Shown: piece by piece, positions 1 through 64,000 of the stretch
How the letters are laid out: each line of letters begins with the position of its first letter
How positions within the stretch are numbered: the stretch's first letter is position 1
NCBI RefSeq assembly: GCF_900698975.1
Contig: NZ_LR217722.1
Coordinates: 124,001-188,000, forward strand
Source: Buchnera aphidicola (Cinara splendens)
GTDB lineage: Bacteria; Pseudomonadota; Gammaproteobacteria; Enterobacterales; Enterobacteriaceae
Direction of reading: 5' to 3'
Length of the DNA: 64,000 nucleotides
Notes under the pieces: model-generated
Seen by the model: the letters and a program-made list of their open reading frames with translations, nothing else
What the model was told of the DNA's origin: nothing
Databases searched by the model: none
Position numbers and translations under genes: made by a program

Positions 1-1662
1 GGTAACATACATATTCCTTCTATTTCAGAAATTGAAACATATGATACAATTTTAATAATAAGTGAAGATATCACACAAACTGCATCTTTAGCGGCATTGT
101 CAGTAAGACAAGCAATTCAAGGTGTATATTCTTCTATTGCGAAAAATTATAAAATTCCAATATGGCATATTAATGCCATAAAAAATATTGCTCAACGTCA
201 GAAGAATTCATTGTTTATTATTAACGGTAGTGAAACGAAATTAGATGACATTAGTGATATTTGTTATTATGGTTCTGTACAAAAACAGTTACAATTTAGT
301 GCGTTGATATTACAGTATATTAATACTGATATAAATTCTGTAGATATTAATAATGAAAATATAAATATAAAGGCTAGTACAATTGCTAAAGCATTATGTA
401 ATTCAAAAAAACCATTGATTATTTCAGGCGCTTCGTACAATAATGTAGATTTTATTAAAATATCATTTAATATTGCTCAAGCATTACAAAAAAAAAGTTT
501 ATCGGTTGGTTTAGCTTTATTTCCTCCATCGGCTAATAGTATTGGAGTATCTTTAATTCCAAGCATTTCTTTACAAAAAATATTAAATCAAGTTTATATA
601 GAAAAAATTGATGTTTTAATTGTTTTGGAAAATAATTTATATCGATTATATGAATCAAAATATATTAATAATTTTTTAAAAAAAATTAATACAATTATTG
701 TTATTGATCATCAGCGTACTAAGATGGTGAAAAAATCTAATATTTTTCTTCCATGTACTAATTTTTTTGAAAGTTCAGGAAATATTGTTAATTATGAAGC
801 TCGTGTACAACGATTTTTTCGTACACACGATCCTAATTTTTATAATAATAAAATATGTAAATTAGACAGCTGGAGATGGATATATGCTATTCAAAACAAT
901 ATCTGTTCATTCTCTTCAATAAATTTATTTACAATTGATAAAATGATACGATTATGTGCTACATGGAATACTATTTTTAAAAGATTATCGCATTCTTCTT
1001 TACCTTCCTCATTCAGGTTGCATGGTCAAAAAATTGCGAGATCACCTATACGGTTTAGTGGTCGATCTTCTATTACAGTTGATAAAAATATACATGAACT
1101 AAAATCTCCAGAGGATGTAGATAGTATGTTTTCTTTTTCTATGGAAGGAATTCAAAAAACAGAAAATAATTTTTCTCACATTCCTTTTGCATGGTCTCCG
1201 AATTGGAATTCTAATCAATCATTATATAAATCATCTGTAGAGTTAAATAGTCAATCTAATTATTCATACGATGGTGTATTATTGTTTAAAAAATATAAAA
1301 AAAATTTTTTTTTAAATTTTTTTATTAAAAAATATTCTAAATTAGAACAAGTAAATCCATTACGTTTTAAAATTATTCCATATTATAAATTACTAGGTAG
1401 TGAAGAAATGAGTCATAATTATTTTTTAAAAATAATGAAAACAAACTTTACTTATGTTCTTCTTTGTCACAAAGATGCTGATAGAATACAAGTTGATAAC
1501 GGCGATATATTACAATTTCAAGTCAATGATCTTGTTTTTAAATTTCCTGTACAGTTATCTAAAAAAATTAGCTTATTTCATATAGGTTTACCATTAGGAT
1601 ATAAAAAATTACCAACTATTTTTTTTAAAAAATTTGCTATAAATTTAATAAAATATAATTAA
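1..1662 (+). CDS. nuoG: NADH-quinone oxidoreductase subunit G, 3' part
   Basis: C-terminal part of the large molybdopterin-fold subunit of complex I, which carries iron-sulfur clusters in the peripheral arm and passes electrons from NADH towards quinone. The frame is open from base 1, so the start and the N-terminal Fe-S cluster region lie outside the window. The visible 553 codons match E. coli NuoG throughout. Clear blocks are VRQA near the beginning, AKKPLIISG-like and VVLENDLHR-like stretches, IDHQRT, and RFSGR followed by MFSFSMEG and PFAWSPNWNS. It is the first visible gene of nuoGHIJKLMN, with nuoH 32 bases downstream on the same strand. The C-terminal half is more divergent than the other subunits. 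Identity is very secure; completeness at the 5' side cannot be judged. Confidence 0.97.
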   Translation, partial: GNIHIPSISEIETYDTILIISEDITQTASLAALSVRQAIQGVYSSIAKNYKIPIWHINAIKNIAQRQKNSLFIINGSETKLDDISDICYYGSVQKQLQFSALILQYINTDINSVDINNENINIKASTIAKALCNSKKPLIISGASYNNVDFIKISFNIAQALQKKSLSVGLALFPPSANSIGVSLIPSISLQKILNQVYIEKIDVLIVLENNLYRLYESKYINNFLKKINTIIVIDHQRTKMVKKSNIFLPCTNFFESSGNIVNYEARVQRFFRTHDPNFYNNKICKLDSWRWIYAIQNNICSFSSINLFTIDKMIRLCATWNTIFKRLSHSSLPSSFRLHGQKIARSPIRFSGRSSITVDKNIHELKSPEDVDSMFSFSMEGIQKTENNFSHIPFAWSPNWNSNQSLYKSSVELNSQSNYSYDGVLLFKKYKKNFFLNFFIKKYSKLEQVNPLRFKIIPYYKLLGSEEMSHNYFLKIMKTNFTYVLLCHKDADRIQVDNGDILQFQVNDLVFKFPVQLSKKISLFHIGLPLGYKKLPTIFFKKFAINLIKYN

Positions 1663-1694
1663 TAAAATATTTTTTTTAAATTAGACAGGATATT

Positions 1695-2633
1695 ATGAAA
1701 AATAAAATTTTTTTTGTTATTAGCTTTCTTTTATTTAGTGTTTTTGGCGCTAGTTTTTTAAGTTTAATTGAAAGAAAAGTGTTGGGTTTATTGCAAAATC
1801 GATACGGTCCTAATCGAGTTGGTTGGGGAGGATGTATGCAAATATGTGCTGATGGTATTAAATTATTGTTTAAAGAAGACTGGGTTCCTCCTTTTAGTGA
1901 CAAAATATTATTTGTTGTTGCTCCTGTTATTTCTTTTATGTCTTTTTTATGTGTGTTATCGAGTATTCCTATTACTTCGGAGTGTATGATTATTAATTTG
2001 GATATTGGTTTATTATTTTTTTTTATGATGTCATCATTATCGGTATATGGTGTTTTATTAGCTGGATGGTCTAGTAATAATAAATATGCTTTATTAGGAG
2101 CTATTAGGTCTGTGGCACAAATGTTGAGTTATGAAATATTTCTAGGTATATCTTCTTTAGGAACAGTTATGCAATGTGGATCTTTTAATTTAGTTGATAT
2201 TGTATATTCACAAAAAAGAATATGGAATATCATTCCTCAATTTTTTGGTTTTATTATGTTTTTTATAGCTTGTGTTGCTGTTTGTCACAGGCATCCTTTT
2301 GATCAACCGGAATCTGAACAAGAATTAGCTGATGGATATCATATTGAATATTCAGGAATGAAATTTGGAATGTTTTTTATTGGGGAATATATTTCTATTA
2401 TGACTGCATCTGCTTTATTGGTATGTTTATTTTTTGGTGGTTGGCTAGGGCCTTTTTTTTCTCCAATAATTTGGTTTTTATTGAAATTTTTGTTTTTTAT
2501 TTTTTTGTTTATTTTACTGAGAGCATCTTTGCCAAGACCACGATATGATCGTGTTATGATATTTGCATGGAAAATTTGTTTTCCTCTTTCTTTGCTCAAC
2601 TTAATATACACATCTTTTAAAATTTTATTATAA
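1695..2633 (+). CDS. nuoH: NADH-quinone oxidoreductase subunit H
   Basis: Membrane subunit of complex I (ND1 family) that forms the quinone-binding chamber at the junction of the two arms. It has 312 residues against 325 in E. coli. Family blocks are [21 protein letters not shown] near residue 25, [11 protein letters not shown] near residue 53, SYEIFLG near 150, and the acidic stretch [22 protein letters not shown] near 200. About eight hydrophobic helices are visible. The ATG is preceded by AGGA at a suitable distance. It lies between nuoG and nuoI in the conserved operon order. No break or motif loss is seen. Confidence 0.98.
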
Positions 2634-2652
2634 TTATAAGGTTGTCATATTT

Positions 2653-3198
2653 ATGAATGTAAAAAATATTTTTTTTAGTTTTTTTAGCCATATTCGTAGC
2701 ATGTTTTTAGTTTTTAAGAATATTTTTTCATTGCGTGAAACACGATTATATCCAGAACAACCATTAAATTTATCTTTACGATATCGTGGTCGTATTGTTT
2801 TAACTCGTAATCCAGATGGTTCAGAACGATGTGTTGCATGTAATTTATGTTCTGCAGTTTGTCCTGTTAATTGTATTTCTTTAAAAAAATCAGAAAATAT
2901 AGATGGTCGATGGTATTCTAAATTTTTTCGAATTAATTTATCACGTTGTATTTTTTGTGGGTTATGTGAAGAAGCATGTCCTACAACAGCTATTCAATTG
3001 ATTCCCGATATAGAATTAAGTGATTTTCAACGAAAAAAATTAATTTATGAAAAAAAAGATTTATTAATTTCAGGTACTGGAAAATTTTCTAAATATAATT
3101 TTTATTCTGTTTCAGGTGTTATGAATGAAAAAAAATCACATAATGTTGATTCAAAAAAAATATCAAATTGTGTAGATATAACTTCTTTATTACCGTAG
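2653..3198 (+). CDS. nuoI: NADH-quinone oxidoreductase subunit I (2x[4Fe-4S])
   Basis: Ferredoxin-like subunit of the complex I peripheral arm that carries clusters N6a and N6b and hands electrons towards the final cluster. It is 181 residues long, against 180 in E. coli. Both cysteine motifs are intact: [12 protein letters not shown] near residue 60 and [12 protein letters not shown] near residue 99. The short N-terminus before [10 protein letters not shown] is hydrophobic and basic, as in the family. It sits 19 bases after nuoH and 9 bases before nuoJ, so it is almost certainly co-transcribed. The last ~30 residues are poorly conserved, lysine- and serine-rich, as in relatives. Confidence 0.98.
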
Positions 3199-3207
3199 GA
3201 ATTTTTT

Positions 3208-3690
3208 ATGTCTTTAGTATTTTATTTTTTAAGTTTTTTGTCTGTTTTTTTTTCTTTTTTGATTATGATTAGCATTCATCCGATTTATTCATTATTATAT
3301 TTAATTCTTTTAATATGTTCTATTGCAGGTATTTTTTTTACTTTGGGGGCTAATTTTATAGGATCTTTGTCAGTGGTGATGTATGCTGGAGCTATAATGG
3401 TATTATTTGTTTTTGTAATAATGATGATAAAAGATCATATTCAAAATATATATATAAAATTAAATTGGTCAATGTATTTTTATGAAATTTTATCTTTTTT
3501 ATGTACTATGATAATTTTTTTTATTTTATGGGTTCAAATTATTAAAGAAAAAAATAAGATTTTATCTTTTAATACAGTATTTATGAAAAATATAGGTATT
3601 TGTTTATTCAATAAATATTTTTTTTTAGTAGAATTTGTATCTTTATTTTTGTTGGCTTCACTGTTAGTGATATGTTTGTGTTTAAAATAA
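3208..3690 (+). CDS. nuoJ: NADH-quinone oxidoreductase subunit J
   Basis: Small hydrophobic subunit of the complex I membrane arm (ND6 family). It has 160 residues, shorter than the roughly 184 of E. coli, mainly through a shortened C-terminal tail. Family features are the HPIYSLLYLI-like helix, GANFIGSLSVVMYAGAIMVLFVFVIMM around residues 48-75, and a final leucine-rich helix. Five membrane segments are visible. The ATG follows an AGGA ribosome site in the 9-base gap after nuoI. The order nuoI-nuoJ-nuoK supports the call even though the overall sequence is simple and phenylalanine-rich. Confidence 0.95.
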   Translation: MSLVFYFLSFLSVFFSFLIMISIHPIYSLLYLILLICSIAGIFFTLGANFIGSLSVVMYAGAIMVLFVFVIMMIKDHIQNIYIKLNWSMYFYEILSFLCTMIIFFILWVQIIKEKNKILSFNTVFMKNIGICLFNKYFFLVEFVSLFLLASLLVICLCLK

Positions 3691-3733
3691 TTAAATTTGT
3701 GATATTTTTATGGTAAAGGAAATATATAAAACT

Positions 3734-4036
3734 ATGTTTTTATTACATCACGGAATAATTGTTTCTATATTAATTTTTGTACTTGGAATTATATCTTTAT
3801 TAAAAAACAAGAATTTAATATTTATATTAATTGGTTTAGAATTACTTACTAATTCTACATCGCTAGCAATAATGTTAGCAGGACATTATTGGAACCAAAT
3901 AGATGGTCAAATTATGTATATATTTATTATCACTGCGGCAGCTGCTGAGGTGAGCATTATATTAGCATGTTATTTAACAATATACAAAAAATATAATACA
4001 TTAGATATACTCAAGTTAAGTGAGATCAATAAATGA
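3734..4036 (+). CDS. nuoK: NADH-quinone oxidoreductase subunit K
   Basis: Three-helix membrane subunit of complex I (ND4L family) with the glutamates used in proton transfer. From the ATG at 3734 the product is 100 residues, the same as E. coli, and begins MFLLHHGI, matching the E. coli start MIPLQHGL. The conserved acidic positions appear in LIGLELLTNS and in AAAAEVSIILA. An in-frame ATG at 3710 would add eight residues but has no ribosome site, whereas AAAGGA lies about 13 bases before 3734. The 3' end overlaps nuoL by four bases, which suggests translational coupling. Confidence 0.95.
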   Translation: MFLLHHGIIVSILIFVLGIISLLKNKNLIFILIGLELLTNSTSLAIMLAGHYWNQIDGQIMYIFIITAAAAEVSIILACYLTIYKKYNTLDILKLSEINK

Positions 4037-5901
4037 ATTTAATTTATTACGTACTCTTATTTCCTCTGATTAATTGTTTGATTTTAATATTTCTACAAAA
4101 ATTTTTTTTAAAAAATTATGTTTCGATAATTAGTTTAGTTTCAATTTTTTTATCTTTATTATTTTTGGTATATATAGTATATAGTTACTGTAATTTATTT
4201 AATCAATCAAGAATTTTTTTTATTCCTTTAATACGATGGATGACAATAAATCAATATAATATTGATTTAAATCTTTTGATAGATGTATTTTCTTTGTCTA
4301 TGTTAGCTGTTGTATTAATTGTTGGTTTATGTGTGTGTAGTTTTTCCTGCTGGTATATGCAGAATTCTTCTATGTATGTAAAATATTTTATATATATGAA
4401 TTTATTTATTTTATTTATGTTGGTATTTTCGTTAACTACTAACTTAGTAACTATGTTTTGTGCTTGGGAATTAGTTAGTGTATGTTCATATTTATTGATT
4501 GGTTTTTATTCTCATCATAAAAAAAATCGATATTTTGCTATTAAATCTTTTTTAATGACTCGTTTCAGCGATATATTTTTTTTGATTTCTATTTTTTTGA
4601 TTTTTTTAAAGTTCAAAACGTTAGATTTCATAGTATTAAAATACTATATTGATGAAATTATTTTTTTGAATAACCATACAAATTATTTATTTTTAATCAC
4701 ATTTTTTTTAACTATTGCAGCAATAGGAAAGTCTGCTCAAGTACCACTGCATACGTGGTTAATAGGAGCTATGGTTGGTCCTACTCCAGCTTCTGCTTTA
4801 ATTCACGCAGCTACTATGATTGTTATGGGTGTTTATTTAATTATACGTGTGTATATTTTATTTATATGTAATTCTCATATAATGTTTTTTTTGTCTTTAA
4901 TTGGTTGTTTAACTATTATAATGTCTAGTATTTCTGCTATTTTTGAAAATAATATCAAACGTATTTTAGCGTATTCTACTATGAGTCAAATTGGTTATAT
5001 GTTTATAGCTTTGGGATCTAATAATATACATGGAGCTTTTATTCACTTGATTTGTCACGCATTCTTTAAATCTCTTTTGTTTTTGTCTGCAGGCTCTATT
5101 ATTAAATGTATCAATGGTGAGCAAAATATTATTAAAATGGGTGGTTTATATCAAAAACTACCTTTAACATATATAACTTTTTTGATAGGAATTTCATCAT
5201 TAATATCGTTACCATTTATAACTTCTAGCTCTTATAGTAAGAGTAGTATTTTATTACATTTAATTTTTCGTAAAAATCATTTTTTATTTTTATGTAGTTT
5301 AATGGGAATATTTTTGACTGCCGTTTATTCATGTAGAATGGTTTTTTTTATTTTTCATGGTATTGAAAAATCTAAATTTAAATATTTAAAAAAAAATTTT
5401 TTGCATAATTTTTCATTGTTATTATTAAGTATAGGATGTACTTCTTTAACATGGTATATAATTTCGCATTTTTTCAATAAGACATACAATTTATCATGTA
5501 TTGAGGGTTTAAATTTTTTTTATATAGAGTTTATATCTTTTATTTTTTCTGGACTGGGTTTATTAGTATCGTATATATTTTGTATACGAAAAAATTTTTA
5601 TTTTACAAATTATTACTTATGTAAGATATTTTATCCTTTCTATATATTAATTGTTAATTATTGGTTTTTTGATATTTTTTATTTTTATATATTTATACAG
5701 TCGTACTGCAATGTTTCAAATTATTTAAATAAAGTAGACTTACTATGTGTAGAAAAATTGTTTTTTAATTATATTTTTTTAATAAAAAAAAGAGTATTTA
5801 ATATTCCTTTTATGAATATTATTTACCATATTAGATGGTATATTTTTTGTTTAACTATAGTTCTATCTATGATTTTTATAATTAATAATAATTATATATA
5901 A
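4033..5901 (+). CDS. nuoL: NADH-quinone oxidoreductase subunit L
   Basis: Distal antiporter-like proton-pumping subunit of complex I (ND5 family), 622 residues against 613 in E. coli. Key charged positions are seen: the glutamate in AWELVSVCSYLL (E144 equivalent), the aspartate in TRFSDIFF (D178), the lysine in IGKSAQVPLHTW (K229), and HLICHAFFKSLLF. One departure stands out. The TAGFFSKDEIL block of E. coli reads TSSSYSKSSIL here, so the lysine of the K399-D400 pair remains but the aspartate is serine. The C-terminal region, which forms the long lateral helix, is divergent and aromatic-rich. Its start overlaps nuoK by four bases. Confidence 0.97.
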   Translation: MNLIYYVLLFPLINCLILIFLQKFFLKNYVSIISLVSIFLSLLFLVYIVYSYCNLFNQSRIFFIPLIRWMTINQYNIDLNLLIDVFSLSMLAVVLIVGLCVCSFSCWYMQNSSMYVKYFIYMNLFILFMLVFSLTTNLVTMFCAWELVSVCSYLLIGFYSHHKKNRYFAIKSFLMTRFSDIFFLISIFLIFLKFKTLDFIVLKYYIDEIIFLNNHTNYLFLITFFLTIAAIGKSAQVPLHTWLIGAMVGPTPASALIHAATMIVMGVYLIIRVYILFICNSHIMFFLSLIGCLTIIMSSISAIFENNIKRILAYSTMSQIGYMFIALGSNNIHGAFIHLICHAFFKSLLFLSAGSIIKCINGEQNIIKMGGLYQKLPLTYITFLIGISSLISLPFITSSSYSKSSILLHLIFRKNHFLFLCSLMGIFLTAVYSCRMVFFIFHGIEKSKFKYLKKNFLHNFSLLLLSIGCTSLTWYIISHFFNKTYNLSCIEGLNFFYIEFISFIFSGLGLLVSYIFCIRKNFYFTNYYLCKIFYPFYILIVNYWFFDIFYFYIFIQSYCNVSNYLNKVDLLCVEKLFFNYIFLIKKRVFNIPFMNIIYHIRWYIFCLTIVLSMIFIINNNYI

Positions 5902-5965
5902 TTTAAATATTTTTTTATTTTTTATGTGTTTATTGTATCAATTATAGTAAAGGTAATATCATTTT

Positions 5966-7432
5966 ATGATACTTTTGATTTTTTTATTAGTGCCACTTTT
6001 AGGCGCCGCGCTCACTTTGGTAACAAGTTTTATAGATAATCGAATTCCTCGTTATGTAGCTATTTCTTCTGCATTTATTTGTTTATTAACGTCTTTGTTT
6101 TGTTACTATAATTACAATGTATTTCAAGGAAATTTTTCTACAAATACATTTATGGTTATATTTTATAGATCTTGGTTTCAACAATATGGAATTTCTATTT
6201 ATTTAGCTTTAGATAAGTTATCATTATTGATGGTTTTTTTAACTTCTCTGATGGGTGTATGTTCTATATACTGTGAATGGAATACTTTTGAAAAAAAAGG
6301 AGTATGTTATTTTTTCTTATTATTAATTTTGTTAGGAATGTTCGGTGTTTTTTTATCTGTAGATATGTTTTTGTTTTTTATATTTTGGGAAATTATGTTA
6401 ATTCCCATGTATTTTTTGATTATTTCTAGAAATGATTCAGTAGTTAAGCATCATGATGTCATTCGAGCTGCTCGAAAATTTTTTATATATTCGCAAATTT
6501 CGGGTATGTGTTTTTTATGGTTTATTTTAAATATAGTTTGCATATATCACAGTCATTATGGTATTTGGACGTTTAATTATTTTATTTTAAAAAAATTACA
6601 TATGTCTTTTTACATTGAATTTTTTTTAGTATGTAGTTTGTTGTTATCTTTGATTATAAAAATACCACTTTTTCCTTTTCATAGTTGGTTACCTGATACT
6701 CAGGAATTTATTTCTACTTCAGGATCTGTAGATTTAGTAGGAATTTTATTGAAACCAGCTATATATGGATTATTGCGATTTTATTTAGTTTTTTTTCCAC
6801 ATACATCTTGTGTTTTTTCTTTTTTTTGTGTAGTTGTTGGTTTGTTTTCTATGTTTTATGGTGCTATTATGGCTTTTTCTCAAACGAATATAAAGCGATT
6901 GCTAGCGTATTCTTCTATTTCTAGTATGGGAGTTATTTTTGCAGCTTTAAATAGTAATACTGCTTTTTTACAGAATGGTGTTATTTTATATTTGTTTTCT
7001 TATGTGATTTCAATGGCTGCCTTGTTAATTATTACTGGAAAAATATTTGCCCATATTAAGACTCAAAATATTTTAAATATGCAAAGAATATGTTCGTGTA
7101 TGAATTTTATACCTGCATTTTTTTTATTTTTTTCTTTTTCTGTATTAAATATACCTCTTACAGGAAATTTTAGCGGTGAATTTTTAATGTTATTGAGTAT
7201 CTTTACATTCAATCCTTTTTTAGGCTGTTTTTTTATTTTTGGTTTGTTTTTTTCATCTGTTTATTCGCTAAGGATGATGCAGTATATATGTTATGGTTCT
7301 AAAAAATTCTTTATAGTACCAAATGAATTAAATATTTTTGATTTTATCATATTAATATTGTATACATTTTTGGTGATCTTTACAGGTTTGTTTCCTACAC
7401 TTTTTTTAAAATTTGTATATTTTATTTCATAG
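5966..7432 (+). CDS. nuoM: NADH-quinone oxidoreductase subunit M
   Basis: Middle antiporter-like proton-pumping subunit of complex I (ND4 family), 488 residues against about 509 in E. coli. The essential residues are recognisable: the glutamate in FWEIMLIPMY (E144 equivalent), the lysine in IIKIPLFPFHSWLPD (K234), the lysine in GILLKPAIYGLLRF (K265), and the glutamate in TGNFSGEFLML (E407). About fourteen membrane helices are predicted by eye. AAAGGTAA upstream serves as ribosome site. It is separated from nuoL by 64 bases and from nuoN by 50 bases. Unlike NuoL, no catalytic position is missing. Confidence 0.97.
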   Translation: MILLIFLLVPLLGAALTLVTSFIDNRIPRYVAISSAFICLLTSLFCYYNYNVFQGNFSTNTFMVIFYRSWFQQYGISIYLALDKLSLLMVFLTSLMGVCSIYCEWNTFEKKGVCYFFLLLILLGMFGVFLSVDMFLFFIFWEIMLIPMYFLIISRNDSVVKHHDVIRAARKFFIYSQISGMCFLWFILNIVCIYHSHYGIWTFNYFILKKLHMSFYIEFFLVCSLLLSLIIKIPLFPFHSWLPDTQEFISTSGSVDLVGILLKPAIYGLLRFYLVFFPHTSCVFSFFCVVVGLFSMFYGAIMAFSQTNIKRLLAYSSISSMGVIFAALNSNTAFLQNGVILYLFSYVISMAALLIITGKIFAHIKTQNILNMQRICSCMNFIPAFFLFFSFSVLNIPLTGNFSGEFLMLLSIFTFNPFLGCFFIFGLFFSSVYSLRMMQYICYGSKKFFIVPNELNIFDFIILILYTFLVIFTGLFPTLFLKFVYFIS

Positions 7433-7482
7433 TATAGTGATTTTGATAGTGCACATTATATTAATAATTAGGTAATAAAATT

Positions 7483-8943
7483 ATGATTAAATTATTTGAT
7501 ACCATTATTCCAATAATACCAATTTTATTATTAATTTTTTCTACTATAGTAGTATTTTATGTTTCTTTTTATAGAAAAAGTATATATTTAGGATGTATAA
7601 TTTCTGTAATTAGTATTTTTTGTAGTATGTTGATCATTTTATATTCAAGAATATTTATGATAGAATATGTTTCTGAATTAATTAAAATTGATAAATATTC
7701 GTATTTTTTTATTTTTATGATATTGTTATCAAGTTTATATACTTGTATTTTTGTATATCCTTGGTTATTAAATAAAAATTTTTATAAGATAGAATTTTAT
7801 TTATTTATTTTATTATCTTCTTTAGGAGGTATTTTAGTATCTATTTCATGTCATTTTGCTACTTTGTTTGTAGGAATAGAATTGTTGTTTTTTCCTATTC
7901 TTGGTATTTTGATGTTTTTTTCAAAAAATAAAAATAATTTTTTCTCTATTTTAGTATACTTAATTTTGTCAATTTTTTCGTCTACAATATTATTATTAGG
8001 ATGTTCGTTTATATACTTAATTTCAGGTAGATTATGTTTTTCTTTTTTTAAATATATGTTTATGTATTATCCTTCTATTATGTATAGTAGTATGATGTTG
8101 TATGGAATTAGTATGATTATGTTATCTATTTTTTTTAAATTATCTTTATTTCCTTTACATACTTGGTCTCCTGATATATATCAATATACTAATTCATGTT
8201 CATTACTGTATTTTTCTACTGTCACTAAGATTTCTATTCTGTCTTGTTTATTGCGTCTTTTTTATTATATTCCTTATATAGTAAAGATACAGTCACTATA
8301 TTTAGCTTTATATTGTATAGCTATTTTTTCTATTCTATTAGGAAATATAGCATCTATTTTTCAAAAACAAGTACAGAGATTAATTGGATATTTGTCTATT
8401 TCTAATTTTGGTTTAATGTTAATGTTAATGTTGACTTATCCTTATCCTGAATATACATATATGATAAAACATATTTGTATATATATTTTTGGTTATTTGT
8501 TAGGACTGATTGGTTTCTTTAGTATTAAAAGTATTATAGATTTTAATATTGTTAGTAATGATATTAATAATATTAAAAATATTTCTTTAACAGGATTATC
8601 TTTACATAATCCTCTTTTAGGAAGTGTAATGACAGTAATTTTTTTATCTTTATCCGGATTTCCTTTAACTCTAGGATTTTGGGGAAAATTTTTTGTTTTA
8701 AAACATTTATTATATAAACGTTTCTTTATAACAACTATTTTAATAATGTTAAGTAGTATAATGGGGATATATAGTTATTTAACTATAATTCATAGTTTAT
8801 ATTGCCAACCTGTTTTTGTATCTAAAAAAGTTTTTTTGGTTCATATAAATATGACTATAATTCAAAAATTTTTAATTATATTGATTGGAATAACTTTAAT
8901 AGTTTTCGGATTGTTTCCACAGATATTTTTTAAAATATTTTAA
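7483..8943 (+). CDS. nuoN: NADH-quinone oxidoreductase subunit N
   Basis: Third antiporter-like proton-pumping subunit of complex I (ND2 family), 486 residues against 485 in E. coli. Conserved charged positions are the glutamate in FVGIELLFFP (E133), the lysine in FFKLSLFPLHTWSPDIYQ (K217), the lysine in TVTKISILS (K247), and the lysine in GFWGKFFVL (K395). The sequence is otherwise heavily drifted towards I, L, F, S and Y. A short in-frame hexamer repeat near 8413-8432 gives LMLMLML in one helix. It is the last gene of the nuo operon, with a terminator about 175 bases further on. Confidence 0.96.
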   Translation: MIKLFDTIIPIIPILLLIFSTIVVFYVSFYRKSIYLGCIISVISIFCSMLIILYSRIFMIEYVSELIKIDKYSYFFIFMILLSSLYTCIFVYPWLLNKNFYKIEFYLFILLSSLGGILVSISCHFATLFVGIELLFFPILGILMFFSKNKNNFFSILVYLILSIFSSTILLLGCSFIYLISGRLCFSFFKYMFMYYPSIMYSSMMLYGISMIMLSIFFKLSLFPLHTWSPDIYQYTNSCSLLYFSTVTKISILSCLLRLFYYIPYIVKIQSLYLALYCIAIFSILLGNIASIFQKQVQRLIGYLSISNFGLMLMLMLTYPYPEYTYMIKHICIYIFGYLLGLIGFFSIKSIIDFNIVSNDINNIKNISLTGLSLHNPLLGSVMTVIFLSLSGFPLTLGFWGKFFVLKHLLYKRFFITTILIMLSSIMGIYSYLTIIHSLYCQPVFVSKKVFLVHINMTIIQKFLIILIGITLIVFGLFPQIFFKIF

Positions 8944-9117
8944 TATTATATATAGAAAAATTTTCTATTATTTTTTATTAAAAATTTTTTAAATAAATTG
9001 AAAAACATATGAAATATTTCCATGCAGATAAATTTTTATTTCAAAAAAAATACTTATATAAAATTGATTTATTTTATTAATAGAGTTTATGTATAAATTT
9101 GTTTTCTAAAATAATAT

Positions 9118-9140
9118 AATGTTGGAATTTTTCCAACATT
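9118..9140. terminator. Bidirectional terminator between nuoN and prs
   Basis: Perfect 10-bp inverted repeat, AATGTTGGAA and TTCCAACATT, with a three-base loop, followed on the plus strand by TTATTAT. It lies between the convergent nuoN and prs and is one of the few GC-containing spots in the spacer. It probably ends the nuo transcript and, read from the other side, the prs transcript. Confidence 0.75.
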
Positions 9141-9236
9141 TTATTATCATAAATAATGTAATTTACTTTAAATTTTTAAAAAAAATGTTGATATTAATAG
9201 TTAGGTACGTTTTATAAAATACTAAAAAATCATTTT

Positions 9237-10184
9237 TTAATGAATAAACATTTCTGAAATTGATTCTTCTTTATTAATTCGCTGAATAGCTTCTGCTAGT
9301 ATTGCAGATACTGTTATTATTTTTGTTTTTCTTAAATTTTTAATTTTTTTAGATATTGGAATAGTATCACATATTATAATTTTATCTATATATGAATCTA
9401 TTATATTTTGAGTAGCTAATCCCGAAAAAATAGGATGCGTAGCGTATGCATAAATATTACGCGCGCCATTTTTTTTAAGTGCTTGCGCAGCTTTACATAA
9501 AGTAACACCTGTATCTATTATATCATCAATTAAGATGCAATCTCTATTTTTTATCTGTCCAATGATATTCATTACTTGAGAAACATTTGCGTTCGGTCGA
9601 CGTTTGTCGATAATTGCCATGTCAGAATCATTCAATAATTTTGCAATAGTACGTGTTCTAATAATTCCACCAATATCTGGAGATACAAATACTGGATTTA
9701 AAAAATTAATTTTTGATAATTCTTTTAATAACAACATACTGCTTAAAATATTATCTATTGGAATATCAAAAAATCCTTGAATTTGTTCAGAATGTAAATC
9801 AATAGTAAGAATGCGATCTACTCCGACATTTGATAAAAAATCAGCAATTACTTTAGCTGTAATAGGTACTCTAGATGATCGAATTCTTCTGTCTTGTCGA
9901 GCATATCCAAAGTATGGAATTACGGCAGTTATACGTCCAGCAGATGCTCGTCTTAATGCATCTATCATGATAATTAATTCCATTACATTATCATTTGTAG
10001 GTGAACATGTTGATTGTATTAAAAAAACATCAGATCCTCTAATATTTTCGTGAATTTGTATACTTATTTCTCCATCACTAAATTTACTTACTGTAGCTTT
10101 TCCTATTGTAGTATTTAAATTATTAGCAATTTTTTTTGCTAAATATGGAACTGAATTTCCAGAAAATAATTTAATTTTTTCCAT
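9237..10184 (-). CDS. prs: Ribose-phosphate pyrophosphokinase
   Basis: Makes phosphoribosyl pyrophosphate from ribose 5-phosphate and ATP, the precursor for nucleotides, NAD, histidine and tryptophan. From the ATG at 10184 the protein has 315 residues, equal to E. coli. Signature stretches include [40 protein letters not shown] near residues 80-105, and the PRPP loop DDIIDTGVT near residue 220. The frame continues 26 codons upstream to 10262, but the ATG at 10184 is chosen because it has a good AGAGGA ribosome site and matches the family N-terminus ([10 protein letters not shown]). It is convergent with nuoN. Very strongly conserved compared with its neighbours. Confidence 0.98.
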
Positions 10185-10406
10185 GTAATCCTCTAGCATA
10201 TTATATAATGAATTTTTCTTTAATATGTACAGTACATATATACATTGTATATTACAGAACATTTTAAATATTAATTTAAAAATAATTTGTTCTATTGAAT
10301 GAATTGTTCTTACAATATATCTTTAGTCATATTATAATATAATATATACATATGTTTTATATTATTTCTATATTTTTATTATGGCGTATAAAATAGGTTT
10401 ATTATC

Positions 10407-11486
10407 ATGAAAAAATCAATAATTTTAAAATTAAAAAACGTAATAAAAAGATATTCTGAATTAGAATCTTTGTTATCTTCTAATTACTCAGTATTTGATA
10501 AACAAAAATTTTCTATTTTATCAAAAGAACGAGCAGAATTATTTGAATTACGTGAATCATTTTTGTCATGGTTAAATATAAAATCGGATATAAAAAGTAA
10601 TAAAGCATTATTACAAGATTCTGTTATTGGTAAATTAGCAGAAGAGGAATTATATGTTTTATTAAAAAAAAAAAAGGAAATTGAAAAAAAAATAAAAAAA
10701 TTATTAATTCCTGCTGATCCATTTGATCAAAATAGTTGTTTTATTGAAATTAGAGCTGCTACAGGAGGATCAGAAGCTGCTATTTTTTCTGGAGAATTAT
10801 GTAAAATGTATATGAGATATGCTGATTTAAAAGCTTGGAAGGTAAGTATTATTAACATGCATGCAGGAGAACAAGGTGGTTATAAAGTAATTATTTTAAA
10901 AGTTATAGGAAATAGTGCTTGTAAATATTTAAAATTTGAATCTGGAGGTCATAGAGTGCAGAGAGTTCCACAAACAGAATCACAAGGTCGTATACATACT
11001 TCAACATGCACAGTAGCAATTATGCCTGAAGTTCCTAAATCAAAAGAAATTATATTAAATATTGCTGATTTAAAAATTGATACATTTCGTTCTTCAGGAG
11101 CAGGAGGGCAACATGTTAACACAACAGATTCTGCGGTTCGTATTACACATATTCCAACTGGTAATGTAGTTGAATGTCAAGATGAACGTTCTCAACATAA
11201 AAATAAAGAAAAGGCATTGTCAGTTTTATCTGCTAAAATTTATTCCGAAAGTAATGCAAAAAAAGCATTAGAAAATTCATTAATGAGAAAAAATTTATTA
11301 GGTACTGGCTCTAGATCGGACAGAAATAGAACATATAATTTTCCTCAAAATCGAGTAACTGATCATCGTATTAATTTAACATTATATCGTTTGAGTGAAA
11401 TTTTATTAGGTAAATTAGATTTATTAATAGAACCTTTATTACAAGAATATCAAGCAGATTTATTATTAATGATGGAAGAGAATTAA
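10407..11486 (+). CDS. prfA: Peptide chain release factor 1
   Basis: Recognises UAA and UAG stop codons and triggers peptidyl-tRNA hydrolysis on the ribosome. It has 359 residues against 360 in E. coli. The catalytic GGQ loop is present in [18 protein letters not shown] near residue 230. The stop-codon reading tripeptide, PAT in E. coli, reads PQT here ([10 protein letters not shown]). A run of 12 A residues at 10664-10675 is inside the frame and encodes lysines, yet the frame stays open. It heads the prfA-prmC-sirB1 group; prmC, which modifies this GGQ glutamine, follows directly. Confidence 0.97.
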
Positions 11487-11502
11487 ATTGGTATATATTA
11501 TA

Positions 11503-12336
11503 ATGAATATTAAAACGTGGTTATGTAGTTCTAAGAAAAAATTAATTAATAGTTTAACGCCTCAATTAGATTCAGAAATATTAATATGTTATGTATTAAA
11601 ATATTCAAAAAAAACACTATTTTTAAATTATAGTGCAATTATTAATTGCAATGATTTGTTAATATTAAACCGTTTATTATATAGAAGAATATTAGGAGAA
11701 CCTATTGCGTATATCATTAATAAAAAAGAATTTTGGTCATTATCTTTATTCGTGTCTCCTGCAGTATTAATTCCTAGACCTGATACAGAATTGTTAATTG
11801 AATTAGTTATGTCACATACTCACTTAAGAAACGAATTTATTTTAGATTTAGGAACAGGTAGTGGATCTATTGCTTTATCTTTAGCTTATGAATATCCTTT
11901 GTGTAAAATTATAGGTATTGATAATAACTTAAGCGCCTTATCTATAGCAAAATATAACGCGCGAAAATTAAATATTAAGAACGTTTTTTTTATGTATAGT
12001 AACTGGTTTTCATGTATTCCCCTTAGAAAGTTTTATATAATTGTTTGTAATCCTCCTTATTTATCTAGACAAGATTTTTGTAAATCTACAGAAAATTTGG
12101 TATTTGAACCGTACAATTCTTTAGTTTCTGGAAAATATGGAATAGAATGTATACATCATATCATAACTAATGCATATCGACATCTTACTTCTATGGGTTG
12201 GTTGTATATCGAACATTGTTATAGACAAACTAATATAGTCAAAAAAATTTTTAAAAATAATTTTTTTATAAAAATATCTTCTGTAAAAGATTATTCTAAT
12301 CGTAATAGAGTTACCTTCGGTTGTTTACTTAAATAG
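11503..12336 (+). CDS. prmC: Release factor glutamine methyltransferase
   Basis: N5-methylates the GGQ glutamine of release factors using S-adenosylmethionine. From the ATG at 11503 it has 277 residues, as in E. coli, and MNIKTWL aligns with the E. coli start MEYQHWL. An in-frame TTG at 11488 is possible but adds five unmatched residues. The SAM-binding block LDLGTGSGSIALSLA near residue 113 and the NPPY catalytic motif (VCNPPYLSRQD, near 180) are intact, as is EPIAYI followed by FVSPAVLIPRPDTE. It starts 16 bases after prfA, its substrate gene. No obvious ribosome site, so coupling to prfA is likely. Confidence 0.96.
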   Translation: MNIKTWLCSSKKKLINSLTPQLDSEILICYVLKYSKKTLFLNYSAIINCNDLLILNRLLYRRILGEPIAYIINKKEFWSLSLFVSPAVLIPRPDTELLIELVMSHTHLRNEFILDLGTGSGSIALSLAYEYPLCKIIGIDNNLSALSIAKYNARKLNIKNVFFMYSNWFSCIPLRKFYIIVCNPPYLSRQDFCKSTENLVFEPYNSLVSGKYGIECIHHIITNAYRHLTSMGWLYIEHCYRQTNIVKKIFKNNFFIKISSVKDYSNRNRVTFGCLLK

Positions 12337-12401
12337 TAGTAGTTTTTATAAAAATTTTATATGTGTATTTTAATTTTAGTGATAATTATTTAGGATAATA
12401 T

Positions 12402-13211
12402 ATGATAGATTTGTATGATATTGATTTTTCTCAAATGTCTTTATGTGAACTTATGATTAAAATTATGGCAGATATTCGCGATGATTTTTCCGAAGAAGAA
12501 ACTATGAATGTTTGTAAAAAAAAAATTCAAGAAGCTATATTATTTGTTTCTAATAAATTGACAGAAAAAAAAAAGATAGAAAAATTACTATTTTTATTTT
12601 ATAAAATTTGGAAATTTGGTAGTTCTGTTGCAGCATATAAATTATCTGATATGATATGGTTAGATAAAGTAATATTATCCAATCAAGGTAGTTCTTTTTC
12701 TTTAGGAATAATATTGATATATCTTGCTAGTCATTTGAATATATTAATAACTCCTGTAATTTTTCCAACACAGTTAATTTTAAAATTTAAAAATCCAGAA
12801 AAAAATTTTTTTTATATTGATCCTATTAATGGAGAAATAATAAATAAACATACTTTGAAAATATGGTTAAAAGGTAATATTAGTCCTTCTGCAGAATTAA
12901 CAAATAATCATTTACAAGATTCTCAGCCATTAGTAGTAACTCAAAAAATTTTAGATATTTTAAAAGTTGCTTTACTAGAAGAAAAAAGTATTGAATTAGC
13001 TCTAAATGTAAGTAATATTTTATTAAAATTAAAACCTAAGGATCCATATGAAATTCGAGATAGAGGATTGATTTTTTCTCAACTAAATTGTTATCATATA
13101 GCTATTTCAGATTTATTATATTTTATTGAAAAATGTCCCGAGGATCCGATTAGTGATATAATAAAAATGCAAATTCATTCTATTGAACAAAAAAAAATTA
13201 CTTTTCATTAG
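12402..13211 (+). CDS. sirB1: SirB1 family protein (transglutaminase-like/TPR)
   Basis: Homologue of E. coli SirB1 (YchA), with the identical length of 269 residues. The family has an N-terminal transglutaminase-like region and a C-terminal TPR-like region; its biochemical role is not established. Recognisable blocks are YKLSDMIWLDKV, NQGSSFSLGIILIYLA, PVIFPTQLIL, WLKGNISPSAEL and, near the C-terminus, KDPYEIRDRGLIFSQLNCYHIA followed later by CPEDPIS. The start has an AGGA site. It keeps its E. coli position behind prfA-prmC, although sirB2 is missing. Its retention in so small a genome suggests a real function. Confidence 0.93.
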   Translation: MIDLYDIDFSQMSLCELMIKIMADIRDDFSEEETMNVCKKKIQEAILFVSNKLTEKKKIEKLLFLFYKIWKFGSSVAAYKLSDMIWLDKVILSNQGSSFSLGIILIYLASHLNILITPVIFPTQLILKFKNPEKNFFYIDPINGEIINKHTLKIWLKGNISPSAELTNNHLQDSQPLVVTQKILDILKVALLEEKSIELALNVSNILLKLKPKDPYEIRDRGLIFSQLNCYHIAISDLLYFIEKCPEDPISDIIKMQIHSIEQKKITFH

Positions 13212-13290
13212 ATATAATTTTATTGTGTCATTGAAATGTATTGTACATTGTATTTTTTAAAGAAAAATGTATTAAAGAAAGAGATATGGC

Positions 13291-14493
13291 ATGAAAAAAA
13301 AATTAATTTTAGTATTAAATTGCGGCAGTTCTTCTATCAAATTTTCAGTTATTGATCCGATTCTAGAAATAACTTATCTAGATGGAATAGTAGATATTAT
13401 AAATTCTAAAATATCTTTAATGATTAAAAATTTAATTAAAAAAACGATATTACGTAAAGAATTTGAAAAAATGGATTCATATAAAAAATTAATTAAATTA
13501 ATTTTTACTACATTATTATGTAAATATAAAAATTATTTAGATGATATAGTAGGCATTGGACATCGAGTGGTACATGGGGGACCTTGTTTAAAAAAATCTA
13601 TGATTATTAACCCTAATGTTTTATTAAAAATTAAACAATCATCTATTTTTGCTCCTTTACACAATCCTTTTCATGTAGTTGCTATTAAAGTAGCTCTAAA
13701 GATGATGTCAGCATTACAACACAATAATGTAGTAGTATTTGATACTGCTTTTCATCATACTATACCAAAGAAAGCATTTTTATACGCTATTCCTTATAAA
13801 TTTTACAAAAATTATTCTATTCGTCGATATGGTGCGCATGGAATTAATCATTTTTATGTATTAAAAAAAAGTTCTTTTGTATTAAAAAAACCTATAAATT
13901 GTTTAAATATTATTAGTTGTCATTTAGGAAGTGGATCTTCAATTACAGCTATAGTTGATGGTCAGTCAGTAGATACTTCCATGGGCTTGACTCCTTTAGA
14001 AGGAGTAGCTATGGGAACTCGTTGTGGAGATATTGATCCATACATAATTTTTTATATGGTTAATGAATTAAATATTCCTATTAACGAAGTACAAAAAATA
14101 CTAACTAAAGAATCTGGAGTGCTAGGAATTAGTTCTATAACTAGTGATTTTAGACAATTAGAAGAAAAATATTCTACACATAAATCAGCAAAATTATCTA
14201 TTGATATTTTTTGCTATCGCGTTTCTAAATATATTAGCGGATATTCTTCTTTAATGCAAGGAAGGCTGGATGCAATTATTTTTACTGGAGGTATTGGAGA
14301 AAATTCTAGTTTTATTCGTCAAAAAATTATACACAAACTATCTTTATTAAGTTTATTTATTGATGTAAGGAAAAATGAAAGAAATTATAAAAAAAATATA
14401 TTTATAAATTCTACAAATAGTATACCTATACTGGTTATACCAGCAAACGAGAATCAAATTATTGCTCAAGAAACGTATAATTTAGTTGTATAG
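13291..14493 (+). CDS. ackA: Acetate kinase
   Basis: Interconverts acetyl phosphate plus ADP with acetate plus ATP. It is 400 residues long, as in E. coli. ASKHA-fold motifs are intact: LNCGSSSIKFS at residues 6-16, IGHRVVHGG near residue 90, CHLGSGSSITAI near residue 210, the TSMGLTPLEGVAMGTRCGDIDP block near 230-250, and PANENQIIA near the end with the catalytic glutamate. The ATG is preceded by GAGA. It is followed after 131 bases by pta, the usual partner, giving an acetyl-CoA to ATP route linked to the pyruvate dehydrogenase genes elsewhere in this window. Confidence 0.97.
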   Translation: MKKKLILVLNCGSSSIKFSVIDPILEITYLDGIVDIINSKISLMIKNLIKKTILRKEFEKMDSYKKLIKLIFTTLLCKYKNYLDDIVGIGHRVVHGGPCLKKSMIINPNVLLKIKQSSIFAPLHNPFHVVAIKVALKMMSALQHNNVVVFDTAFHHTIPKKAFLYAIPYKFYKNYSIRRYGAHGINHFYVLKKSSFVLKKPINCLNIISCHLGSGSSITAIVDGQSVDTSMGLTPLEGVAMGTRCGDIDPYIIFYMVNELNIPINEVQKILTKESGVLGISSITSDFRQLEEKYSTHKSAKLSIDIFCYRVSKYISGYSSLMQGRLDAIIFTGGIGENSSFIRQKIIHKLSLLSLFIDVRKNERNYKKNIFINSTNSIPILVIPANENQIIAQETYNLVV

Positions 14494-14624
14494 ATATTAC
14501 ATATGTATTTTTGACATTACATATAATGTATTAATTTAAAAAATATATATATGTTATTTAAAATAGTATTTTTTATATAGATTATTTAGAATACTACTAA
14601 ATTATTTTTTTAATTTTATTTATT

Positions 14625-15644
14625 ATGTTGATTAATATATTTATGAAAAATTATATAGAGAAATTTAAATTATTTTTACAAAAAAAAGCTAGTTCTAAGG
14701 TTAAAAAAATTGTTTTTCCTGAAGGAAATGATATAAAAATTATTGAAGCAGCTTCTATGTGCAGTCAATTAAATATTTCAAAATGTATTTTATTAGGAAA
14801 TTATGACTATATTAATGATTGTGCTATAAAAAGCAATTTTTTTTTAAATAAAAATATTACAATTATTGATCCTGATAAAATTCGGAAAGATTATGTACAA
14901 AATTTATTTCTATTAAGAAAAAACAAAGATATATGTAATATAGAACAAGCTTCAAATTTATTATGTAACAATATAATATTATCATTAATGATGTTACATA
15001 ATAACGATGTAGATGGTGTTGTCGCAGGAATAACACATTCTACGGCTGATATTGTACGACCAACATTTCAGTTAATACAAAATAATCATAAAAATTCATT
15101 TGTATCATCAGTTTTTTTGATGCTTTTTCCAAATAAAGTTTTAGTATATGGAGATTGTGCTATTAATAAATATCCAGATGAAAATATATTAGCAAAAATA
15201 GCGATTCAATCTGCTAATACAGCACAATCTATTGGAATATTTCCAAAAATAGCAATGTTATCATATTCTACTGATACTTCAGGATCAGGGAAATCTGTAG
15301 ATAGGATTAGACAAGCAATCAGTATAGTAAAGAACATTCAACCAGATTTATTAATTGATGGACCTATGCAATATGACACTGCTGTTTCATCTGAAATAGC
15401 ACAGAAAAAATTTCCTAGTTCTTCAGTAGCAGGTCAAGCTACCGTTTTAATATTTCCTGATTTAAATTCTGGAAATATTACATATAAAGCTGTTCAACAA
15501 TCTTCTGGAATTATATCAATTGGACCAATTTTACAAGGTTTACGAAAACCAGTAAATGATTTATCGCGAGGAGCAACTGTTCAGGATATTATATATACTA
15601 CTGCTATGACTGTTATTCAGTCTTTTGATATTGTCAAAACATAA
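14625..15644 (+). CDS. pta: Phosphate acetyltransferase, catalytic domain only
   Basis: Interconverts acetyl-CoA and acetyl phosphate. E. coli Pta has about 714 residues in three domains; this frame has only 339, and they align with the C-terminal catalytic PTA domain (E. coli about 390-714). Motifs seen are KKIVFPEG, GVVAGITHSTADIVRP, MLSYSTDTSGSG, DGPMQYDTA, ATVLIFPDLNSGN and, near the end, LRKPVNDLSRGA with the conserved Ser-Arg. The spacer to ackA is only 131 bases, so the N-terminal P-loop and DRTGG domains have been cleanly removed. The first ATG is used; an internal ATG at 14643 is equally plausible and neither has a ribosome site. Single-domain Pta enzymes of this size are active in Gram-positive bacteria. 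Confidence 0.94.
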   Translation: MLINIFMKNYIEKFKLFLQKKASSKVKKIVFPEGNDIKIIEAASMCSQLNISKCILLGNYDYINDCAIKSNFFLNKNITIIDPDKIRKDYVQNLFLLRKNKDICNIEQASNLLCNNIILSLMMLHNNDVDGVVAGITHSTADIVRPTFQLIQNNHKNSFVSSVFLMLFPNKVLVYGDCAINKYPDENILAKIAIQSANTAQSIGIFPKIAMLSYSTDTSGSGKSVDRIRQAISIVKNIQPDLLIDGPMQYDTAVSSEIAQKKFPSSSVAGQATVLIFPDLNSGNITYKAVQQSSGIISIGPILQGLRKPVNDLSRGATVQDIIYTTAMTVIQSFDIVKT

Positions 15645-15668
15645 AAGTATATTTATATACTTAATTCG

Positions 15669-15709
15669 TAAAATTACTATAATTATTTTTCTTTTAAGTA
15701 GTAATTTTA
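15669..15709. terminator. Possible bidirectional terminator between pta and gyrA
   Basis: A 10-bp inverted repeat (TAAAATTACT with AGTAATTTTA, loop of 21 bases containing a T-rich stretch) lies between the convergent pta and gyrA. The far arm includes the gyrA stop codon at 15707-15709. A smaller 7-bp hairpin (15645-15662) directly follows pta. Being nearly all A/T, it is weaker evidence than the GC-containing hairpins elsewhere. Confidence 0.4.
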
Positions 15710-18205
15710 TGATATTAAAGGAGTATAGGATAGTTTTTGTAATCCTACTACTTTTTCTTTTTTTGTAGTTCTGATCAAAATAACTCCCTGGGTGTTTCTT
15801 TGTAAAGTTGCAATTTCAGATACTCTAGTTCTGACAAGAGTTCCAGCATTTGTAATCATCATGATTTGATTGTAATTATCAACTTGTATAGCTCCTATAA
15901 CAACTCCGTTTTTTGGGGTTACACGAATAGAAATAACACCTTTAGTAGCCCTTGATTTAACAGGAAAGTGATTAATTTTAGTTCTTTTTCCATATCCATT
16001 TTCCGTTACAATTAGGATATCATCTTTTGTTTTAGGAACTAGTAACGATACAACTCGATCGTTATTAACAATTTTTATACCTTTGATACCTGCAGCAGTA
16101 CGGCCCATTTTTCTAATTTTTGTTTCAGAAAAACGCACGACTTTTCCTTTAGAAGTGAATAGTAGTATGTTATTTTTACCATTCGTTAAAGAAACACCAA
16201 TTAATTCATCATTTTTTCGTAAATTAATTGCTATAATTCCAGAGTTTCTGGGTTTTTTAAATTGATCTAATGATGTTTTTTTTACAAAACCTAGAGCAGT
16301 AGCCATAAAAATATTTATTGATGATTTATATTCTGAAATAGGTAAAATTGTTGTTATTCTTTCTTTTTGTGTTAATGGTAGTAAATTAATAATAGGTCTT
16401 CCTCGTGCATGTCTACTGGTTTCAGGTAATTGATATACTTTCATCCAATATAGTAGTCCTCGACTAGAAAAGCACAAGATAGTATCGTGAGAATTAGCTA
16501 CTAATAAATTCTCTATATAGTCTTCATCGGTAGTTTTTGCAGCAGATTTTCCTTTTCCTCCTCTTTTTTGGGCATTGTAATCTGAAATTGGTTGATATTT
16601 TACATATCCAGAATGTGATAATGTCACTACAACACTTTCTTGTATTATCATATCTTCCATGTTTATTTCAGATGTTTTTTTTATAATTTTTGTTCTACGT
16701 ACATCAGAAAACTGATTTTTTATTGCTAACAGTTCTTGTGTGATTATTTTTTTTAATTGATTAGAACTAGATAGGATTTTTTTTAATACTGATTTTTTTT
16801 TTAATAGACTTTTATATTTTTGATAAATATTATTTATTTCCAATGTAGTAAGCTTGTTTAACTTAATATTTAAAATAGCTTGTGTTTGTTTTTTGCTAAA
16901 ATTAAAAGTTATTGCTTTATTGCATATATTACGATGTATATGTATAGTAGTATTTTTTTTCCATTTTATTTTTTCTAGATTTTTGCTAGCAGCTTTACTA
17001 TTACTAGCTAGTTTTATTACTTCAATAATTTTATCGATATTATTCAAAGCAATGTAAAATCCTTCTAATACATGGATTTTTTTTGTGTATTTATTTAATT
17101 TAAACAAGCATTTTCTAGTAATAATTTTTTTTCTATGTTTTATAAACTCTTTCAGTATTTTTTTTAGTCCCATTGTTTTAGGTTGACCAGAAGATAAAGC
17201 AACCATATTTATTCCAAAAGATGTTTGTAATGATGTCAATGTATATAATTGATGTAGAACTACTTTAGTAATAAAATCTTTTTTAATTTCTATTACAATT
17301 CTCATTCCATCTTTGTCCGATTCATCCCGAATAGCAGAAATTCCAAGAATTTTTTTTTCTTTTACTAATAAAGCAATTTTTTCAATTAATTTAGATTTAT
17401 TAACTTGATATGGTAATTCGTAAATTATTAAAGACTCTTTTTTGTTTTTTTCACTATATTCTATAGAATATTTTGATCGAATAGATATTTTTCCTTTTCC
17501 TGTACGATAAGCTTCTTGAATACCATTTTTTCCGTAAATAATTCCAGCTGTTGGAAAATCGGGACCAGGAATGTATTTCATTAATTTTTTTAAAGAAATT
17601 AATGGATTTTTGAGATATGCAATGCAACCATTAATTATTTCTTGAAGGTTATGTGGAGGAATGTTAGTGGCCATACCTACAGCAATACCTGAAGATCCAT
17701 TAATTAATAAATTAGGAATTTTAGTTGGTAAAATTTCTGGTATTTTTTCTGTTCCGTCGTAATTTAAAACGAAATTAACTGTATTTTTTTCTAAATCATT
17801 TAACATCTCATGAGCAATTTTAGACATGCGGATTTCTGTATATCTCATGGCTGCTGCAGAATCACCATCAATGGATCCAAAATTTCCTTGTCCATCTATT
17901 AGTGGATATCTTAAAGAAAATTGTTGAGCCATACGTACAATTGCATCGTATACTGCAGAATCTCCGTGTGGATGATATTTACCTATCACATCACCTACTA
18001 TTCTTGCTGATTTTTTATAAGGTTTATTCCATTTATTATGCAATATATTCATGGCAAATAATATTCTTCTATGTACGGGTTTTAGTCCATCTCGTACATC
18101 TGGTAAAGCTCGCCCAATAATTACAGACATAGCATAATCAAGATAAGATTTTTGTAACTCTTCTTCAATATTGACCTTTTTGATTTCTTTTGCAATATTA
18201 TTCAT
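15707..18205 (-). CDS. gyrA: DNA gyrase subunit A
   Basis: Breakage-reunion subunit of gyrase, the type II topoisomerase that introduces negative supercoils. It has 832 residues against 875 in E. coli; the missing part is the acidic C-terminal tail. The active-site tyrosine is in [11 protein letters not shown] near residue 122. The N-terminal blocks [28 protein letters not shown] and [13 protein letters not shown] are intact. The GyrA box, needed for DNA wrapping, is present as QKRGGKG near residue 556, followed by the repeated blades of the C-terminal beta-pinwheel. A GAGATGAG ribosome site precedes the ATG. Convergent with pta. Confidence 0.98.
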
Positions 18206-18441
18206 GTTCTCATCTCTATGATATAATTTATTTTTAATATATTTTAACTAAAATTATTATTTTTTTTTGGTTTATTAAACGAATACAAAAAATGGAATAA
18301 GAATATTATTTTATAAATTGAATATATTATTAAAAATATTTTTATTAGTATAAAAATACTGTAATTTTAAAATGGTATTATGTAGTAATATTTATTTATG
18401 TAACAATAATTTTAATGTAGATGTGTATTAATTTATATTAA

Positions 18442-18473
18442 TTCTATCAATATTTTTATAAAAATTGATAGAA
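18442..18473 (-). terminator. Terminator after the ahpC-type peroxiredoxin gene
   Basis: A 10-bp inverted repeat, TTCTATCAAT with ATTGATAGAA, lies 24 bases downstream of the peroxiredoxin stop codon on the minus strand. The stem can extend by further A-T pairs past a single bulge. It is followed in the direction of transcription by an A/T-rich tract. It separates the peroxidase gene from gyrA, which is in the same direction. Confidence 0.55.
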
Positions 18474-18496
18474 ATATATTATTTTTATGGAATTAA

Positions 18497-19099
18497 TTAT
18501 ATTTTTTTAAAATTTTTTGATAGATATTTTTTTATTCCCTTTGGAGTTGCTTGAATAGCTTCTTTTTCTTTGCTCCAATTAGCTGGACATACTTTTCCAT
18601 ATTTTTTATAAAATATGAAAGCATCAATTATTCTAATAATTTCTAGTATATTTCTACCTATTGGTAAATCATTAATAGATTGATGACGAATAATACCATC
18701 TTGATCGATTATAAATGAAGCTCGTAAAGCAACTGTTAATTCTGGATGTTCAATTCCATAAGATTTTTGTATATTTTTAGTAATATCGGATATCATAGGA
18801 AATTGTACTGCTCCAATACCTCCGTTTTTAGGTTTTACGTTTCTCCATGCATTATGTACATATACTGAATCTATAGACACTCCTATAATATGTACATCTC
18901 TATTATTAAACTCAGAATATAAATTATTAAATGCTATTAACTCTGAAGGACAAACAAATGTAAAATCCATAGGCCAAAAGAATAATACTGTTATTTTTCC
19001 AGAACTATATTCATATAAATTGAAATCATTTACGATTTTACCGTTAGGTAATACTGCTGATGCAATAAAATTAGGAGCTTTTTTAGATACTAAAATCAT
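18497..19099 (-). CDS. ahpC: Peroxiredoxin (alkyl hydroperoxide reductase C/TSA family)
   Basis: Typical 2-Cys peroxiredoxin that reduces hydrogen peroxide and organic peroxides. From the ATG at 19099 it has 200 residues, a normal length. The peroxidatic cysteine is in DFTFVCPSE near residue 47 and the resolving cysteine in GKVCPANW near residue 168, so the catalytic pair is complete. The frame runs 16 codons further upstream to 19147, but the ATG at 19099 has a GAGGG ribosome site and matches the family start. It resembles the Tsa/AhpC proteins found near gyrA in Buchnera. No ahpF-like reductase is in the window, so the reductant is unknown. Confidence 0.94.
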   Translation of the reverse strand: MILVSKKAPNFIASAVLPNGKIVNDFNLYEYSSGKITVLFFWPMDFTFVCPSELIAFNNLYSEFNNRDVHIIGVSIDSVYVHNAWRNVKPKNGGIGAVQFPMISDITKNIQKSYGIEHPELTVALRASFIIDQDGIIRHQSINDLPIGRNILEIIRIIDAFIFYKKYGKVCPANWSKEKEAIQATPKGIKKYLSKNFKKI

Positions 19100-19245
19100 T
19101 TTTATTCCCTCTGATATAAATATGTGTATATGATGCAGTGTATACAATGAAATTATGATATACTATATCATAATTTTTATTTTTTCATATTATTTTAAAA
19201 AATTATTTTTAATAAATGATATTATTTATAATATTGGTATGTTTC

Positions 19246-19923
19246 ATGGTGATTTCATCTAATTGTTCATGGTCAAATTTTTTTTTTAGAGAAAAAAAAA
19301 AAAAATATTTTGTACATCTGTGGAATACTTTAAAAAATATACAAAAGAATATTAGAGTTTATCCTCCTAAAAAAAATATTTTTAATGCTTTTTTATTAAC
19401 ACCAGTATCGGAAGTTAAAGTCGTAATTATAGGTCAAGATCCATACTGTCGATTTGGACAAGCAAACGGCTTATCTTTTTCGGTTTCTAAATATACATCA
19501 CTTCCCTCTTCATTAAAAAATATATTTATAGAATTACAGAATAATTTTCCACAATTTAAAATGCGTACAAATGGATGTTTAAAATCTTGGTCACGACAAG
19601 GTGTGTTTTTATTAAATTCAATTTTAACTGTTTCAGATAGATTTCCAGGATCTCATAAAGGATTAGGTTGGGAAATTTTTACTGATCATGTTATTAAATT
19701 TATTAGTGATATTCATACAGGTATAATATTTGTACTATGGGGTTCTTTATCAAGTCAAAAATATCATTTAATAAATAAAGATGTACATTTTATATTACGA
19801 TCGTCGCATCCATCTCCTCTGTCATGTCATCGAGGTTTTTTTGGATGCAAACACTTTTTAAAAATAAATACAATTTTAATACAACAAAATAAAACACCAA
19901 TTAATTGGTTTAGAGATACATAA
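19246..19923 (+). CDS. ung: Uracil-DNA glycosylase
   Basis: Removes uracil from DNA as the first step of base excision repair. The start at 19246 gives 225 residues (E. coli 229) and aligns well; an in-frame ATG at 19216 would add a hydrophobic ten-residue extension. The catalytic aspartate and thymine-excluding tyrosine are present in IIGQDPY near residue 60, and the uracil-recognition HPSPLS near residue 183. One change is notable: the family GQDPYHG reads GQDPYCR, so the conserved histidine is cysteine. GFFGCKHF near the C-terminus is intact. A run of 14 A residues at 19292-19305 sits in the N-terminal coding part. Confidence 0.95.
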   Translation: MVISSNCSWSNFFFREKKKKYFVHLWNTLKNIQKNIRVYPPKKNIFNAFLLTPVSEVKVVIIGQDPYCRFGQANGLSFSVSKYTSLPSSLKNIFIELQNNFPQFKMRTNGCLKSWSRQGVFLLNSILTVSDRFPGSHKGLGWEIFTDHVIKFISDIHTGIIFVLWGSLSSQKYHLINKDVHFILRSSHPSPLSCHRGFFGCKHFLKINTILIQQNKTPINWFRDT

Positions 19924-19978
19924 TTTTAAATTATATTAATATAAATTAATATTTATACATTAAATTGTATATTTTAAA

Positions 19979-20503
19979 TTATATAACAACTGTAGCTTTT
20001 TTGATTATATAATTTTTAAATTTATATCCATTTTTTTTTATTTTTTTAATTTTTATATTATCAGTATTTGTATCTTTTTTTTTGTTGTTTTCTAAAATAT
20101 GTATATTTGAATTGAATGGTACATTAACTTGATTAATTTTTTTTATATGCCATATTTTTAAATTTTTTTCTAATATATTATGCGTTAATTGTATTCCTTC
20201 AACTACTGTTTTTGGTATAGAGATAGATTTTTTGGATATTTTTACTAAGTTATCAATTTGGTTGATAATAGATGATATATTTTTTACGAAACCTTTAAAC
20301 TGATTTTTTTTAATTAATTTTACTTCTTGTATGGTTTTTTTTGTCGCATTATCTATGTTGGCGAAGTGTCTTAACTTTGCATTTTTTTTTTCTTGTTTTA
20401 TGCAAAAAATTTTTTGTTCAATTTTATATAGCTCATCTATTTTATTTGTTTTTTCTTTTTTTTGCGGAGAAATGTTATTTTTAATTTTTTTTTCTTCTTT
20501 CAT
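19979..20503 (-). CDS. grpE: Nucleotide exchange factor GrpE
   Basis: Co-chaperone that releases ADP from DnaK. It has 174 residues against 197 in E. coli, with the shortened part at the N-terminus. The N-terminal half is lysine-rich and charged, fitting the long coiled-coil dimer. Recognisable blocks are NIDNATKKT (family AEMENLRRRT region), IINQIDNLVK, VVEGIQLTHNIL near residue 103, INQVNVPFNSNIH near residue 123, and the terminal beta domain KNGYKFKNYIIKKATVVI. Sequence is strongly drifted, but the order of blocks is that of GrpE. It is convergent with ung, 55 bases apart. Confidence 0.92.
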   Translation of the reverse strand: MKEEKKIKNNISPQKKEKTNKIDELYKIEQKIFCIKQEKKNAKLRHFANIDNATKKTIQEVKLIKKNQFKGFVKNISSIINQIDNLVKISKKSISIPKTVVEGIQLTHNILEKNLKIWHIKKINQVNVPFNSNIHILENNKKKDTNTDNIKIKKIKKNGYKFKNYIIKKATVVI

Positions 20504-20961
20504 AATTTTTCGACTATATCTATAGTAATTAATATGTTTATTGAAATTATTTAGTAAATGAAGTTATGTAAATAATTTTCAGTGTAAATAATTGAAACAC
20601 ATTTTTGAGATTTTATAATATATTTTTATATATATAATTTATATTAAATTTTTTATCAATAAAAACGTGTATATTATTTTAATATAGTAAAGATGTACTT
20701 TTTAGATTATATTTATCTATTATTATAGTTTATATATCAGTATTTTATACTAATTATTTTTATAGCAAAACATTTTAAAATTTAAAATAAACGAAATATT
20801 TTTATATTAGTGTAAATTTATATATTTTATTTTTAATAAAAAATATAACTATTATTTTGATCATAGTTACACATTTGCATTTTATATGAAAAATTATTAT
20901 TTTATTAATTTTTTTTATAAATTATTTAATTAGATGTTTATCTGAAATGTTTAAAAATTTT
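20504..20961. other. Gene-free spacer grpE to ssrA
   Basis: A 458-base, almost purely A/T spacer between the starts of grpE transcription and the 3' end of tmRNA, both on the minus strand. I see no reading frame with family resemblance, no tRNA and no heat-shock type promoter in the right orientation for grpE. Confidence 0.6.
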
Positions 20962-21332
20962 TGGAGCTGGCGGGATTTGAACCCGCGTCCAAAATAACTA
21001 ATATTGTTGTTCTACATGTTTAGTTTATTTGATCTTTTAAAATAAAACTTAATAAACAAAGTGTTATTTTTTATCTTAATAAAATACAATCTTATTGTTT
21101 TAAGATTAACAATATAAGAATGTCTCTTTTTATATAACCTTTCTAATATATAACTTATCTAGTAAAGAGAAGAAAAATAGATCAGCGAGAAAGGGCTTTA
21201 TCTAGTTTTTTAAGCTGCTAAAGCGTAGTTTTTTTGTTTTGCATTTAATAAAATTGGTTTTTTAACGAGGCAAACCAATCCTCGACATGCTGCAACAATT
21301 TTTGTATATTCTGTCAAATCCATAACAGCCCC
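20962..21332 (-). ncRNA. ssrA: Transfer-messenger RNA
   Basis: Rescues stalled ribosomes by acting first as alanyl-tRNA and then as a template for a degradation tag. On the minus strand the 5' end reads GGGGCTGTTATGGATTTGAC, and the 3' end is the T-arm and acceptor GGACGCGGGTTCAAATC... ending CCAGCTCCA. GGGGCTG pairs with CAGCTCC, closing the acceptor stem. The tag reading frame at 21210-21242 (minus) encodes AKQKNYALAA followed by TAA, close to ANDENYALAA of E. coli. The terminal CCA is not encoded, since AAA follows the discriminator A, so it must be added after transcription. Boundaries are set by the paired acceptor ends. Confidence 0.96.
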
Positions 21333-21547
21333 ATACACAAATTATATTATAATAGATCTATTGGATTTAGACAATATTTATATATATAAATATTATTATT
21401 TATTTTTTTAAAATTGTTCGAAAAGCATTCTTTTATACTGATCTTTATAGTACCATGAGTTTAGTTTTTATTAAAAATACAATAATTTTTTATTATTGTA
21501 TTTATTAAATAAAAATTTTATAAATTATATATTATTTTATTAAATTT

Positions 21548-21907
21548 ATGAGTGATATTAATATGACAGATGTTATTAGAAAAATAAAAAAGCAATTAAA
21601 AAAAAATATTATTGTTCTTTATATGAAAGGTTCTCCTAAACATCCTAGTTGTGGTTTTTCTGCTCGAGCTGTTCAAGCTTTATCTTCTTGTACTTCAAAT
21701 TTTTTTTATGTTGATGTTCTAAAAGATACAGATATTCGTTTAGCTTTGCCAAAATATTCAAAATGGCCAACTTTTCCTCAATTATGGATTAAAGAATGTT
21801 TGATAGGTGGATGTGATATTATCCTAGAATTATTAAATAACGGAGAATTATTGAATTTAATTAAAAATTGTCAAAATAATACTAAATTGAATAAATCACA
21901 ACCGTAG
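21548..21907 (+). CDS. grxD: Monothiol glutaredoxin (Grx4 type)
   Basis: Monothiol glutaredoxin that binds and transfers [2Fe-2S] clusters with glutathione. It has 119 residues against 115 in E. coli. The CGFS active site is seen in SPKHPSCGFSARAVQAL near residue 37, with MKGSPK before it, WPTFPQLWI near residue 75 and GGCDIILEL near residue 89. The second methionine, at 21563, matches the E. coli start exactly and could be the true start; no ribosome site decides between them. It is convergent with rnt, only 17 bases away. Together with erpA it points to retained Fe-S cluster delivery, needed by complex I. Confidence 0.96.
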   Translation: MSDINMTDVIRKIKKQLKKNIIVLYMKGSPKHPSCGFSARAVQALSSCTSNFFYVDVLKDTDIRLALPKYSKWPTFPQLWIKECLIGGCDIILELLNNGELLNLIKNCQNNTKLNKSQP

Positions 21908-21924
21908 ATTTAGAATTATATAAA

Positions 21925-22599
21925 TTATGTATTGAACATCTCATCTTGTTTTTTTCGATGAGATGTATTTGGAGGCCAACCTCCAAGTCTTTTCCATCGA
22001 TTTACTAATTCACAAAATAAGTGCGCTGTTTGTACGGTATCGTATAAAGCAGAATGTGCTTGAGTTGTATCAAAAGGAATACCAGCCATTTGACAAGCTT
22101 TTGCTAATACTGTTTGTCCAAAAATTAAACCACTAAGTGCTGCTGTATCAAATGTAGTAAATGGATGAAAAGGATTTTTGACAACTCCTATTCTTTTTGC
22201 TGCCGCCATTAAAAAGTTATGGTCAAAATTGGCATTGTGAGCAACTAGTATTCCTTTCTTACAATGATTCACATTTATTTTCTTTTTTACTAGTTTAAAA
22301 ATACTTTTTAACGCGCTTTGTTCACTAACAGCCCCTCTAAGAGGATTAAAAGGATCTATTTTATTAAAGGCGACTGATTCTGCTTGTATAATCGATCCTT
22401 TAAAGGGTTTAATGTGAAAATGTAAAGTATCATCTATTTGTAGCCATCCCAGTGTATTCATTTTTAAAGTTACAATTGCAATTTCTAACAAGGCATCTGT
22501 TTTTGCATGAAATCCTGCACTTTCTATATCTATAACAACGGGATAGAATCCTCTAAATCGATTTTTTATCATAAATCGTAAATTTTGTTTTATAGACAT
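21925..22599 (-). CDS. rnt: Ribonuclease T
   Basis: 3'-5' exoribonuclease of the DEDDh family that trims tRNA and other stable RNA 3' ends. From the ATG at 22599 it has 224 residues (E. coli 215). Catalytic acids and the histidine are in VVIDIESAG near residue 23, [10 protein letters not shown] near residue 128, and AHSALYDT near residue 186. RFRGFYPVV near the N-terminus matches exactly. The frame extends 31 codons upstream, but those residues are unlike the family and the chosen ATG has a GAGAT site. The last codons fold into a terminator-like hairpin shared with convergent grxD. Confidence 0.97.
21936..21966. terminator. Terminator hairpin overlapping the 3' end of rnt
   Basis: Perfect 10-bp inverted repeat, ACATCTCATC with GATGAGATGT, and an 11-base loop. 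It lies inside the last codons of rnt (minus) and about 28 bases beyond the grxD stop (plus). As the spacer between these convergent genes is only 17 bases, it may end transcription from both sides. Confidence 0.5.
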
Positions 22600-23230
22600 A
22601 TGTATCTCATTTTCATTATTTAGTATAATTTTAAATTTATTTATATTTATTTTATGATATAAAATTATAATCATCTTGTTCAAATAACTCAATATATTTA
22701 AATAAAAATAATGATTGTTTTTTCATTGTGCTATTTTTAAAAAATTATTTTTAATAAACATATTTGTTTAAAATATTGTTGTTATTAATAGTTATTAGTA
22801 CGTATGATAATACGATTGTTTAAAAAAAATTTTTATATTAGGATATATTATTAAATTCATTATTAATGAGTATTTAATAAATATATTGATTTTTAAAATA
22901 AAAAGAAATCTTTATTTTAAATATATACAAAAATTTATTTTTTTGAGAATGTTTTTTTTTAAAAATATTTTTAAAGATATATATTTTTTATAATTTACAA
23001 AAAATATTATGTATATGTAGTGTAATCGTTTAATAATATTTATGTATAGTTTTTTTATAAAAAATCTAATATAGAATATACGAATATATAAAGTATACCT
23101 CTATAATATATAGGTATAAAATATATATATAATATATAGGTATATGAGACACAAGAATAAGATAGTTTCATTAGTAATTTTGTAAAATATATATCATGAT
23201 TTAATTATATTTAATTTAAAAGAAGGTATT
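22600..23230. other. Gene-free divergent spacer rnt to pth
   Basis: A 631-base, almost entirely A/T spacer between divergent genes, which must hold promoters for both. The only distinct structure is the repeated element at 23094-23144 just before pth, described separately. No reading frame with family resemblance is seen. Confidence 0.6.
23094..23144. repeat. 17-base direct repeat with hairpin upstream of pth
   Basis: TATAATATATAGGTATA occurs at 23102-23118 and again at 23128-23144, 26 bases start to start. A TATACCT at 23094-23100 is the inverse of the AGGTATA that ends the first copy, giving a 7-bp hairpin. It lies about 90 bases before the pth start. Function is unknown; it could be slippage-generated or a regulatory site. 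Confidence 0.5.
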
Positions 23231-23812
23231 TTGAAAACAATAAAAATGATTGTTGGTCTTGGAAATCCGTTAAATCAATATTATAATACACGACATAATG
23301 TAGGTTATTGGTTTATTAATATGTTGTCTGATTTTCATAAAATTTTATTTAAATTTAAAAAAAGTTTTTTAGGATATATTGCGAATGTTACAATAAATAA
23401 TCATATAATTTATTTATTGCGACCCCATGTATTTATGAATGTTTCAGGTATTTCGGTTTATTCTGTTTCATCTTTTTATAAAATTGATTTATCTGATATT
23501 TTAATAGTGCGAGATGAATTAGATTTATTTCCTGGAACAGTAAAAATAAAGTTTGGAAAAGGTCATAATGGTCATAATGGTGTTAAAAGTATTATCAATC
23601 ATTTTTCCATTAAAAATGATTTTATACAATTATGTATTGGGATTGGTCGTCCGATACAAAAAAAAAATGTATCGACATTTGTATTAAAAGCGCCTGAAAA
23701 ATTAGAAGGTAATATAATTAAAAAAGCAATATTAGAATTTATTTTATTAACTAAAGATAATATACATAAAAAAAATTTTTTGAAAAATAAAAAAATTATC
23801 ATTAATCAATAA
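23231..23812 (+). CDS. pth: Peptidyl-tRNA hydrolase
   Basis: Cleaves peptidyl-tRNA released prematurely from ribosomes and recycles the tRNA. It has 193 residues against 194 in E. coli. It starts at TTG: AGAAGG lies four bases before it, and the N-terminus MKTIKMIVGLGNP aligns with MTIKLIVGLANP, whereas the next ATG (23246) would remove the start of the first strand. Catalytic positions are present: the asparagine in GLGNP, the histidine in TRHNVGYW near residue 22, FMNVSG near 70, RDELDL with its aspartate near 95, and GHNGVKSI. The gene precedes ychF, the same pairing as in E. coli. Confidence 0.97.
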   Translation: MKTIKMIVGLGNPLNQYYNTRHNVGYWFINMLSDFHKILFKFKKSFLGYIANVTINNHIIYLLRPHVFMNVSGISVYSVSSFYKIDLSDILIVRDELDLFPGTVKIKFGKGHNGHNGVKSIINHFSIKNDFIQLCIGIGRPIQKKNVSTFVLKAPEKLEGNIIKKAILEFILLTKDNIHKKNFLKNKKIIINQ

Positions 23813-23880
23813 TTTTTTGTCGTGATTATTGATTATTTTGTCTATAAATTCGATGTTCAACTGAACAGGTATAAATTATT

Positions 23881-24969
23881 GTGGTATATAAATGTGGTAT
23901 TGTAGGATTACCTAATGTAGGAAAATCTGCTTTATTTAATACGATAACAAGATTAAATATTCCATCAAAAAATTTCCCTTTTTGCACTATTGAACCTAAC
24001 ATTGGGATAGTTTCTGTTCCCGATAATAGATTAAAAAAAATAGCTGTTTGTGTATCAACTAAAAATATTGTACATAGCTGCATTACTTTAATTGACATTG
24101 CTGGATTAGTAAAAGGTGCTTCTAAAGGAGAAGGTTTAGGAAATAAATTTTTAAAAAAAATTAGAGAATGCAATGCCATCCTACACGTTGTTCGTTGTTT
24201 TATAAACAATAAAATAACTCATGTATATAATAACGTAAATCCATTACGTGATATTGATATCATTAATACGGAGTTATTGTTATCTGATCTTGATTTATGT
24301 GAAAAAATTTTTAAAAAAAAATCTATTCAAAAAAATATGAGTGATGTACATTATTCTATTTTTCTTAATTTAATGAAACGATGTATACATCAATTACAAT
24401 CTGGTCTTTTTTTAAAAGATTTAGATTTTTTAGAAGAAGAATTAAAAATCTTACAGCAATATCAATTTTTAACGTTAAAACCTATGATTTACATTTTTAA
24501 CATGACAAAAGATATGTGTTGTAACATTGATATCAATGAATTAAATAAAGATAAAAATGTTAATTTATCTACTTCTATTCCTGTAGTACTACATTACAAA
24601 TATAGTATAAATAATAATTATGTTAATGTTTTATCTACTCAAAAAAATTGTTTATTTTTTTTTGATGTAGATTTTAATAAGTTTATTAGGCATTTATGTA
24701 ATTCTTTATTTTTAAAGACTTTTTTTACTGCTGGACCAAAAGAAGTGAAATCATGGATATTTAAAGCAGAAAAAACAGCTGTTCAAGCTGCTAAGTTAAT
24801 TCATACTGATTTTTCTAAAGGTTTTATTAGAGCTCAAGTTATTTCATATGTTGATTTTATTAAGTATCGTAACTTAATTAAAATTAAGCAATTAGGTAAA
24901 ATGCGTAGTGAAGGAAAACAATATATAGTTCAAGATGGAGATATTATAAATTTTTTATTCAATATATAA
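23881..24969 (+). CDS. ychF: Redox-regulated ATPase YchF (Obg family)
   Basis: Obg-family P-loop ATPase, a ribosome-associated protein linked to stress and translation. It has 362 residues against 363 in E. coli and starts at GTG, giving MVYKCGIVGLPNVGKSALFN. The P-loop GLPNVGKS, the switch region LIDIAGLVKGASKGEGLGN near residue 68 and NMTKD (the nucleotide base-specificity loop) near 205 are visible. A C-terminal TGS domain includes FFTAGPKEVKSW, IHTDFSKGFIRAQ and the closing IVQDGDIINFLFN. The middle coiled-coil region is drifted. It follows pth by 68 bases and is convergent with thrC. Confidence 0.97.
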   Translation: MVYKCGIVGLPNVGKSALFNTITRLNIPSKNFPFCTIEPNIGIVSVPDNRLKKIAVCVSTKNIVHSCITLIDIAGLVKGASKGEGLGNKFLKKIRECNAILHVVRCFINNKITHVYNNVNPLRDIDIINTELLLSDLDLCEKIFKKKSIQKNMSDVHYSIFLNLMKRCIHQLQSGLFLKDLDFLEEELKILQQYQFLTLKPMIYIFNMTKDMCCNIDINELNKDKNVNLSTSIPVVLHYKYSINNNYVNVLSTQKNCLFFFDVDFNKFIRHLCNSLFLKTFFTAGPKEVKSWIFKAEKTAVQAAKLIHTDFSKGFIRAQVISYVDFIKYRNLIKIKQLGKMRSEGKQYIVQDGDIINFLFNI

Positions 24970-25015
24970 ATTATGTGATGTAGACAGTGATAAATATTAA
25001 TTTTAAATAAATTAC

Positions 25016-25051
25016 AATTTAGAGAGGGATTCTAGTTTTCCTCTCTAAATT
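25016..25051. terminator. Bidirectional terminator between ychF and thrC
   Basis: Perfect 12-bp inverted repeat, AATTTAGAGAGG with CCTCTCTAAATT, and a 12-base loop. It lies between the convergent ychF and thrC, 46 bases after ychF and 10 bases after the thrC stop. It is A/T-rich at its base on both sides, so it should work for both transcripts. It is among the strongest terminators in the window. Confidence 0.8.
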
Positions 25052-25061
25052 ATAAGATTTA

Positions 25062-26354
25062 TTAAATTTTTTTTAGTAAAAAATTCTTTAATTTCAAAAA
25101 ATCCGGTTTCATGTGATGTGAAAAATTTTTTAAATTTACTCGAGATTGTAAAGAATAGGGTAGTTTTAATTTAATATTTAATATGGATTCAACTGTATCT
25201 TGAAATTTAGATGGATGAGCAGTTCCTAAAAACAATCCAAAATCTGTTTTTTTCATATTTTTGATTAGTACTTTGTATGCTATAGCTGCATGAGGTTCAG
25301 ATACATATCCTATTTTATATAGTTCTTGAAGAGTTTTTATAGTTTTTTTATCAGATATACTTTCAGATTTTAGAGTATGTAAATTCCAATTTTTTCTTCT
25401 AAACAATTCTTCTACTCTTGGCCAGTTATTAGGTTCGCTGATATCCATAGCATTAGAAATTGTAGATATAGTGTTATTAGGTTTCCATACACCATTATTT
25501 AAAAAACGAGGCACTGTATCATTTGCATTAGTAGCAGCAATAAAGGATTTTATAGGTAATCCTAATGATTTTGCAATTAATCCAGCAGTTAAATTACCAA
25601 AATTACCGCATGGTACAGATATTACAACATTATTATGATGTTTGGATGGTATTAATGCAAAAGCTTCAAAATAATAACAAATTTGAGCCAGTAATCTACT
25701 AATATTAATAGAATTAGCGGAATTTAAACCAATTTTTTCTTTCAATTTTTTATCGTTAAATGATTGTTTTACTAAATATTGACAATCATCAAAACTTCCA
25801 TCAATTGCAATAGTGTGTATATTTTTTCCTAATGTACAAAATAGTTTTTCTTGTAGTATACTAATTCTTCCTTTAGGATATAATATTACAACACGAATAT
25901 TATTCATACAGTAAAAAGCATGTGCAACTGCAGCTCCTGTATCACCTGAGGTTGCGGTTAGTATAGTCATACTAGAATTTTTATTTTTCCAATATGATAA
26001 CATATTTGCCATAAACCTTGCCCCAAAATCTTTAAACGCTAAAGTTGGTCCATGAAACAATTCTAGACAAGAGATATTTTTGGTAACTGGTACAATAATC
26101 GGTGGAGTGAAAGAAAAAGCATATTTAATTTGTTTTTTTAAATCAGGCAATGATATTTCATCAGATATAAAGTGAGATAGTATATGCGTACTGCGCGTAA
26201 TAAAATCCATTTTTATTAACTTCTTTAAATCGTGAGAATTAAATTTTGGTAAATATTTTGGAAAAAATAATCCTTGTTTTTTTCCTAAACCAGATTGAAT
26301 AGCGTTTAAAAAATTTACCTCTTCTGTATGATCTTTCAAATTATATAGTTTCAT
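25062..26354 (-). CDS. thrC: Threonine synthase
   Basis: PLP enzyme that converts O-phosphohomoserine into threonine, the last step of the pathway. It has 430 residues against 428 in E. coli. The PLP lysine is in GPTLAFKDFGARF near residue 110, followed by TATSGDTGAAVAHAF near 140 and VPCGNFGNLTAG near 240, both PLP phosphate- and substrate-binding blocks. The start codon overlaps the thrB stop by one base, so translation is coupled. It is the last gene of thrABC and ends at a strong hairpin. Threonine is an essential amino acid for the host. Confidence 0.97.
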   Translation of the reverse strand: MKLYNLKDHTEEVNFLNAIQSGLGKKQGLFFPKYLPKFNSHDLKKLIKMDFITRSTHILSHFISDEISLPDLKKQIKYAFSFTPPIIVPVTKNISCLELFHGPTLAFKDFGARFMANMLSYWKNKNSSMTILTATSGDTGAAVAHAFYCMNNIRVVILYPKGRISILQEKLFCTLGKNIHTIAIDGSFDDCQYLVKQSFNDKKLKEKIGLNSANSINISRLLAQICYYFEAFALIPSKHHNNVVISVPCGNFGNLTAGLIAKSLGLPIKSFIAATNANDTVPRFLNNGVWKPNNTISTISNAMDISEPNNWPRVEELFRRKNWNLHTLKSESISDKKTIKTLQELYKIGYVSEPHAAIAYKVLIKNMKKTDFGLFLGTAHPSKFQDTVESILNIKLKLPYSLQSRVNLKNFSHHMKPDFLKLKNFLLKKI

Positions 26355-27289
26355 TATTTCAATCTCATTTTTCTTGCACCTAATTGATCAATTTTACAAA
26401 TATAAACGAATCCTTTATTATTCGTGATAAAGTTTTTTTCTAACCATTTTTTTACTTTAGTTGCAATAGAAATATTTAAACATATTGAAAATAATGTAGG
26501 TCCAGAACCTGAAATGTTGCAAGTTAATGCTCCTAATTTCATTATGGATCTTTTTATATGTAAAAATTTTGGTATTAATGGAATTCTATAGGGTTCTGCT
26601 AAAGTATCTTTCATAAAACGAATAGCTAGTTCAGATTGTTTTGTGTGTAATGCATGTATAAACGTTGATAAATTTCGACTATTTTGTATACATATATCTT
26701 TTTTATAATGTAACGGAAGAATATTTCTAGCGACTGAAGTAGATAATGTTATACCAGGCCATGCAATTATCCATAACCAATTCTTAAAAATAGGAAGTTT
26801 TTGTGTAATATAATTTTTATCGTCTGTAATTAATTGTAATCCTCCTAAATAACATGGAGCAACGTTGTCATAGTGAACACCTCCAGAAATATCTCCTTCT
26901 AAAGAACCCATTAATTTTATTAGTTCTATTTTTGTGAGTTGTGTTTTATAAAATTGGTTAAACGCAAGAACACTAGCCACTATAGACGAAGCGCTAGAAC
27001 CTAGTCCAGATCCTACAGGCATGTTTTTTTCTAATTTAATTGATATTGGTATTTTTTTATTGGTATATTTATTAAACCAACGCCATGCTTTCCAAGTAAT
27101 ATTTTTTTTTATATCCGTAGGTAAATTATCGGAAAAAGATCCGTGACATTTTAATTTAAATGTATCTGATGATTGTATTGATATACAATCCCCTAACAAA
27201 GTTCCATCTATGGGTGTAATAGCTGCTCCTAAAATATCAAAACCAACACCAACATTACCAATGGAAGCAGGAGCATAAATTTTTATCAT
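26354..27289 (-). CDS. thrB: Homoserine kinase
   Basis: GHMP-family kinase that phosphorylates homoserine with ATP. It has 311 residues against 310 in E. coli. The N-terminus [18 protein letters not shown] matches the family, the ATP-binding loop is [13 protein letters not shown] near residue 90, and the third GHMP motif is [12 protein letters not shown] near residue 257. [14 protein letters not shown] carries further active-site residues. It lies 18 bases after thrA and overlaps thrC by one base, the arrangement of the E. coli thr operon. No missing motif. Confidence 0.97.
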
Positions 27290-27307
27290 TATCGTAAACT
27301 CGTAATG

Positions 27308-29761
27308 TTATAATATAACACGTAATAAATCAGAAAAAATACCTGATGCCGTTACTTTATTTCCAGCTCCGTAACCGCGTAGTATTAAAGGAATGGGTTT
27401 ATAATATTTTGTATGAAAAACAAATATATTTTCTCCATTTTTAACATAATACAATGGATTTTTATTATCTACAGATTTAATTTTTATATTACATGATCCG
27501 TTTTTTTTTATTGTACCTATAAAACGTAATACTTTTTTTTTGCTTTTTGCTTTATTAACTTTTTGAATAAATATATTATTTAATTTTTTTATTTCTGAAA
27601 AAAATTCTTTTTTGTTTTTTATTTTGTTAAAAGAATCAGGTAATATTTTTTCTATAGTAATATCAGATAATTCTAACTGATATCCAAATTCTCTTGCTAT
27701 AATTAATAATTTTCTAGCTACATCTATTCCGGAAAGATCGTCTTGGGGATTTGGTTCTGTGAATCCTAATTTTTGTGCTTTTTTAATAGCATCTGATAAG
27801 GTGCTATTATCATCTAATTTTCCAAATATATATGACATAGAACCTGATAAAATACCTTGAAATTTAATTAATTGATCTCCAGATTGTACTAAGTTTTTTA
27901 AATTATTGAGTATAGGTAATCCAGCGCCTACGTGTGTTTCATAAAAAAATTTTTTGTCATATGTATGAGCTATTTTACGAATTGATTTGTAATCAGAAAA
28001 GAGTGATGAATTAGATTTTTTATTAGCTGTAATTATGTGAAATCCTTTTTTCATGATTGTATTATATTTTTCTGCAATATCTTGACTAGCAGTACAATCT
28101 ATTAAAATTGGATATAAATATCCATTTTTTTTTGCTAAATTTAAAATTTTTTCCAAGGAAAATAATTTTTTAGATTTTTTAAATTTTTTCTTCCATTTAT
28201 TTAAACTAATTTTTGTTTTATTTTTTATATAGGTAGTAGAATTTGCAATTACATTAACATTTAATTGAATAAAAATTTTTTTTAATTTTTTTTCTTGCAT
28301 TAAAATAATATCTAATAATTTTAGTCCAACTCCGCCTATACCAATTAAAAAAATATTTAGAGGAATAGTTTTATAAAGAATTAAATCATGAATTTTTTTT
28401 GTGATATTAATGATATGTTTGTCATATAAAACAATAGATAATGATATATTAGAAGTATTATGTGATATTTCTAGTATTTTATTTTTAAAACTATTAACTA
28501 CTAAACATATTTTTTTTAAAATATCAATATTATATTTTTTTACATTATAGCCAATAATAGAAATGATACTAAGTTTTTTGATGTATAATATTTTTTTTAG
28601 CAATTTATTTTGTATTTTTGTATCAAGCATTTCTTTTAACTTTAGCTTTATATTTAATAATGGATGATCTTGTATATAAAAACTAACTGTATTATTTGAT
28701 AATGATTGGTTTAATAAATATATAGCAATATTTTTCTTAGATAGATATTCGAGTATTTTTTTTAAAAATTTTTCTTGATATAATGTTTTTATGTTTATTA
28801 TTTTAATTAAAACTATTTTTTTTAAATATGTAATTCCTTTAATTATATCAATAGTTTTATTATTTTTTGTTGTTAATAAAGTACCGGGATAATTAGGTTT
28901 ATTGGTATTTTTAATAATGCATGGAATATTATAAGTCTGTAATGGTTTTACTGAAGCCGGATGAATAATTTTAGCGCCAAAATAAGATAATTCTAATGCT
29001 TCTTGATATGTTATTTCTGATATCAATTTAGCTGTAGATATAATATTAGGATCGCTCGTATATATTCCGTTTACATCTGTCCAAATTTCACAAGTATGAG
29101 AATTAGTACATATAGATAATATAGTAGCGGAATAATCAGATCCGTTTCTTCCTAGAATTACTAATTCTTGGAATTTATTACCAGCAATAAAACCTGGCAT
29201 AAGAATAATTTTTTTTTTATTTATATTTAAATTTTTGAAATTTTTTTTAGATTCATGTATGTTAACAATAGCACCAAGATAATTAGATGTAGCTAATATT
29301 AGTTTTATAGGATTAATTATTAAAACTTCATATCCATATGAAACTAGTAATTCTTTCATTATTTTTACGGACAATATTTCGCCCATACTTATTATTTGAG
29401 CATAAATTTTATCTGGACATTTTTTAAGTAGTTTTATTGAGTGTAATAATGCTTGTAGTTTTTGGCATTGCATTTCTATTTTTTTTTGAATGTGACTTTT
29501 AGGATATTTTTTATTAATTATATATATTTTTTTTGTTAAGTTTAAAAAAAATTTTTTTAAAGTAACTATTTCTTTAATAGGAATATTATTGTTGCGAACA
29601 CATTGTAGAATGATTTTTTCTAGATGATTAGTTATAGTAGCTGGTGCGGATAATACAACTGATATTTGATTGTTTTTTGTTTGATTAACAATAATTGAAG
29701 ATACTTGTATGAATTTTTTTGCATTTGCAAGAGATGTACCCCCAAATTTTAACGTTTTCAT
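27308..29761 (-). CDS. thrA: Bifunctional aspartokinase I / homoserine dehydrogenase I
   Basis: Fused enzyme catalysing the first and third steps from aspartate to threonine. It has 817 residues against 820 in E. coli. Kinase blocks are MKTLKFGGTSLANA at the start, LVILGRNGSDYSATIL near 200 and EIWTDVNGIYTSDP near 225. Dehydrogenase blocks are FLIGIGGVGLKLL near 470, ITANKKSN, VGAGLPILNNL, GILSGSMSYIFGKLD, and LRGYGAGNKVTASGIF near the end. The central ACT (regulatory) region is much more drifted than the catalytic parts; the E. coli IAQGSSE block reads ISHNTSN at residues 432-438. No thrL-like attenuator is seen upstream. Confidence 0.97.
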   Translation of the reverse strand: MKTLKFGGTSLANAKKFIQVSSIIVNQTKNNQISVVLSAPATITNHLEKIILQCVRNNNIPIKEIVTLKKFFLNLTKKIYIINKKYPKSHIQKKIEMQCQKLQALLHSIKLLKKCPDKIYAQIISMGEILSVKIMKELLVSYGYEVLIINPIKLILATSNYLGAIVNIHESKKNFKNLNINKKKIILMPGFIAGNKFQELVILGRNGSDYSATILSICTNSHTCEIWTDVNGIYTSDPNIISTAKLISEITYQEALELSYFGAKIIHPASVKPLQTYNIPCIIKNTNKPNYPGTLLTTKNNKTIDIIKGITYLKKIVLIKIINIKTLYQEKFLKKILEYLSKKNIAIYLLNQSLSNNTVSFYIQDHPLLNIKLKLKEMLDTKIQNKLLKKILYIKKLSIISIIGYNVKKYNIDILKKICLVVNSFKNKILEISHNTSNISLSIVLYDKHIINITKKIHDLILYKTIPLNIFLIGIGGVGLKLLDIILMQEKKLKKIFIQLNVNVIANSTTYIKNKTKISLNKWKKKFKKSKKLFSLEKILNLAKKNGYLYPILIDCTASQDIAEKYNTIMKKGFHIITANKKSNSSLFSDYKSIRKIAHTYDKKFFYETHVGAGLPILNNLKNLVQSGDQLIKFQGILSGSMSYIFGKLDDNSTLSDAIKKAQKLGFTEPNPQDDLSGIDVARKLLIIAREFGYQLELSDITIEKILPDSFNKIKNKKEFFSEIKKLNNIFIQKVNKAKSKKKVLRFIGTIKKNGSCNIKIKSVDNKNPLYYVKNGENIFVFHTKYYKPIPLILRGYGAGNKVTASGIFSDLLRVIL

Positions 29762-30245
29762 AAATATAATCTCGTGTTAAAATCATTATTTAAGTTTGAT
29801 TTATTTAAAATAGTGTTTTACTATATGTACAGATTTTAATTGTAATAAATATTATTGTATTAATAGTAGTATTTTGATTGTATTATTATGAATGATATGA
29901 ACAATTTAGAATATAAATATTTTTATTACTTTTATATATACTGTTAATAGTCAAATAAAATTTATTATGAGGTAATTAATAAATTGTATCATATTTTTTG
30001 TTTTTTTTCTTTTTAAAAATTAATTTATTAAAAATATTGCAAACGAAATAATTTTTATATTAAATATTTTGTTGATTATGTTAAAAATATGATAATTTTT
30101 CTATTTTAGAATTTTATATTTATAAATTAAAGTATGTAAAATTAAATCGATTAATTTAATAGAATTTTTTTTAATAAACATTTATATATATTATATTTTT
30201 GTTAATTGTGTTGAATAGTTTTTTTTATATAATATGTGATGTACA
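29762..30245. other. Gene-free spacer pcnB to thrA
   Basis: A 484-base A/T-rich spacer that must include the thrA promoter. I searched it on the minus strand for a thrL-like leader with threonine/isoleucine codon runs and an attenuator hairpin and found neither. No gene is seen. Confidence 0.6.
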
Positions 30246-31472
30246 TTAATATTTTTTTTTAAAAAAAACGTTTTTTTTATTCCATAGAAATAAAATTTTT
30301 TTTAATTCTATTTTGTTTTCTATTCTGGAACGGAGTGAAATAAGTTCTAGAGCTTGAAAAAAAATATTGTTTTTTTTGGTTTCTTTTGTTTCATGGTTTT
30401 TTTTTTTTTCTATTTCTGTTTGCAAATTCCATATTTTTTCAATATTTATCAGAATGTTTTTTGGAATTCCTAATAACAATGAATATTTTTTTAAAATATA
30501 ATGGACAGAAATAGAATATGCTTTTAAATATTTTATTTTTTTTTTAATTAATAGTATTTGTATTTTTTCTTTTAATGGATACCATAGTAGTGATGCAAAT
30601 AAAAAAGAAGGACAGCGCATAGAATGATGTGAAGAATAAGAATCTACTTTTTTTAAACATGCAATAATGATATTTTGTAAAAAATTTGTGTTTTTTTTAC
30701 TAAATTTGTTTAATAAAAAAGGTAATAATGGATAAATTAAAGAATATTTTTTTAATCGCATGTAGGTTAAATAACCATAACCTAAACAAAATAATTTGAT
30801 AGATTCATTAAATAAACGAGCTCGAGGAATGTTTTTTAATAGTGCTGATAATTTAACAATAGGTGCTTCAGTTTTTTTATCTATATGCATGTGTAATTGT
30901 ACAGAAAAACGAATTACTCTCAACATTCTTACCGGATCTTCTCTATAACGAGTTTCAGCATCACCTATAAGTCTGATTATTTTCATTTTTATATCTTTAA
31001 TTCCACCAACATAATCTCGAATACTAAAATCTTGAATGTTATAATACAATGCATTAATAGTTAAATCTCTTCTATATACATCTTCTTCAATTTTTCCAAA
31101 AGTATTGTCGACTAATAACATTCCATTATTAGATTTTTTCATGTTAGGATACGGACTTTTTTTATCAGTATGGTTATTTTTTGTTCTAAATGTTGATACT
31201 TCAATAATTTCACTTTTAAATATTAAATGCGCAATAATAAAACGACGTCCTATTAATCGACAATTTTTAAATAGTTTTCTAATTTCATTGGGTTTTGCGT
31301 TGGTAGCAATATCAAAATCTTTAGGCTTTTTACCTAATAATAAATCTCGGACTCCACCGCCTACTAAATATGCTTCGTATCCTGATTTACTTAATCTATA
31401 CAATACTTTTATAGAATTTTTACTAATTTTTCTTTGAGATATATTATTATTCTTTTTTATAATTAGCTTCAT
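30246..31472 (-). CDS. pcnB: Poly(A) polymerase I
   Basis: Adds poly(A) tails to RNA 3' ends and so promotes decay. It has 408 residues, shorter than E. coli PcnB (about 465). The nucleotidyltransferase core is intact: AYLVGGGVRDLLLGKKPKDFDIATNA near residues 33-60 with the GG and DxD motifs, FKNCRLIGRRFIIAHL, RRDLTINALYYNI and RYREDPVRMLR. NCRLIGRR with the polymerase-type spacing favours pcnB over the related CCA-adding enzyme. The arginine-rich C-terminal tail of E. coli is absent, and the C-terminal third is lysine-rich and drifted. It is divergent from truA across 722 bases. Confidence 0.93.
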   Translation of the reverse strand: MKLIIKKNNNISQRKISKNSIKVLYRLSKSGYEAYLVGGGVRDLLLGKKPKDFDIATNAKPNEIRKLFKNCRLIGRRFIIAHLIFKSEIIEVSTFRTKNNHTDKKSPYPNMKKSNNGMLLVDNTFGKIEEDVYRRDLTINALYYNIQDFSIRDYVGGIKDIKMKIIRLIGDAETRYREDPVRMLRVIRFSVQLHMHIDKKTEAPIVKLSALLKNIPRARLFNESIKLFCLGYGYLTYMRLKKYSLIYPLLPFLLNKFSKKNTNFLQNIIIACLKKVDSYSSHHSMRCPSFLFASLLWYPLKEKIQILLIKKKIKYLKAYSISVHYILKKYSLLLGIPKNILINIEKIWNLQTEIEKKKNHETKETKKNNIFFQALELISLRSRIENKIELKKILFLWNKKNVFFKKKY

Positions 31473-32194
31473 ATTTTAATATCGACGTTATTTTACGTTT
31501 ATATATAGTTTTTTAAAATTAATAGTATTAATGATACATTAAAAAAATTTTGTTTTTTTATATTTTATATACTTAAATAAGATTTATATAAAATATATTT
31601 TTGTGAAATATAAATTTTTTAATATCATTTAATATATAAAAATTTTATATAGTTAATCTTATTCAATATATACTTAACAAAAATATTTTTATAAAATTAA
31701 TATTAATAATATACTAACATAGAGTATATTTATACACATAATATTTAATTTATGATTTATAAAATTTTTAGATTTTAAATTTCATCATTAACAAGATTTT
31801 TTTTAATTGTGTCATATTTTATGTATAAATATTAGAATTTTATTCACAAATGTATAAATAATCAGTTTTTTATATATAACTATATTGACATTTTATATAT
31901 ATTTAATGTAATTATATTATATTAATAATAGTAATAATTTTATATATAGAATATTTTTATAAATTACATATTTTATTAATATTTATTTTTATTGATACAA
32001 TAATAAATATTATTTTTTATATATTTTATAGAATATATTTTTATCTATAAAAATTTAATAGAATAAAGTGTTTTATATAGAGTATAATAATTTTATGAAT
32101 AATATTCTTATAAATTGACATATACAAAATATATCTAGCATGTAATTTTTTTTACTTATCAATAAAAACTAAATGATATGATTAGGAAAAATAA
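31473..32194. other. Gene-free divergent spacer pcnB to truA
   Basis: The longest gene-free stretch, 722 bases, almost only A and T. From memory, related Buchnera carry a few genes here (for example dksA next to truA); no recognisable remnant is visible. It must hold divergent promoters for pcnB and truA. Confidence 0.55.
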
Positions 32195-33007
32195 ATGAAG
32201 TTTGCATTGGGGGTGGAATATGACGGGAGTATGTATTTTGGTTGGCAAAAACAAAGATCAGTATTGACTATACAAGGATGTATAGAACAAGCTTTATCTA
32301 AAATAGCTAATTATAAAATAGATGTAGTTTGTGCTGGTAGAACAGATAAAGGAGTACACGCTATGATGCAAATTGTTCATTTTAGTACTCCTGTTATTCG
32401 TAGCGCTTCTGTTTGGTTGAAGGGTGTAAATGCATTATTACCACATGATATTACTGTTTTGTGGTTACAAGAAATTCAGTCTGATTTTCATTCTAGATTT
32501 TCGGCGTTATCAAGATCATATCGTTATATAATTTTAAATCGTAATATGCGATCAAGTTTTTTAACTAAATATTATTTTTGTGTAAAAAATTTTTTAGATA
32601 TTAAAAATATGCAGATTAGTTCTAGGTGTTTGCTAGGTTTACATGATTTTACGGCTTTTAAAAGTAGCGGTTGTCAATCTTTTTCTCCATATAAAAATAT
32701 AATTGCTTTAGTAATATATAGGGTACATGATTTTGTAATTATTGATATTACTGCTAATTCTTTTTTATATCATATGGTTAGAAATATTGTTGGATCTTTA
32801 ATTGAAGTAGGTTTATCAAAGCGTAATATTCATTGGATAAAAAGGATTTTAACTAATAAAAATATAAATAAAATTTATTCTACTGTTTCTTCTTCTGGTC
32901 TATATTTTTTGTCTGCTACGTATTCAGATCATTATTTAATATCCAATAATCTTTATATGTGTAAATATGAAGGTTTATTTCAACATCTGTTAAATAAATG
33001 TTATTAA
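32195..33007 (+). CDS. truA: tRNA pseudouridine(38-40) synthase
   Basis: Converts uridines 38-40 of the tRNA anticodon stem to pseudouridine. It has 270 residues, as in E. coli. The catalytic aspartate is in VCAGRTDKGVHAM near residue 52, with VEYDGSMYFGWQKQ at the N-terminus, FHSRFSALSRSYRY near 100 and NSFLYHMVRNIVGSLIEVG near 190. An AGGA ribosome site precedes the ATG. It stands alone between two long spacers. No loss or break is seen. Confidence 0.97.
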   Translation: MKFALGVEYDGSMYFGWQKQRSVLTIQGCIEQALSKIANYKIDVVCAGRTDKGVHAMMQIVHFSTPVIRSASVWLKGVNALLPHDITVLWLQEIQSDFHSRFSALSRSYRYIILNRNMRSSFLTKYYFCVKNFLDIKNMQISSRCLLGLHDFTAFKSSGCQSFSPYKNIIALVIYRVHDFVIIDITANSFLYHMVRNIVGSLIEVGLSKRNIHWIKRILTNKNINKIYSTVSSSGLYFLSATYSDHYLISNNLYMCKYEGLFQHLLNKCY

Positions 33008-33577
33008 TAATATAATATTTTTATTAGTCATAGTATTTTTAATACTTAAATATCACAGTTTATTTTTATTAATAGTATTTAAATTGTATATGCTATTTTA
33101 ATAAGTTAATTGATTAAAAAATTTATATTTGTAAAAAACTTTTTATTGTTTATATCCATATATTTTATATATATGATATTATGAAAAACATTAAATTTTA
33201 TTTTTTATTTTTCATAAAAATTTTTATTAATATTTTTTATTTTATCAATAATAATACACATGTAAATTTATAAATATTATTTTTATATGTATTAATACAT
33301 AATTTTTGTTATTTGAATTAATTTTTTGAATTTATAAAATACTGATAGTACATTGTGTTTAATTATAAATCAAATAATTTTATTTATATAAATAGTGAAT
33401 TAAATATATTTATTTATGTTTATCAAAATTTAATATAATAAAATATGTTATATAAATAATATTTATATACTATATTTTTTAGTTTTATAATATATTACGA
33501 ACAATATTTTTATTACATATTTATTAAACTATATAAGATTTTTTTACTTGTAGTTTTAGAGAAAATGAGATTTATGT
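33008..33577. other. Gene-free spacer truA to secA
   Basis: A 570-base A/T spacer. From memory, related Buchnera carry mrcB (a bifunctional peptidoglycan synthase) between truA and secA; nothing recognisable as a remnant is seen. Its absence fits the loss of other cell-wall genes in this window. The secA promoter should be here. Confidence 0.55.
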
Positions 33578-36169
33578 ATGTTAGGTAAAATAATTAATAA
33601 TTTTTTTTTAAGTCGTAATGAACGTATTTTGAAAAATTTGAATGAACTTGTAGTTAAAATTAATATGCTAGAAAAAGATTTACTACAACTGAAAGATCAT
33701 GATTTAAGAAAAAAAACAGATGAATTTAAATTACGATTAAAATATGGTGATACTCTTGATTCTTTACTTCCAGAAGCTTTTTCTGTGATTCGTGAAGCTA
33801 GTAAACGAGTTTTTGGAATGCGTCATTTTGATGTACAGATTTTGGGAGGAATTATTTTACACAGAAAAAGTATTGCTGAAATGCGTACGGGTGAAGGAAA
33901 AACATTAACTGCTACTTTACCAGCATATTTAAATGCTTTATTAGGGCGCGGTGTTCATATTGTCACGATGAATGATTATCTTGCGAATAGAGATGCAAAT
34001 AAAAATCGTGTTTTATTTGAGTTTTTAGGGTTAAGTGTTGGAATTAATGTATCTGGTATGTCACAAGAAGATAAACAAATAGCGTATTTAGCAGATATTA
34101 CATATGGTACTAACCATGAATATGGTTTTGATTATTTGCGAGATAATATGGTTTTTTGCAATAAACAAAAAGTACAAAGAAAATTGTATTTTGCTTTAGT
34201 TGATGAAGTTGATTCTATTTTAATTGATGAAGCTCGCACACCTCTTGTAATTTCTGGTCCTATAGAGAACAGTGATTTTTTATATAAAAAAATAAATTCT
34301 TTAGTTCCTTTTTTAATTCCTAAAAATAAAAAAAATTACAATGAAATTTGCAAAGTAGGTGATTTTTATATAGATTATAAACAACGTCAAATTCATTTAA
34401 CTGAAATAGGATTAATTAAAATTGAAAAGTTATTAGTAAAATATAATCTTTTACCTGAATTGGAATCATTATACTTATCTAAAAATATTTTTTTTATCCA
34501 TCATATTCTTCTAGCTTTAAAAGCACATTATATTTTTTTAAAAAATGTAGATTATCTTGTACAAAATAATAAGATAATTATTGTAGATGAACATACAGGA
34601 AGAATTATGTCTGGAAGAAGATGGTCTGATGGACTACACCAGGCAGTAGAAGCAAAAGAAAAAGTAGCAATACATCATGATAATCAAACTCTAGCATCTA
34701 TTACATTACAGAATTATTTTCGGTTATATTCCAAGTTATCAGGTATGACAGGTACTGCCGCAACAGAAGCGTGTGAATTTAATTCAATTTATAGCTTAGA
34801 CACTGTCGTTATTCCTACTAACAAACCTATGATTCGTAATGATATGTCTGATTTAATATACCTATCTGAATTTGATAAAATTAATGCAATTATATCTGAT
34901 ATACAGGACTGTGTAAAACGTAAACAACCTGTTTTAGTAGGTACTGTCTCCATCGAAAAATCTGAAAAAATTTCTAAAATATTAAAAAAAATTAATATTC
35001 AACATAATGTTTTAAATGCTAAAATGCATTCTAAAGAAGCAATAATTATATCTCGCGCTGGAGAACCAAAAGCTGTTACTATTGCAACTAATATGGCTGG
35101 TCGAGGTACTGATATTGTTTTAGGAGGAATACAATCTGAGATAAGAAAAAAAAACTTTATTATAAATAAAAATAATGTATTGAAGGAGTCTTGGAAAAAA
35201 AAAAATAATCTAGTTCTTAAATCTGGAGGTTTACATATTATTGGTACTGAAAGACATGATTCGAGAAGGATAGATAACCAATTAAGAGGACGATCTGGTA
35301 GACAAGGAGATCCAGGTTCATCAAGATTTTATTTATCACTAGATGATAGTTTGATTCGTTTATTCGCTTCTGATAATATTATTAGTTTTATTAAAACTAT
35401 TGGTATGAAAAAAGGACAATCTATTGAACATCCTTGGTTAAATTCTGCAATTGAAAGAGCTCAGAAAAAAGTAGAAAATCAAAATTTTGATACAAGAAAA
35501 CAATTATTAGAGTATGACAACGTTATTAATGAACAACGTGAAGTTATATATCAAGAAAGAAATAAATTAATTAATATATCTAATATTCACGATCATATTT
35601 TGAATATCTTAAAAGATAGAATTAAATTTTGTATTAAACAATATATTTCTGGAAATACGGTTAATCAAGATAGTTTCATAGCTTTAGAAAAGGAGTTAAA
35701 AAATAATTTTTATTTTATTAAATCAATTAATAAATTTTTAGAACATGATACTACATTATATGATAATGTAGATAAATTAATTGATTTAATTGTAACCACA
35801 ATACAGTTTAGTTATAGTAAAAATACTTCTTTAGTATCTAAAAAATGTTCTAACATGATTGAAAAATCAGTGATGCTACAAATATTAGATATTTTTTGGG
35901 TAGAACATTTAAATTCAGTAGATTTTTTAAGACAAAGCATTCATTTACGAGGGTATGCACAACAAGATCCTCAACAAGAATATAAAAGAGAATCATTTTT
36001 TATGTTTCAGTCAATGTTAGAATCAATAAAAAATAATGTAATAAAAAGTTTAGTGAATATTTTTTATGTAGATTTTGAACAAAAAAAAAATATATATATG
36101 CATGTAATTGATTGTAAAGATTACAATGAATTTCATTTATTAATTATGAAATCTATAAAGATAACCTGA
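33578..36169 (+). CDS. secA: Preprotein translocase ATPase SecA
   Basis: Motor ATPase that drives proteins through SecYEG. It has 863 residues against 901 in E. coli. Walker A is in AEMRTGEGKTL near residue 102, the DEAD-type motif in ALVDEVDSILIDEARTPL near 205, TNMAGRGTDIVLGG near 505, and RQLRGRSGRQGDPG-like sequence near 570 (DNQLRGRSGRQGDPGSS). The helical scaffold and arm (RGYAQQDPQQEYKRESF) are intact. The C-terminal tail ends soon after and has no CxCxSGxxYKxCHG zinc motif, the SecB- and lipid-binding element of E. coli. The ATG at 33578 matches the family start (MLGKI for MLIKL). Confidence 0.97.
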   Translation: MLGKIINNFFLSRNERILKNLNELVVKINMLEKDLLQLKDHDLRKKTDEFKLRLKYGDTLDSLLPEAFSVIREASKRVFGMRHFDVQILGGIILHRKSIAEMRTGEGKTLTATLPAYLNALLGRGVHIVTMNDYLANRDANKNRVLFEFLGLSVGINVSGMSQEDKQIAYLADITYGTNHEYGFDYLRDNMVFCNKQKVQRKLYFALVDEVDSILIDEARTPLVISGPIENSDFLYKKINSLVPFLIPKNKKNYNEICKVGDFYIDYKQRQIHLTEIGLIKIEKLLVKYNLLPELESLYLSKNIFFIHHILLALKAHYIFLKNVDYLVQNNKIIIVDEHTGRIMSGRRWSDGLHQAVEAKEKVAIHHDNQTLASITLQNYFRLYSKLSGMTGTAATEACEFNSIYSLDTVVIPTNKPMIRNDMSDLIYLSEFDKINAIISDIQDCVKRKQPVLVGTVSIEKSEKISKILKKINIQHNVLNAKMHSKEAIIISRAGEPKAVTIATNMAGRGTDIVLGGIQSEIRKKNFIINKNNVLKESWKKKNNLVLKSGGLHIIGTERHDSRRIDNQLRGRSGRQGDPGSSRFYLSLDDSLIRLFASDNIISFIKTIGMKKGQSIEHPWLNSAIERAQKKVENQNFDTRKQLLEYDNVINEQREVIYQERNKLINISNIHDHILNILKDRIKFCIKQYISGNTVNQDSFIALEKELKNNFYFIKSINKFLEHDTTLYDNVDKLIDLIVTTIQFSYSKNTSLVSKKCSNMIEKSVMLQILDIFWVEHLNSVDFLRQSIHLRGYAQQDPQQEYKRESFFMFQSMLESIKNNVIKSLVNIFYVDFEQKKNIYMHVIDCKDYNEFHLLIMKSIKIT

Positions 36170-36693
36170 TTATAAGGTAATTTATACGTTATAATGATTT
36201 TATTTATACTGTATATGTGTACATTTTTTTTTTATATTATTTTTGGTTTCGATAATTATCTTGATAATATATACATAAAAGTATTTAATATATTAAAGTA
36301 AACACATAATTTATAGATAAAATGAAAATTTTTATTTTTTAAATTTAAATATTTTTGTTTTTTAAAATATTTTATATTTAATTATTTGTATATTTTATGT
36401 TTATGGTTGTATATATTGTGAATATACATATTTATATGAATATATAAACTACAATATAATTGTATATAATAAATATTTTTAATATAGAAATATATTTTTA
36501 TATAAATAAAATTCTTATTTAAATAAAATACATTGTATGATAAATAAAATTTATATTATTTTAAATATAAATATTATTGAATATATACTATATTATATTT
36601 TATATTATAACAAATAAAATAAATAAAAAATTATTAAAATTATCTCAATGATTAAATTATTAATATGTAGTTATTTTAAAGGTTTGTAAAAGT
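36170..36693. other. Gene-free spacer secA to aceE
   Basis: A 524-base A/T-rich spacer. In E. coli pdhR, the repressor of the pdh operon, precedes aceE; no such gene or remnant is present here, so this regulation is lost or different. The aceE promoter should be here but is not distinguishable in this base composition. Confidence 0.6.
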
Positions 36694-39354
36694 ATGTCAA
36701 AAAATATTCTTAAAGATATCGATCCTGTTGAAACATCTGAATGGATAGATTCTATTGAATCTGTATGTACAAGATATGGTATAAAGAGAGTTCATTTTTT
36801 AGTAAATAAAATTTTGAATTCACGAATGTTACAAAATACTAATATTCATAAAAATATTTTTTCTGATTTCATAAATACTATTGATGTTAATCAAGAACCA
36901 AAATATCCTGGAAATATTAAAATAGAAAAAAAAATTTGTTCAGTAGTACGATGGAATGCAATTATGATGGTTTTGCGTGCTTCTAAGAAAAATTTAGATT
37001 TAGGAGGACATATTTCTTCTTTTCAATCATCTGCTATGATTTATGAAGTTTGTTTTAATCATTTTTTTCGTGCTTATAATGATTATGATAGTGGTGATTT
37101 AATTTATTTTCAAGGACATATATCTCCAGGTATTTATTCGCGGGCATTTTTGGAAAACCGAATAACAGAAGAACAATTAGATAATTTCAGACAAGAAACG
37201 GATGGAAAGGGATTGTCTTCGTATCCACATCCTAAATTAATGCCTGATTTTTGGCAATTTCCGACAGTTTCAATGGGTTTAAGTGCTGTTTCGTCTATTT
37301 ATCAAGCAAAATTTTTAAAATATTTATATAACAGAAATTTAAAAGATACTTCAAAACAAACTGTGTATGTTTTTTTAGGAGATGGTGAAATGGATGAGCC
37401 TGAATCTAAAGGAGCTATTACAATTGCTGCTCGAGAAAAATTAGATAATTTAATATTTATTATTAATTGCAATTTACAACGATTAGACGGACCTGTTTAC
37501 GGTAATGGAAAAATTATTAATGAACTAAGTAATTTTTTTGTAGGTGCTGGTTGGCATGTTATTAAAGTACTTTGGGGAAGTGGATGGGATAATTTATTAA
37601 AACAAGATGTATCAGGATGTTTAAAACAATTAATGAATGAAACGATAGATGGTGATTATCAAACTTTTAGATCTAAAGATGGTGCTTATATTCGAAAATA
37701 TTTTTTTGGTAAATACGCAGAAACAAAAAAACTAGTTGATAATATGACTGATGATGATATTTGGAAATTAACGCTAGGCGGTCATGATTTTAAAAAATTA
37801 TATTCTGCTTTTCATGAGGCTAAATTAATAAAAGACAAACCGATAGTTATATTAATTCATACAATTAAAGGTTATAGTTTAGGAAATATTGCTGAAGGAA
37901 AAAATATTGCTCATCAAGTTAAAAGTTTAAATATTCAAGATATTCAATATCTAAAAAAACAATTAAAAATAAAAATAAATTCACAAGATCTGCAAAAATT
38001 ACCATATGTAAAATTTTCTTCAGATTCTTTAGAATATCGATATTTGCATGATCAAAGGAAAAAATTACACGGCTATGTTCCTTTTCGGTTAAATAATTTT
38101 TCTAGAGATTTAATAATACCTTCATTAGAAGATTTTCGTTGTTTGTTAAATGAACAAGTCAGACCTATATCTACCACTGTTGCTTTTGTACGAATTTTAA
38201 ATATACTTTTAAAAAATGTTCATGTAAAAAATAGAATTGTACCTATTATAGCTGATGAAGCGCGTACTTTTGGTATGGAAGGTTTATTTCGTCAGATTGG
38301 TATTTATAATTGTCAAGGACAAAAATATACACCTGCAGATAAAGATCAAATTTTTTATTATAGAGAAGACACTAAGGGTCAAATTTTACAAGAAGGTATT
38401 AATGAATTAGGAGCAGGTTCCTCATGGCTAGCTGCAGCAACTTCATACAGTACTAATAATTTTCCTATGATACCATTTTATATTTATTACTCTATGTTTG
38501 GTTTTCAAAGAATTGGAGACTTTTTGTGGTCATGCGGAGATCAACAGGCAAGAGGTTTTTTGATTGGTGCAACATCTGGAAAAAGTACATTAAATGGAGA
38601 AGGTTTACAACATGCAGATGGACATAGTCATGTTTTATCTTCAACTATACCTAATTGTATTTCTTATGATCCTACTTATAGTTATGAATTAGCCGTTATT
38701 ATACAATCTGGTTTAGAACGAATGTATGGACAAAAACAAGAGAATATTTTTTATTATATTACTACTATAAATGAAAATTATGCTATGCCTAACATGTCCT
38801 ATGATATGATAGAAGGGATTTGTAAAGGTATTTATAAGCTGAAAACGTATTCTGGAAATGCGGGTCATATACAATTATTAGGTTCTGGAGCTATTTTACG
38901 ATGCATTGAAAAAGCTGCTAAATTTTTATTATCTGAATATCAAATTGGTTCTGATATTTACAGTGTAACATCTTTTACAGAATTAGCGCGTGACGGTCAA
39001 GATTGTGTAAGATGGAATATGTTAAATCCTTTAAAGAAAAAAAAAATACCATATATTACTTCAATAATGAATCAAGAACCTGTTGTCGCAGCTACTGATT
39101 ATATGAAAATTTTTGCAGAACAAGTTCGAGCATATGTACCGTCAAATATCTTTCACGTATTAGGATCAGATGGATATGGTAGATCTGATAGTCGAAAAAA
39201 ATTACGTGATTTTTTTGAAATTAGTACATCTTATATTATAAGTGCAGCTTTAGATGCATTAATTCAACAAGGAAAAATGGATACAGTAATATTAGTTGAT
39301 GCTTTAAAGAAATTAAATATTGTTTCCGATAAACCAAATCCTAGGCTCACATAA
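36694..39354 (+). CDS. aceE: Pyruvate dehydrogenase E1 component
   Basis: Thiamine-diphosphate enzyme that decarboxylates pyruvate and acetylates the lipoyl group of E2. It has 886 residues against 887 in E. coli and aligns along its whole length. The ThDP motif is GDGEMDEPESKGAIT near residue 229 followed by NCNLQRLDGPV; others are YFQGHISPGIYSRAFLE, GQILQEGINELGAGSSW near 570, and FTELARDGQDCVRW near 770. AAGG precedes the ATG. It is the first gene of aceE-aceF-lpd. It is one of the best conserved proteins in the window. Confidence 0.98.
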   Translation: MSKNILKDIDPVETSEWIDSIESVCTRYGIKRVHFLVNKILNSRMLQNTNIHKNIFSDFINTIDVNQEPKYPGNIKIEKKICSVVRWNAIMMVLRASKKNLDLGGHISSFQSSAMIYEVCFNHFFRAYNDYDSGDLIYFQGHISPGIYSRAFLENRITEEQLDNFRQETDGKGLSSYPHPKLMPDFWQFPTVSMGLSAVSSIYQAKFLKYLYNRNLKDTSKQTVYVFLGDGEMDEPESKGAITIAAREKLDNLIFIINCNLQRLDGPVYGNGKIINELSNFFVGAGWHVIKVLWGSGWDNLLKQDVSGCLKQLMNETIDGDYQTFRSKDGAYIRKYFFGKYAETKKLVDNMTDDDIWKLTLGGHDFKKLYSAFHEAKLIKDKPIVILIHTIKGYSLGNIAEGKNIAHQVKSLNIQDIQYLKKQLKIKINSQDLQKLPYVKFSSDSLEYRYLHDQRKKLHGYVPFRLNNFSRDLIIPSLEDFRCLLNEQVRPISTTVAFVRILNILLKNVHVKNRIVPIIADEARTFGMEGLFRQIGIYNCQGQKYTPADKDQIFYYREDTKGQILQEGINELGAGSSWLAAATSYSTNNFPMIPFYIYYSMFGFQRIGDFLWSCGDQQARGFLIGATSGKSTLNGEGLQHADGHSHVLSSTIPNCISYDPTYSYELAVIIQSGLERMYGQKQENIFYYITTINENYAMPNMSYDMIEGICKGIYKLKTYSGNAGHIQLLGSGAILRCIEKAAKFLLSEYQIGSDIYSVTSFTELARDGQDCVRWNMLNPLKKKKIPYITSIMNQEPVVAATDYMKIFAEQVRAYVPSNIFHVLGSDGYGRSDSRKKLRDFFEISTSYIISAALDALIQQGKMDTVILVDALKKLNIVSDKPNPRLT

Positions 39355-39365
39355 GAGGTGATATA

Positions 39366-40610
39366 GTGGACATAGAAGTATGTATGCCAGATATTGGAAT
39401 GAAGTGTGCAGAAGTAATTGAAGTTTTAGTACAAGTGGGGGATAAAGTTATTAAAGAAGATGGGCTAGTTTCTATTGAAAGTCATAAATCTGTTTTAGAA
39501 ATACCTTCCCCTGTTTCAGGAATTATCAAAAATATCTATGTTAAAATAGGAGATACGATATCTGTAAATAAATTAATGATGATTATTGCAGAAAGTTGTG
39601 ATAAAAATAATTTAATTAAAACAAATAAAATCAATAATAATTGTATTGTTAATTCTGCTGATCAATTAAATATTAATAATAGTATTAATTCTGATAATAA
39701 TTATCAGGATAAGGAAATTTATGCATCTCCTATAGTTCGTCGTATGGCTAGGAAATTAAATATTAACTTGTTAGATATTGCAGGAAGTGGAAGAAAAGGA
39801 TGTGTAACTAAAGAAGATATAACGAAATACAATACTATTCATAATGATATCAATATATATAATACTAAAGATATTTTAGTAAAACAAGATAACTTAAAGA
39901 ATAAAAATGATGATCCAGAATATCAATTATTAACTGGAATTCAGAAAATTTCTGGAAGTAGGTTGTTAAATAATTGGAAAAATATTCCGCATGTTACTCA
40001 ATTTGATGAAACAGACATCACTGAGTTAGAAGATTTTAGGAAATTATATAACTCTCGTAATTTAGCAAATAAAAATTTTCAAAAAATTTCACTGTTATCG
40101 TTTATAGTAAAATCTGTTGTGCATGTTTTATTAAAATATCCTAGATTTAATAGTGTCTTAGATGTTAATAAAAATAGTATTATTTTAAATAAAAATATTA
40201 ATATTGGTATAGCTGTAGATACACAAGACGGTTTATTAGTCCCTGTTTTAAAAAATTTAAAATATAAAAATGTTAGTGAAATATCATATGAAATATTTGA
40301 TTTAGCTAACAAAGCAAAAAATAATCAGTTAAGCGTTTTGGAAATGCAAGGTGGTAGTTTTACTATTTCTAGTTTGGGAGGAATTGGTGGAACTGGTTTT
40401 ACTCCTATTATTAATGCACCTGAATCTTGCATTCTCGGTATATCAAAAGCAACAATAAAACCTATTTGGATTAATAACAAATTTCGTCCTCGTTTGATGC
40501 TTCCTTTTTCTTTATCATATGATCATCGCGTAATTGATGGGGCTGATGGAGCACGTTTTACAAATTTTTTAGGTCTTTTATTATCTGATATTAGAACTTT
40601 ATTGGTATAG
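39366..40610 (+). CDS. aceF: Pyruvate dehydrogenase E2 (dihydrolipoamide acetyltransferase), one lipoyl domain
   Basis: Core of the PDH complex; moves acetyl groups from lipoyl-lysine to CoA. It has 414 residues against 630 in E. coli because only one lipoyl domain remains instead of three. Domains in order: lipoyl (about 1-76), an Asn-rich linker (about 80-115), the E1/E3-binding domain (ASPIVRRMARKLNI, about 118-155), a second linker, and the catalytic domain ending in SYDHRVIDGADGARF. The lipoyl-lysine context is SHKSV, not the usual DKA. It starts at GTG with a GAGGTG site, 11 bases after aceE. Single-lipoyl E2 enzymes are functional in other bacteria. Confidence 0.96.
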   Translation: MDIEVCMPDIGMKCAEVIEVLVQVGDKVIKEDGLVSIESHKSVLEIPSPVSGIIKNIYVKIGDTISVNKLMMIIAESCDKNNLIKTNKINNNCIVNSADQLNINNSINSDNNYQDKEIYASPIVRRMARKLNINLLDIAGSGRKGCVTKEDITKYNTIHNDINIYNTKDILVKQDNLKNKNDDPEYQLLTGIQKISGSRLLNNWKNIPHVTQFDETDITELEDFRKLYNSRNLANKNFQKISLLSFIVKSVVHVLLKYPRFNSVLDVNKNSIILNKNINIGIAVDTQDGLLVPVLKNLKYKNVSEISYEIFDLANKAKNNQLSVLEMQGGSFTISSLGGIGGTGFTPIINAPESCILGISKATIKPIWINNKFRPRLMLPFSLSYDHRVIDGADGARFTNFLGLLLSDIRTLLV

Positions 40611-40706
40611 TTATCAATAAATATGTAATAAATTTTTAGTTATTAATTGTATTAATTTGAATTAATCTAAAATAATATTTATCAGTATTAACAAGAAGAG
40701 TATTTT

Positions 40707-42125
40707 ATGAAAAATCATATTAATGTTAATGTAGCAGTCATTGGTGGTGGACCAGCAGGATATTCTGCTGCTTTTAGATGTTCTGATTTAGGTTTATCTA
40801 CTATAATTATAGAAAAATATGGAGTTTTAGGCGGAACATGTTTAAATGTTGGTTGTATACCATCTAAATCATTGCTATATCTAGCTAATTTAATAAGAGA
40901 AATTCAAGAATTTTCTAAATATAATATAAATATTGGTAATTGTGATAACTTAAATATTTCTCAGATTATGGATTGGAAAAATAATATTATAACTAAGTTA
41001 AATAATGGTTTATATAATTTAGCTAAATATAGAAAAGTTAAGATATTAAAAGGATTAGCTACTTTTTCAAATAAAAATACATTACAGGTAGTAAATAATG
41101 ATATTGTGTATGATGTTCATTTTGAACATGCTATTATTGCTTCTGGATCTACTCCAAAAAAATTATCTAATATATCTAGTATAGATAGTCGTATTTGGTA
41201 TTCTACTCAAGCATTAAGTTGTGTGTCTATTCCTAAAAAATTACTAATTGTTGGAGCTGGCATTATTGGCCTGGAAATGGCGACTATATATAGTGCTTTA
41301 GGATCGCACGTAGATATTATGGATAGCTCTGAAAAATTTTTTCCATCTATTGATAAAGATATGAGTGATTTTTTTATTCAAAATACTAAAAAATATTTTA
41401 GTATATATTTAAATACTTCAATTGATAATTTAGTATATACTCCTCAAGGAGTTACAATAAAAACTAAATCATCTAGTGATGTTTTATATAATAGTTTGTA
41501 CGATAATATATTAATCTCTGTTGGTAGAGTTGCTAATATTCATGATTTAAATGTGTCTTCTGTAGATATTCAGTTAAATTCTTCAGGCTTTATTCAAGTA
41601 GATAATCAAATGAGAACTAATGTATCAAATATTTTTGCTATCGGTGATGTAATTGGTATACCGATGTTAGCGCATAAAGGAATACATGAAGCACATATAG
41701 CTGCAGAAGTAATTTATGGAAAAAAACATTTTTTTGAACCTAGAACTATCCCTTGTGTTGCATACTGTAATCCGGAAATTGCATGGACAGGTATTATGGA
41801 AGAACAAGCAAAATTAAAAGGTATTAAATGTCGAGCAGTTACTGTTCCTTGGAAATTTTCTGGAAAAGCAATCAGTTCTAATTGTGCAGATAGTGGTATT
41901 ACAAGATTAATTGTTGATACAGATAATAATAGAGTTATTGGAGGTATAATTATTGGTAAAAATGCTGGAGAATTATTATCAGAAATTAATTTATCTATTG
42001 AAATGGGATGTGATATAGAAGATTTATCTCTTACAATTCACTCCCACCCCACTTTATCAGAATCAATAAATATATCAGCACAACTATTTCTTGGTACAGC
42101 TACAGATATGATTAATAAAATATAA
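40707..42125 (+). CDS. lpd: Dihydrolipoyl dehydrogenase (E3)
   Basis: FAD enzyme that reoxidises dihydrolipoamide and makes NADH for PDH and, if present, oxoglutarate dehydrogenase. It has 472 residues against 474 in E. coli. The FAD site is VAVIGGGPAGYSAAF near residue 8, the redox disulfide is in GGTCLNVGCIPSKSLLY near 43, the NAD-binding fold is LLIVGAGIIGLEMA near 183, and the catalytic His-Glu region is IHSHPTLSES near 445. AAGAG precedes the ATG. It follows aceF by 96 bases, completing PDH. Its NADH feeds the complex I encoded at the start of the window. Confidence 0.97.
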   Translation: MKNHINVNVAVIGGGPAGYSAAFRCSDLGLSTIIIEKYGVLGGTCLNVGCIPSKSLLYLANLIREIQEFSKYNINIGNCDNLNISQIMDWKNNIITKLNNGLYNLAKYRKVKILKGLATFSNKNTLQVVNNDIVYDVHFEHAIIASGSTPKKLSNISSIDSRIWYSTQALSCVSIPKKLLIVGAGIIGLEMATIYSALGSHVDIMDSSEKFFPSIDKDMSDFFIQNTKKYFSIYLNTSIDNLVYTPQGVTIKTKSSSDVLYNSLYDNILISVGRVANIHDLNVSSVDIQLNSSGFIQVDNQMRTNVSNIFAIGDVIGIPMLAHKGIHEAHIAAEVIYGKKHFFEPRTIPCVAYCNPEIAWTGIMEEQAKLKGIKCRAVTVPWKFSGKAISSNCADSGITRLIVDTDNNRVIGGIIIGKNAGELLSEINLSIEMGCDIEDLSLTIHSHPTLSESINISAQLFLGTATDMINKI

Positions 42126-42576
42126 GTATTTGTATACTATTACATTAGAAAATTTATATATAATTATATATATTGATGGTTAAAAAATTTATACCTGTAA
42201 AATGAATGAAATGTTAATTTATTTCAACAAAAACGTATTAATATTTTATATAAATATTTTTTGTAAAGATGCTGTATTAGTTGCTTTTTGTATTATCATT
42301 AACTCAATATTTAGATTAATACAAAATATTATAATTATTATATATAAAATATATTTTATGTTAATTGAAGATTTTTTATATATTTTGAATATAATTAATG
42401 AATATTTATATATAATTAAAATATTATACAGAGCAGGTTACTCCCTGCTCTAAATAACTATATAGTTTATATATAACAAAAATGATAGAATTATTAAATA
42501 TACAAACTATATGTTTTTTGTATTATTTATATTGCAGTATATTTTTTGTATACAGTATTATTTTATATATGATTAT
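42126..42576. other. Spacer lpd to erpA with no credible gene
   Basis: A 451-base A/T-rich spacer between convergent lpd and erpA. An 83-codon frame (42202-42453) exists but is almost only I, Y, L, N and F, matches no family I know, and runs through the terminator, so I treat it as chance. In relatives I recall speD and speE being near here; no trace is seen. Confidence 0.6.
42430..42451. terminator. Terminator hairpin between lpd and erpA
   Basis: Perfect 8-bp inverted repeat, AGAGCAGG with CCTGCTCT, and a six-base loop. It is strikingly GC-rich for this spacer. It is far from lpd (about 300 bases) and about 125 bases beyond the erpA stop, so it may once have served a lost gene and now act for either transcript. 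Confidence 0.65.
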
Positions 42577-42918
42577 TTATATACTAAATGATAATCCACA
42601 TCCACATGTTGTTTGAGCGTTAGGATTACTAATGATAAATTTTGATCCTTCTAAATTTTCTATATAATCTATTTTTCCTCCGATTAAGTATTGAAAACTA
42701 ATAGGGTCAATAATAATTGTTATACCGGATTTTTTTATATGAATATCATCTTTATTCATGATATTATCTAATTTAAATCCATACTGAAAGCCACCACAAC
42801 CACCTCCTGTTATATATACACGTAATTTTAATTGTAAATTTTTTTTTATAAGTAAAAGTTTTTTTATCCTATTAACTGCTGTTATTGTAATTTTAAATGA
42901 ATATATTGATGATGTCAT
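42577..42918 (-). CDS. erpA: Iron-sulfur cluster insertion protein ErpA
   Basis: A-type carrier that delivers Fe-S clusters to target enzymes. It has 113 residues against 114 in E. coli. The three cluster-binding cysteines are present, one in [11 protein letters not shown] near residue 42 and two in [10 protein letters not shown] at the C-terminus. AGAG precedes the ATG. It is the nearest neighbour of ftsZ on the same strand. Likely clients in this window are the Fe-S proteins NuoG and NuoI. Length and the final CGCG motif make ErpA more likely than IscA. Confidence 0.95.
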
Positions 42919-43124
42919 ATAAACTCTATCTTTTAACAGTGTGATTATTTGTATTAGTTTAAAGAAAAATTTGATTTATATTAAAATTAACAATATAGAT
43001 ATATAAAAATATTTTTATAAATTATTTTTGTGTATGGTATTTTAATGGAGTTTTTACATGTAAATTATTAAATTAGTATAAAATAATTAATATATATATT
43101 GTGTATCTAATAAAGTAATAATTG

Positions 43125-44282
43125 TTAATTACTATTTTTTCTTAAAAAAGCTGGAATATCTAAAAAATTTTTTTCATATTTTTGCGTGTTTTTAAAATTG
43201 TTATTAGTAGTTTTTTTAACGTTATTTAAATTATTTACTACTCTATGTCTTCTTAATGATTGGTTTCTATAATCCACTAATAATTCTTTAGACGATTGAT
43301 TTCTCATAAAAGAAATCTCAGATCTTTTTTCCATACCAATTCCTGTTGCTACTACTGTTACTCTTAAAGAATGATCCATTTGTGGATCTAGTGAAGTACC
43401 AATTACTACGGTTGCATTATCAGATGAAAATGCCCGGATAGTGTTTCCTACAGTTTCAAATTCATCTAGTCTTAAATCAAAACCAGCAGTTATATTTACT
43501 AACACTCCTCTAGCTCCTGAAAGATCAATATCTTCTAATAAAGGGCTAGAGATAGCAATTTCAGAGGCTTCTTCTGCTCTATTTTCTCCTGAAGCTGATC
43601 CTGTACCCATCATAGCATAACCCATTTCTGACATTACAGTTCTTACATCTGCAAAATCAACGTTCATTAGCCCTGGTCGAGTAATTAGTTCCGCAATTCC
43701 TTGCACAGCTCCCTTAAGCACATCATTTGCAGCTCCAAATGCATCAAGTAATGATATTCCACGTGTTAAAACTTTTAATAACTTATCATTAGGTATTGTT
43801 ATGAGAGAATCAACATATTTAGATAATTCATTTAATCCTTGTTCAGCAAAATTCATTCTTTTTTTTCCCTCAAAACTAAAGGGTTTAGTTACTACAGCTA
43901 CTGTTAGTATTCCAAGTTCTTTTGCAACTTCTGCTACTACAGGAGCGGCTCCCGTACCAGTTCCTCCCCCCATTCCTGCCGCTATAAAAACCATATCTGC
44001 ACCATCCAATGCTGATTTTAATGTTTCTTTATCTTCTTCGGCAGAATTTTTTCCTACATCAGGATTTGCTCCAGCTCCTAGACCTTTTGTAATGTTATTT
44101 CCTATCTGTATAGTTTGTCCTACAGCTATTTTCCTCAATGCTTGAGCATCTGTATTTATAGCAAAAAATTCCACACCTTCTATTTTTTCACGAACCATAT
44201 GTTCAACAGCATTACTTCCACCTCCACCAACACCAATAACTTTAATGACTGCATCATTACTTAATTCAGAAGGTTCAAACAT
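43125..44282 (-). CDS. ftsZ: Cell division protein FtsZ
   Basis: Tubulin-like GTPase that forms the division ring. It has 385 residues against 383 in E. coli. The tubulin signature is in [14 protein letters not shown] near residue 104, with [14 protein letters not shown] near 17 and [15 protein letters not shown] (T7 loop region) near 207. The C-terminal peptide that binds FtsA is kept as [13 protein letters not shown] ribosome site precedes the ATG. It is much better conserved than ftsA and murE beside it. It is the last gene of the remaining dcw cluster. Keeping both the C-terminal peptide and ftsA suggests a working ring. Confidence 0.98.
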
Positions 44283-44337
44283 AAAATATACTCCATAACA
44301 TTAGAATAATTAAAATTATTATACTTTTGGACTTTAA

Positions 44338-45591
44338 TTAATGTATTAACAAGTATTTTATTTGAGTAAATAAATATTTAAAAAATCCACTATTTTTTTT
44401 TTTTATTAAAATTGATTGTTTATAATTTTTTCCATATTGCAATAATCCAATAATGGTAGCATACTTAGGATGTGCAAGATATTCAGGTATGTCTGGAATA
44501 TTGCAAGGTTTTTTTATGATAATATTAGTTTGAAACACTTTATTTGCACATTTTAATAAATTTTTTATTTTAGAGGATCCTCCTGTCAATACTATATTAG
44601 AAATTTTAGGATATTTATTAGGATTAATATTACGACAATGGGTATATGAGTATAAAATTTCTTTATTTACTAATTGTAATAATTCTGTATATCTTGGCTC
44701 AATAACTTCTACCAAAGATTGATAATGACAATTAACTATTTTTTCCCCTTTTTTGGTCATAATTTCTAAATTTTTACATGTAACTGAGATATCTTCTATA
44801 GCATATCCGTATTTTTTTTTTATGAATTCTGCATCGGAATAAGATAAAGAAAAAGCATATGCAATATCGCGTGTTACAGTATTTCCTGCATACGGTATAA
44901 CTGCATTATGGTATAATGATCCATTTATATAAATACTAATATTCATTGTTTCTCCTCCCATATCTACTAAACATGCTCCTAAATCTTTTTCTTCTTCTGT
45001 TAATACAGAAAGGCTAGATGCTAACCCAATAAATATGTTTTTTTTTACATGTACTCCACATTTTTGAATAGCTTTTATGATATTTTTATGAATATTTATA
45101 TTTCCGGTAATTAAGTGTACATTAGCTTGTACCCGCATACCTGAAAGTCCTATAGGATTTTTTATGCCAGATTGATTATCAACTAAAAATTCTTGAGGGA
45201 TGATATGTAAGATTTTATGATTATATTTTATTTTAACAGACGTAGCTGTTTTAATAACCGTGTCTATTTCTTTTTGAGTTACTTCTTTGTTCTTAATAGG
45301 AGTAATTCCAATTTCATTTTGGCAGCTAATTTCATTATGCGATATTGAGAGATATACAGAATAGATTTTACACTGAGCCATTTTTTCTGCTTTTTGAATA
45401 GACGTATTTATACAATGTATTAATAGTTCTAAATTATTGATTTTGCCTTTTTCTATCCCTTGAACTTTCTGTTTACTAAAACCTATTATATTAATCATCC
45501 CGCATTGAAGAATTTCTCCTATTAACACAGTGATTTTTGTTGCTCCTATCTCTAGACCGGTAATAATATTTTTTTTTATTAAATAGTTCAT
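44338..45591 (-). CDS. ftsA: Cell division protein FtsA
   Basis: Actin-like ATPase that anchors FtsZ to the inner membrane. It has 417 residues against 420 in E. coli. Motifs seen are ITGLEIGATKITVLIGEI at the N-terminus, PLxx-like GLSGMRVQANVHLITG near 150, LVDMGGETMNISIY near 205 and NIVLTGGSSKIKNL near 330. The C-terminal amphipathic helix (FFKYLFTQIKYLLI) needed for membrane binding is present. It sits 55 bases before ftsZ. ftsQ, normally before it, is missing, and no other divisome gene is in the window. No ribosome site is evident. Confidence 0.95.
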   Translation of the reverse strand: MNYLIKKNIITGLEIGATKITVLIGEILQCGMINIIGFSKQKVQGIEKGKINNLELLIHCINTSIQKAEKMAQCKIYSVYLSISHNEISCQNEIGITPIKNKEVTQKEIDTVIKTATSVKIKYNHKILHIIPQEFLVDNQSGIKNPIGLSGMRVQANVHLITGNINIHKNIIKAIQKCGVHVKKNIFIGLASSLSVLTEEEKDLGACLVDMGGETMNISIYINGSLYHNAVIPYAGNTVTRDIAYAFSLSYSDAEFIKKKYGYAIEDISVTCKNLEIMTKKGEKIVNCHYQSLVEVIEPRYTELLQLVNKEILYSYTHCRNINPNKYPKISNIVLTGGSSKIKNLLKCANKVFQTNIIIKKPCNIPDIPEYLAHPKYATIIGLLQYGKNYKQSILIKKKNSGFFKYLFTQIKYLLIH

Positions 45592-46275
45592 ATTTTTAAT
45601 TAAATTAGATGATTGGTTTAATTTTTTATAAATTTAGTACATGATGTATATTTCATGTAAATATATAATAATAAATATTATATAAATATTTACACGTAAA
45701 ATGCATTTTATAATTATTTTTAATAATAGTATTTATAATAATATTTTAATATTATATTTTTTTTATTACATATTTATAAAAATCAAATATATAAGTTTTT
45801 AGTAATAATATGTATTGTAGTATAAATACCATAACAATGGTATTGTTATACTTTTATTGAATTTCAATAAATCATATATTTTATGAATATTAAATAATTT
45901 TTATGAATTTTAAAGATGATAATATTATTGCTGATATATAAATTTTAAATTTTTTAATAAATCATAATGTTGTTAATTTTATTTTTTGTTAAAATATACA
46001 ATATATTTTTTTTTGAAATAAAATTTATATACATTTAATTTTTGTAATTAAATAATAATGTTTTATGCTTATTTTAAATAACACTATATGTCAATATTTT
46101 TAGTATAGAAGGAGTAATAATCTCATTTTTTAGAAATAGTGAATAATGCGGTTTATTTTGATATGTAAATAAATATTTTATATTGTATTTTTACAATCTA
46201 GAATATAATCTAAAATAATTTTATTATATTAATAATTAATTTTATTTTTTTACAAATTTTCCTATACTTTATTAT
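45592..46275. other. Gene-free scar between murE and ftsA
   Basis: A 684-base A/T-rich spacer where E. coli has murF, mraY, murD, ftsW, murG, murC, ddlB and ftsQ. No frame resembling any of them is visible. There is one AGAAGGAG at 46107-46114, on the opposite strand to the flanking genes and without a following frame. The ftsA promoter is expected here. Confidence 0.65.
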
Positions 46276-47754
46276 TTATATATTTATGCTACTATTTTTT
46301 GATATAATATTTATATATTTAATGATTTTTTTTACCTTTTTTTCTTTTTCTGACACTAATATTATATCATATTTATTAGTTTGAGAAAAAACAAATTGTA
46401 TAGCCTGCTTTATATTATAAAATATAAAAAATTTGTTTTTTTTATTACATTCATTTAATATATCGTGTAGAATTAATTTTTCTTGCTTATTGTGAGGATG
46501 AGTATTTATAAAAACAATAAAATCAGAAAATTTTTCTATAATATTTCCTATAATTTTTCTAGTACTAATGTTTGTTATTTCCTCATACCCTAAAATACAC
46601 CAAATTTTTTTACAGTTATAATACTTCAAAGAATACAGTGCACGATATAATATTTGTGGTAAATGAACGTTATTTATTACAAATAAAGGACTTTGATTAA
46701 TTTGAATTTTTTCCATTTTTCTTCGTATAGGTTGTAAAAATCTACTACTTTGAATAAGTATATTTATTGAATATTTCAATAATAACATAGATGTCATAGC
46801 TAATAAAATATTGGTAATATTAAAATTGCCTAATAATAGGCTATATAATTTTCCTGAACCCCACGATGAGTTAAAGAAAATTTTTGTGCGTGAAGTACTA
46901 TAAATGATATTTATTACATTGATCCAAAATTTTGTATGAAAAACATTATTTTTTTTAAATATAGTAACAGAAATAACGTTTTTATTTTTAAATTTGTGTA
47001 TCCAATTACTTGCAATATTTTCATCTCCATTTAAGATAATATTTTTAATTGCATTATTTTTTAAAAAAGAAAATTTTATTTTTTCTTGTTGAAACATGTT
47101 TTTTTGGCCATCTATTAGATTATTAGTTAGATTTGTACATATTATTGATTCAAATCTTAAATTAGACATTTGTTTTTGCATTAAAACATGATAAGACATT
47201 TCTATTATTGTAATATCTATTTTTTTTTTTACTAAATTGTATAATTTTTTTTGAATGGAGTTTTTGTAATTAATATTGTCATAATTAGATTGTGTATATG
47301 TATCAATAGTATTTTCTAAATTTTTTATTATACTAATTTTTTTGTTAATAAGTTTTTCCCATTGTGCAATTAAATTAGCTACAGTAGTTTTTCCGTATGT
47401 TCCTATTACTCCGATTAATTTTATTTTTTTTTGTGGTTTATTAAAAAATCTTTCATATATTTGATGAATATAGTAACTTAATTTTTTAAAATAAATAATT
47501 AATGTATTAAATTGTGTAGATATACATAATCCGTGTTTTTTTTTTTTTGTTTCATATAAAACAACGTTAGCTTTATTTTTTAAAGCTTTTAAAATGTGAT
47601 TTTTTTTTGTATTTTTTTTTTTATGTAATAAAATAAATAAATCACCACTTTTAATTTTGGCGCTGTATTGAGTAATATTACAAATTTTTTTTTGAGGAAT
47701 ATTATTAATCCATGGATTTAGTAATATTTGAATATTATTTATTTTTTTTATCAT
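46276..47754 (-). CDS. murE: Degenerate MurE (UDP-MurNAc-tripeptide synthetase) with lost active-site motifs
   Basis: Intact frame of 492 codons that aligns with E. coli MurE (495), the ligase that adds meso-DAP to the peptidoglycan precursor. Seen and retained: the P-loop as GTYGKTT (residues 118-124, usual GTNGKTT), the carbamylated-lysine position (K227), and GNFNITN and RFLQPIRRKME in the C-terminal half. Lost: the UDP-MurNAc site around TTGS, VSSH (now MSYH), the DHLD motif (TNLSRDHLD now TNLTNNLID), DYAHTP (now NNVHLP), the GCGGDRDKGKR loop, DNPR (now THPH) and GKGHE. A 13-base T run is at 47536-47548. It is probably inactive as a MurE: either a very young pseudogene or a protein kept for another role. 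Confidence 0.85.
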   Translation of the reverse strand: MIKKINNIQILLNPWINNIPQKKICNITQYSAKIKSGDLFILLHKKKNTKKNHILKALKNKANVVLYETKKKKHGLCISTQFNTLIIYFKKLSYYIHQIYERFFNKPQKKIKLIGVIGTYGKTTVANLIAQWEKLINKKISIIKNLENTIDTYTQSNYDNINYKNSIQKKLYNLVKKKIDITIIEMSYHVLMQKQMSNLRFESIICTNLTNNLIDGQKNMFQQEKIKFSFLKNNAIKNIILNGDENIASNWIHKFKNKNVISVTIFKKNNVFHTKFWINVINIIYSTSRTKIFFNSSWGSGKLYSLLLGNFNITNILLAMTSMLLLKYSINILIQSSRFLQPIRRKMEKIQINQSPLFVINNVHLPQILYRALYSLKYYNCKKIWCILGYEEITNISTRKIIGNIIEKFSDFIVFINTHPHNKQEKLILHDILNECNKKNKFFIFYNIKQAIQFVFSQTNKYDIILVSEKEKKVKKIIKYINIISKNSSINI

Positions 47755-48114
47755 AATTTAAATATTATTTAATCATTGTGAATAGAATTTATATATATTT
47801 CTATTTTAACATATGTATTTACATGTTATTTAACATAATGTGTAATGTATGTATGTTGTTATGTATTTTTTTTTTTATGTATAAAAAATATAATTATATA
47901 TTTGTATAGACGTATTAATAACAAAATATTTTTTGTTTTTATAGTGATACATCATTTTTTTAAATTATTAAATTTTATATAAACATATAAAAAAAGTGAT
48001 ACAGTGATTTTCCTTGAAATAAAAAAATATAGATTTTTTTAAAATATACTTATTTTTTGTATATCTAATTTTTATATATAGATACTATATATGTTTTTTT
48101 TAATGTTATTAAAT
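47755..48114. other. Gene-free scar between rsmH and murE
   Basis: A 360-base A/T-rich spacer where ftsL and ftsI stand in E. coli. No recognisable remnant of the transpeptidase is seen. It presumably holds whatever promoter still serves murE. Confidence 0.6.
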
Positions 48115-49035
48115 TTATAGTATTTCTGCAATTCTTAATAGTGCGCTGCGTGCGCGTGGGTTTTTTTTGATTTCATCAATATTAGGTTTTATTTTCTTGA
48201 TAATTTTCATTTTTTTAAATGTACGTTGTTTAATTTGCTTCTCAGTTATAGGTAAACCTTTAGGAATTGTTTGACATTGACTGTATTTTTTAAAAAATTT
48301 TTTTACAATTCTACTTTCAATAGAATGGAAGCTAATAATTGCTATTCTTGCTCGAGTTTTTAGAATTTTTATTAAAATGTTTAATGTTTTTTTTAATGAT
48401 TCTATTTCTTGATTAATATAAATACGTATAGCTTGAAAAGTTCGAGTAGCAGGATGTTTAAATGTATTTTTTTTAGGAATAACTTTTTTAATAATTTCTA
48501 CTAAATCTAGTGTTTGTAATATAGGTTTTTTTTTATTTCTTTCGATAATACAATGAGAAATTTTTTTTGCATATCGTTCTTCTCCTAAATTTTTTAAAAC
48601 ATTTTCTATTTTTTTTTGGTTGGTTTTTTGTAACCATTGCCATGCAGGTATTCCGGTTGTATTATTCATACGCATATCTAAAGGTCCATTTTTCATAAAT
48701 GAAAAACCTCTATTTGCTGTATCTATTTGTGTTGATGAAACACCTAAATCTAATAAGATTCCATCAATTTGTACATTATCAAGATAATGTAAATCTTTTA
48801 TTACTTTAGAAAAATTTCCTTGTTTGATATAAAATCTATTATCTTTTATTTTCTTTCCAAGAAGTACAGATTGTGGATCTTGATCTATTGCATATAATTT
48901 TCCTGATTTTCCTATTTTTTTTAATATTTCTAACGAATGTCCGCCTGAACCGAATGTTCCGTCAACGTATACTCCATCAGGTTTAATATTTAAAGCATTG
49001 ATTGATTCTTTTAGTAATACTGATACATGTGACAT
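48115..49035 (-). CDS. rsmH: 16S rRNA (cytosine(1402)-N4)-methyltransferase
   Basis: Methylates N4 of C1402 in the 16S rRNA decoding centre with SAM. From the ATG at 49035 it has 306 residues (E. coli 313). Family blocks are YVDGTFGSGGHSLEIL near residue 25, DGILLDLGVSSTQID near 90, RGFSFMKNGPLDMRM near 110, KHPATRTFQAIRIYIN near 210 and ISFHSIESRIVKKF near 245; it ends NPRARSALLRIAE. The frame runs 14 codons further upstream to 49077, but those residues have no counterpart. It is the only gene remaining from the start of the dcw cluster, probably kept for its ribosomal role. Confidence 0.96.
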   Translation of the reverse strand: MSHVSVLLKESINALNIKPDGVYVDGTFGSGGHSLEILKKIGKSGKLYAIDQDPQSVLLGKKIKDNRFYIKQGNFSKVIKDLHYLDNVQIDGILLDLGVSSTQIDTANRGFSFMKNGPLDMRMNNTTGIPAWQWLQKTNQKKIENVLKNLGEERYAKKISHCIIERNKKKPILQTLDLVEIIKKVIPKKNTFKHPATRTFQAIRIYINQEIESLKKTLNILIKILKTRARIAIISFHSIESRIVKKFFKKYSQCQTIPKGLPITEKQIKQRTFKKMKIIKKIKPNIDEIKKNPRARSALLRIAEIL

Positions 49036-49191
49036 AATTTTTATTATTAATAATAAATTTATACATTCTCTAAGCATTATGTTTTAAAAATAAAAATTTT
49101 TAAAATATTTAATAGAAAATGTATAAATGGTTAAAATGAATGATTGTAATCAAATAATATAATTTATTTAGTATTTTTTTATTAAATATAG

Positions 49192-49671
49192 TTAATGACA
49201 ATTAATACTGATTACTCCGGATCTAGATAATTCAATAATTTTAAAAGATTTTTTTATGATTTTTAAAAATGAATCAACAATATGGTTAGTACCTGATATT
49301 TGAATAATATATTTTTTTGAGGAACAATCAATTATAATTCCTTGATAAATATCAAGTAATTGATTAATTTCATGGAGTTTTTTAAATTCATGTATTTTGA
49401 TTCTTATCAATAGAATTTCTCTTTCTATATAACTTTTATTAGTAATTTCGATAACTTGATGTACATCAATTAATTTTTGTAGTTGTTTTTCAATTTGCTC
49501 GATTGTTTTTTTATTTCCAAAGGTTTGAATAGTTAATCGAGAAATCTTATTGTTCTCTGTTGGAGCTACTGTAAGGCTATCTATATTATATCCGCGTTGT
49601 GAAAATAGACCAATTACTCGAGATAGTGCTCCTGATTCATTTTCTAGTAAAATTGATAAAATACGACGCAT
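49192..49671 (-). CDS. ilvH: Acetolactate synthase III small subunit
   Basis: Regulatory subunit of acetohydroxyacid synthase III, first enzyme shared by valine and isoleucine synthesis. It has 159 residues against 163 in E. coli. The N-terminal ACT domain (about 1-75) is very well kept and includes N11, G14 and N29, the residues of the valine feedback site in E. coli IlvH. The C-terminal domain is more drifted but keeps YIIQISGT and ELSRSGVISI. It starts 14 bases after ilvI, with an AGGA inside the spacer and ilvI end. Co-transcription with ilvI is expected. Confidence 0.97.
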   Translation of the reverse strand: MRRILSILLENESGALSRVIGLFSQRGYNIDSLTVAPTENNKISRLTIQTFGNKKTIEQIEKQLQKLIDVHQVIEITNKSYIEREILLIRIKIHEFKKLHEINQLLDIYQGIIIDCSSKKYIIQISGTNHIVDSFLKIIKKSFKIIELSRSGVISINCH

Positions 49672-49685
49672 AATTTAAAATTATC

Positions 49686-51404
49686 CTATTTTTGTAATAA
49701 CATATCATTCATCCCACCATTTTTAATTTGCATAGGGTAAATATGTTCATTCGGTTCTATGTAGACATCTACAAATACCAATGATCCTAATTGAACTTTT
49801 TGTATGGCTATTTTCAATTTTTCAATGATTTCTTTAGGTCTTTTGATTTTTAATCCTACATGTCCAAATGACTTAGCTAGTTTTGTAAAATTTGGTAAAG
49901 ATTTCATATATGAGTGAGAATGTCTTCCTTCGTATATTATATCTTGCCACTGCTTTACCATTCCTAATGATTGATTATTTAAATTAATTACTAGTATAGC
50001 AAGGTCATATTGCTTTGCGGTAGATAATTCTTGTATATTCATTTGAATACTACCATCTCCAGTAATACAAATTACAAGTTTGTTAGGAAATGCTATTTTT
50101 ACTCCTAAAGCTGCTGGCAAACCAAATCCCATTGTTCCTAATCCTCCAGAATTAATCCAACGGCGGGGTTTATCAAATGTATAATTTAATGCAGTAAACA
50201 TTTGATGTTGCCCAACATCAGATGTTATATACGCATCTCCTTTTGTTAATTTATATAAAATTTTTATAAAATTTTGTGATTTAATAGTAGTATTTAATTT
50301 GTTGTGATTTTTGAGTTTTAGTTGTTTCCATGAGTTAATTTTTTTCCACCATGTATGCAGGTAGTTTGTAGGTCTATTAAATGGATTTTTTTTAATAATA
50401 TTTAACATAGTTATTAATATTTTTTTTGCATCTCCAATGATAGGAATATTTGCAGTAATAGTTTTTGAAATAGAAGTTGGATCAATATCAATGTGTATTA
50501 TTTTTGCATTAGGACAATATTTTTCTATATTGTTAGTTGTTCTATCATCGAATCTAACTCCTATAGCTAATATTGTATCGGAATGATGCATTGCCATGTT
50601 AGCTTGATAAGTTCCATGCATACCTAACATAGATAAACATTGAGGATTATTTCCAGGAAAAGCTCCTAAAGCCATAAGAGATAGTGTAACTGGAATATTT
50701 AAAAGAGTAGCTAGTGAATATAATTCAGAGTGACTATTAGAACTAATTATACCTCCTCCAGCATAAATAATAGGTTTTTTAGATATTAAAATCTCATTTA
50801 ATGCTTTTTGTATGCTTTTTTTGTTGTTTTTTTTTTTAAAGTGATAAGATTTAATTTTAATAGTTTTGGGCCAAATATATTTTTTTTTTGTTTTTTGATC
50901 TAAAATATTTTTCGGTAAATCAATCACAATAGGGCCAGGTCTCCCTTTAGATGCTAGTAAATATGATCTTTTAAAAATTAATGGAATATCTTCAGATTTT
51001 TTTACTAAAAAACTATGTTTAACAATAGGTCTAGAAATGCCAATCATATCACATTCTTGGAATGCATCAAATCCAATTAAATCAGAAGATACCTGTCCTG
51101 AAATAATGATTAATGGGATAGAATCCATATATGCTGTTGCAATTCCGGTAATTGCATTAGTTGCTCCAGGTCCAGATGTTACTAAAACTACTCCAATCCT
51201 CCCTGTACATCTAGCATAGCCATCAGCCATGTGTACAGCTCCTTGTTCATGTCGTACTAGTATATGTTGTATTTTTTTTTGACCTAAAGTATATAATGCA
51301 TCATATATATCTAATACTGCTCCTCCAGGATATCCAAATATTGTGTCTATTTTTAAATCTATTAATGATTTTACAACCATTTCAGCGCCTGATAACAATA
51401 TCAT
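49686..51404 (-). CDS. ilvI: Acetolactate synthase III large subunit
   Basis: ThDP- and FAD-dependent catalytic subunit that condenses two pyruvates, or pyruvate with 2-oxobutyrate. It has 572 residues against 574 in E. coli. Blocks seen are [14 protein letters not shown] near residue 24 and the catalytic glutamate in [15 protein letters not shown] near 52, [19 protein letters not shown] near 80, [11 protein letters not shown], and the ThDP motif [15 protein letters not shown] near 440 with [17 protein letters not shown] precedes the ATG. With ilvH it forms the committed step for host-needed branched-chain amino acids. Isoleucine also needs threonine made by thrABC in this window. Confidence 0.98.
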
Positions 51405-51524
51405 TGATTACAAGTCCTTTTTAAAACTATTTTGATCATAAAAAATATACAGTTATATGTATGATTATTGTTGTATAGTACATTTTATGTTTAGTAATTA
51501 TAGTGTATAACGAAACATACAATG

Positions 51525-51548
51525 ATATCCGCCTTTTTAGGCGGATAT
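51525..51548 (-). terminator. Terminator after dapD
   Basis: Perfect 9-bp inverted repeat, ATATCCGCC with GGCGGATAT, and a six-base loop. It is the most GC-rich hairpin in the window. It lies 38 bases beyond the dapD stop and upstream of ilvI, which is in the same direction. The U-tract on the minus strand is weak. Confidence 0.7.
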
Positions 51549-51586
51549 TTATTAACAATAAAAGATTATTATTTAATAATATTCAA

Positions 51587-52417
51587 TTAATTTTTAGTGT
51601 TACGTAACAAGGTATTTAATTCTGTTTTTTTCAAGGTATTTTTATCAACTTTTTTAACGATTACCGCACAGTATAAATTTACATTATAGTGATTTTTAGA
51701 AGGTAAAGTACCTGATACTACTACTGATCCTGATGGAACTCTTCCGTAGAATATTTTTCCTGTTTCTCGTTCGTATATTTTTGTACTTTGACTAATATAT
51801 ACGCCCATAGAAATTACTGAATTTTTTTCTATAATAACTCCCTCAACAATTTCAGATCGTGCTCCAATAAAACAATTATCTTCTATAATAGTAGGATTGT
51901 TTTGTAAGGGCTCTAATACACCACCGATACCTACTCCTCCAGATATATGTACATTATTACCAATTTGTGCACATGAACCTATAGTAGACCAAGTGTCAAT
52001 CATAGTATTTTTACCAATGTAAGCTCCAATATTGATAAAGCTAGGCATAAGTACTACATTTTTATCAATAAAAGCACCGAATCTTACTATTGCATTCGGA
52101 ATTATTCGTATAGAATCTTGAATAAATTGTGATTCATTATAATTTCTATATTTTAATGGTATTTTATCATAAAAAACATTGTTTGATGTTTTTATAATTT
52201 TGTTACTTTTAGAATAAAGGTACAATAATACACATTTTTTTATCCATTGATGTGTAATCCATTTTCCATGAATTTTTTCTGCTATTCTAATTATTCCAGA
52301 GTTTAACTGTGATATAGTTTGACGGATATACTTTTTTTCATTAGTGGTGATTTTGTAGTCATGTTCTTTTTTTTTTTTTTGAAAGATTTCTTCAATATAA
52401 TGCTGTATTTTTGTCAT
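51587..52417 (-). CDS. dapD: Tetrahydrodipicolinate N-succinyltransferase
   Basis: Transfers succinyl from succinyl-CoA to tetrahydrodipicolinate in the lysine/DAP pathway. From the ATG at 52417 it has 276 residues (E. coli 274). The left-handed beta-helix is clear: [46 protein letters not shown], and [28 protein letters not shown]. The end CAVIVKKVD is kept. The frame extends ten codons upstream to 52447, unlike the family. A 14-base homopolymer at 52367-52380 encodes lysines near the N-terminus. With murE decayed, the DAP pathway here probably serves lysine, not the cell wall. Confidence 0.97.
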
Positions 52418-52558
52418 CTGAATTATTGACCTGTTAGATTCATACAATTATTTTGTACTATTTTTGTATATTAAATTTTAATATTATTTAAAATAATTGG
52501 GTAATTTAATTTATTTAAAGATACAAATATTATTTTTTTTAAGTGTTAAGTATATATA

Positions 52559-53350
52559 TTATGTATTTATAAAAATTTTGGGAATTTTTTCATTTTTTTG
52601 GTGTGTGATTACCTCACATCCAGTTTTAGTTACTAAAATTGTGTGTTCATATTGTGCAGATAAACCACCATCATTAGTTTTTATGGTCCAACCATCTTCC
52701 ATGCATTTTACATATGGTAATTTTTCATTTACCATAGGTTCTATAGTAAATATCATTCCGGTTTGCATAATTATATAATCGTTATGATTGTAAAAATGTA
52801 AAATATGTGGAAATTCATGAAAATTTTTTCCTATTCCATGTCCACAATATTCTCTAACTACTGAAAAATTTTTTTTTTCTACATATTTTTGGATAATTTT
52901 TCCGATAGTATTTATTCTTACTCCATTTTTTATGCATTTTAAAGATAAATAAAGACTTTTTTTAGTAATTTGACATAAATATTTATTTTTTTTTCTAACA
53001 GATCCTACGAAAAACATTTTTGATGCATCAGTGTAGTAATCATTTTTAATGACTGATACGTCTATATTAACAATATCACCATTTTTTAATAATAATTTTT
53101 TATCTGAAATTCCATGACAAACAACATCGTTAATAGATATGCATATAGATTTAGGAAAATTTTTGTATCCTAAACAAGCAGGTATAGCATGTTTAACTTT
53201 TGTTATATAATAATGACAAATTTTATTAATATCTTCTGTAGAAGCATCTGGTACTATATACGGCTTAATTATTTCTAGTACATTCGCTGTAATTTTTCCA
53301 GATATTCGCATTTGTTGAATATCGTATTTGTTTTTTAAAGTATTTTTCAT
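52559..53350 (-). CDS. map: Methionine aminopeptidase
   Basis: Removes N-terminal methionine from new proteins. It has 263 residues against 264 in E. coli. The five metal ligands are visible: aspartates in NIDVSVIKNDYYTDAS near residue 97 and 108, the histidine in GHGIGKNFHEFPHI near 170, the glutamate in FTIEPM near 203 and the glutamate in SAQYEHTI near 234. MRISGKITANVLE near the N-terminus also matches. It is divergent from rpsB, the same arrangement as in E. coli, with dapD downstream. No clear ribosome site. Confidence 0.97.
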   Translation of the reverse strand: MKNTLKNKYDIQQMRISGKITANVLEIIKPYIVPDASTEDINKICHYYITKVKHAIPACLGYKNFPKSICISINDVVCHGISDKKLLLKNGDIVNIDVSVIKNDYYTDASKMFFVGSVRKKNKYLCQITKKSLYLSLKCIKNGVRINTIGKIIQKYVEKKNFSVVREYCGHGIGKNFHEFPHILHFYNHNDYIIMQTGMIFTIEPMVNEKLPYVKCMEDGWTIKTNDGGLSAQYEHTILVTKTGCEVITHQKNEKIPKIFINT

Positions 53351-53701
53351 TTTTACGGGTTTGTTTTTTGGTTTATTTTATAAATCTTTATATAAACAAT
53401 AATAATTTATTTATATAAAAATATTATTTTAAATAAATATTATGTATTTTATTGGAAACACAAAAACGATATCAATAATTTTATTATAATATGATATAAT
53501 ATACATATTACATACATCTTTATGTATTAGAGATTTTCAAGATATGATTCTAAATTTAGTTTTAAATTTATTAAATGTATAATGATTTTTTTTAAAGTAA
53601 ATATGAAATATTTTGATAAAGATTACTTTATTTTGATATTAACTTATATATTATTATATTAGCATATTTTTTTTTATTTTAAAAATTACAGGAGAATTGT
53701 T
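53351..53701. other. Divergent promoter region map / rpsB
   Basis: A 351-base A/T-rich spacer with no gene. It holds the promoters of map and of the rpsB-tsf operon; one plausible rpsB promoter is listed separately. Confidence 0.6.
53633..53660 (+). promoter_or_regulatory. Candidate sigma-70 promoter for rpsB-tsf
   Basis: TTGATA at 53633-53638 and TATATT at 53655-53660 with a 16-base spacer, ending about 40 bases before the rpsB start and followed by an AGGAG ribosome site. In this base composition such pairs arise by chance, so the call rests mostly on position. Confidence 0.35.
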
Positions 53702-54427
53702 ATGGATGTTCCTTTAATGAAGAATATGATTAAAGCCGGAGTTCATTTTGGACATCAAACACGATATTGGAATCCAAAAATGAAACCTTTTATTTTTGGT
53801 ACTAAAAATAAAGTACATATCATTAACTTAGAGAAAACATTACCGTTATTGCAATCAGCTACCGCAGCTCTTCAAAAAATTATTCAACGTAATGGTAAAA
53901 TATTATTTGTAGGAACAAAAAAAGCAGCCAGTGTAGCAATTAAATTAATTGCATTATCATGTCATCAATTTTATGTAAATCATCGTTGGTTAGGAGGCAT
54001 GCTAACAAATTGGAAAACAGTTAGACAATCTATAAATAAGTTAAAAGATTTAGAAAAGCAATCAATTGATGGTACATTTGACAAATTAACAAAAAAAGAA
54101 GTTTTATTAAGAAAACGTTCTTTAGAAAAGTTAGAAAAAAGTTTAGGTGGTATTAAAAATATGGGAGGTTTACCAGATGCAATTTTTGTTATTGATACTA
54201 TGCATGAACATATAGCTATTCAGGAAGCTAATAATCTAGGAATATTAGTATTTGCTGTAGTAGATACTAATTCTAGTCCGGAGGGTATTAATTATATTAT
54301 ACCAGGTAATGATGATGCAATTAGAGCTATTAATTTATATTTAAGTATATTGTCTAAAGCATTGTCGAAATGTTATAAAACAAAACAAGAATCTTTTCTT
54401 TTAAAAAAAAGATTAAAAGAATTATAA
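53702..54427 (+). CDS. rpsB: 30S ribosomal protein S2
   Basis: Small-subunit protein needed for S1 binding and initiation. It has 241 residues, as in E. coli. Signature regions are [21 protein letters not shown] near residue 11, [23 protein letters not shown] near 100, [11 protein letters not shown] and [15 protein letters not shown] near 200. AGGAG precedes the ATG. It begins the conserved run rpsB-tsf-pyrH-frr. A short palindrome (54447-54460) in the spacer touches the tsf ribosome site. Strong conservation fits its essential role. Confidence 0.98.
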
Positions 54428-54473
54428 TTTTAAAAAAGAATATAAATGATATTAATATCAGGTAATTAATATA

Positions 54474-55286
54474 ATGGATATTTCAATACTACAAATAAAA
54501 CAGTTGCGAGCACAAACCGGTTCTGGATTTATGGAATGTAAAAAAGCTTTACAAAAAGCTAATGGAAATATTGAGAATGCTGTTGACTATTTAAGAACAC
54601 TAGGAATATGTATTGCGGATAGAAATATTTCACATCATGCTAATTGTGGTCGTATATTTTTATATCAAGATAAAAATTTAGGAGTATTATTAGAATTAAA
54701 TTCAGAAACTGATTTTGTAGCTAATAATGATGAATTTAAAATTTTTGGGCAAAAAATAGTAGATTATATTGGTACAAAAAAATTATTTAATTTACAGGAT
54801 ATACGTGATTTTTTTAATTCACAAAATATTGCTTTAATTGCTAAAGTACGAGAAAATATTATTATTCGTAGAATCAAATATTTAATAGGTAGTGTTACAA
54901 ACTCTTATCTTCATTTAGGAAAAATTGGAGTAGTAGTAACAGGAAAAATTTTATCGGATATGAATGATTATAAATATCAATGTTTTAAACATGTCGCTAT
55001 GCATATTGCTTCTTCTCGTCCATTGTTTTTATTTGAAAAAGATATTCCTCAAGATATTTTGGATCGAGAAACTCAAGTTCAACAAAGCATTGCTAATAAA
55101 ACTGGTAAAAATTCTTATGTGCTAAAATCTATTGTGAATGGACGTTTAAAGAAGTTTATTAATAATATTACATTAGTGCATCAAAAATTTATCATGGATC
55201 CTAAAATAACAGTTGGTGATTTTTTAAATAAAAATTCTATTTCTATACAAGACTTTATATATTTTAAAGTAGGAGAATCCTTATAA
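54474..55286 (+). CDS. tsf: Elongation factor Ts
   Basis: Exchanges GDP for GTP on EF-Tu. It has 270 residues against 283 in E. coli; the end of the C-terminal module is missing, with the protein stopping at YFKVGESL. The N-terminal UBA-like module (LRAQTGSGFMECKKALQKANGNIENAVDYLR) and the TDFVANNDEF stretch, whose Asp-Phe contacts the EF-Tu magnesium site, are intact. NIIIRRIKYL and HVAMHIASSRPLF are also kept. It follows rpsB by 46 bases with an AGG site. Loss of the last helix is a mild trimming seen elsewhere in the window. Confidence 0.97.
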   Translation: MDISILQIKQLRAQTGSGFMECKKALQKANGNIENAVDYLRTLGICIADRNISHHANCGRIFLYQDKNLGVLLELNSETDFVANNDEFKIFGQKIVDYIGTKKLFNLQDIRDFFNSQNIALIAKVRENIIIRRIKYLIGSVTNSYLHLGKIGVVVTGKILSDMNDYKYQCFKHVAMHIASSRPLFLFEKDIPQDILDRETQVQQSIANKTGKNSYVLKSIVNGRLKKFINNITLVHQKFIMDPKITVGDFLNKNSISIQDFIYFKVGESL

Positions 55287-55397
55287 TTTTATCATATATA
55301 TTAATATGATTTTATTAAATATATTTTAGTGTAACAAAAGAATTGTATTCATTAATTTTTATTAATAAATATATTAAATGGGTTTTAATCTAAAATT

Positions 55398-56120
55398 ATG
55401 AAAAAAAAAAACAAGTATAGTCGAATTTTATTAAAAATTAGTGGAGAATTTTTAAAAAGTGATTCTACATATAACATAAATATTAATTTTATTCATTGTT
55501 TAACACAACAAATACAGTTATTAGTACAATCTGATGTTCAAGTTGCTTTGGTAGTAGGTGGAGGAAATTTATTCAGGGGATCTGAATTAACAAAAATAGG
55601 TATACGACGAACTATATCAGATCAAATTGGTATGTTATCTACAGTCATGAATAGTTTATTAATTTACGAATTTTTTAAAAAAAGTAATATTAAAGTAAGA
55701 CTTTTTTCACCTACATCTCTAGAAGGTTTGTGTGAGCGGTATAGATTAGATAAGGTGAATAATGCTCTTGAAAACGGGTATGTTGCTATATTTTGTTTTG
55801 GACTTGGTATACCCTTTTTTACTACTGATTCAGCAGCATGTGTTTATGGGATTGATATAAAAGCAGATATTTTTCTAAAAGGAACAAAAGTTAATGGAAT
55901 TTATTCATCTGATCCATTAATACACCCAAAGGCAAAGTTATATAAAAAATTAAAATATAAAGAAGTATTAAAAAAACAATTAAAAGTTATGGATCATGCA
56001 TCATTAGTTTTAGCTTATGAACATAAATTACCTATTTTAGTTTTCAATATGTATAATCCAAAAATTTTACATGATATTTTTATGAGTACGAATCATATTG
56101 GAACTTTAATTTCTGAATAA
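55398..56120 (+). CDS. pyrH: Uridylate kinase
   Basis: Phosphorylates UMP to UDP; amino-acid-kinase fold, hexameric. It has 240 residues against 241 in E. coli. Blocks are RILLKISGEFL near residue 9, VVGGGNLFRGSEL near 54, DQIGMLSTVMNSL near 77, TTDSAACVYGIDIKADIFLKGTKVNGIYSSDP near 140-170, and MDHASLVLA near 197. It keeps its E. coli place between tsf and frr. No clear ribosome site. Nothing unusual beyond strong A/T-driven lysine and isoleucine enrichment. Confidence 0.97.
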   Translation: MKKKNKYSRILLKISGEFLKSDSTYNININFIHCLTQQIQLLVQSDVQVALVVGGGNLFRGSELTKIGIRRTISDQIGMLSTVMNSLLIYEFFKKSNIKVRLFSPTSLEGLCERYRLDKVNNALENGYVAIFCFGLGIPFFTTDSAACVYGIDIKADIFLKGTKVNGIYSSDPLIHPKAKLYKKLKYKEVLKKQLKVMDHASLVLAYEHKLPILVFNMYNPKILHDIFMSTNHIGTLISE

Positions 56121-56163
56121 ATTATATTTTTGAGTTATATAATTATCAAGAGAACAATTAATT

Positions 56164-56721
56164 ATGTTAACTACATTAAAAGAACGTGTTTATATACAAA
56201 TGGACAAATGCTTTTTATTACTAAAAAAAGATTTAAGCAAAGTTCGTACAAATCGTATTTCTAGCACAATACTAGATGATATCTATATAGAATATTATGG
56301 TACTTCTACAGCTTTATCTAAATTATCTCATATAATTATAGAAAATAATAATACATTAAAAATAACTTTATTTGATGTTTCAATAAAGAATACTGTAGAA
56401 AAAGCTATTCTTAATTCTAATTTAGGATTGAATCCTGTTTCTACTACTTCTTGCATACGTGTGCCAATGCCAAATTTAACAGAATCTAGAAGAAAAAATC
56501 TAATTAAAGTTATCAAACACGATGCAGAAAATGCGCGAATATCTATCCGAAACATTAGACGAGAAGCTAATAGTCGAATAAAAATTTTATTAAAAAACAA
56601 AGAAATTAATAAAGATATAGAACAAGATATTAAACAAAATGTTCAGAAAAACACTGATTTGTTCATAAAAAAAATTAATGATATTGTTGAATCTAAAGAA
56701 AAAGAATTATTATTAATTTAA
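56164..56721 (+). CDS. frr: Ribosome recycling factor
   Basis: With EF-G splits post-termination ribosomes. It has 185 residues, the normal length. The conserved blocks are [28 protein letters not shown] near residues 22-50, [29 protein letters not shown] near 100-125, and [18 protein letters not shown] near 130. AAGAG precedes the ATG. It ends the rpsB group. In E. coli dxr, uppS, cdsA and rseP follow before bamA; here only 259 bases remain, so isoprenoid and undecaprenyl genes are missing at this place. Confidence 0.97.
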
Positions 56722-56980
56722 TTATTTAAAATGTTATTTTTTATAGAATTGCTTATATATAGTTTATATATGTAAAATATTTAAATATAATTGTGTTTTT
56801 TAAGTTTATTTATATTTGTATTTTATAAATACAATGGTGATATACAAAATATTTTTATAAATTAATGACTATATTTTTTTAAAAGATGCATGTATTATAA
56901 AAAATTTTTATTAAGTATCATAAATACATGATTTAAAATTATCGAACACAATAAAGTTTATATAGGAATATGATGCAAAT

Positions 56981-59410
56981 ATGTTATATAAAAAGTTTTT
57001 TTTTATATGTTGTATGGTATTTTCTTTTTCTGTTTCGGCTACTAAAATTCAGCATATAAAGCGTGTTTCTATATGCGGTATTAAAAATATATCGAAAAAT
57101 AGTATATTACGAACATTACAATCTAATTTTTTAAAAAAAAGATCTGTAATGGATGTTTCTAATTTAATTTTATGTTTAAGAAATACTAATCGTTTTATTA
57201 AAATAAATACTACTACAGTTAATGATACTTTAATTTTATCGGTTCAAGAGTTTCCTACAATTAACAAAATTAGTTATGTTGGTGTTAATCATATCAAAAA
57301 TAAAAATATAAATGTTATGTTAAAAAAATTTAATCTTATAGAAAAAGGATTTTTTTGTAGGGTTAATTGTAATAGTTTTTTTTCTATTTTGAAAAAAAAA
57401 TATGAAAATAAGGGATATTTAAATGCTAAATTTAGATTGATTATAATTCGCAGAACTAATAATACAGTAAATCTAAAAATTATAGTTGATGAAGGAATTC
57501 CATCGGTTATATCTAGAATTGATATGAACGATGAAAAAAATTTTTTTAAAAAAAAAATATTTACAGACCTATCTATTTCTAAAACTAATCTTTTATGGAA
57601 TTTTTTTTCTATTCATCAATATAACAGTATTAAGTTTAAAAATTTATTACGTGAATTACATTCTTTTTACATACGTAATGGATACTTAGATTTTAAAATA
57701 AAATCAGTACAGAAGTACTGTTCTACAGATAAAAAAAATATTGTAATTAAAATTAATATTTATACAGGATTACAATATTATATTAAACATGTTTGTTTAC
57801 ATGAATGTGATAAATTATATAATTATTCTATTATAAATCAAGTTCAAAAAAAATTATCACATTCTCTTTATTGTGAATCTACTCTTTACCAGGCAAAAAT
57901 GTATTTTAAACATATTTACTTGCCATTAGGTATATCAAATACTCGTTTTTTTTTTCATTCTGAAATTAATAAAAATAATCATTCGGTATGTCTGTATGTT
58001 GGCGTGGATGTCTTAAAACCGTGCATTATTAATAATGTATATTTTTCTAGAAATTCTAATATAAGTAGTAAGTTCATAAACTGTTATACAAATCATAGTA
58101 AACACGATTTTTTTAACGAAAATTATATTATAAAATCTTGTAAAAATTTATTTAAAACCGGATTGTTTAACAGAATTCAAGTATATGTTAAACAACATGC
58201 AAATAATAGTAATAAAATTGATATTTTTTATAGTTTTAAGGTATCTACAAATACTAGAACGTTTAATGTATCAACTAACTATGGAAAAGATAGAGGTTTA
58301 TTATTACAATTACTATTGTTAGATAAAAATTTAATTGGTACTGGAAGTGAATTGTATGTTAGAATTTTGAAAAATTTTGCTGATACTGATGTTAAAATTC
58401 ATGTATTAAAGCCAGTAGGCTTTTTAAAGAATTTTTTTTTAAAATCTGATATGTTTTATAATTTTGTCCATAAACGTTATTTTTTTGCGCATAAATATAT
58501 TGATAAATTATTTGGTTTTAGTTCTTCATTATATACTTCAAATTTAAAGCATAAAAAATTTTCTGTATCATTTGAATATGAAAAGATAAAAATTATGTGC
58601 AAAACTCCATATATTACACTATATCAGTATTTTTCATCATTGTCGGAAAAATTGCGTTTAAAACCTAACATTAGCGATTTTTTTGTTAATGATTTTTTTA
58701 TTAAATACATTTTTGATTTTAATAATATTAAAGAAAAAGATTTTTTAAAAAAAGGATGTCATGTAAAACTTATAGGAAAATTTACACTACCTTTTTCCGA
58801 TAATTTTTATCATAAATTATTTTTCAATGTTAATCAGTATGTTTCTTTGAAGAATATATATAATTCGATATTGCATAATTTTTTAGAATTTGGAACTGGT
58901 TTTACGTCGGGTAAATATGTTTTTCCTTTTTATGAAAATTATAAATTTTATAATAAAAAAACAAAAAGTGGATTTCAAGATAATTCAATTGGTCCAACTG
59001 CTGTATATTATGAACATAAAAATGATTTAGTTGATGGTCAAGAACATCAAAGTTCATTAAATTTATTTCCTTCTACAAAACATATAGGTGGTAATATATT
59101 AGTTCATGCTAATACAGAACTGTTATTCCCTAATATTCATATAGTAAAAAAAATATTCAATATGTTTCAAGCAGGTCTATTTTTAGATGCTGTTAATATT
59201 TGGGATACATCTAAAAACAATACTATTCCTTTATATTTAATAAGTAATGAAAATAATATTAAAAATTCTGATTCTGCACATATATCTATAGGTGCTTTTA
59301 TACGTTGGATGTCTTTTTTCGGCCCTATTACATTTTACGCTTCAGCTCCTTTACATCCATATAATGCTCCCAATAATTGTTTAGATGAGTATGGTATGAA
59401 TTTTTCTTAA
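56981..59410 (+). CDS. bamA: Outer membrane protein assembly factor BamA, divergent
   Basis: Omp85 protein that inserts beta-barrels into the outer membrane. It has 809 residues against 810 in E. coli, so all parts seem present, but drift is great. Visible are a signal peptide (about residues 1-20, ending SVSA), five POTRA-like repeats to about 420, and a C-terminal barrel with GKDRGLLLQL, NLIGTGSELYV, GFQDNSIGPTAVYYE and WMSFFGPITFY. The conserved loop-6 VRGF/Y reads KSGF, losing the arginine, and the protein ends in MNFS, not in an aromatic beta-signal. AGGA lies 12 bases before the ATG. No lipoprotein partners are in the window. Confidence 0.95.
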   Translation: MLYKKFFFICCMVFSFSVSATKIQHIKRVSICGIKNISKNSILRTLQSNFLKKRSVMDVSNLILCLRNTNRFIKINTTTVNDTLILSVQEFPTINKISYVGVNHIKNKNINVMLKKFNLIEKGFFCRVNCNSFFSILKKKYENKGYLNAKFRLIIIRRTNNTVNLKIIVDEGIPSVISRIDMNDEKNFFKKKIFTDLSISKTNLLWNFFSIHQYNSIKFKNLLRELHSFYIRNGYLDFKIKSVQKYCSTDKKNIVIKINIYTGLQYYIKHVCLHECDKLYNYSIINQVQKKLSHSLYCESTLYQAKMYFKHIYLPLGISNTRFFFHSEINKNNHSVCLYVGVDVLKPCIINNVYFSRNSNISSKFINCYTNHSKHDFFNENYIIKSCKNLFKTGLFNRIQVYVKQHANNSNKIDIFYSFKVSTNTRTFNVSTNYGKDRGLLLQLLLLDKNLIGTGSELYVRILKNFADTDVKIHVLKPVGFLKNFFLKSDMFYNFVHKRYFFAHKYIDKLFGFSSSLYTSNLKHKKFSVSFEYEKIKIMCKTPYITLYQYFSSLSEKLRLKPNISDFFVNDFFIKYIFDFNNIKEKDFLKKGCHVKLIGKFTLPFSDNFYHKLFFNVNQYVSLKNIYNSILHNFLEFGTGFTSGKYVFPFYENYKFYNKKTKSGFQDNSIGPTAVYYEHKNDLVDGQEHQSSLNLFPSTKHIGGNILVHANTELLFPNIHIVKKIFNMFQAGLFLDAVNIWDTSKNNTIPLYLISNENNIKNSDSAHISIGAFIRWMSFFGPITFYASAPLHPYNAPNNCLDEYGMNFS

Positions 59411-59417
59411 TATTTGT

Positions 59418-59461
59418 ATAACACTTATATTAATATTTATCTTAAATATAATAAGTGTTAT
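59418..59461 (+). terminator. Terminator after bamA
   Basis: An 11-bp inverted repeat, ATAACACTTAT with ATAAGTGTTAT, with a 22-base loop, followed by TTATTATATA. It starts eight bases after the bamA stop and ends 25 bases before fabZ. It would separate fabZ from bamA unless it acts as an RNA stabiliser. Confidence 0.5.
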
Positions 59462-59486
59462 TTATTATATAAATAAGAGATGAGTC

Positions 59487-59945
59487 ATGACAGATATAAA
59501 AAGTATTAAACATGTATTTAATTTAAATGATATTTTACGAATTTTACCTCATCGTTTTCCTTTTTTATTGATAGATCGAATATTAGAGTTTAAAAAAAAA
59601 TTATATATTTGTGCATTGAAGAATATTACTGCAAATGATTTTTTTTTTTTTGGTCACTTTCCTAAAAAATATATTTTTCCTGGTGTATTAATAGTAGAAT
59701 CAATTGCTCAATCCAGTGGATTTTTGCTTACATACTCTAAAAAAAATACTACTGTTAATAGTAAAATATGTGGTTTAACTGGAATATATGATACAAGTTT
59801 TATTAATCCAGTATATCCTGGTGACCAAATGATAATAAAATCTTGTTTTAAAAAAAAATTAAGTGGTATTTACATATTCAGCGGTATTGTTATGGTCAAA
59901 AAAAATATTGTATGTAAATCTACTATATCTTTAGCTTTTTTATAA
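59487..59945 (+). CDS. fabZ: 3-hydroxyacyl-[acyl-carrier-protein] dehydratase FabZ
   Basis: Hot-dog-fold enzyme that dehydrates beta-hydroxyacyl-ACP in fatty acid elongation. It has 152 residues against 151 in E. coli. ILPHRFPFLLIDRIL near residue 18, the catalytic histidine in FGHFPKKYIFPGV near 53 and the catalytic glutamate in VESIAQSSGF near 67 are all present, as is NPVYPGDQMI near 110. A 13-base T run (59639-59651) falls inside the gene. The E. coli neighbours skp, lpxD, lpxA, lpxB and rnhB are missing on both sides, leaving fabZ between bamA and dnaE. Confidence 0.97.
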   Translation: MTDIKSIKHVFNLNDILRILPHRFPFLLIDRILEFKKKLYICALKNITANDFFFFGHFPKKYIFPGVLIVESIAQSSGFLLTYSKKNTTVNSKICGLTGIYDTSFINPVYPGDQMIIKSCFKKKLSGIYIFSGIVMVKKNIVCKSTISLAFL

Positions 59946-60235
59946 ACTGCTATATATATAAAATTATATATTAAATTAAAATTTTATATATATAGTTATT
60001 AAAAGTATAAAAAAACTAATTGTTTATCAAAAATACTACTTATTGCTAGTAAATATGTTGCTGAGTTTATATAAAATGTAATTATTTTTAATATTAGATT
60101 TGTATGATCTATCAGTTTTATATACAGAAAAATATTTTATATATATTTAATATATTTAAAATAATTACAGAAATACAATATTTATGTTATCGGAGTATAT
60201 TTTAATTAACTAATATAAATAACTTTAGGTTATAT

Positions 60236-63200
60236 ATGTATTCAAAAAATTTTGTGCATCTTCGAACACATAGTGACTATTCTATGATCGATGGTATGGT
60301 AAAACCAGAACAGTTAGTACAACAAGCTAAATTAATGAATATGACATCTTTAGGTATTACTGATGTAAATAATTTACACGGTGTTATTAAGTTTTATTCA
60401 TCTGCACATCGAGTAGGTATTAAACCAATTATTGGTATTGATATAATGGTTCAATCAAATATTCTCAAGAATACTATATGTCGATTAACTGTGTTAGCCG
60501 CTAATAATCAAGGCTATAAAAATATAATTGAGTTGTTATCAGAATCATATAAATTAGGATATAATGATAATTTTGGATTAGTAATTTGTATGAATCATCT
60601 ATTAAAGTTTAAAAAAGGTGTATTAATTTTATCTGGAGGTATGCAAGGAGATATTGCTAAATGCATATTTAAAAATGATATAAATTTATTGAATCATTGT
60701 ATTTTGTTCTATAAAAAACATTTTCCAAATAAATATTATTTAGAAATTTCTAGAATTGGTTTACCTCGAGAAGAAGAATATATTACATATATAAAACATA
60801 TCTCTCATAAATATTCTTTGCCAATAATCGCTACTAACGAGGTATTATTTTTAAAAAAAAATGATTTTTATGTTCATCAAATAAAAGTAGCAATATATAA
60901 AAAAACAACTATTACTGATTTAAAATTTGTATATAAATATACAAAGGATCAGTTTTTAAAAAGTCAATATGATATAACTGAAATTTTTCATGACATTCCG
61001 GAATCAATAATTAATAGTGTTGAGCTTGCAAAACGTTGTAACGTCATTATTCCATCTGGTTCTTATTTTTTACCTGTTTTTCCTACTCGATCTATGGATC
61101 CTTATCAGTTTTTTGTACAACAATCAAGTATCGGTCTGAAATCACGTTTAATAAATTTATTTCCTGATATACACCACAGAAATATAAAAAAAAAAATATA
61201 TTTTTCTAGATTAAAACATGAGTTATTAATTATAAAAAAAATGGGTTTTGTTAGTTATTTTTTGATTGTTATGGAGTTTATTCAATGGGCAAAAAATCAT
61301 AATATACCAGTTGGTCCAGGTAGAGGTTCTGGTGCTGGATCTTTAGTATCATTTTCTCTTAATATTACAGAAATAGACCCATTACAATTTGATTTATTAT
61401 TTGAACGATTTTTAAATCCTGATCGTGTTTCTTTACCAGATTTTGATATTGATTTTTGTATGGAAAAAAGAGATTTAGTTATTGATCATGTAATAAAAAA
61501 ATATGGTCGTAATTCTGTTTCACAAATCATCACTTTTGGTACCATGGCTGCTAAAGCAGTTATTCGGGATGTAGGTAGAGTTCTTGGCTATCCTTATGGA
61601 TTAATGAATAAAATTTCTAAATTAGTACCTTTAGATCCTAAAATGACTTTAAAAAAAGCATTTTCTGTACAAAAAGAATTAGTAGATTTATATAATCATA
61701 ATCACGATATTAAGATATTAATTGATATAGCTAAAAAATTAGAAGGAGTTATTCGTAATATAGGTAAACATGCGGGAGGTGTTGTTATTTCTCCAACTAA
61801 AATTTCTGATTTTGTACCTATATTGTGCGATTTTCAAGGAAAGAATCAAGTAACACAATTTGATAAAAATGACATTGAATTTGTAGGTTTAGTAAAATTT
61901 GATTTTTTAGGTTTAAAGACTTTAACTATGATTGATATGGTTGTTAACATGATAAATAAAAAATATGTACGTCAAGAAAAACAAAAATTTTTTATTGGTA
62001 AAATTAATTTAAAAGATAAGAAAAGTTTTTTTTTATTGAAAAAAGCTGATACTATTTCTGTTTTTCAGTTAGAATCTTTAGGAATGAGAAATCTGATTAA
62101 ACGTTTACAACCAGATTCTTTTGAAGATATTATTGCTCTAGTAGCTCTTTATAGGCCTGGACCACTACAGTCAGGAATGGTAGATAATTTTATAAATCGT
62201 AAAAATGGTACAGAAAAAATCTCGTATCCTGATCATAGATGGCAGCATAAATGTTTAAAACCTATTTTAAAATCAACATATGGAATTATTTTATATCAAG
62301 AACAAGTTATGCAAATTGCTCAAGTTTTATCAAATTTTACTCCAAGTGAAGCAGATATTTTAAGACGAGCTATGGCAAAAAAAAATCCTAAAGAAATGAT
62401 GCAACAAAGACAATTATTTCAATTAGGTGCTTCAAAAAATTCTATAAATTTAAATTTGTCAACAAAGATTTTTGACTTGTTAGAAAAATTTTCTGCGTAT
62501 GGTTTTAATAAATCACATTCTGCTACATATGCTTTATTAGCATATCAAACATTGTGGCTAAAAGCTAATTATTCTGCTGAATTTATGGCATCGTCTATGA
62601 CATTAGATATGATGAATACTAAAAAGATAGTTAATCTAATTCATGATGCACGTCGTATGAATTTAAATATTGTTTCTCCTAATATAAATTTTAGCGACTA
62701 TTTTTTTTCTGTAAATAAATTTGGAGAAATAGTGTATGGTTTAGGAGCAATTAAAGGTTTAGGAAAATCTTCTATTGATATAATTTTAAAAGAAAGAAAT
62801 AAACCTGTTGGTGTTTTTTCTGATTTTTTAGATTTATGTGTTCGTTTACTTTTAAAAAAAACAACTCGTCATATTTTTGAAATATTAGTAATGTCCGGAT
62901 CATGTGATTGTTTTAATAAATGTCGTGTTCAATTATTTGATAATATTGGAAAAATGATACAAATTGCTAAAAAAAAAATTTTAGCAATGAAAACTAAACA
63001 GGATGATTTATTTCATTTTAAAGATTGTTTTTCTAAGAAAATATTTATTAAAAAAAACAGAAATTTATATACATCTTTTATATATACTAATGAAATAATT
63101 TCAACGATTTTAAAGTGGGAGTATGAAATGCTGGGCTTACATCTCACTAGTCATCCTATTAAAAATTTTTTAAAAGAAATACATTATTATACTAAAGGTA

Positions 63201-63757
63201 TAACTTTACATGATTGTTCTTTACTAAGCCAAGATAATTATATCGTTCTTATAGGAATGATTTGGTCTATAAAAATAGCATTTACTAAAAAAAAAAATAA
63301 ATTTTATATTATTACTTTAGATGATTCATATAGTCGCTTAGATGTAATTTATTTTGATAATATTAATAATATTATGGATCAATTTTTTTGTAAAAAAAAT
63401 ACCATTGTAGTGGTGACCGGAAAATTATCACATGATTCTTTTACTAATCGATCACGTTTTTTAGTAAAAACAATTTGTAATATTGAACAATATAGAGAAA
63501 GAAAGATGTATAATATTAAAATATATATAAATAATAATACTACTGAATATAAAGATATTTTAGATAATTTATATAATTATTTGTCAAATAATATTCTTTC
63601 TGGACGCGTGTCATTAACTTTTATTGTATCATCGCAATTATGTATACAACATAAATTATTTAATCACATTTATTACATATATCCTGACAATAATTTTTTA
63701 AATTATTTAAAATTATTCCAAGATTATATAACTATTAAATTAAATTTTTATAAATAA
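60236..63757 (+). CDS. dnaE: DNA polymerase III alpha subunit
   Basis: Replicative polymerase. It has 1173 residues against 1160 in E. coli. The N-terminal PHP domain begins FVHLRTHSDYSMIDGM. Catalytic aspartates are in LPDFDIDFCMEKRD near residue 401 and FDFLGLKTLTMID near 555. PVGPGRGSGAGSLVSF near 360, ALYRPGPLQSGMVDNFI near 640 and SAYGFNKSHSATYALLAYQT near 755 are kept. The C-terminal third (OB fold and tau-binding region, beyond about 900) is drifted and lysine-rich. An AGG site precedes the ATG. It is convergent with proS. An 11-base A run is inside the gene near 61186-61196. Confidence 0.98.
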   Translation: MYSKNFVHLRTHSDYSMIDGMVKPEQLVQQAKLMNMTSLGITDVNNLHGVIKFYSSAHRVGIKPIIGIDIMVQSNILKNTICRLTVLAANNQGYKNIIELLSESYKLGYNDNFGLVICMNHLLKFKKGVLILSGGMQGDIAKCIFKNDINLLNHCILFYKKHFPNKYYLEISRIGLPREEEYITYIKHISHKYSLPIIATNEVLFLKKNDFYVHQIKVAIYKKTTITDLKFVYKYTKDQFLKSQYDITEIFHDIPESIINSVELAKRCNVIIPSGSYFLPVFPTRSMDPYQFFVQQSSIGLKSRLINLFPDIHHRNIKKKIYFSRLKHELLIIKKMGFVSYFLIVMEFIQWAKNHNIPVGPGRGSGAGSLVSFSLNITEIDPLQFDLLFERFLNPDRVSLPDFDIDFCMEKRDLVIDHVIKKYGRNSVSQIITFGTMAAKAVIRDVGRVLGYPYGLMNKISKLVPLDPKMTLKKAFSVQKELVDLYNHNHDIKILIDIAKKLEGVIRNIGKHAGGVVISPTKISDFVPILCDFQGKNQVTQFDKNDIEFVGLVKFDFLGLKTLTMIDMVVNMINKKYVRQEKQKFFIGKINLKDKKSFFLLKKADTISVFQLESLGMRNLIKRLQPDSFEDIIALVALYRPGPLQSGMVDNFINRKNGTEKISYPDHRWQHKCLKPILKSTYGIILYQEQVMQIAQVLSNFTPSEADILRRAMAKKNPKEMMQQRQLFQLGASKNSINLNLSTKIFDLLEKFSAYGFNKSHSATYALLAYQTLWLKANYSAEFMASSMTLDMMNTKKIVNLIHDARRMNLNIVSPNINFSDYFFSVNKFGEIVYGLGAIKGLGKSSIDIILKERNKPVGVFSDFLDLCVRLLLKKTTRHIFEILVMSGSCDCFNKCRVQLFDNIGKMIQIAKKKILAMKTKQDDLFHFKDCFSKKIFIKKNRNLYTSFIYTNEIISTILKWEYEMLGLHLTSHPIKNFLKEIHYYTKGITLHDCSLLSQDNYIVLIGMIWSIKIAFTKKKNKFYIITLDDSYSRLDVIYFDNINNIMDQFFCKKNTIVVVTGKLSHDSFTNRSRFLVKTICNIEQYRERKMYNIKIYINNNTTEYKDILDNLYNYLSNNILSGRVSLTFIVSSQLCIQHKLFNHIYYIYPDNNFLNYLKLFQDYITIKLNFYK

Positions 63758-63785
63758 TATATTTATTACATTACAGTTATAGTTA

Positions 63786-63839
63786 ATTTTAATAATAAAT
63801 ATTATTTATATTTAATTTAAATTAATTTATTATTAAAAT
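63786..63839. terminator. Inverted repeat between dnaE and proS
   Basis: Perfect 15-bp inverted repeat, ATTTTAATAATAAAT with ATTTATTATTAAAAT, with a 24-base loop, between convergent dnaE and proS. All bases are A or T, so the stem is weak per pair but unusually long. Probably a shared terminator. Confidence 0.5.
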
Positions 63840-63870
63840 ATTGTTCTACTTTTTTGGAAATTATAAAAAC

Positions 63871-64000
63871 TTATAAAATTTTTTTTATAAAATTAAATAG
63901 TTGATTAATAGGAATTCTTTTTTTTAAGTTGGTTTTTCTAAAATAAAATTCAATTTTTTGAACTTTTAATGTATTAGCACTAATAATTATTCCATAAGGA
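63871..64000 (-). CDS. proS: Prolyl-tRNA synthetase, 3' end
   Basis: Only the last 43 codons are in the window; the gene continues beyond base 64000. Read on the minus strand the sequence is PYGIIISANTLK followed by VQKIEFYFRKTNL and IPINQLFNFIKK. It aligns with the C-terminus of E. coli ProS (IPHRIVIGDRNL, then IEYKYRRNGE and the final helix), the end of the anticodon-binding domain. The position next to dnaE matches the order I recall in Buchnera. The short length limits certainty. Confidence 0.8.
   Translation of the reverse strand, partial: PYGIIISANTLKVQKIEFYFRKTNLKKRIPINQLFNFIKKIL

Follow-up and report, generated by a model that had tools for sequence, protein, structure and literature searches.

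A MurE-derived protein with erased acceptor-site motifs is kept under purifying selection in Buchnera of Cinara aphids

What keeps a single MurE-like frame open in a locus from which its companion wall genes have gone, and what could its product be doing there? The window analysed here is a stretch of 64,000 nucleotides (G000:C1:124001-188000) from the 445-kb chromosome of Buchnera aphidicola (Cinara splendens). On its minus strand it carries a MurE-derived open frame of 492 codons, named MurE* here, which starts with ATG at 47754, stops at 46276-46278 and has zero internal stops. The sequence-only reading had described a frame that aligns with MurE from end to end, had found most active-site motifs erased, and had left the choice between a pseudogene caught ahead of its first stop or frameshift and a P-loop protein kept for another role. 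The open frame was confirmed and its alignment to E. coli MurE spans query residues 6-472 (phmmer, PDB sequence search, best E 5e-59). We hold that MurE* has a selected function other than that of MurE, with a probability of about 0.95. The frame and its neighbours are arranged as follows.

46276..47754, minus strand: MurE-derived frame MurE*, 492 amino acids
44338..45591, minus strand: ftsA, next gene downstream of MurE*
43125..44282, minus strand: ftsZ
48115..49077, minus strand: rsmH, next gene upstream of MurE*

The gene order of E. coli is much richer at this position, with ftsL and ftsI standing between rsmH and murE, and with murF, mraY, murD, ftsW, murG, murC, ddlB and ftsQ separating murE from ftsA. 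All eight genes of the latter interval are gone from the window locus, and neither ftsL nor ftsI was found between rsmH and MurE*. When the E. coli cluster proteins from ftsL to ftsZ were sought in 20-kb stretches, two genomes of the same family returned 13 of 13 (G032) and 11 of 13 (G058), and the matching stretch of the window's genome returned three of 13, namely murE, ftsA and ftsZ. The gap between MurE* and ftsA (45592-46275), occupied by eight wall or division genes in E. coli, comprises 684 bases without a listed frame, and its length varies from 339 to 688 bases across eight relatives. A clear Shine-Dalgarno sequence was not seen in the 40 bases ahead of the MurE* start.

Within the genus the frame is open in eight of 16 genomes, the window's genome counted, and the seven other open copies are 69-96% identical to the window copy. 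As to membership of the wider Mur ligase family, the window MurE* passes the Pfam middle-domain model Mur_ligase_M (86.8 bits, cut-off 24), which all eight open copies match at E <= 0.01, and narrowly misses the Pfam C-terminal Mur ligase domain (25.4 against 28.4 bits). The cut-offs of the MurE-specific models are missed, both for the NCBIfam MurE equivalog (305.6 against 586 bits) and for TIGR01085 (225.3 against 257.3 bits). As a control for this miss, ten of ten tested neighbours (rsmH, ftsA and eight more) pass an equivalog-model cut-off. A structure model built from three sequences is weak (mean pLDDT 58.6), and a Foldseek search with this weak model placed E. coli MurE chains first (E 4.5e-27, TM <= 0.45) and a chain of PAP11, the plant MurE homologue, at rank 17.

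The fate of the motifs is given below with residue numbers of MurE*; active-site columns in the text are numbered as in E. coli MurE with Met1 counted.

47383..47403, minus strand: P-loop GTYGKTT, residues 118-124, identical in all eight open copies, the change of N to Y being fixed in all eight
47200..47202, minus strand: E185 (E. coli E183), kept in all eight
47074..47076, minus strand: K227 (E. coli K225), the carbamylated-lysine position, kept in all eight
46810..46830, minus strand: GNFNITN block, residues 309-315, with F311, N312 and N315 kept in all eight and G309 in five of eight
47110..47121, minus strand: erased DHLD, now NLID, residues 212-215, His lost in all eight
46657..46674, minus strand: erased DYAHTP, now NNVHLP, residues 361-366, D and Y replaced by N in all eight, P kept in all eight
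46492..46503, minus strand: erased diaminopimelate motif DNPR, now THPH, residues 418-421, D and R lost in all eight
46336..46350, minus strand: erased GKGHE, now EKEKK, residues 469-473, opening a lysine-rich tail in which several new residues are fixed

In the window copy GCGGDRDKGKR has likewise become GYEEITNISTR, and TT158-159 reads NI. The comparison set consisted of 21 other MurE sequences, from E. coli and from 20 genomes of the same family (our selection of small genomes, with a few others added, from the 139 that gave a match). At 79 columns at least 20 of these 21 carry the same residue; all eight open copies keep 27 of these columns, all eight lack 35, and 17 are mixed. Among the columns kept in all eight are G113, G116, T117, G119 and K120 of the nucleotide loop, E183, K225, N308 and N311. 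Those lost in all eight include T115, N118, T158, T159, R193, H211, H215, G341 and R342 as well as D357, Y358, C386, G388, D414, R417, G465, G467 and E469. At 46 columns the clade is invariant for a residue seen in none of the 21 other sequences. We take E183 to be a magnesium ligand and K225 (K227 of MurE*) to be the equivalent of K219 in S. aureus. Of the features that a functional MurE would carry, the P-loop and the lysine are thus present in all eight copies, the former with N118 changed to Y, while TT158-159, R193 and H211, presumably the UDP-MurNAc side and the catalytic histidine, are absent in all eight, as are D414 and R417 of DNPR and the glutamate E469 of GKGHE.

A carbamylated lysine is part of the MurE active site, in which the free carboxyl group of diaminopimelate is bound by the Asn and Arg of DNPR, and its side-chain amino group by the leading Asp of that motif together with E. 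coli Glu 468, which is 469 with Met1 counted (PMC3829189). With D414, R417 and E469 gone from all eight open copies and N415 from seven of them, the diaminopimelate acceptor site is therefore gone. Motif placement agrees between the phmmer and MAFFT alignments, and in two further alignments the lost residues are missing from the lists of invariant columns too; realignment therefore does not restore the catalytic motifs, and after four alignments the claim that DHLD, DYAHTP, GCGGDRDKGKR, DNPR, GKGHE and the UDP-MurNAc site have been lost stands, now as a trait shared by all eight open copies. The retention of the P-loop, the carbamylated-lysine position and the GNFNxxN block was borne out as well, G309 being kept in five of the eight.

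Judging from these residues, ligation of diaminopimelate to UDP-MurNAc-dipeptide by MurE* cannot be expected. Nucleotide binding is likely, since the P-loop, one metal ligand and the carbamyl-lysine position are kept; at nucleotide-side columns the E. coli residue is retained in all eight copies at 11 of 14 and the clade is invariant at 13 of 14, and none of 19 other listed active-site columns keeps the E. coli residue in all eight, both lists being our own choice, so that their Fisher tests are indicative only. Within the ATP site, R342 has become K, D357 N, T115 I and N118 Y, and H211 has been lost, which leaves ATP binding less than certain. We regard a nucleotide-binding scaffold, by analogy with a plant homologue, as the rather probable form of the non-MurE function.

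Among alternatives to such a scaffold, an ATP-dependent enzyme, ligase or ATPase, with an acceptor pocket rebuilt for another substrate is possible but on the whole unlikely. It would account for the conservation of the P-loop, E183, K225 and the NFNxxN block, and for the new residues fixed at former active-site positions, such as R345-K346, N361-N362, Y390, E469, E471 and K473 in MurE* numbering. However, residues H211, D357 and R342 contact the metal or the nucleotide in Mur ligases, and their change in all eight copies makes turnover by MurE* less likely. In addition, the DNPR positions and several of those in GCGGDRDKGKR vary within the clade, which would be unusual for a new binding site. 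The opposite proposal, a non-enzymatic protein without any nucleotide binding whose P-loop is kept for the fold only, agrees with the change of several ATP contacts and with conserved stretches beyond the nucleotide site (Y67-S79, Y100-K110, E224-L231). We find it improbable, as the loop, E183 and K225 have stayed invariant amid many altered active-site positions.

MurE* might also retain its MurE role, within a peptidoglycan pathway that is residual or altered and is supplied by the host or a co-symbiont. Precedent comes from the Buchnera of Rhopalosiphum maidis, which lacks murC, murE and murF and still makes a wall (PMC9116674), and dapD of the diaminopimelate pathway lies within the window. 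This is most improbable, with residues of both substrate sites gone from MurE* and with no chromosome match at E <= 1e-3 for murA-D, murF, murG, mraY, ftsI and mrcB. The chromosome-wide search, which could miss short or fast-changing proteins, covered 16 E. coli proteins (the 13 of the cluster with murA, murB and mrcB) at this threshold and left 13 of 16 without a match, murE, ftsA and ftsZ being the sole matches. There is one Mur ligase middle domain genome-wide and no second Mur ligase, and no match to the MraY-type family was found in the genome. MreB was not recognised among three MreB-family matches in the genome, which by reading are two Hsp70-type genes and FtsA. This Buchnera lineage appears to have lost its cell-wall pathway.

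In Buchnera of the subfamily Lachninae nearly all wall genes have been lost, and the Buchnera of Cinara cedri has none; murE in other Cinara is not treated in the consulted portion of that source (PMC9116674). Losses reported for Lachninae Buchnera comprise murA-murD, murF, murG and murI, murE not being listed, and the term murE is absent from the main text (PMC11188193). In an account of nine Cinara Buchnera genomes, the single 'mur' term is murE as a Hamiltonella marker gene, and the word 'peptidoglycan' is not used (PMC6908640). Among the best matches listed from the open-licence literature, none dealt with a Buchnera murE that is degenerate or repurposed.

The evolution of the sequence itself speaks for a protein in use. 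A codon model fitted to the eight open copies, on a topology that agrees with the species tree, gave a tree-wide omega (dN/dS) of 0.082, with 2dlnL of 804 against omega = 1; the comparison with relatives that the sequence-only reading had proposed thus yields a value that is not near 1. For nine neighbours the same model gave 0.053 (ftsA), 0.066 (rsmH), 0.066 (lpd), 0.080 (erpA), 0.042 (ilvH), 0.046 (ilvI), 0.046 (dapD), 0.053 (map) and 0.009 (ftsZ); rpsB was left out, its complete G002 copy not having been extracted. The omega of MurE* is the highest of the ten genes, with erpA nearly equal, and MurE* is the least constrained of the ten, though its constraint is firm. Because the deep branches approach saturation, weight falls on the close pairs; omega was 0.095 in the closest pair (G000/G004, dS 0.21) and 0.040 in another close pair (G006/G007, dS 0.38). 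By domain, omega was 0.096, 0.065 and 0.099, the minimum falling in the nucleotide domain. The MurE* protein is under long-lasting purifying selection. That the frame is a pseudogene caught ahead of its first stop or frameshift, as might be supposed from the one apparent break in G015, the many stops in G003 and the lack of a match in G012, can be dismissed on these omega values, on internal stops in every neutral simulation (300 runs for each of four distances, mean 13 stops already at distance 0.1), on eight genomes that hold the frame open, and on an omega of 0.081 in G015 itself (against G002) over the 432 codons after its break.

Other sources of constraint were considered and rejected. 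A mutational cold spot is ruled out, as the tree-wide dS of MurE* (5.4) lies inside the range of its neighbours (4.2-8.8). The ORF list (minimum 80 aa) contains no second frame across the gene that could impose constraint by overlap. Constraint at the DNA or RNA level was likewise set aside, synonymous sites being free to vary and the aligned 130 bases upstream poorly conserved.

Within the genus, beside the eight genomes with an open frame, G015 holds murE* with one apparent frame break and G003 a remnant with many stops, and a match is absent in six of the 16 genomes (G009, G012 and four deeper genomes). In the interval between ftsA and rsmH the longest run free of stops measures 493-506 codons in the eight holders, 77 in G003 and 52 in G012. 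A species tree of ten other genes, which was built without G102, G021 and G035, groups the holders in a single clade next to G009; nested within that clade are the broken G015 and two non-holders, the sisters G003 and G012 (support 88). Over evolutionary time murE* is dispensable, and the decayed copy of the sister lineage shows how loss of selection looks. The sequence-only reading had held that broken frames in sister genomes together with dN/dS near 1 would mark a plain pseudogene; the breaks exist, once in G015 and many times in G003, but dN/dS is nowhere near 1, so both appear to be losses that came later, in side lineages. The break in G015 (L024, the ftsA-rsmH interval) lies in an A-rich stretch near codon 45. 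Read-through by slippage is known in Buchnera. Given this A-rich context and the omega of the later codons, the G015 break may have arisen recently, may be bypassed by slippage or may stem from a sequence error, and the copy is a candidate for transcriptional slippage.

The constraint of today was preceded by a burst of change. The stem branch leading to the eight copies of the MurE* protein measures 1.07 substitutions per site, where seven control genes have 0.25-0.53, and relative to outgroup tips it stands at 1.92 against 0.58-0.99. Inside the clade its rate is ordinary, mean root-to-tip distance being 0.228 for MurE*, 0.248 for ftsA, 0.251 for lpd and 0.268 for rsmH. The argument rests on the absolute stem and on the stem-to-outgroup ratio rather than on the stem-to-crown ratio, which is higher in ftsZ (6.82) than in MurE* (4.67) because the ftsZ crown is very slow. 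Outgroup copies of less than 70% length were dropped, four of the eight genes had two outgroups instead of three, and dapD, map and rpsB were omitted for want of outgroup copies. A burst followed by renewed constraint, together with the 46 clade-fixed residues, is what one would expect if the function changed once the pathway had been lost.

We thus return to the nucleotide-binding scaffold. MurE* would have lost the MurE reaction when the Buchnera lineage gave up peptidoglycan and would then have been retained for another job in Buchnera of Cinara aphids. The protein would still fold as a three-domain Mur ligase and would still bind ATP or ADP, and it may act as a nucleotide-bound scaffold that holds other proteins, comparable to plant MurE in the plastid RNA polymerase (PAP11). 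Of the P-loop protein kept for another role that had been proposed at the outset, the selection, the loss of the MurE acceptor sites and the retained P-loop are observed; the other role itself we infer.

Known systems offer likeness and difference in about this sense. MurE* shares with E. coli MurE (PDB 1E8C) the end-to-end alignment, the P-loop, E183, K225 and NFNxxN, and the gene position downstream of rsmH in a division and wall cluster; it differs in lacking UDP-MurNAc, diaminopimelate and catalytic residues in all eight copies, and in that 13 of 16 wall and division proteins have no match on the chromosome. PAP11 is a plant MurE homologue found in a complex outside wall synthesis, the plastid RNA polymerase, also where genomes lack most Mur enzymes (PMC12681378), and resembles MurE* as a MurE homologue kept while most other Mur enzymes are missing. 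Both sequence and fold searches with MurE* return PAP11 chains, as they would with any MurE homologue. Unlike MurE*, PAP11 is nuclear-encoded and longer (chains of 768-774 aa), and it keeps DNPR or DNPK in most land plants and their kin, a motif that MurE* has lost; for the plant protein, too, an altered enzyme has been weighed against a scaffold (PMC12681378). Mur ligases occur in cytoplasmic scaffolds with MreB, MurG and MraY, a precedent for complex membership (PMC4929429), but in the window's genome mraY and murG were not found and MreB was not recognised.

As partners of MurE*, FtsA and FtsZ are doubtful candidates, proposed by gene position only. Both were found in all 16 genomes, including those without MurE*, and their persistence speaks against an obligate role with them. 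RNA polymerase is another candidate partner, by analogy with PAP11. A search for co-loss compared G000 and G006, which have murE*, with G003 and G012, which have lost it, over 368 G000 frames of 70 aa or more that do not overlap. Apart from murE* itself, coverage fell below 60% in both G003 and G012 for two genes alone, flgI and cyaY, which are present in G006. Across the 16 genomes neither tracks murE*, so that a co-loss partner was not found: flgI is without a match in the murE* holder G002 and has one in G009, where murE* is missing, and cyaY is present in G008, G009 and G014, all without murE*.

Some observations on other parts of the genome may be recorded here. The frataxin gene cyaY (G000:C1:429911-430246) has a match in 12 of the 16 genus genomes and none in G003, G012, G010 and G013. 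The flagellar P-ring protein FlgI (G000:C1:268616-269392) is an open frame of 259 aa that matches only positions 1-229 of the 343 of its family. In 10 of the 13 genomes with a flgI match the main match ends at 227-246, G001 and G012 hold fragments, and G014 alone reaches 343 unbroken. A search with the first 3000 bases of the 6,037-base plasmid of this genome hit leucine plasmids of Buchnera, a genus that accounts for 64 of the 88 matching records; the best match was that of Cinara pseudotaxifoliae (87.7% identity), followed by Cinara cedri (77.7%). A third contig, G000:C3, measures 2,704 bases, and its first 2000 bases are without a match in the plasmid collection (blastn).

Genomes of about 450 kb tend to drop unused genes. 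Here a single wall enzyme has persisted beyond its pathway, its active site mostly erased and its sequence still protected by selection, which points to a role for MurE outside wall synthesis. A label 'murE' assigned by similarity would in this case wrongly imply a step of the wall pathway. MurE* would be a bacterial counterpart of PAP11. We suggest, tentatively and by analogy, that MurE may have been co-opted independently after peptidoglycan loss in a plant organelle and in an aphid endosymbiont, and that in Buchnera it may serve, with nucleotide bound, as a subunit of the machinery for division or for transcription. If true, the nucleotide-gated three-domain body of MurE would be a preferred spare part for the core machines of wall-less, organelle-like cells.
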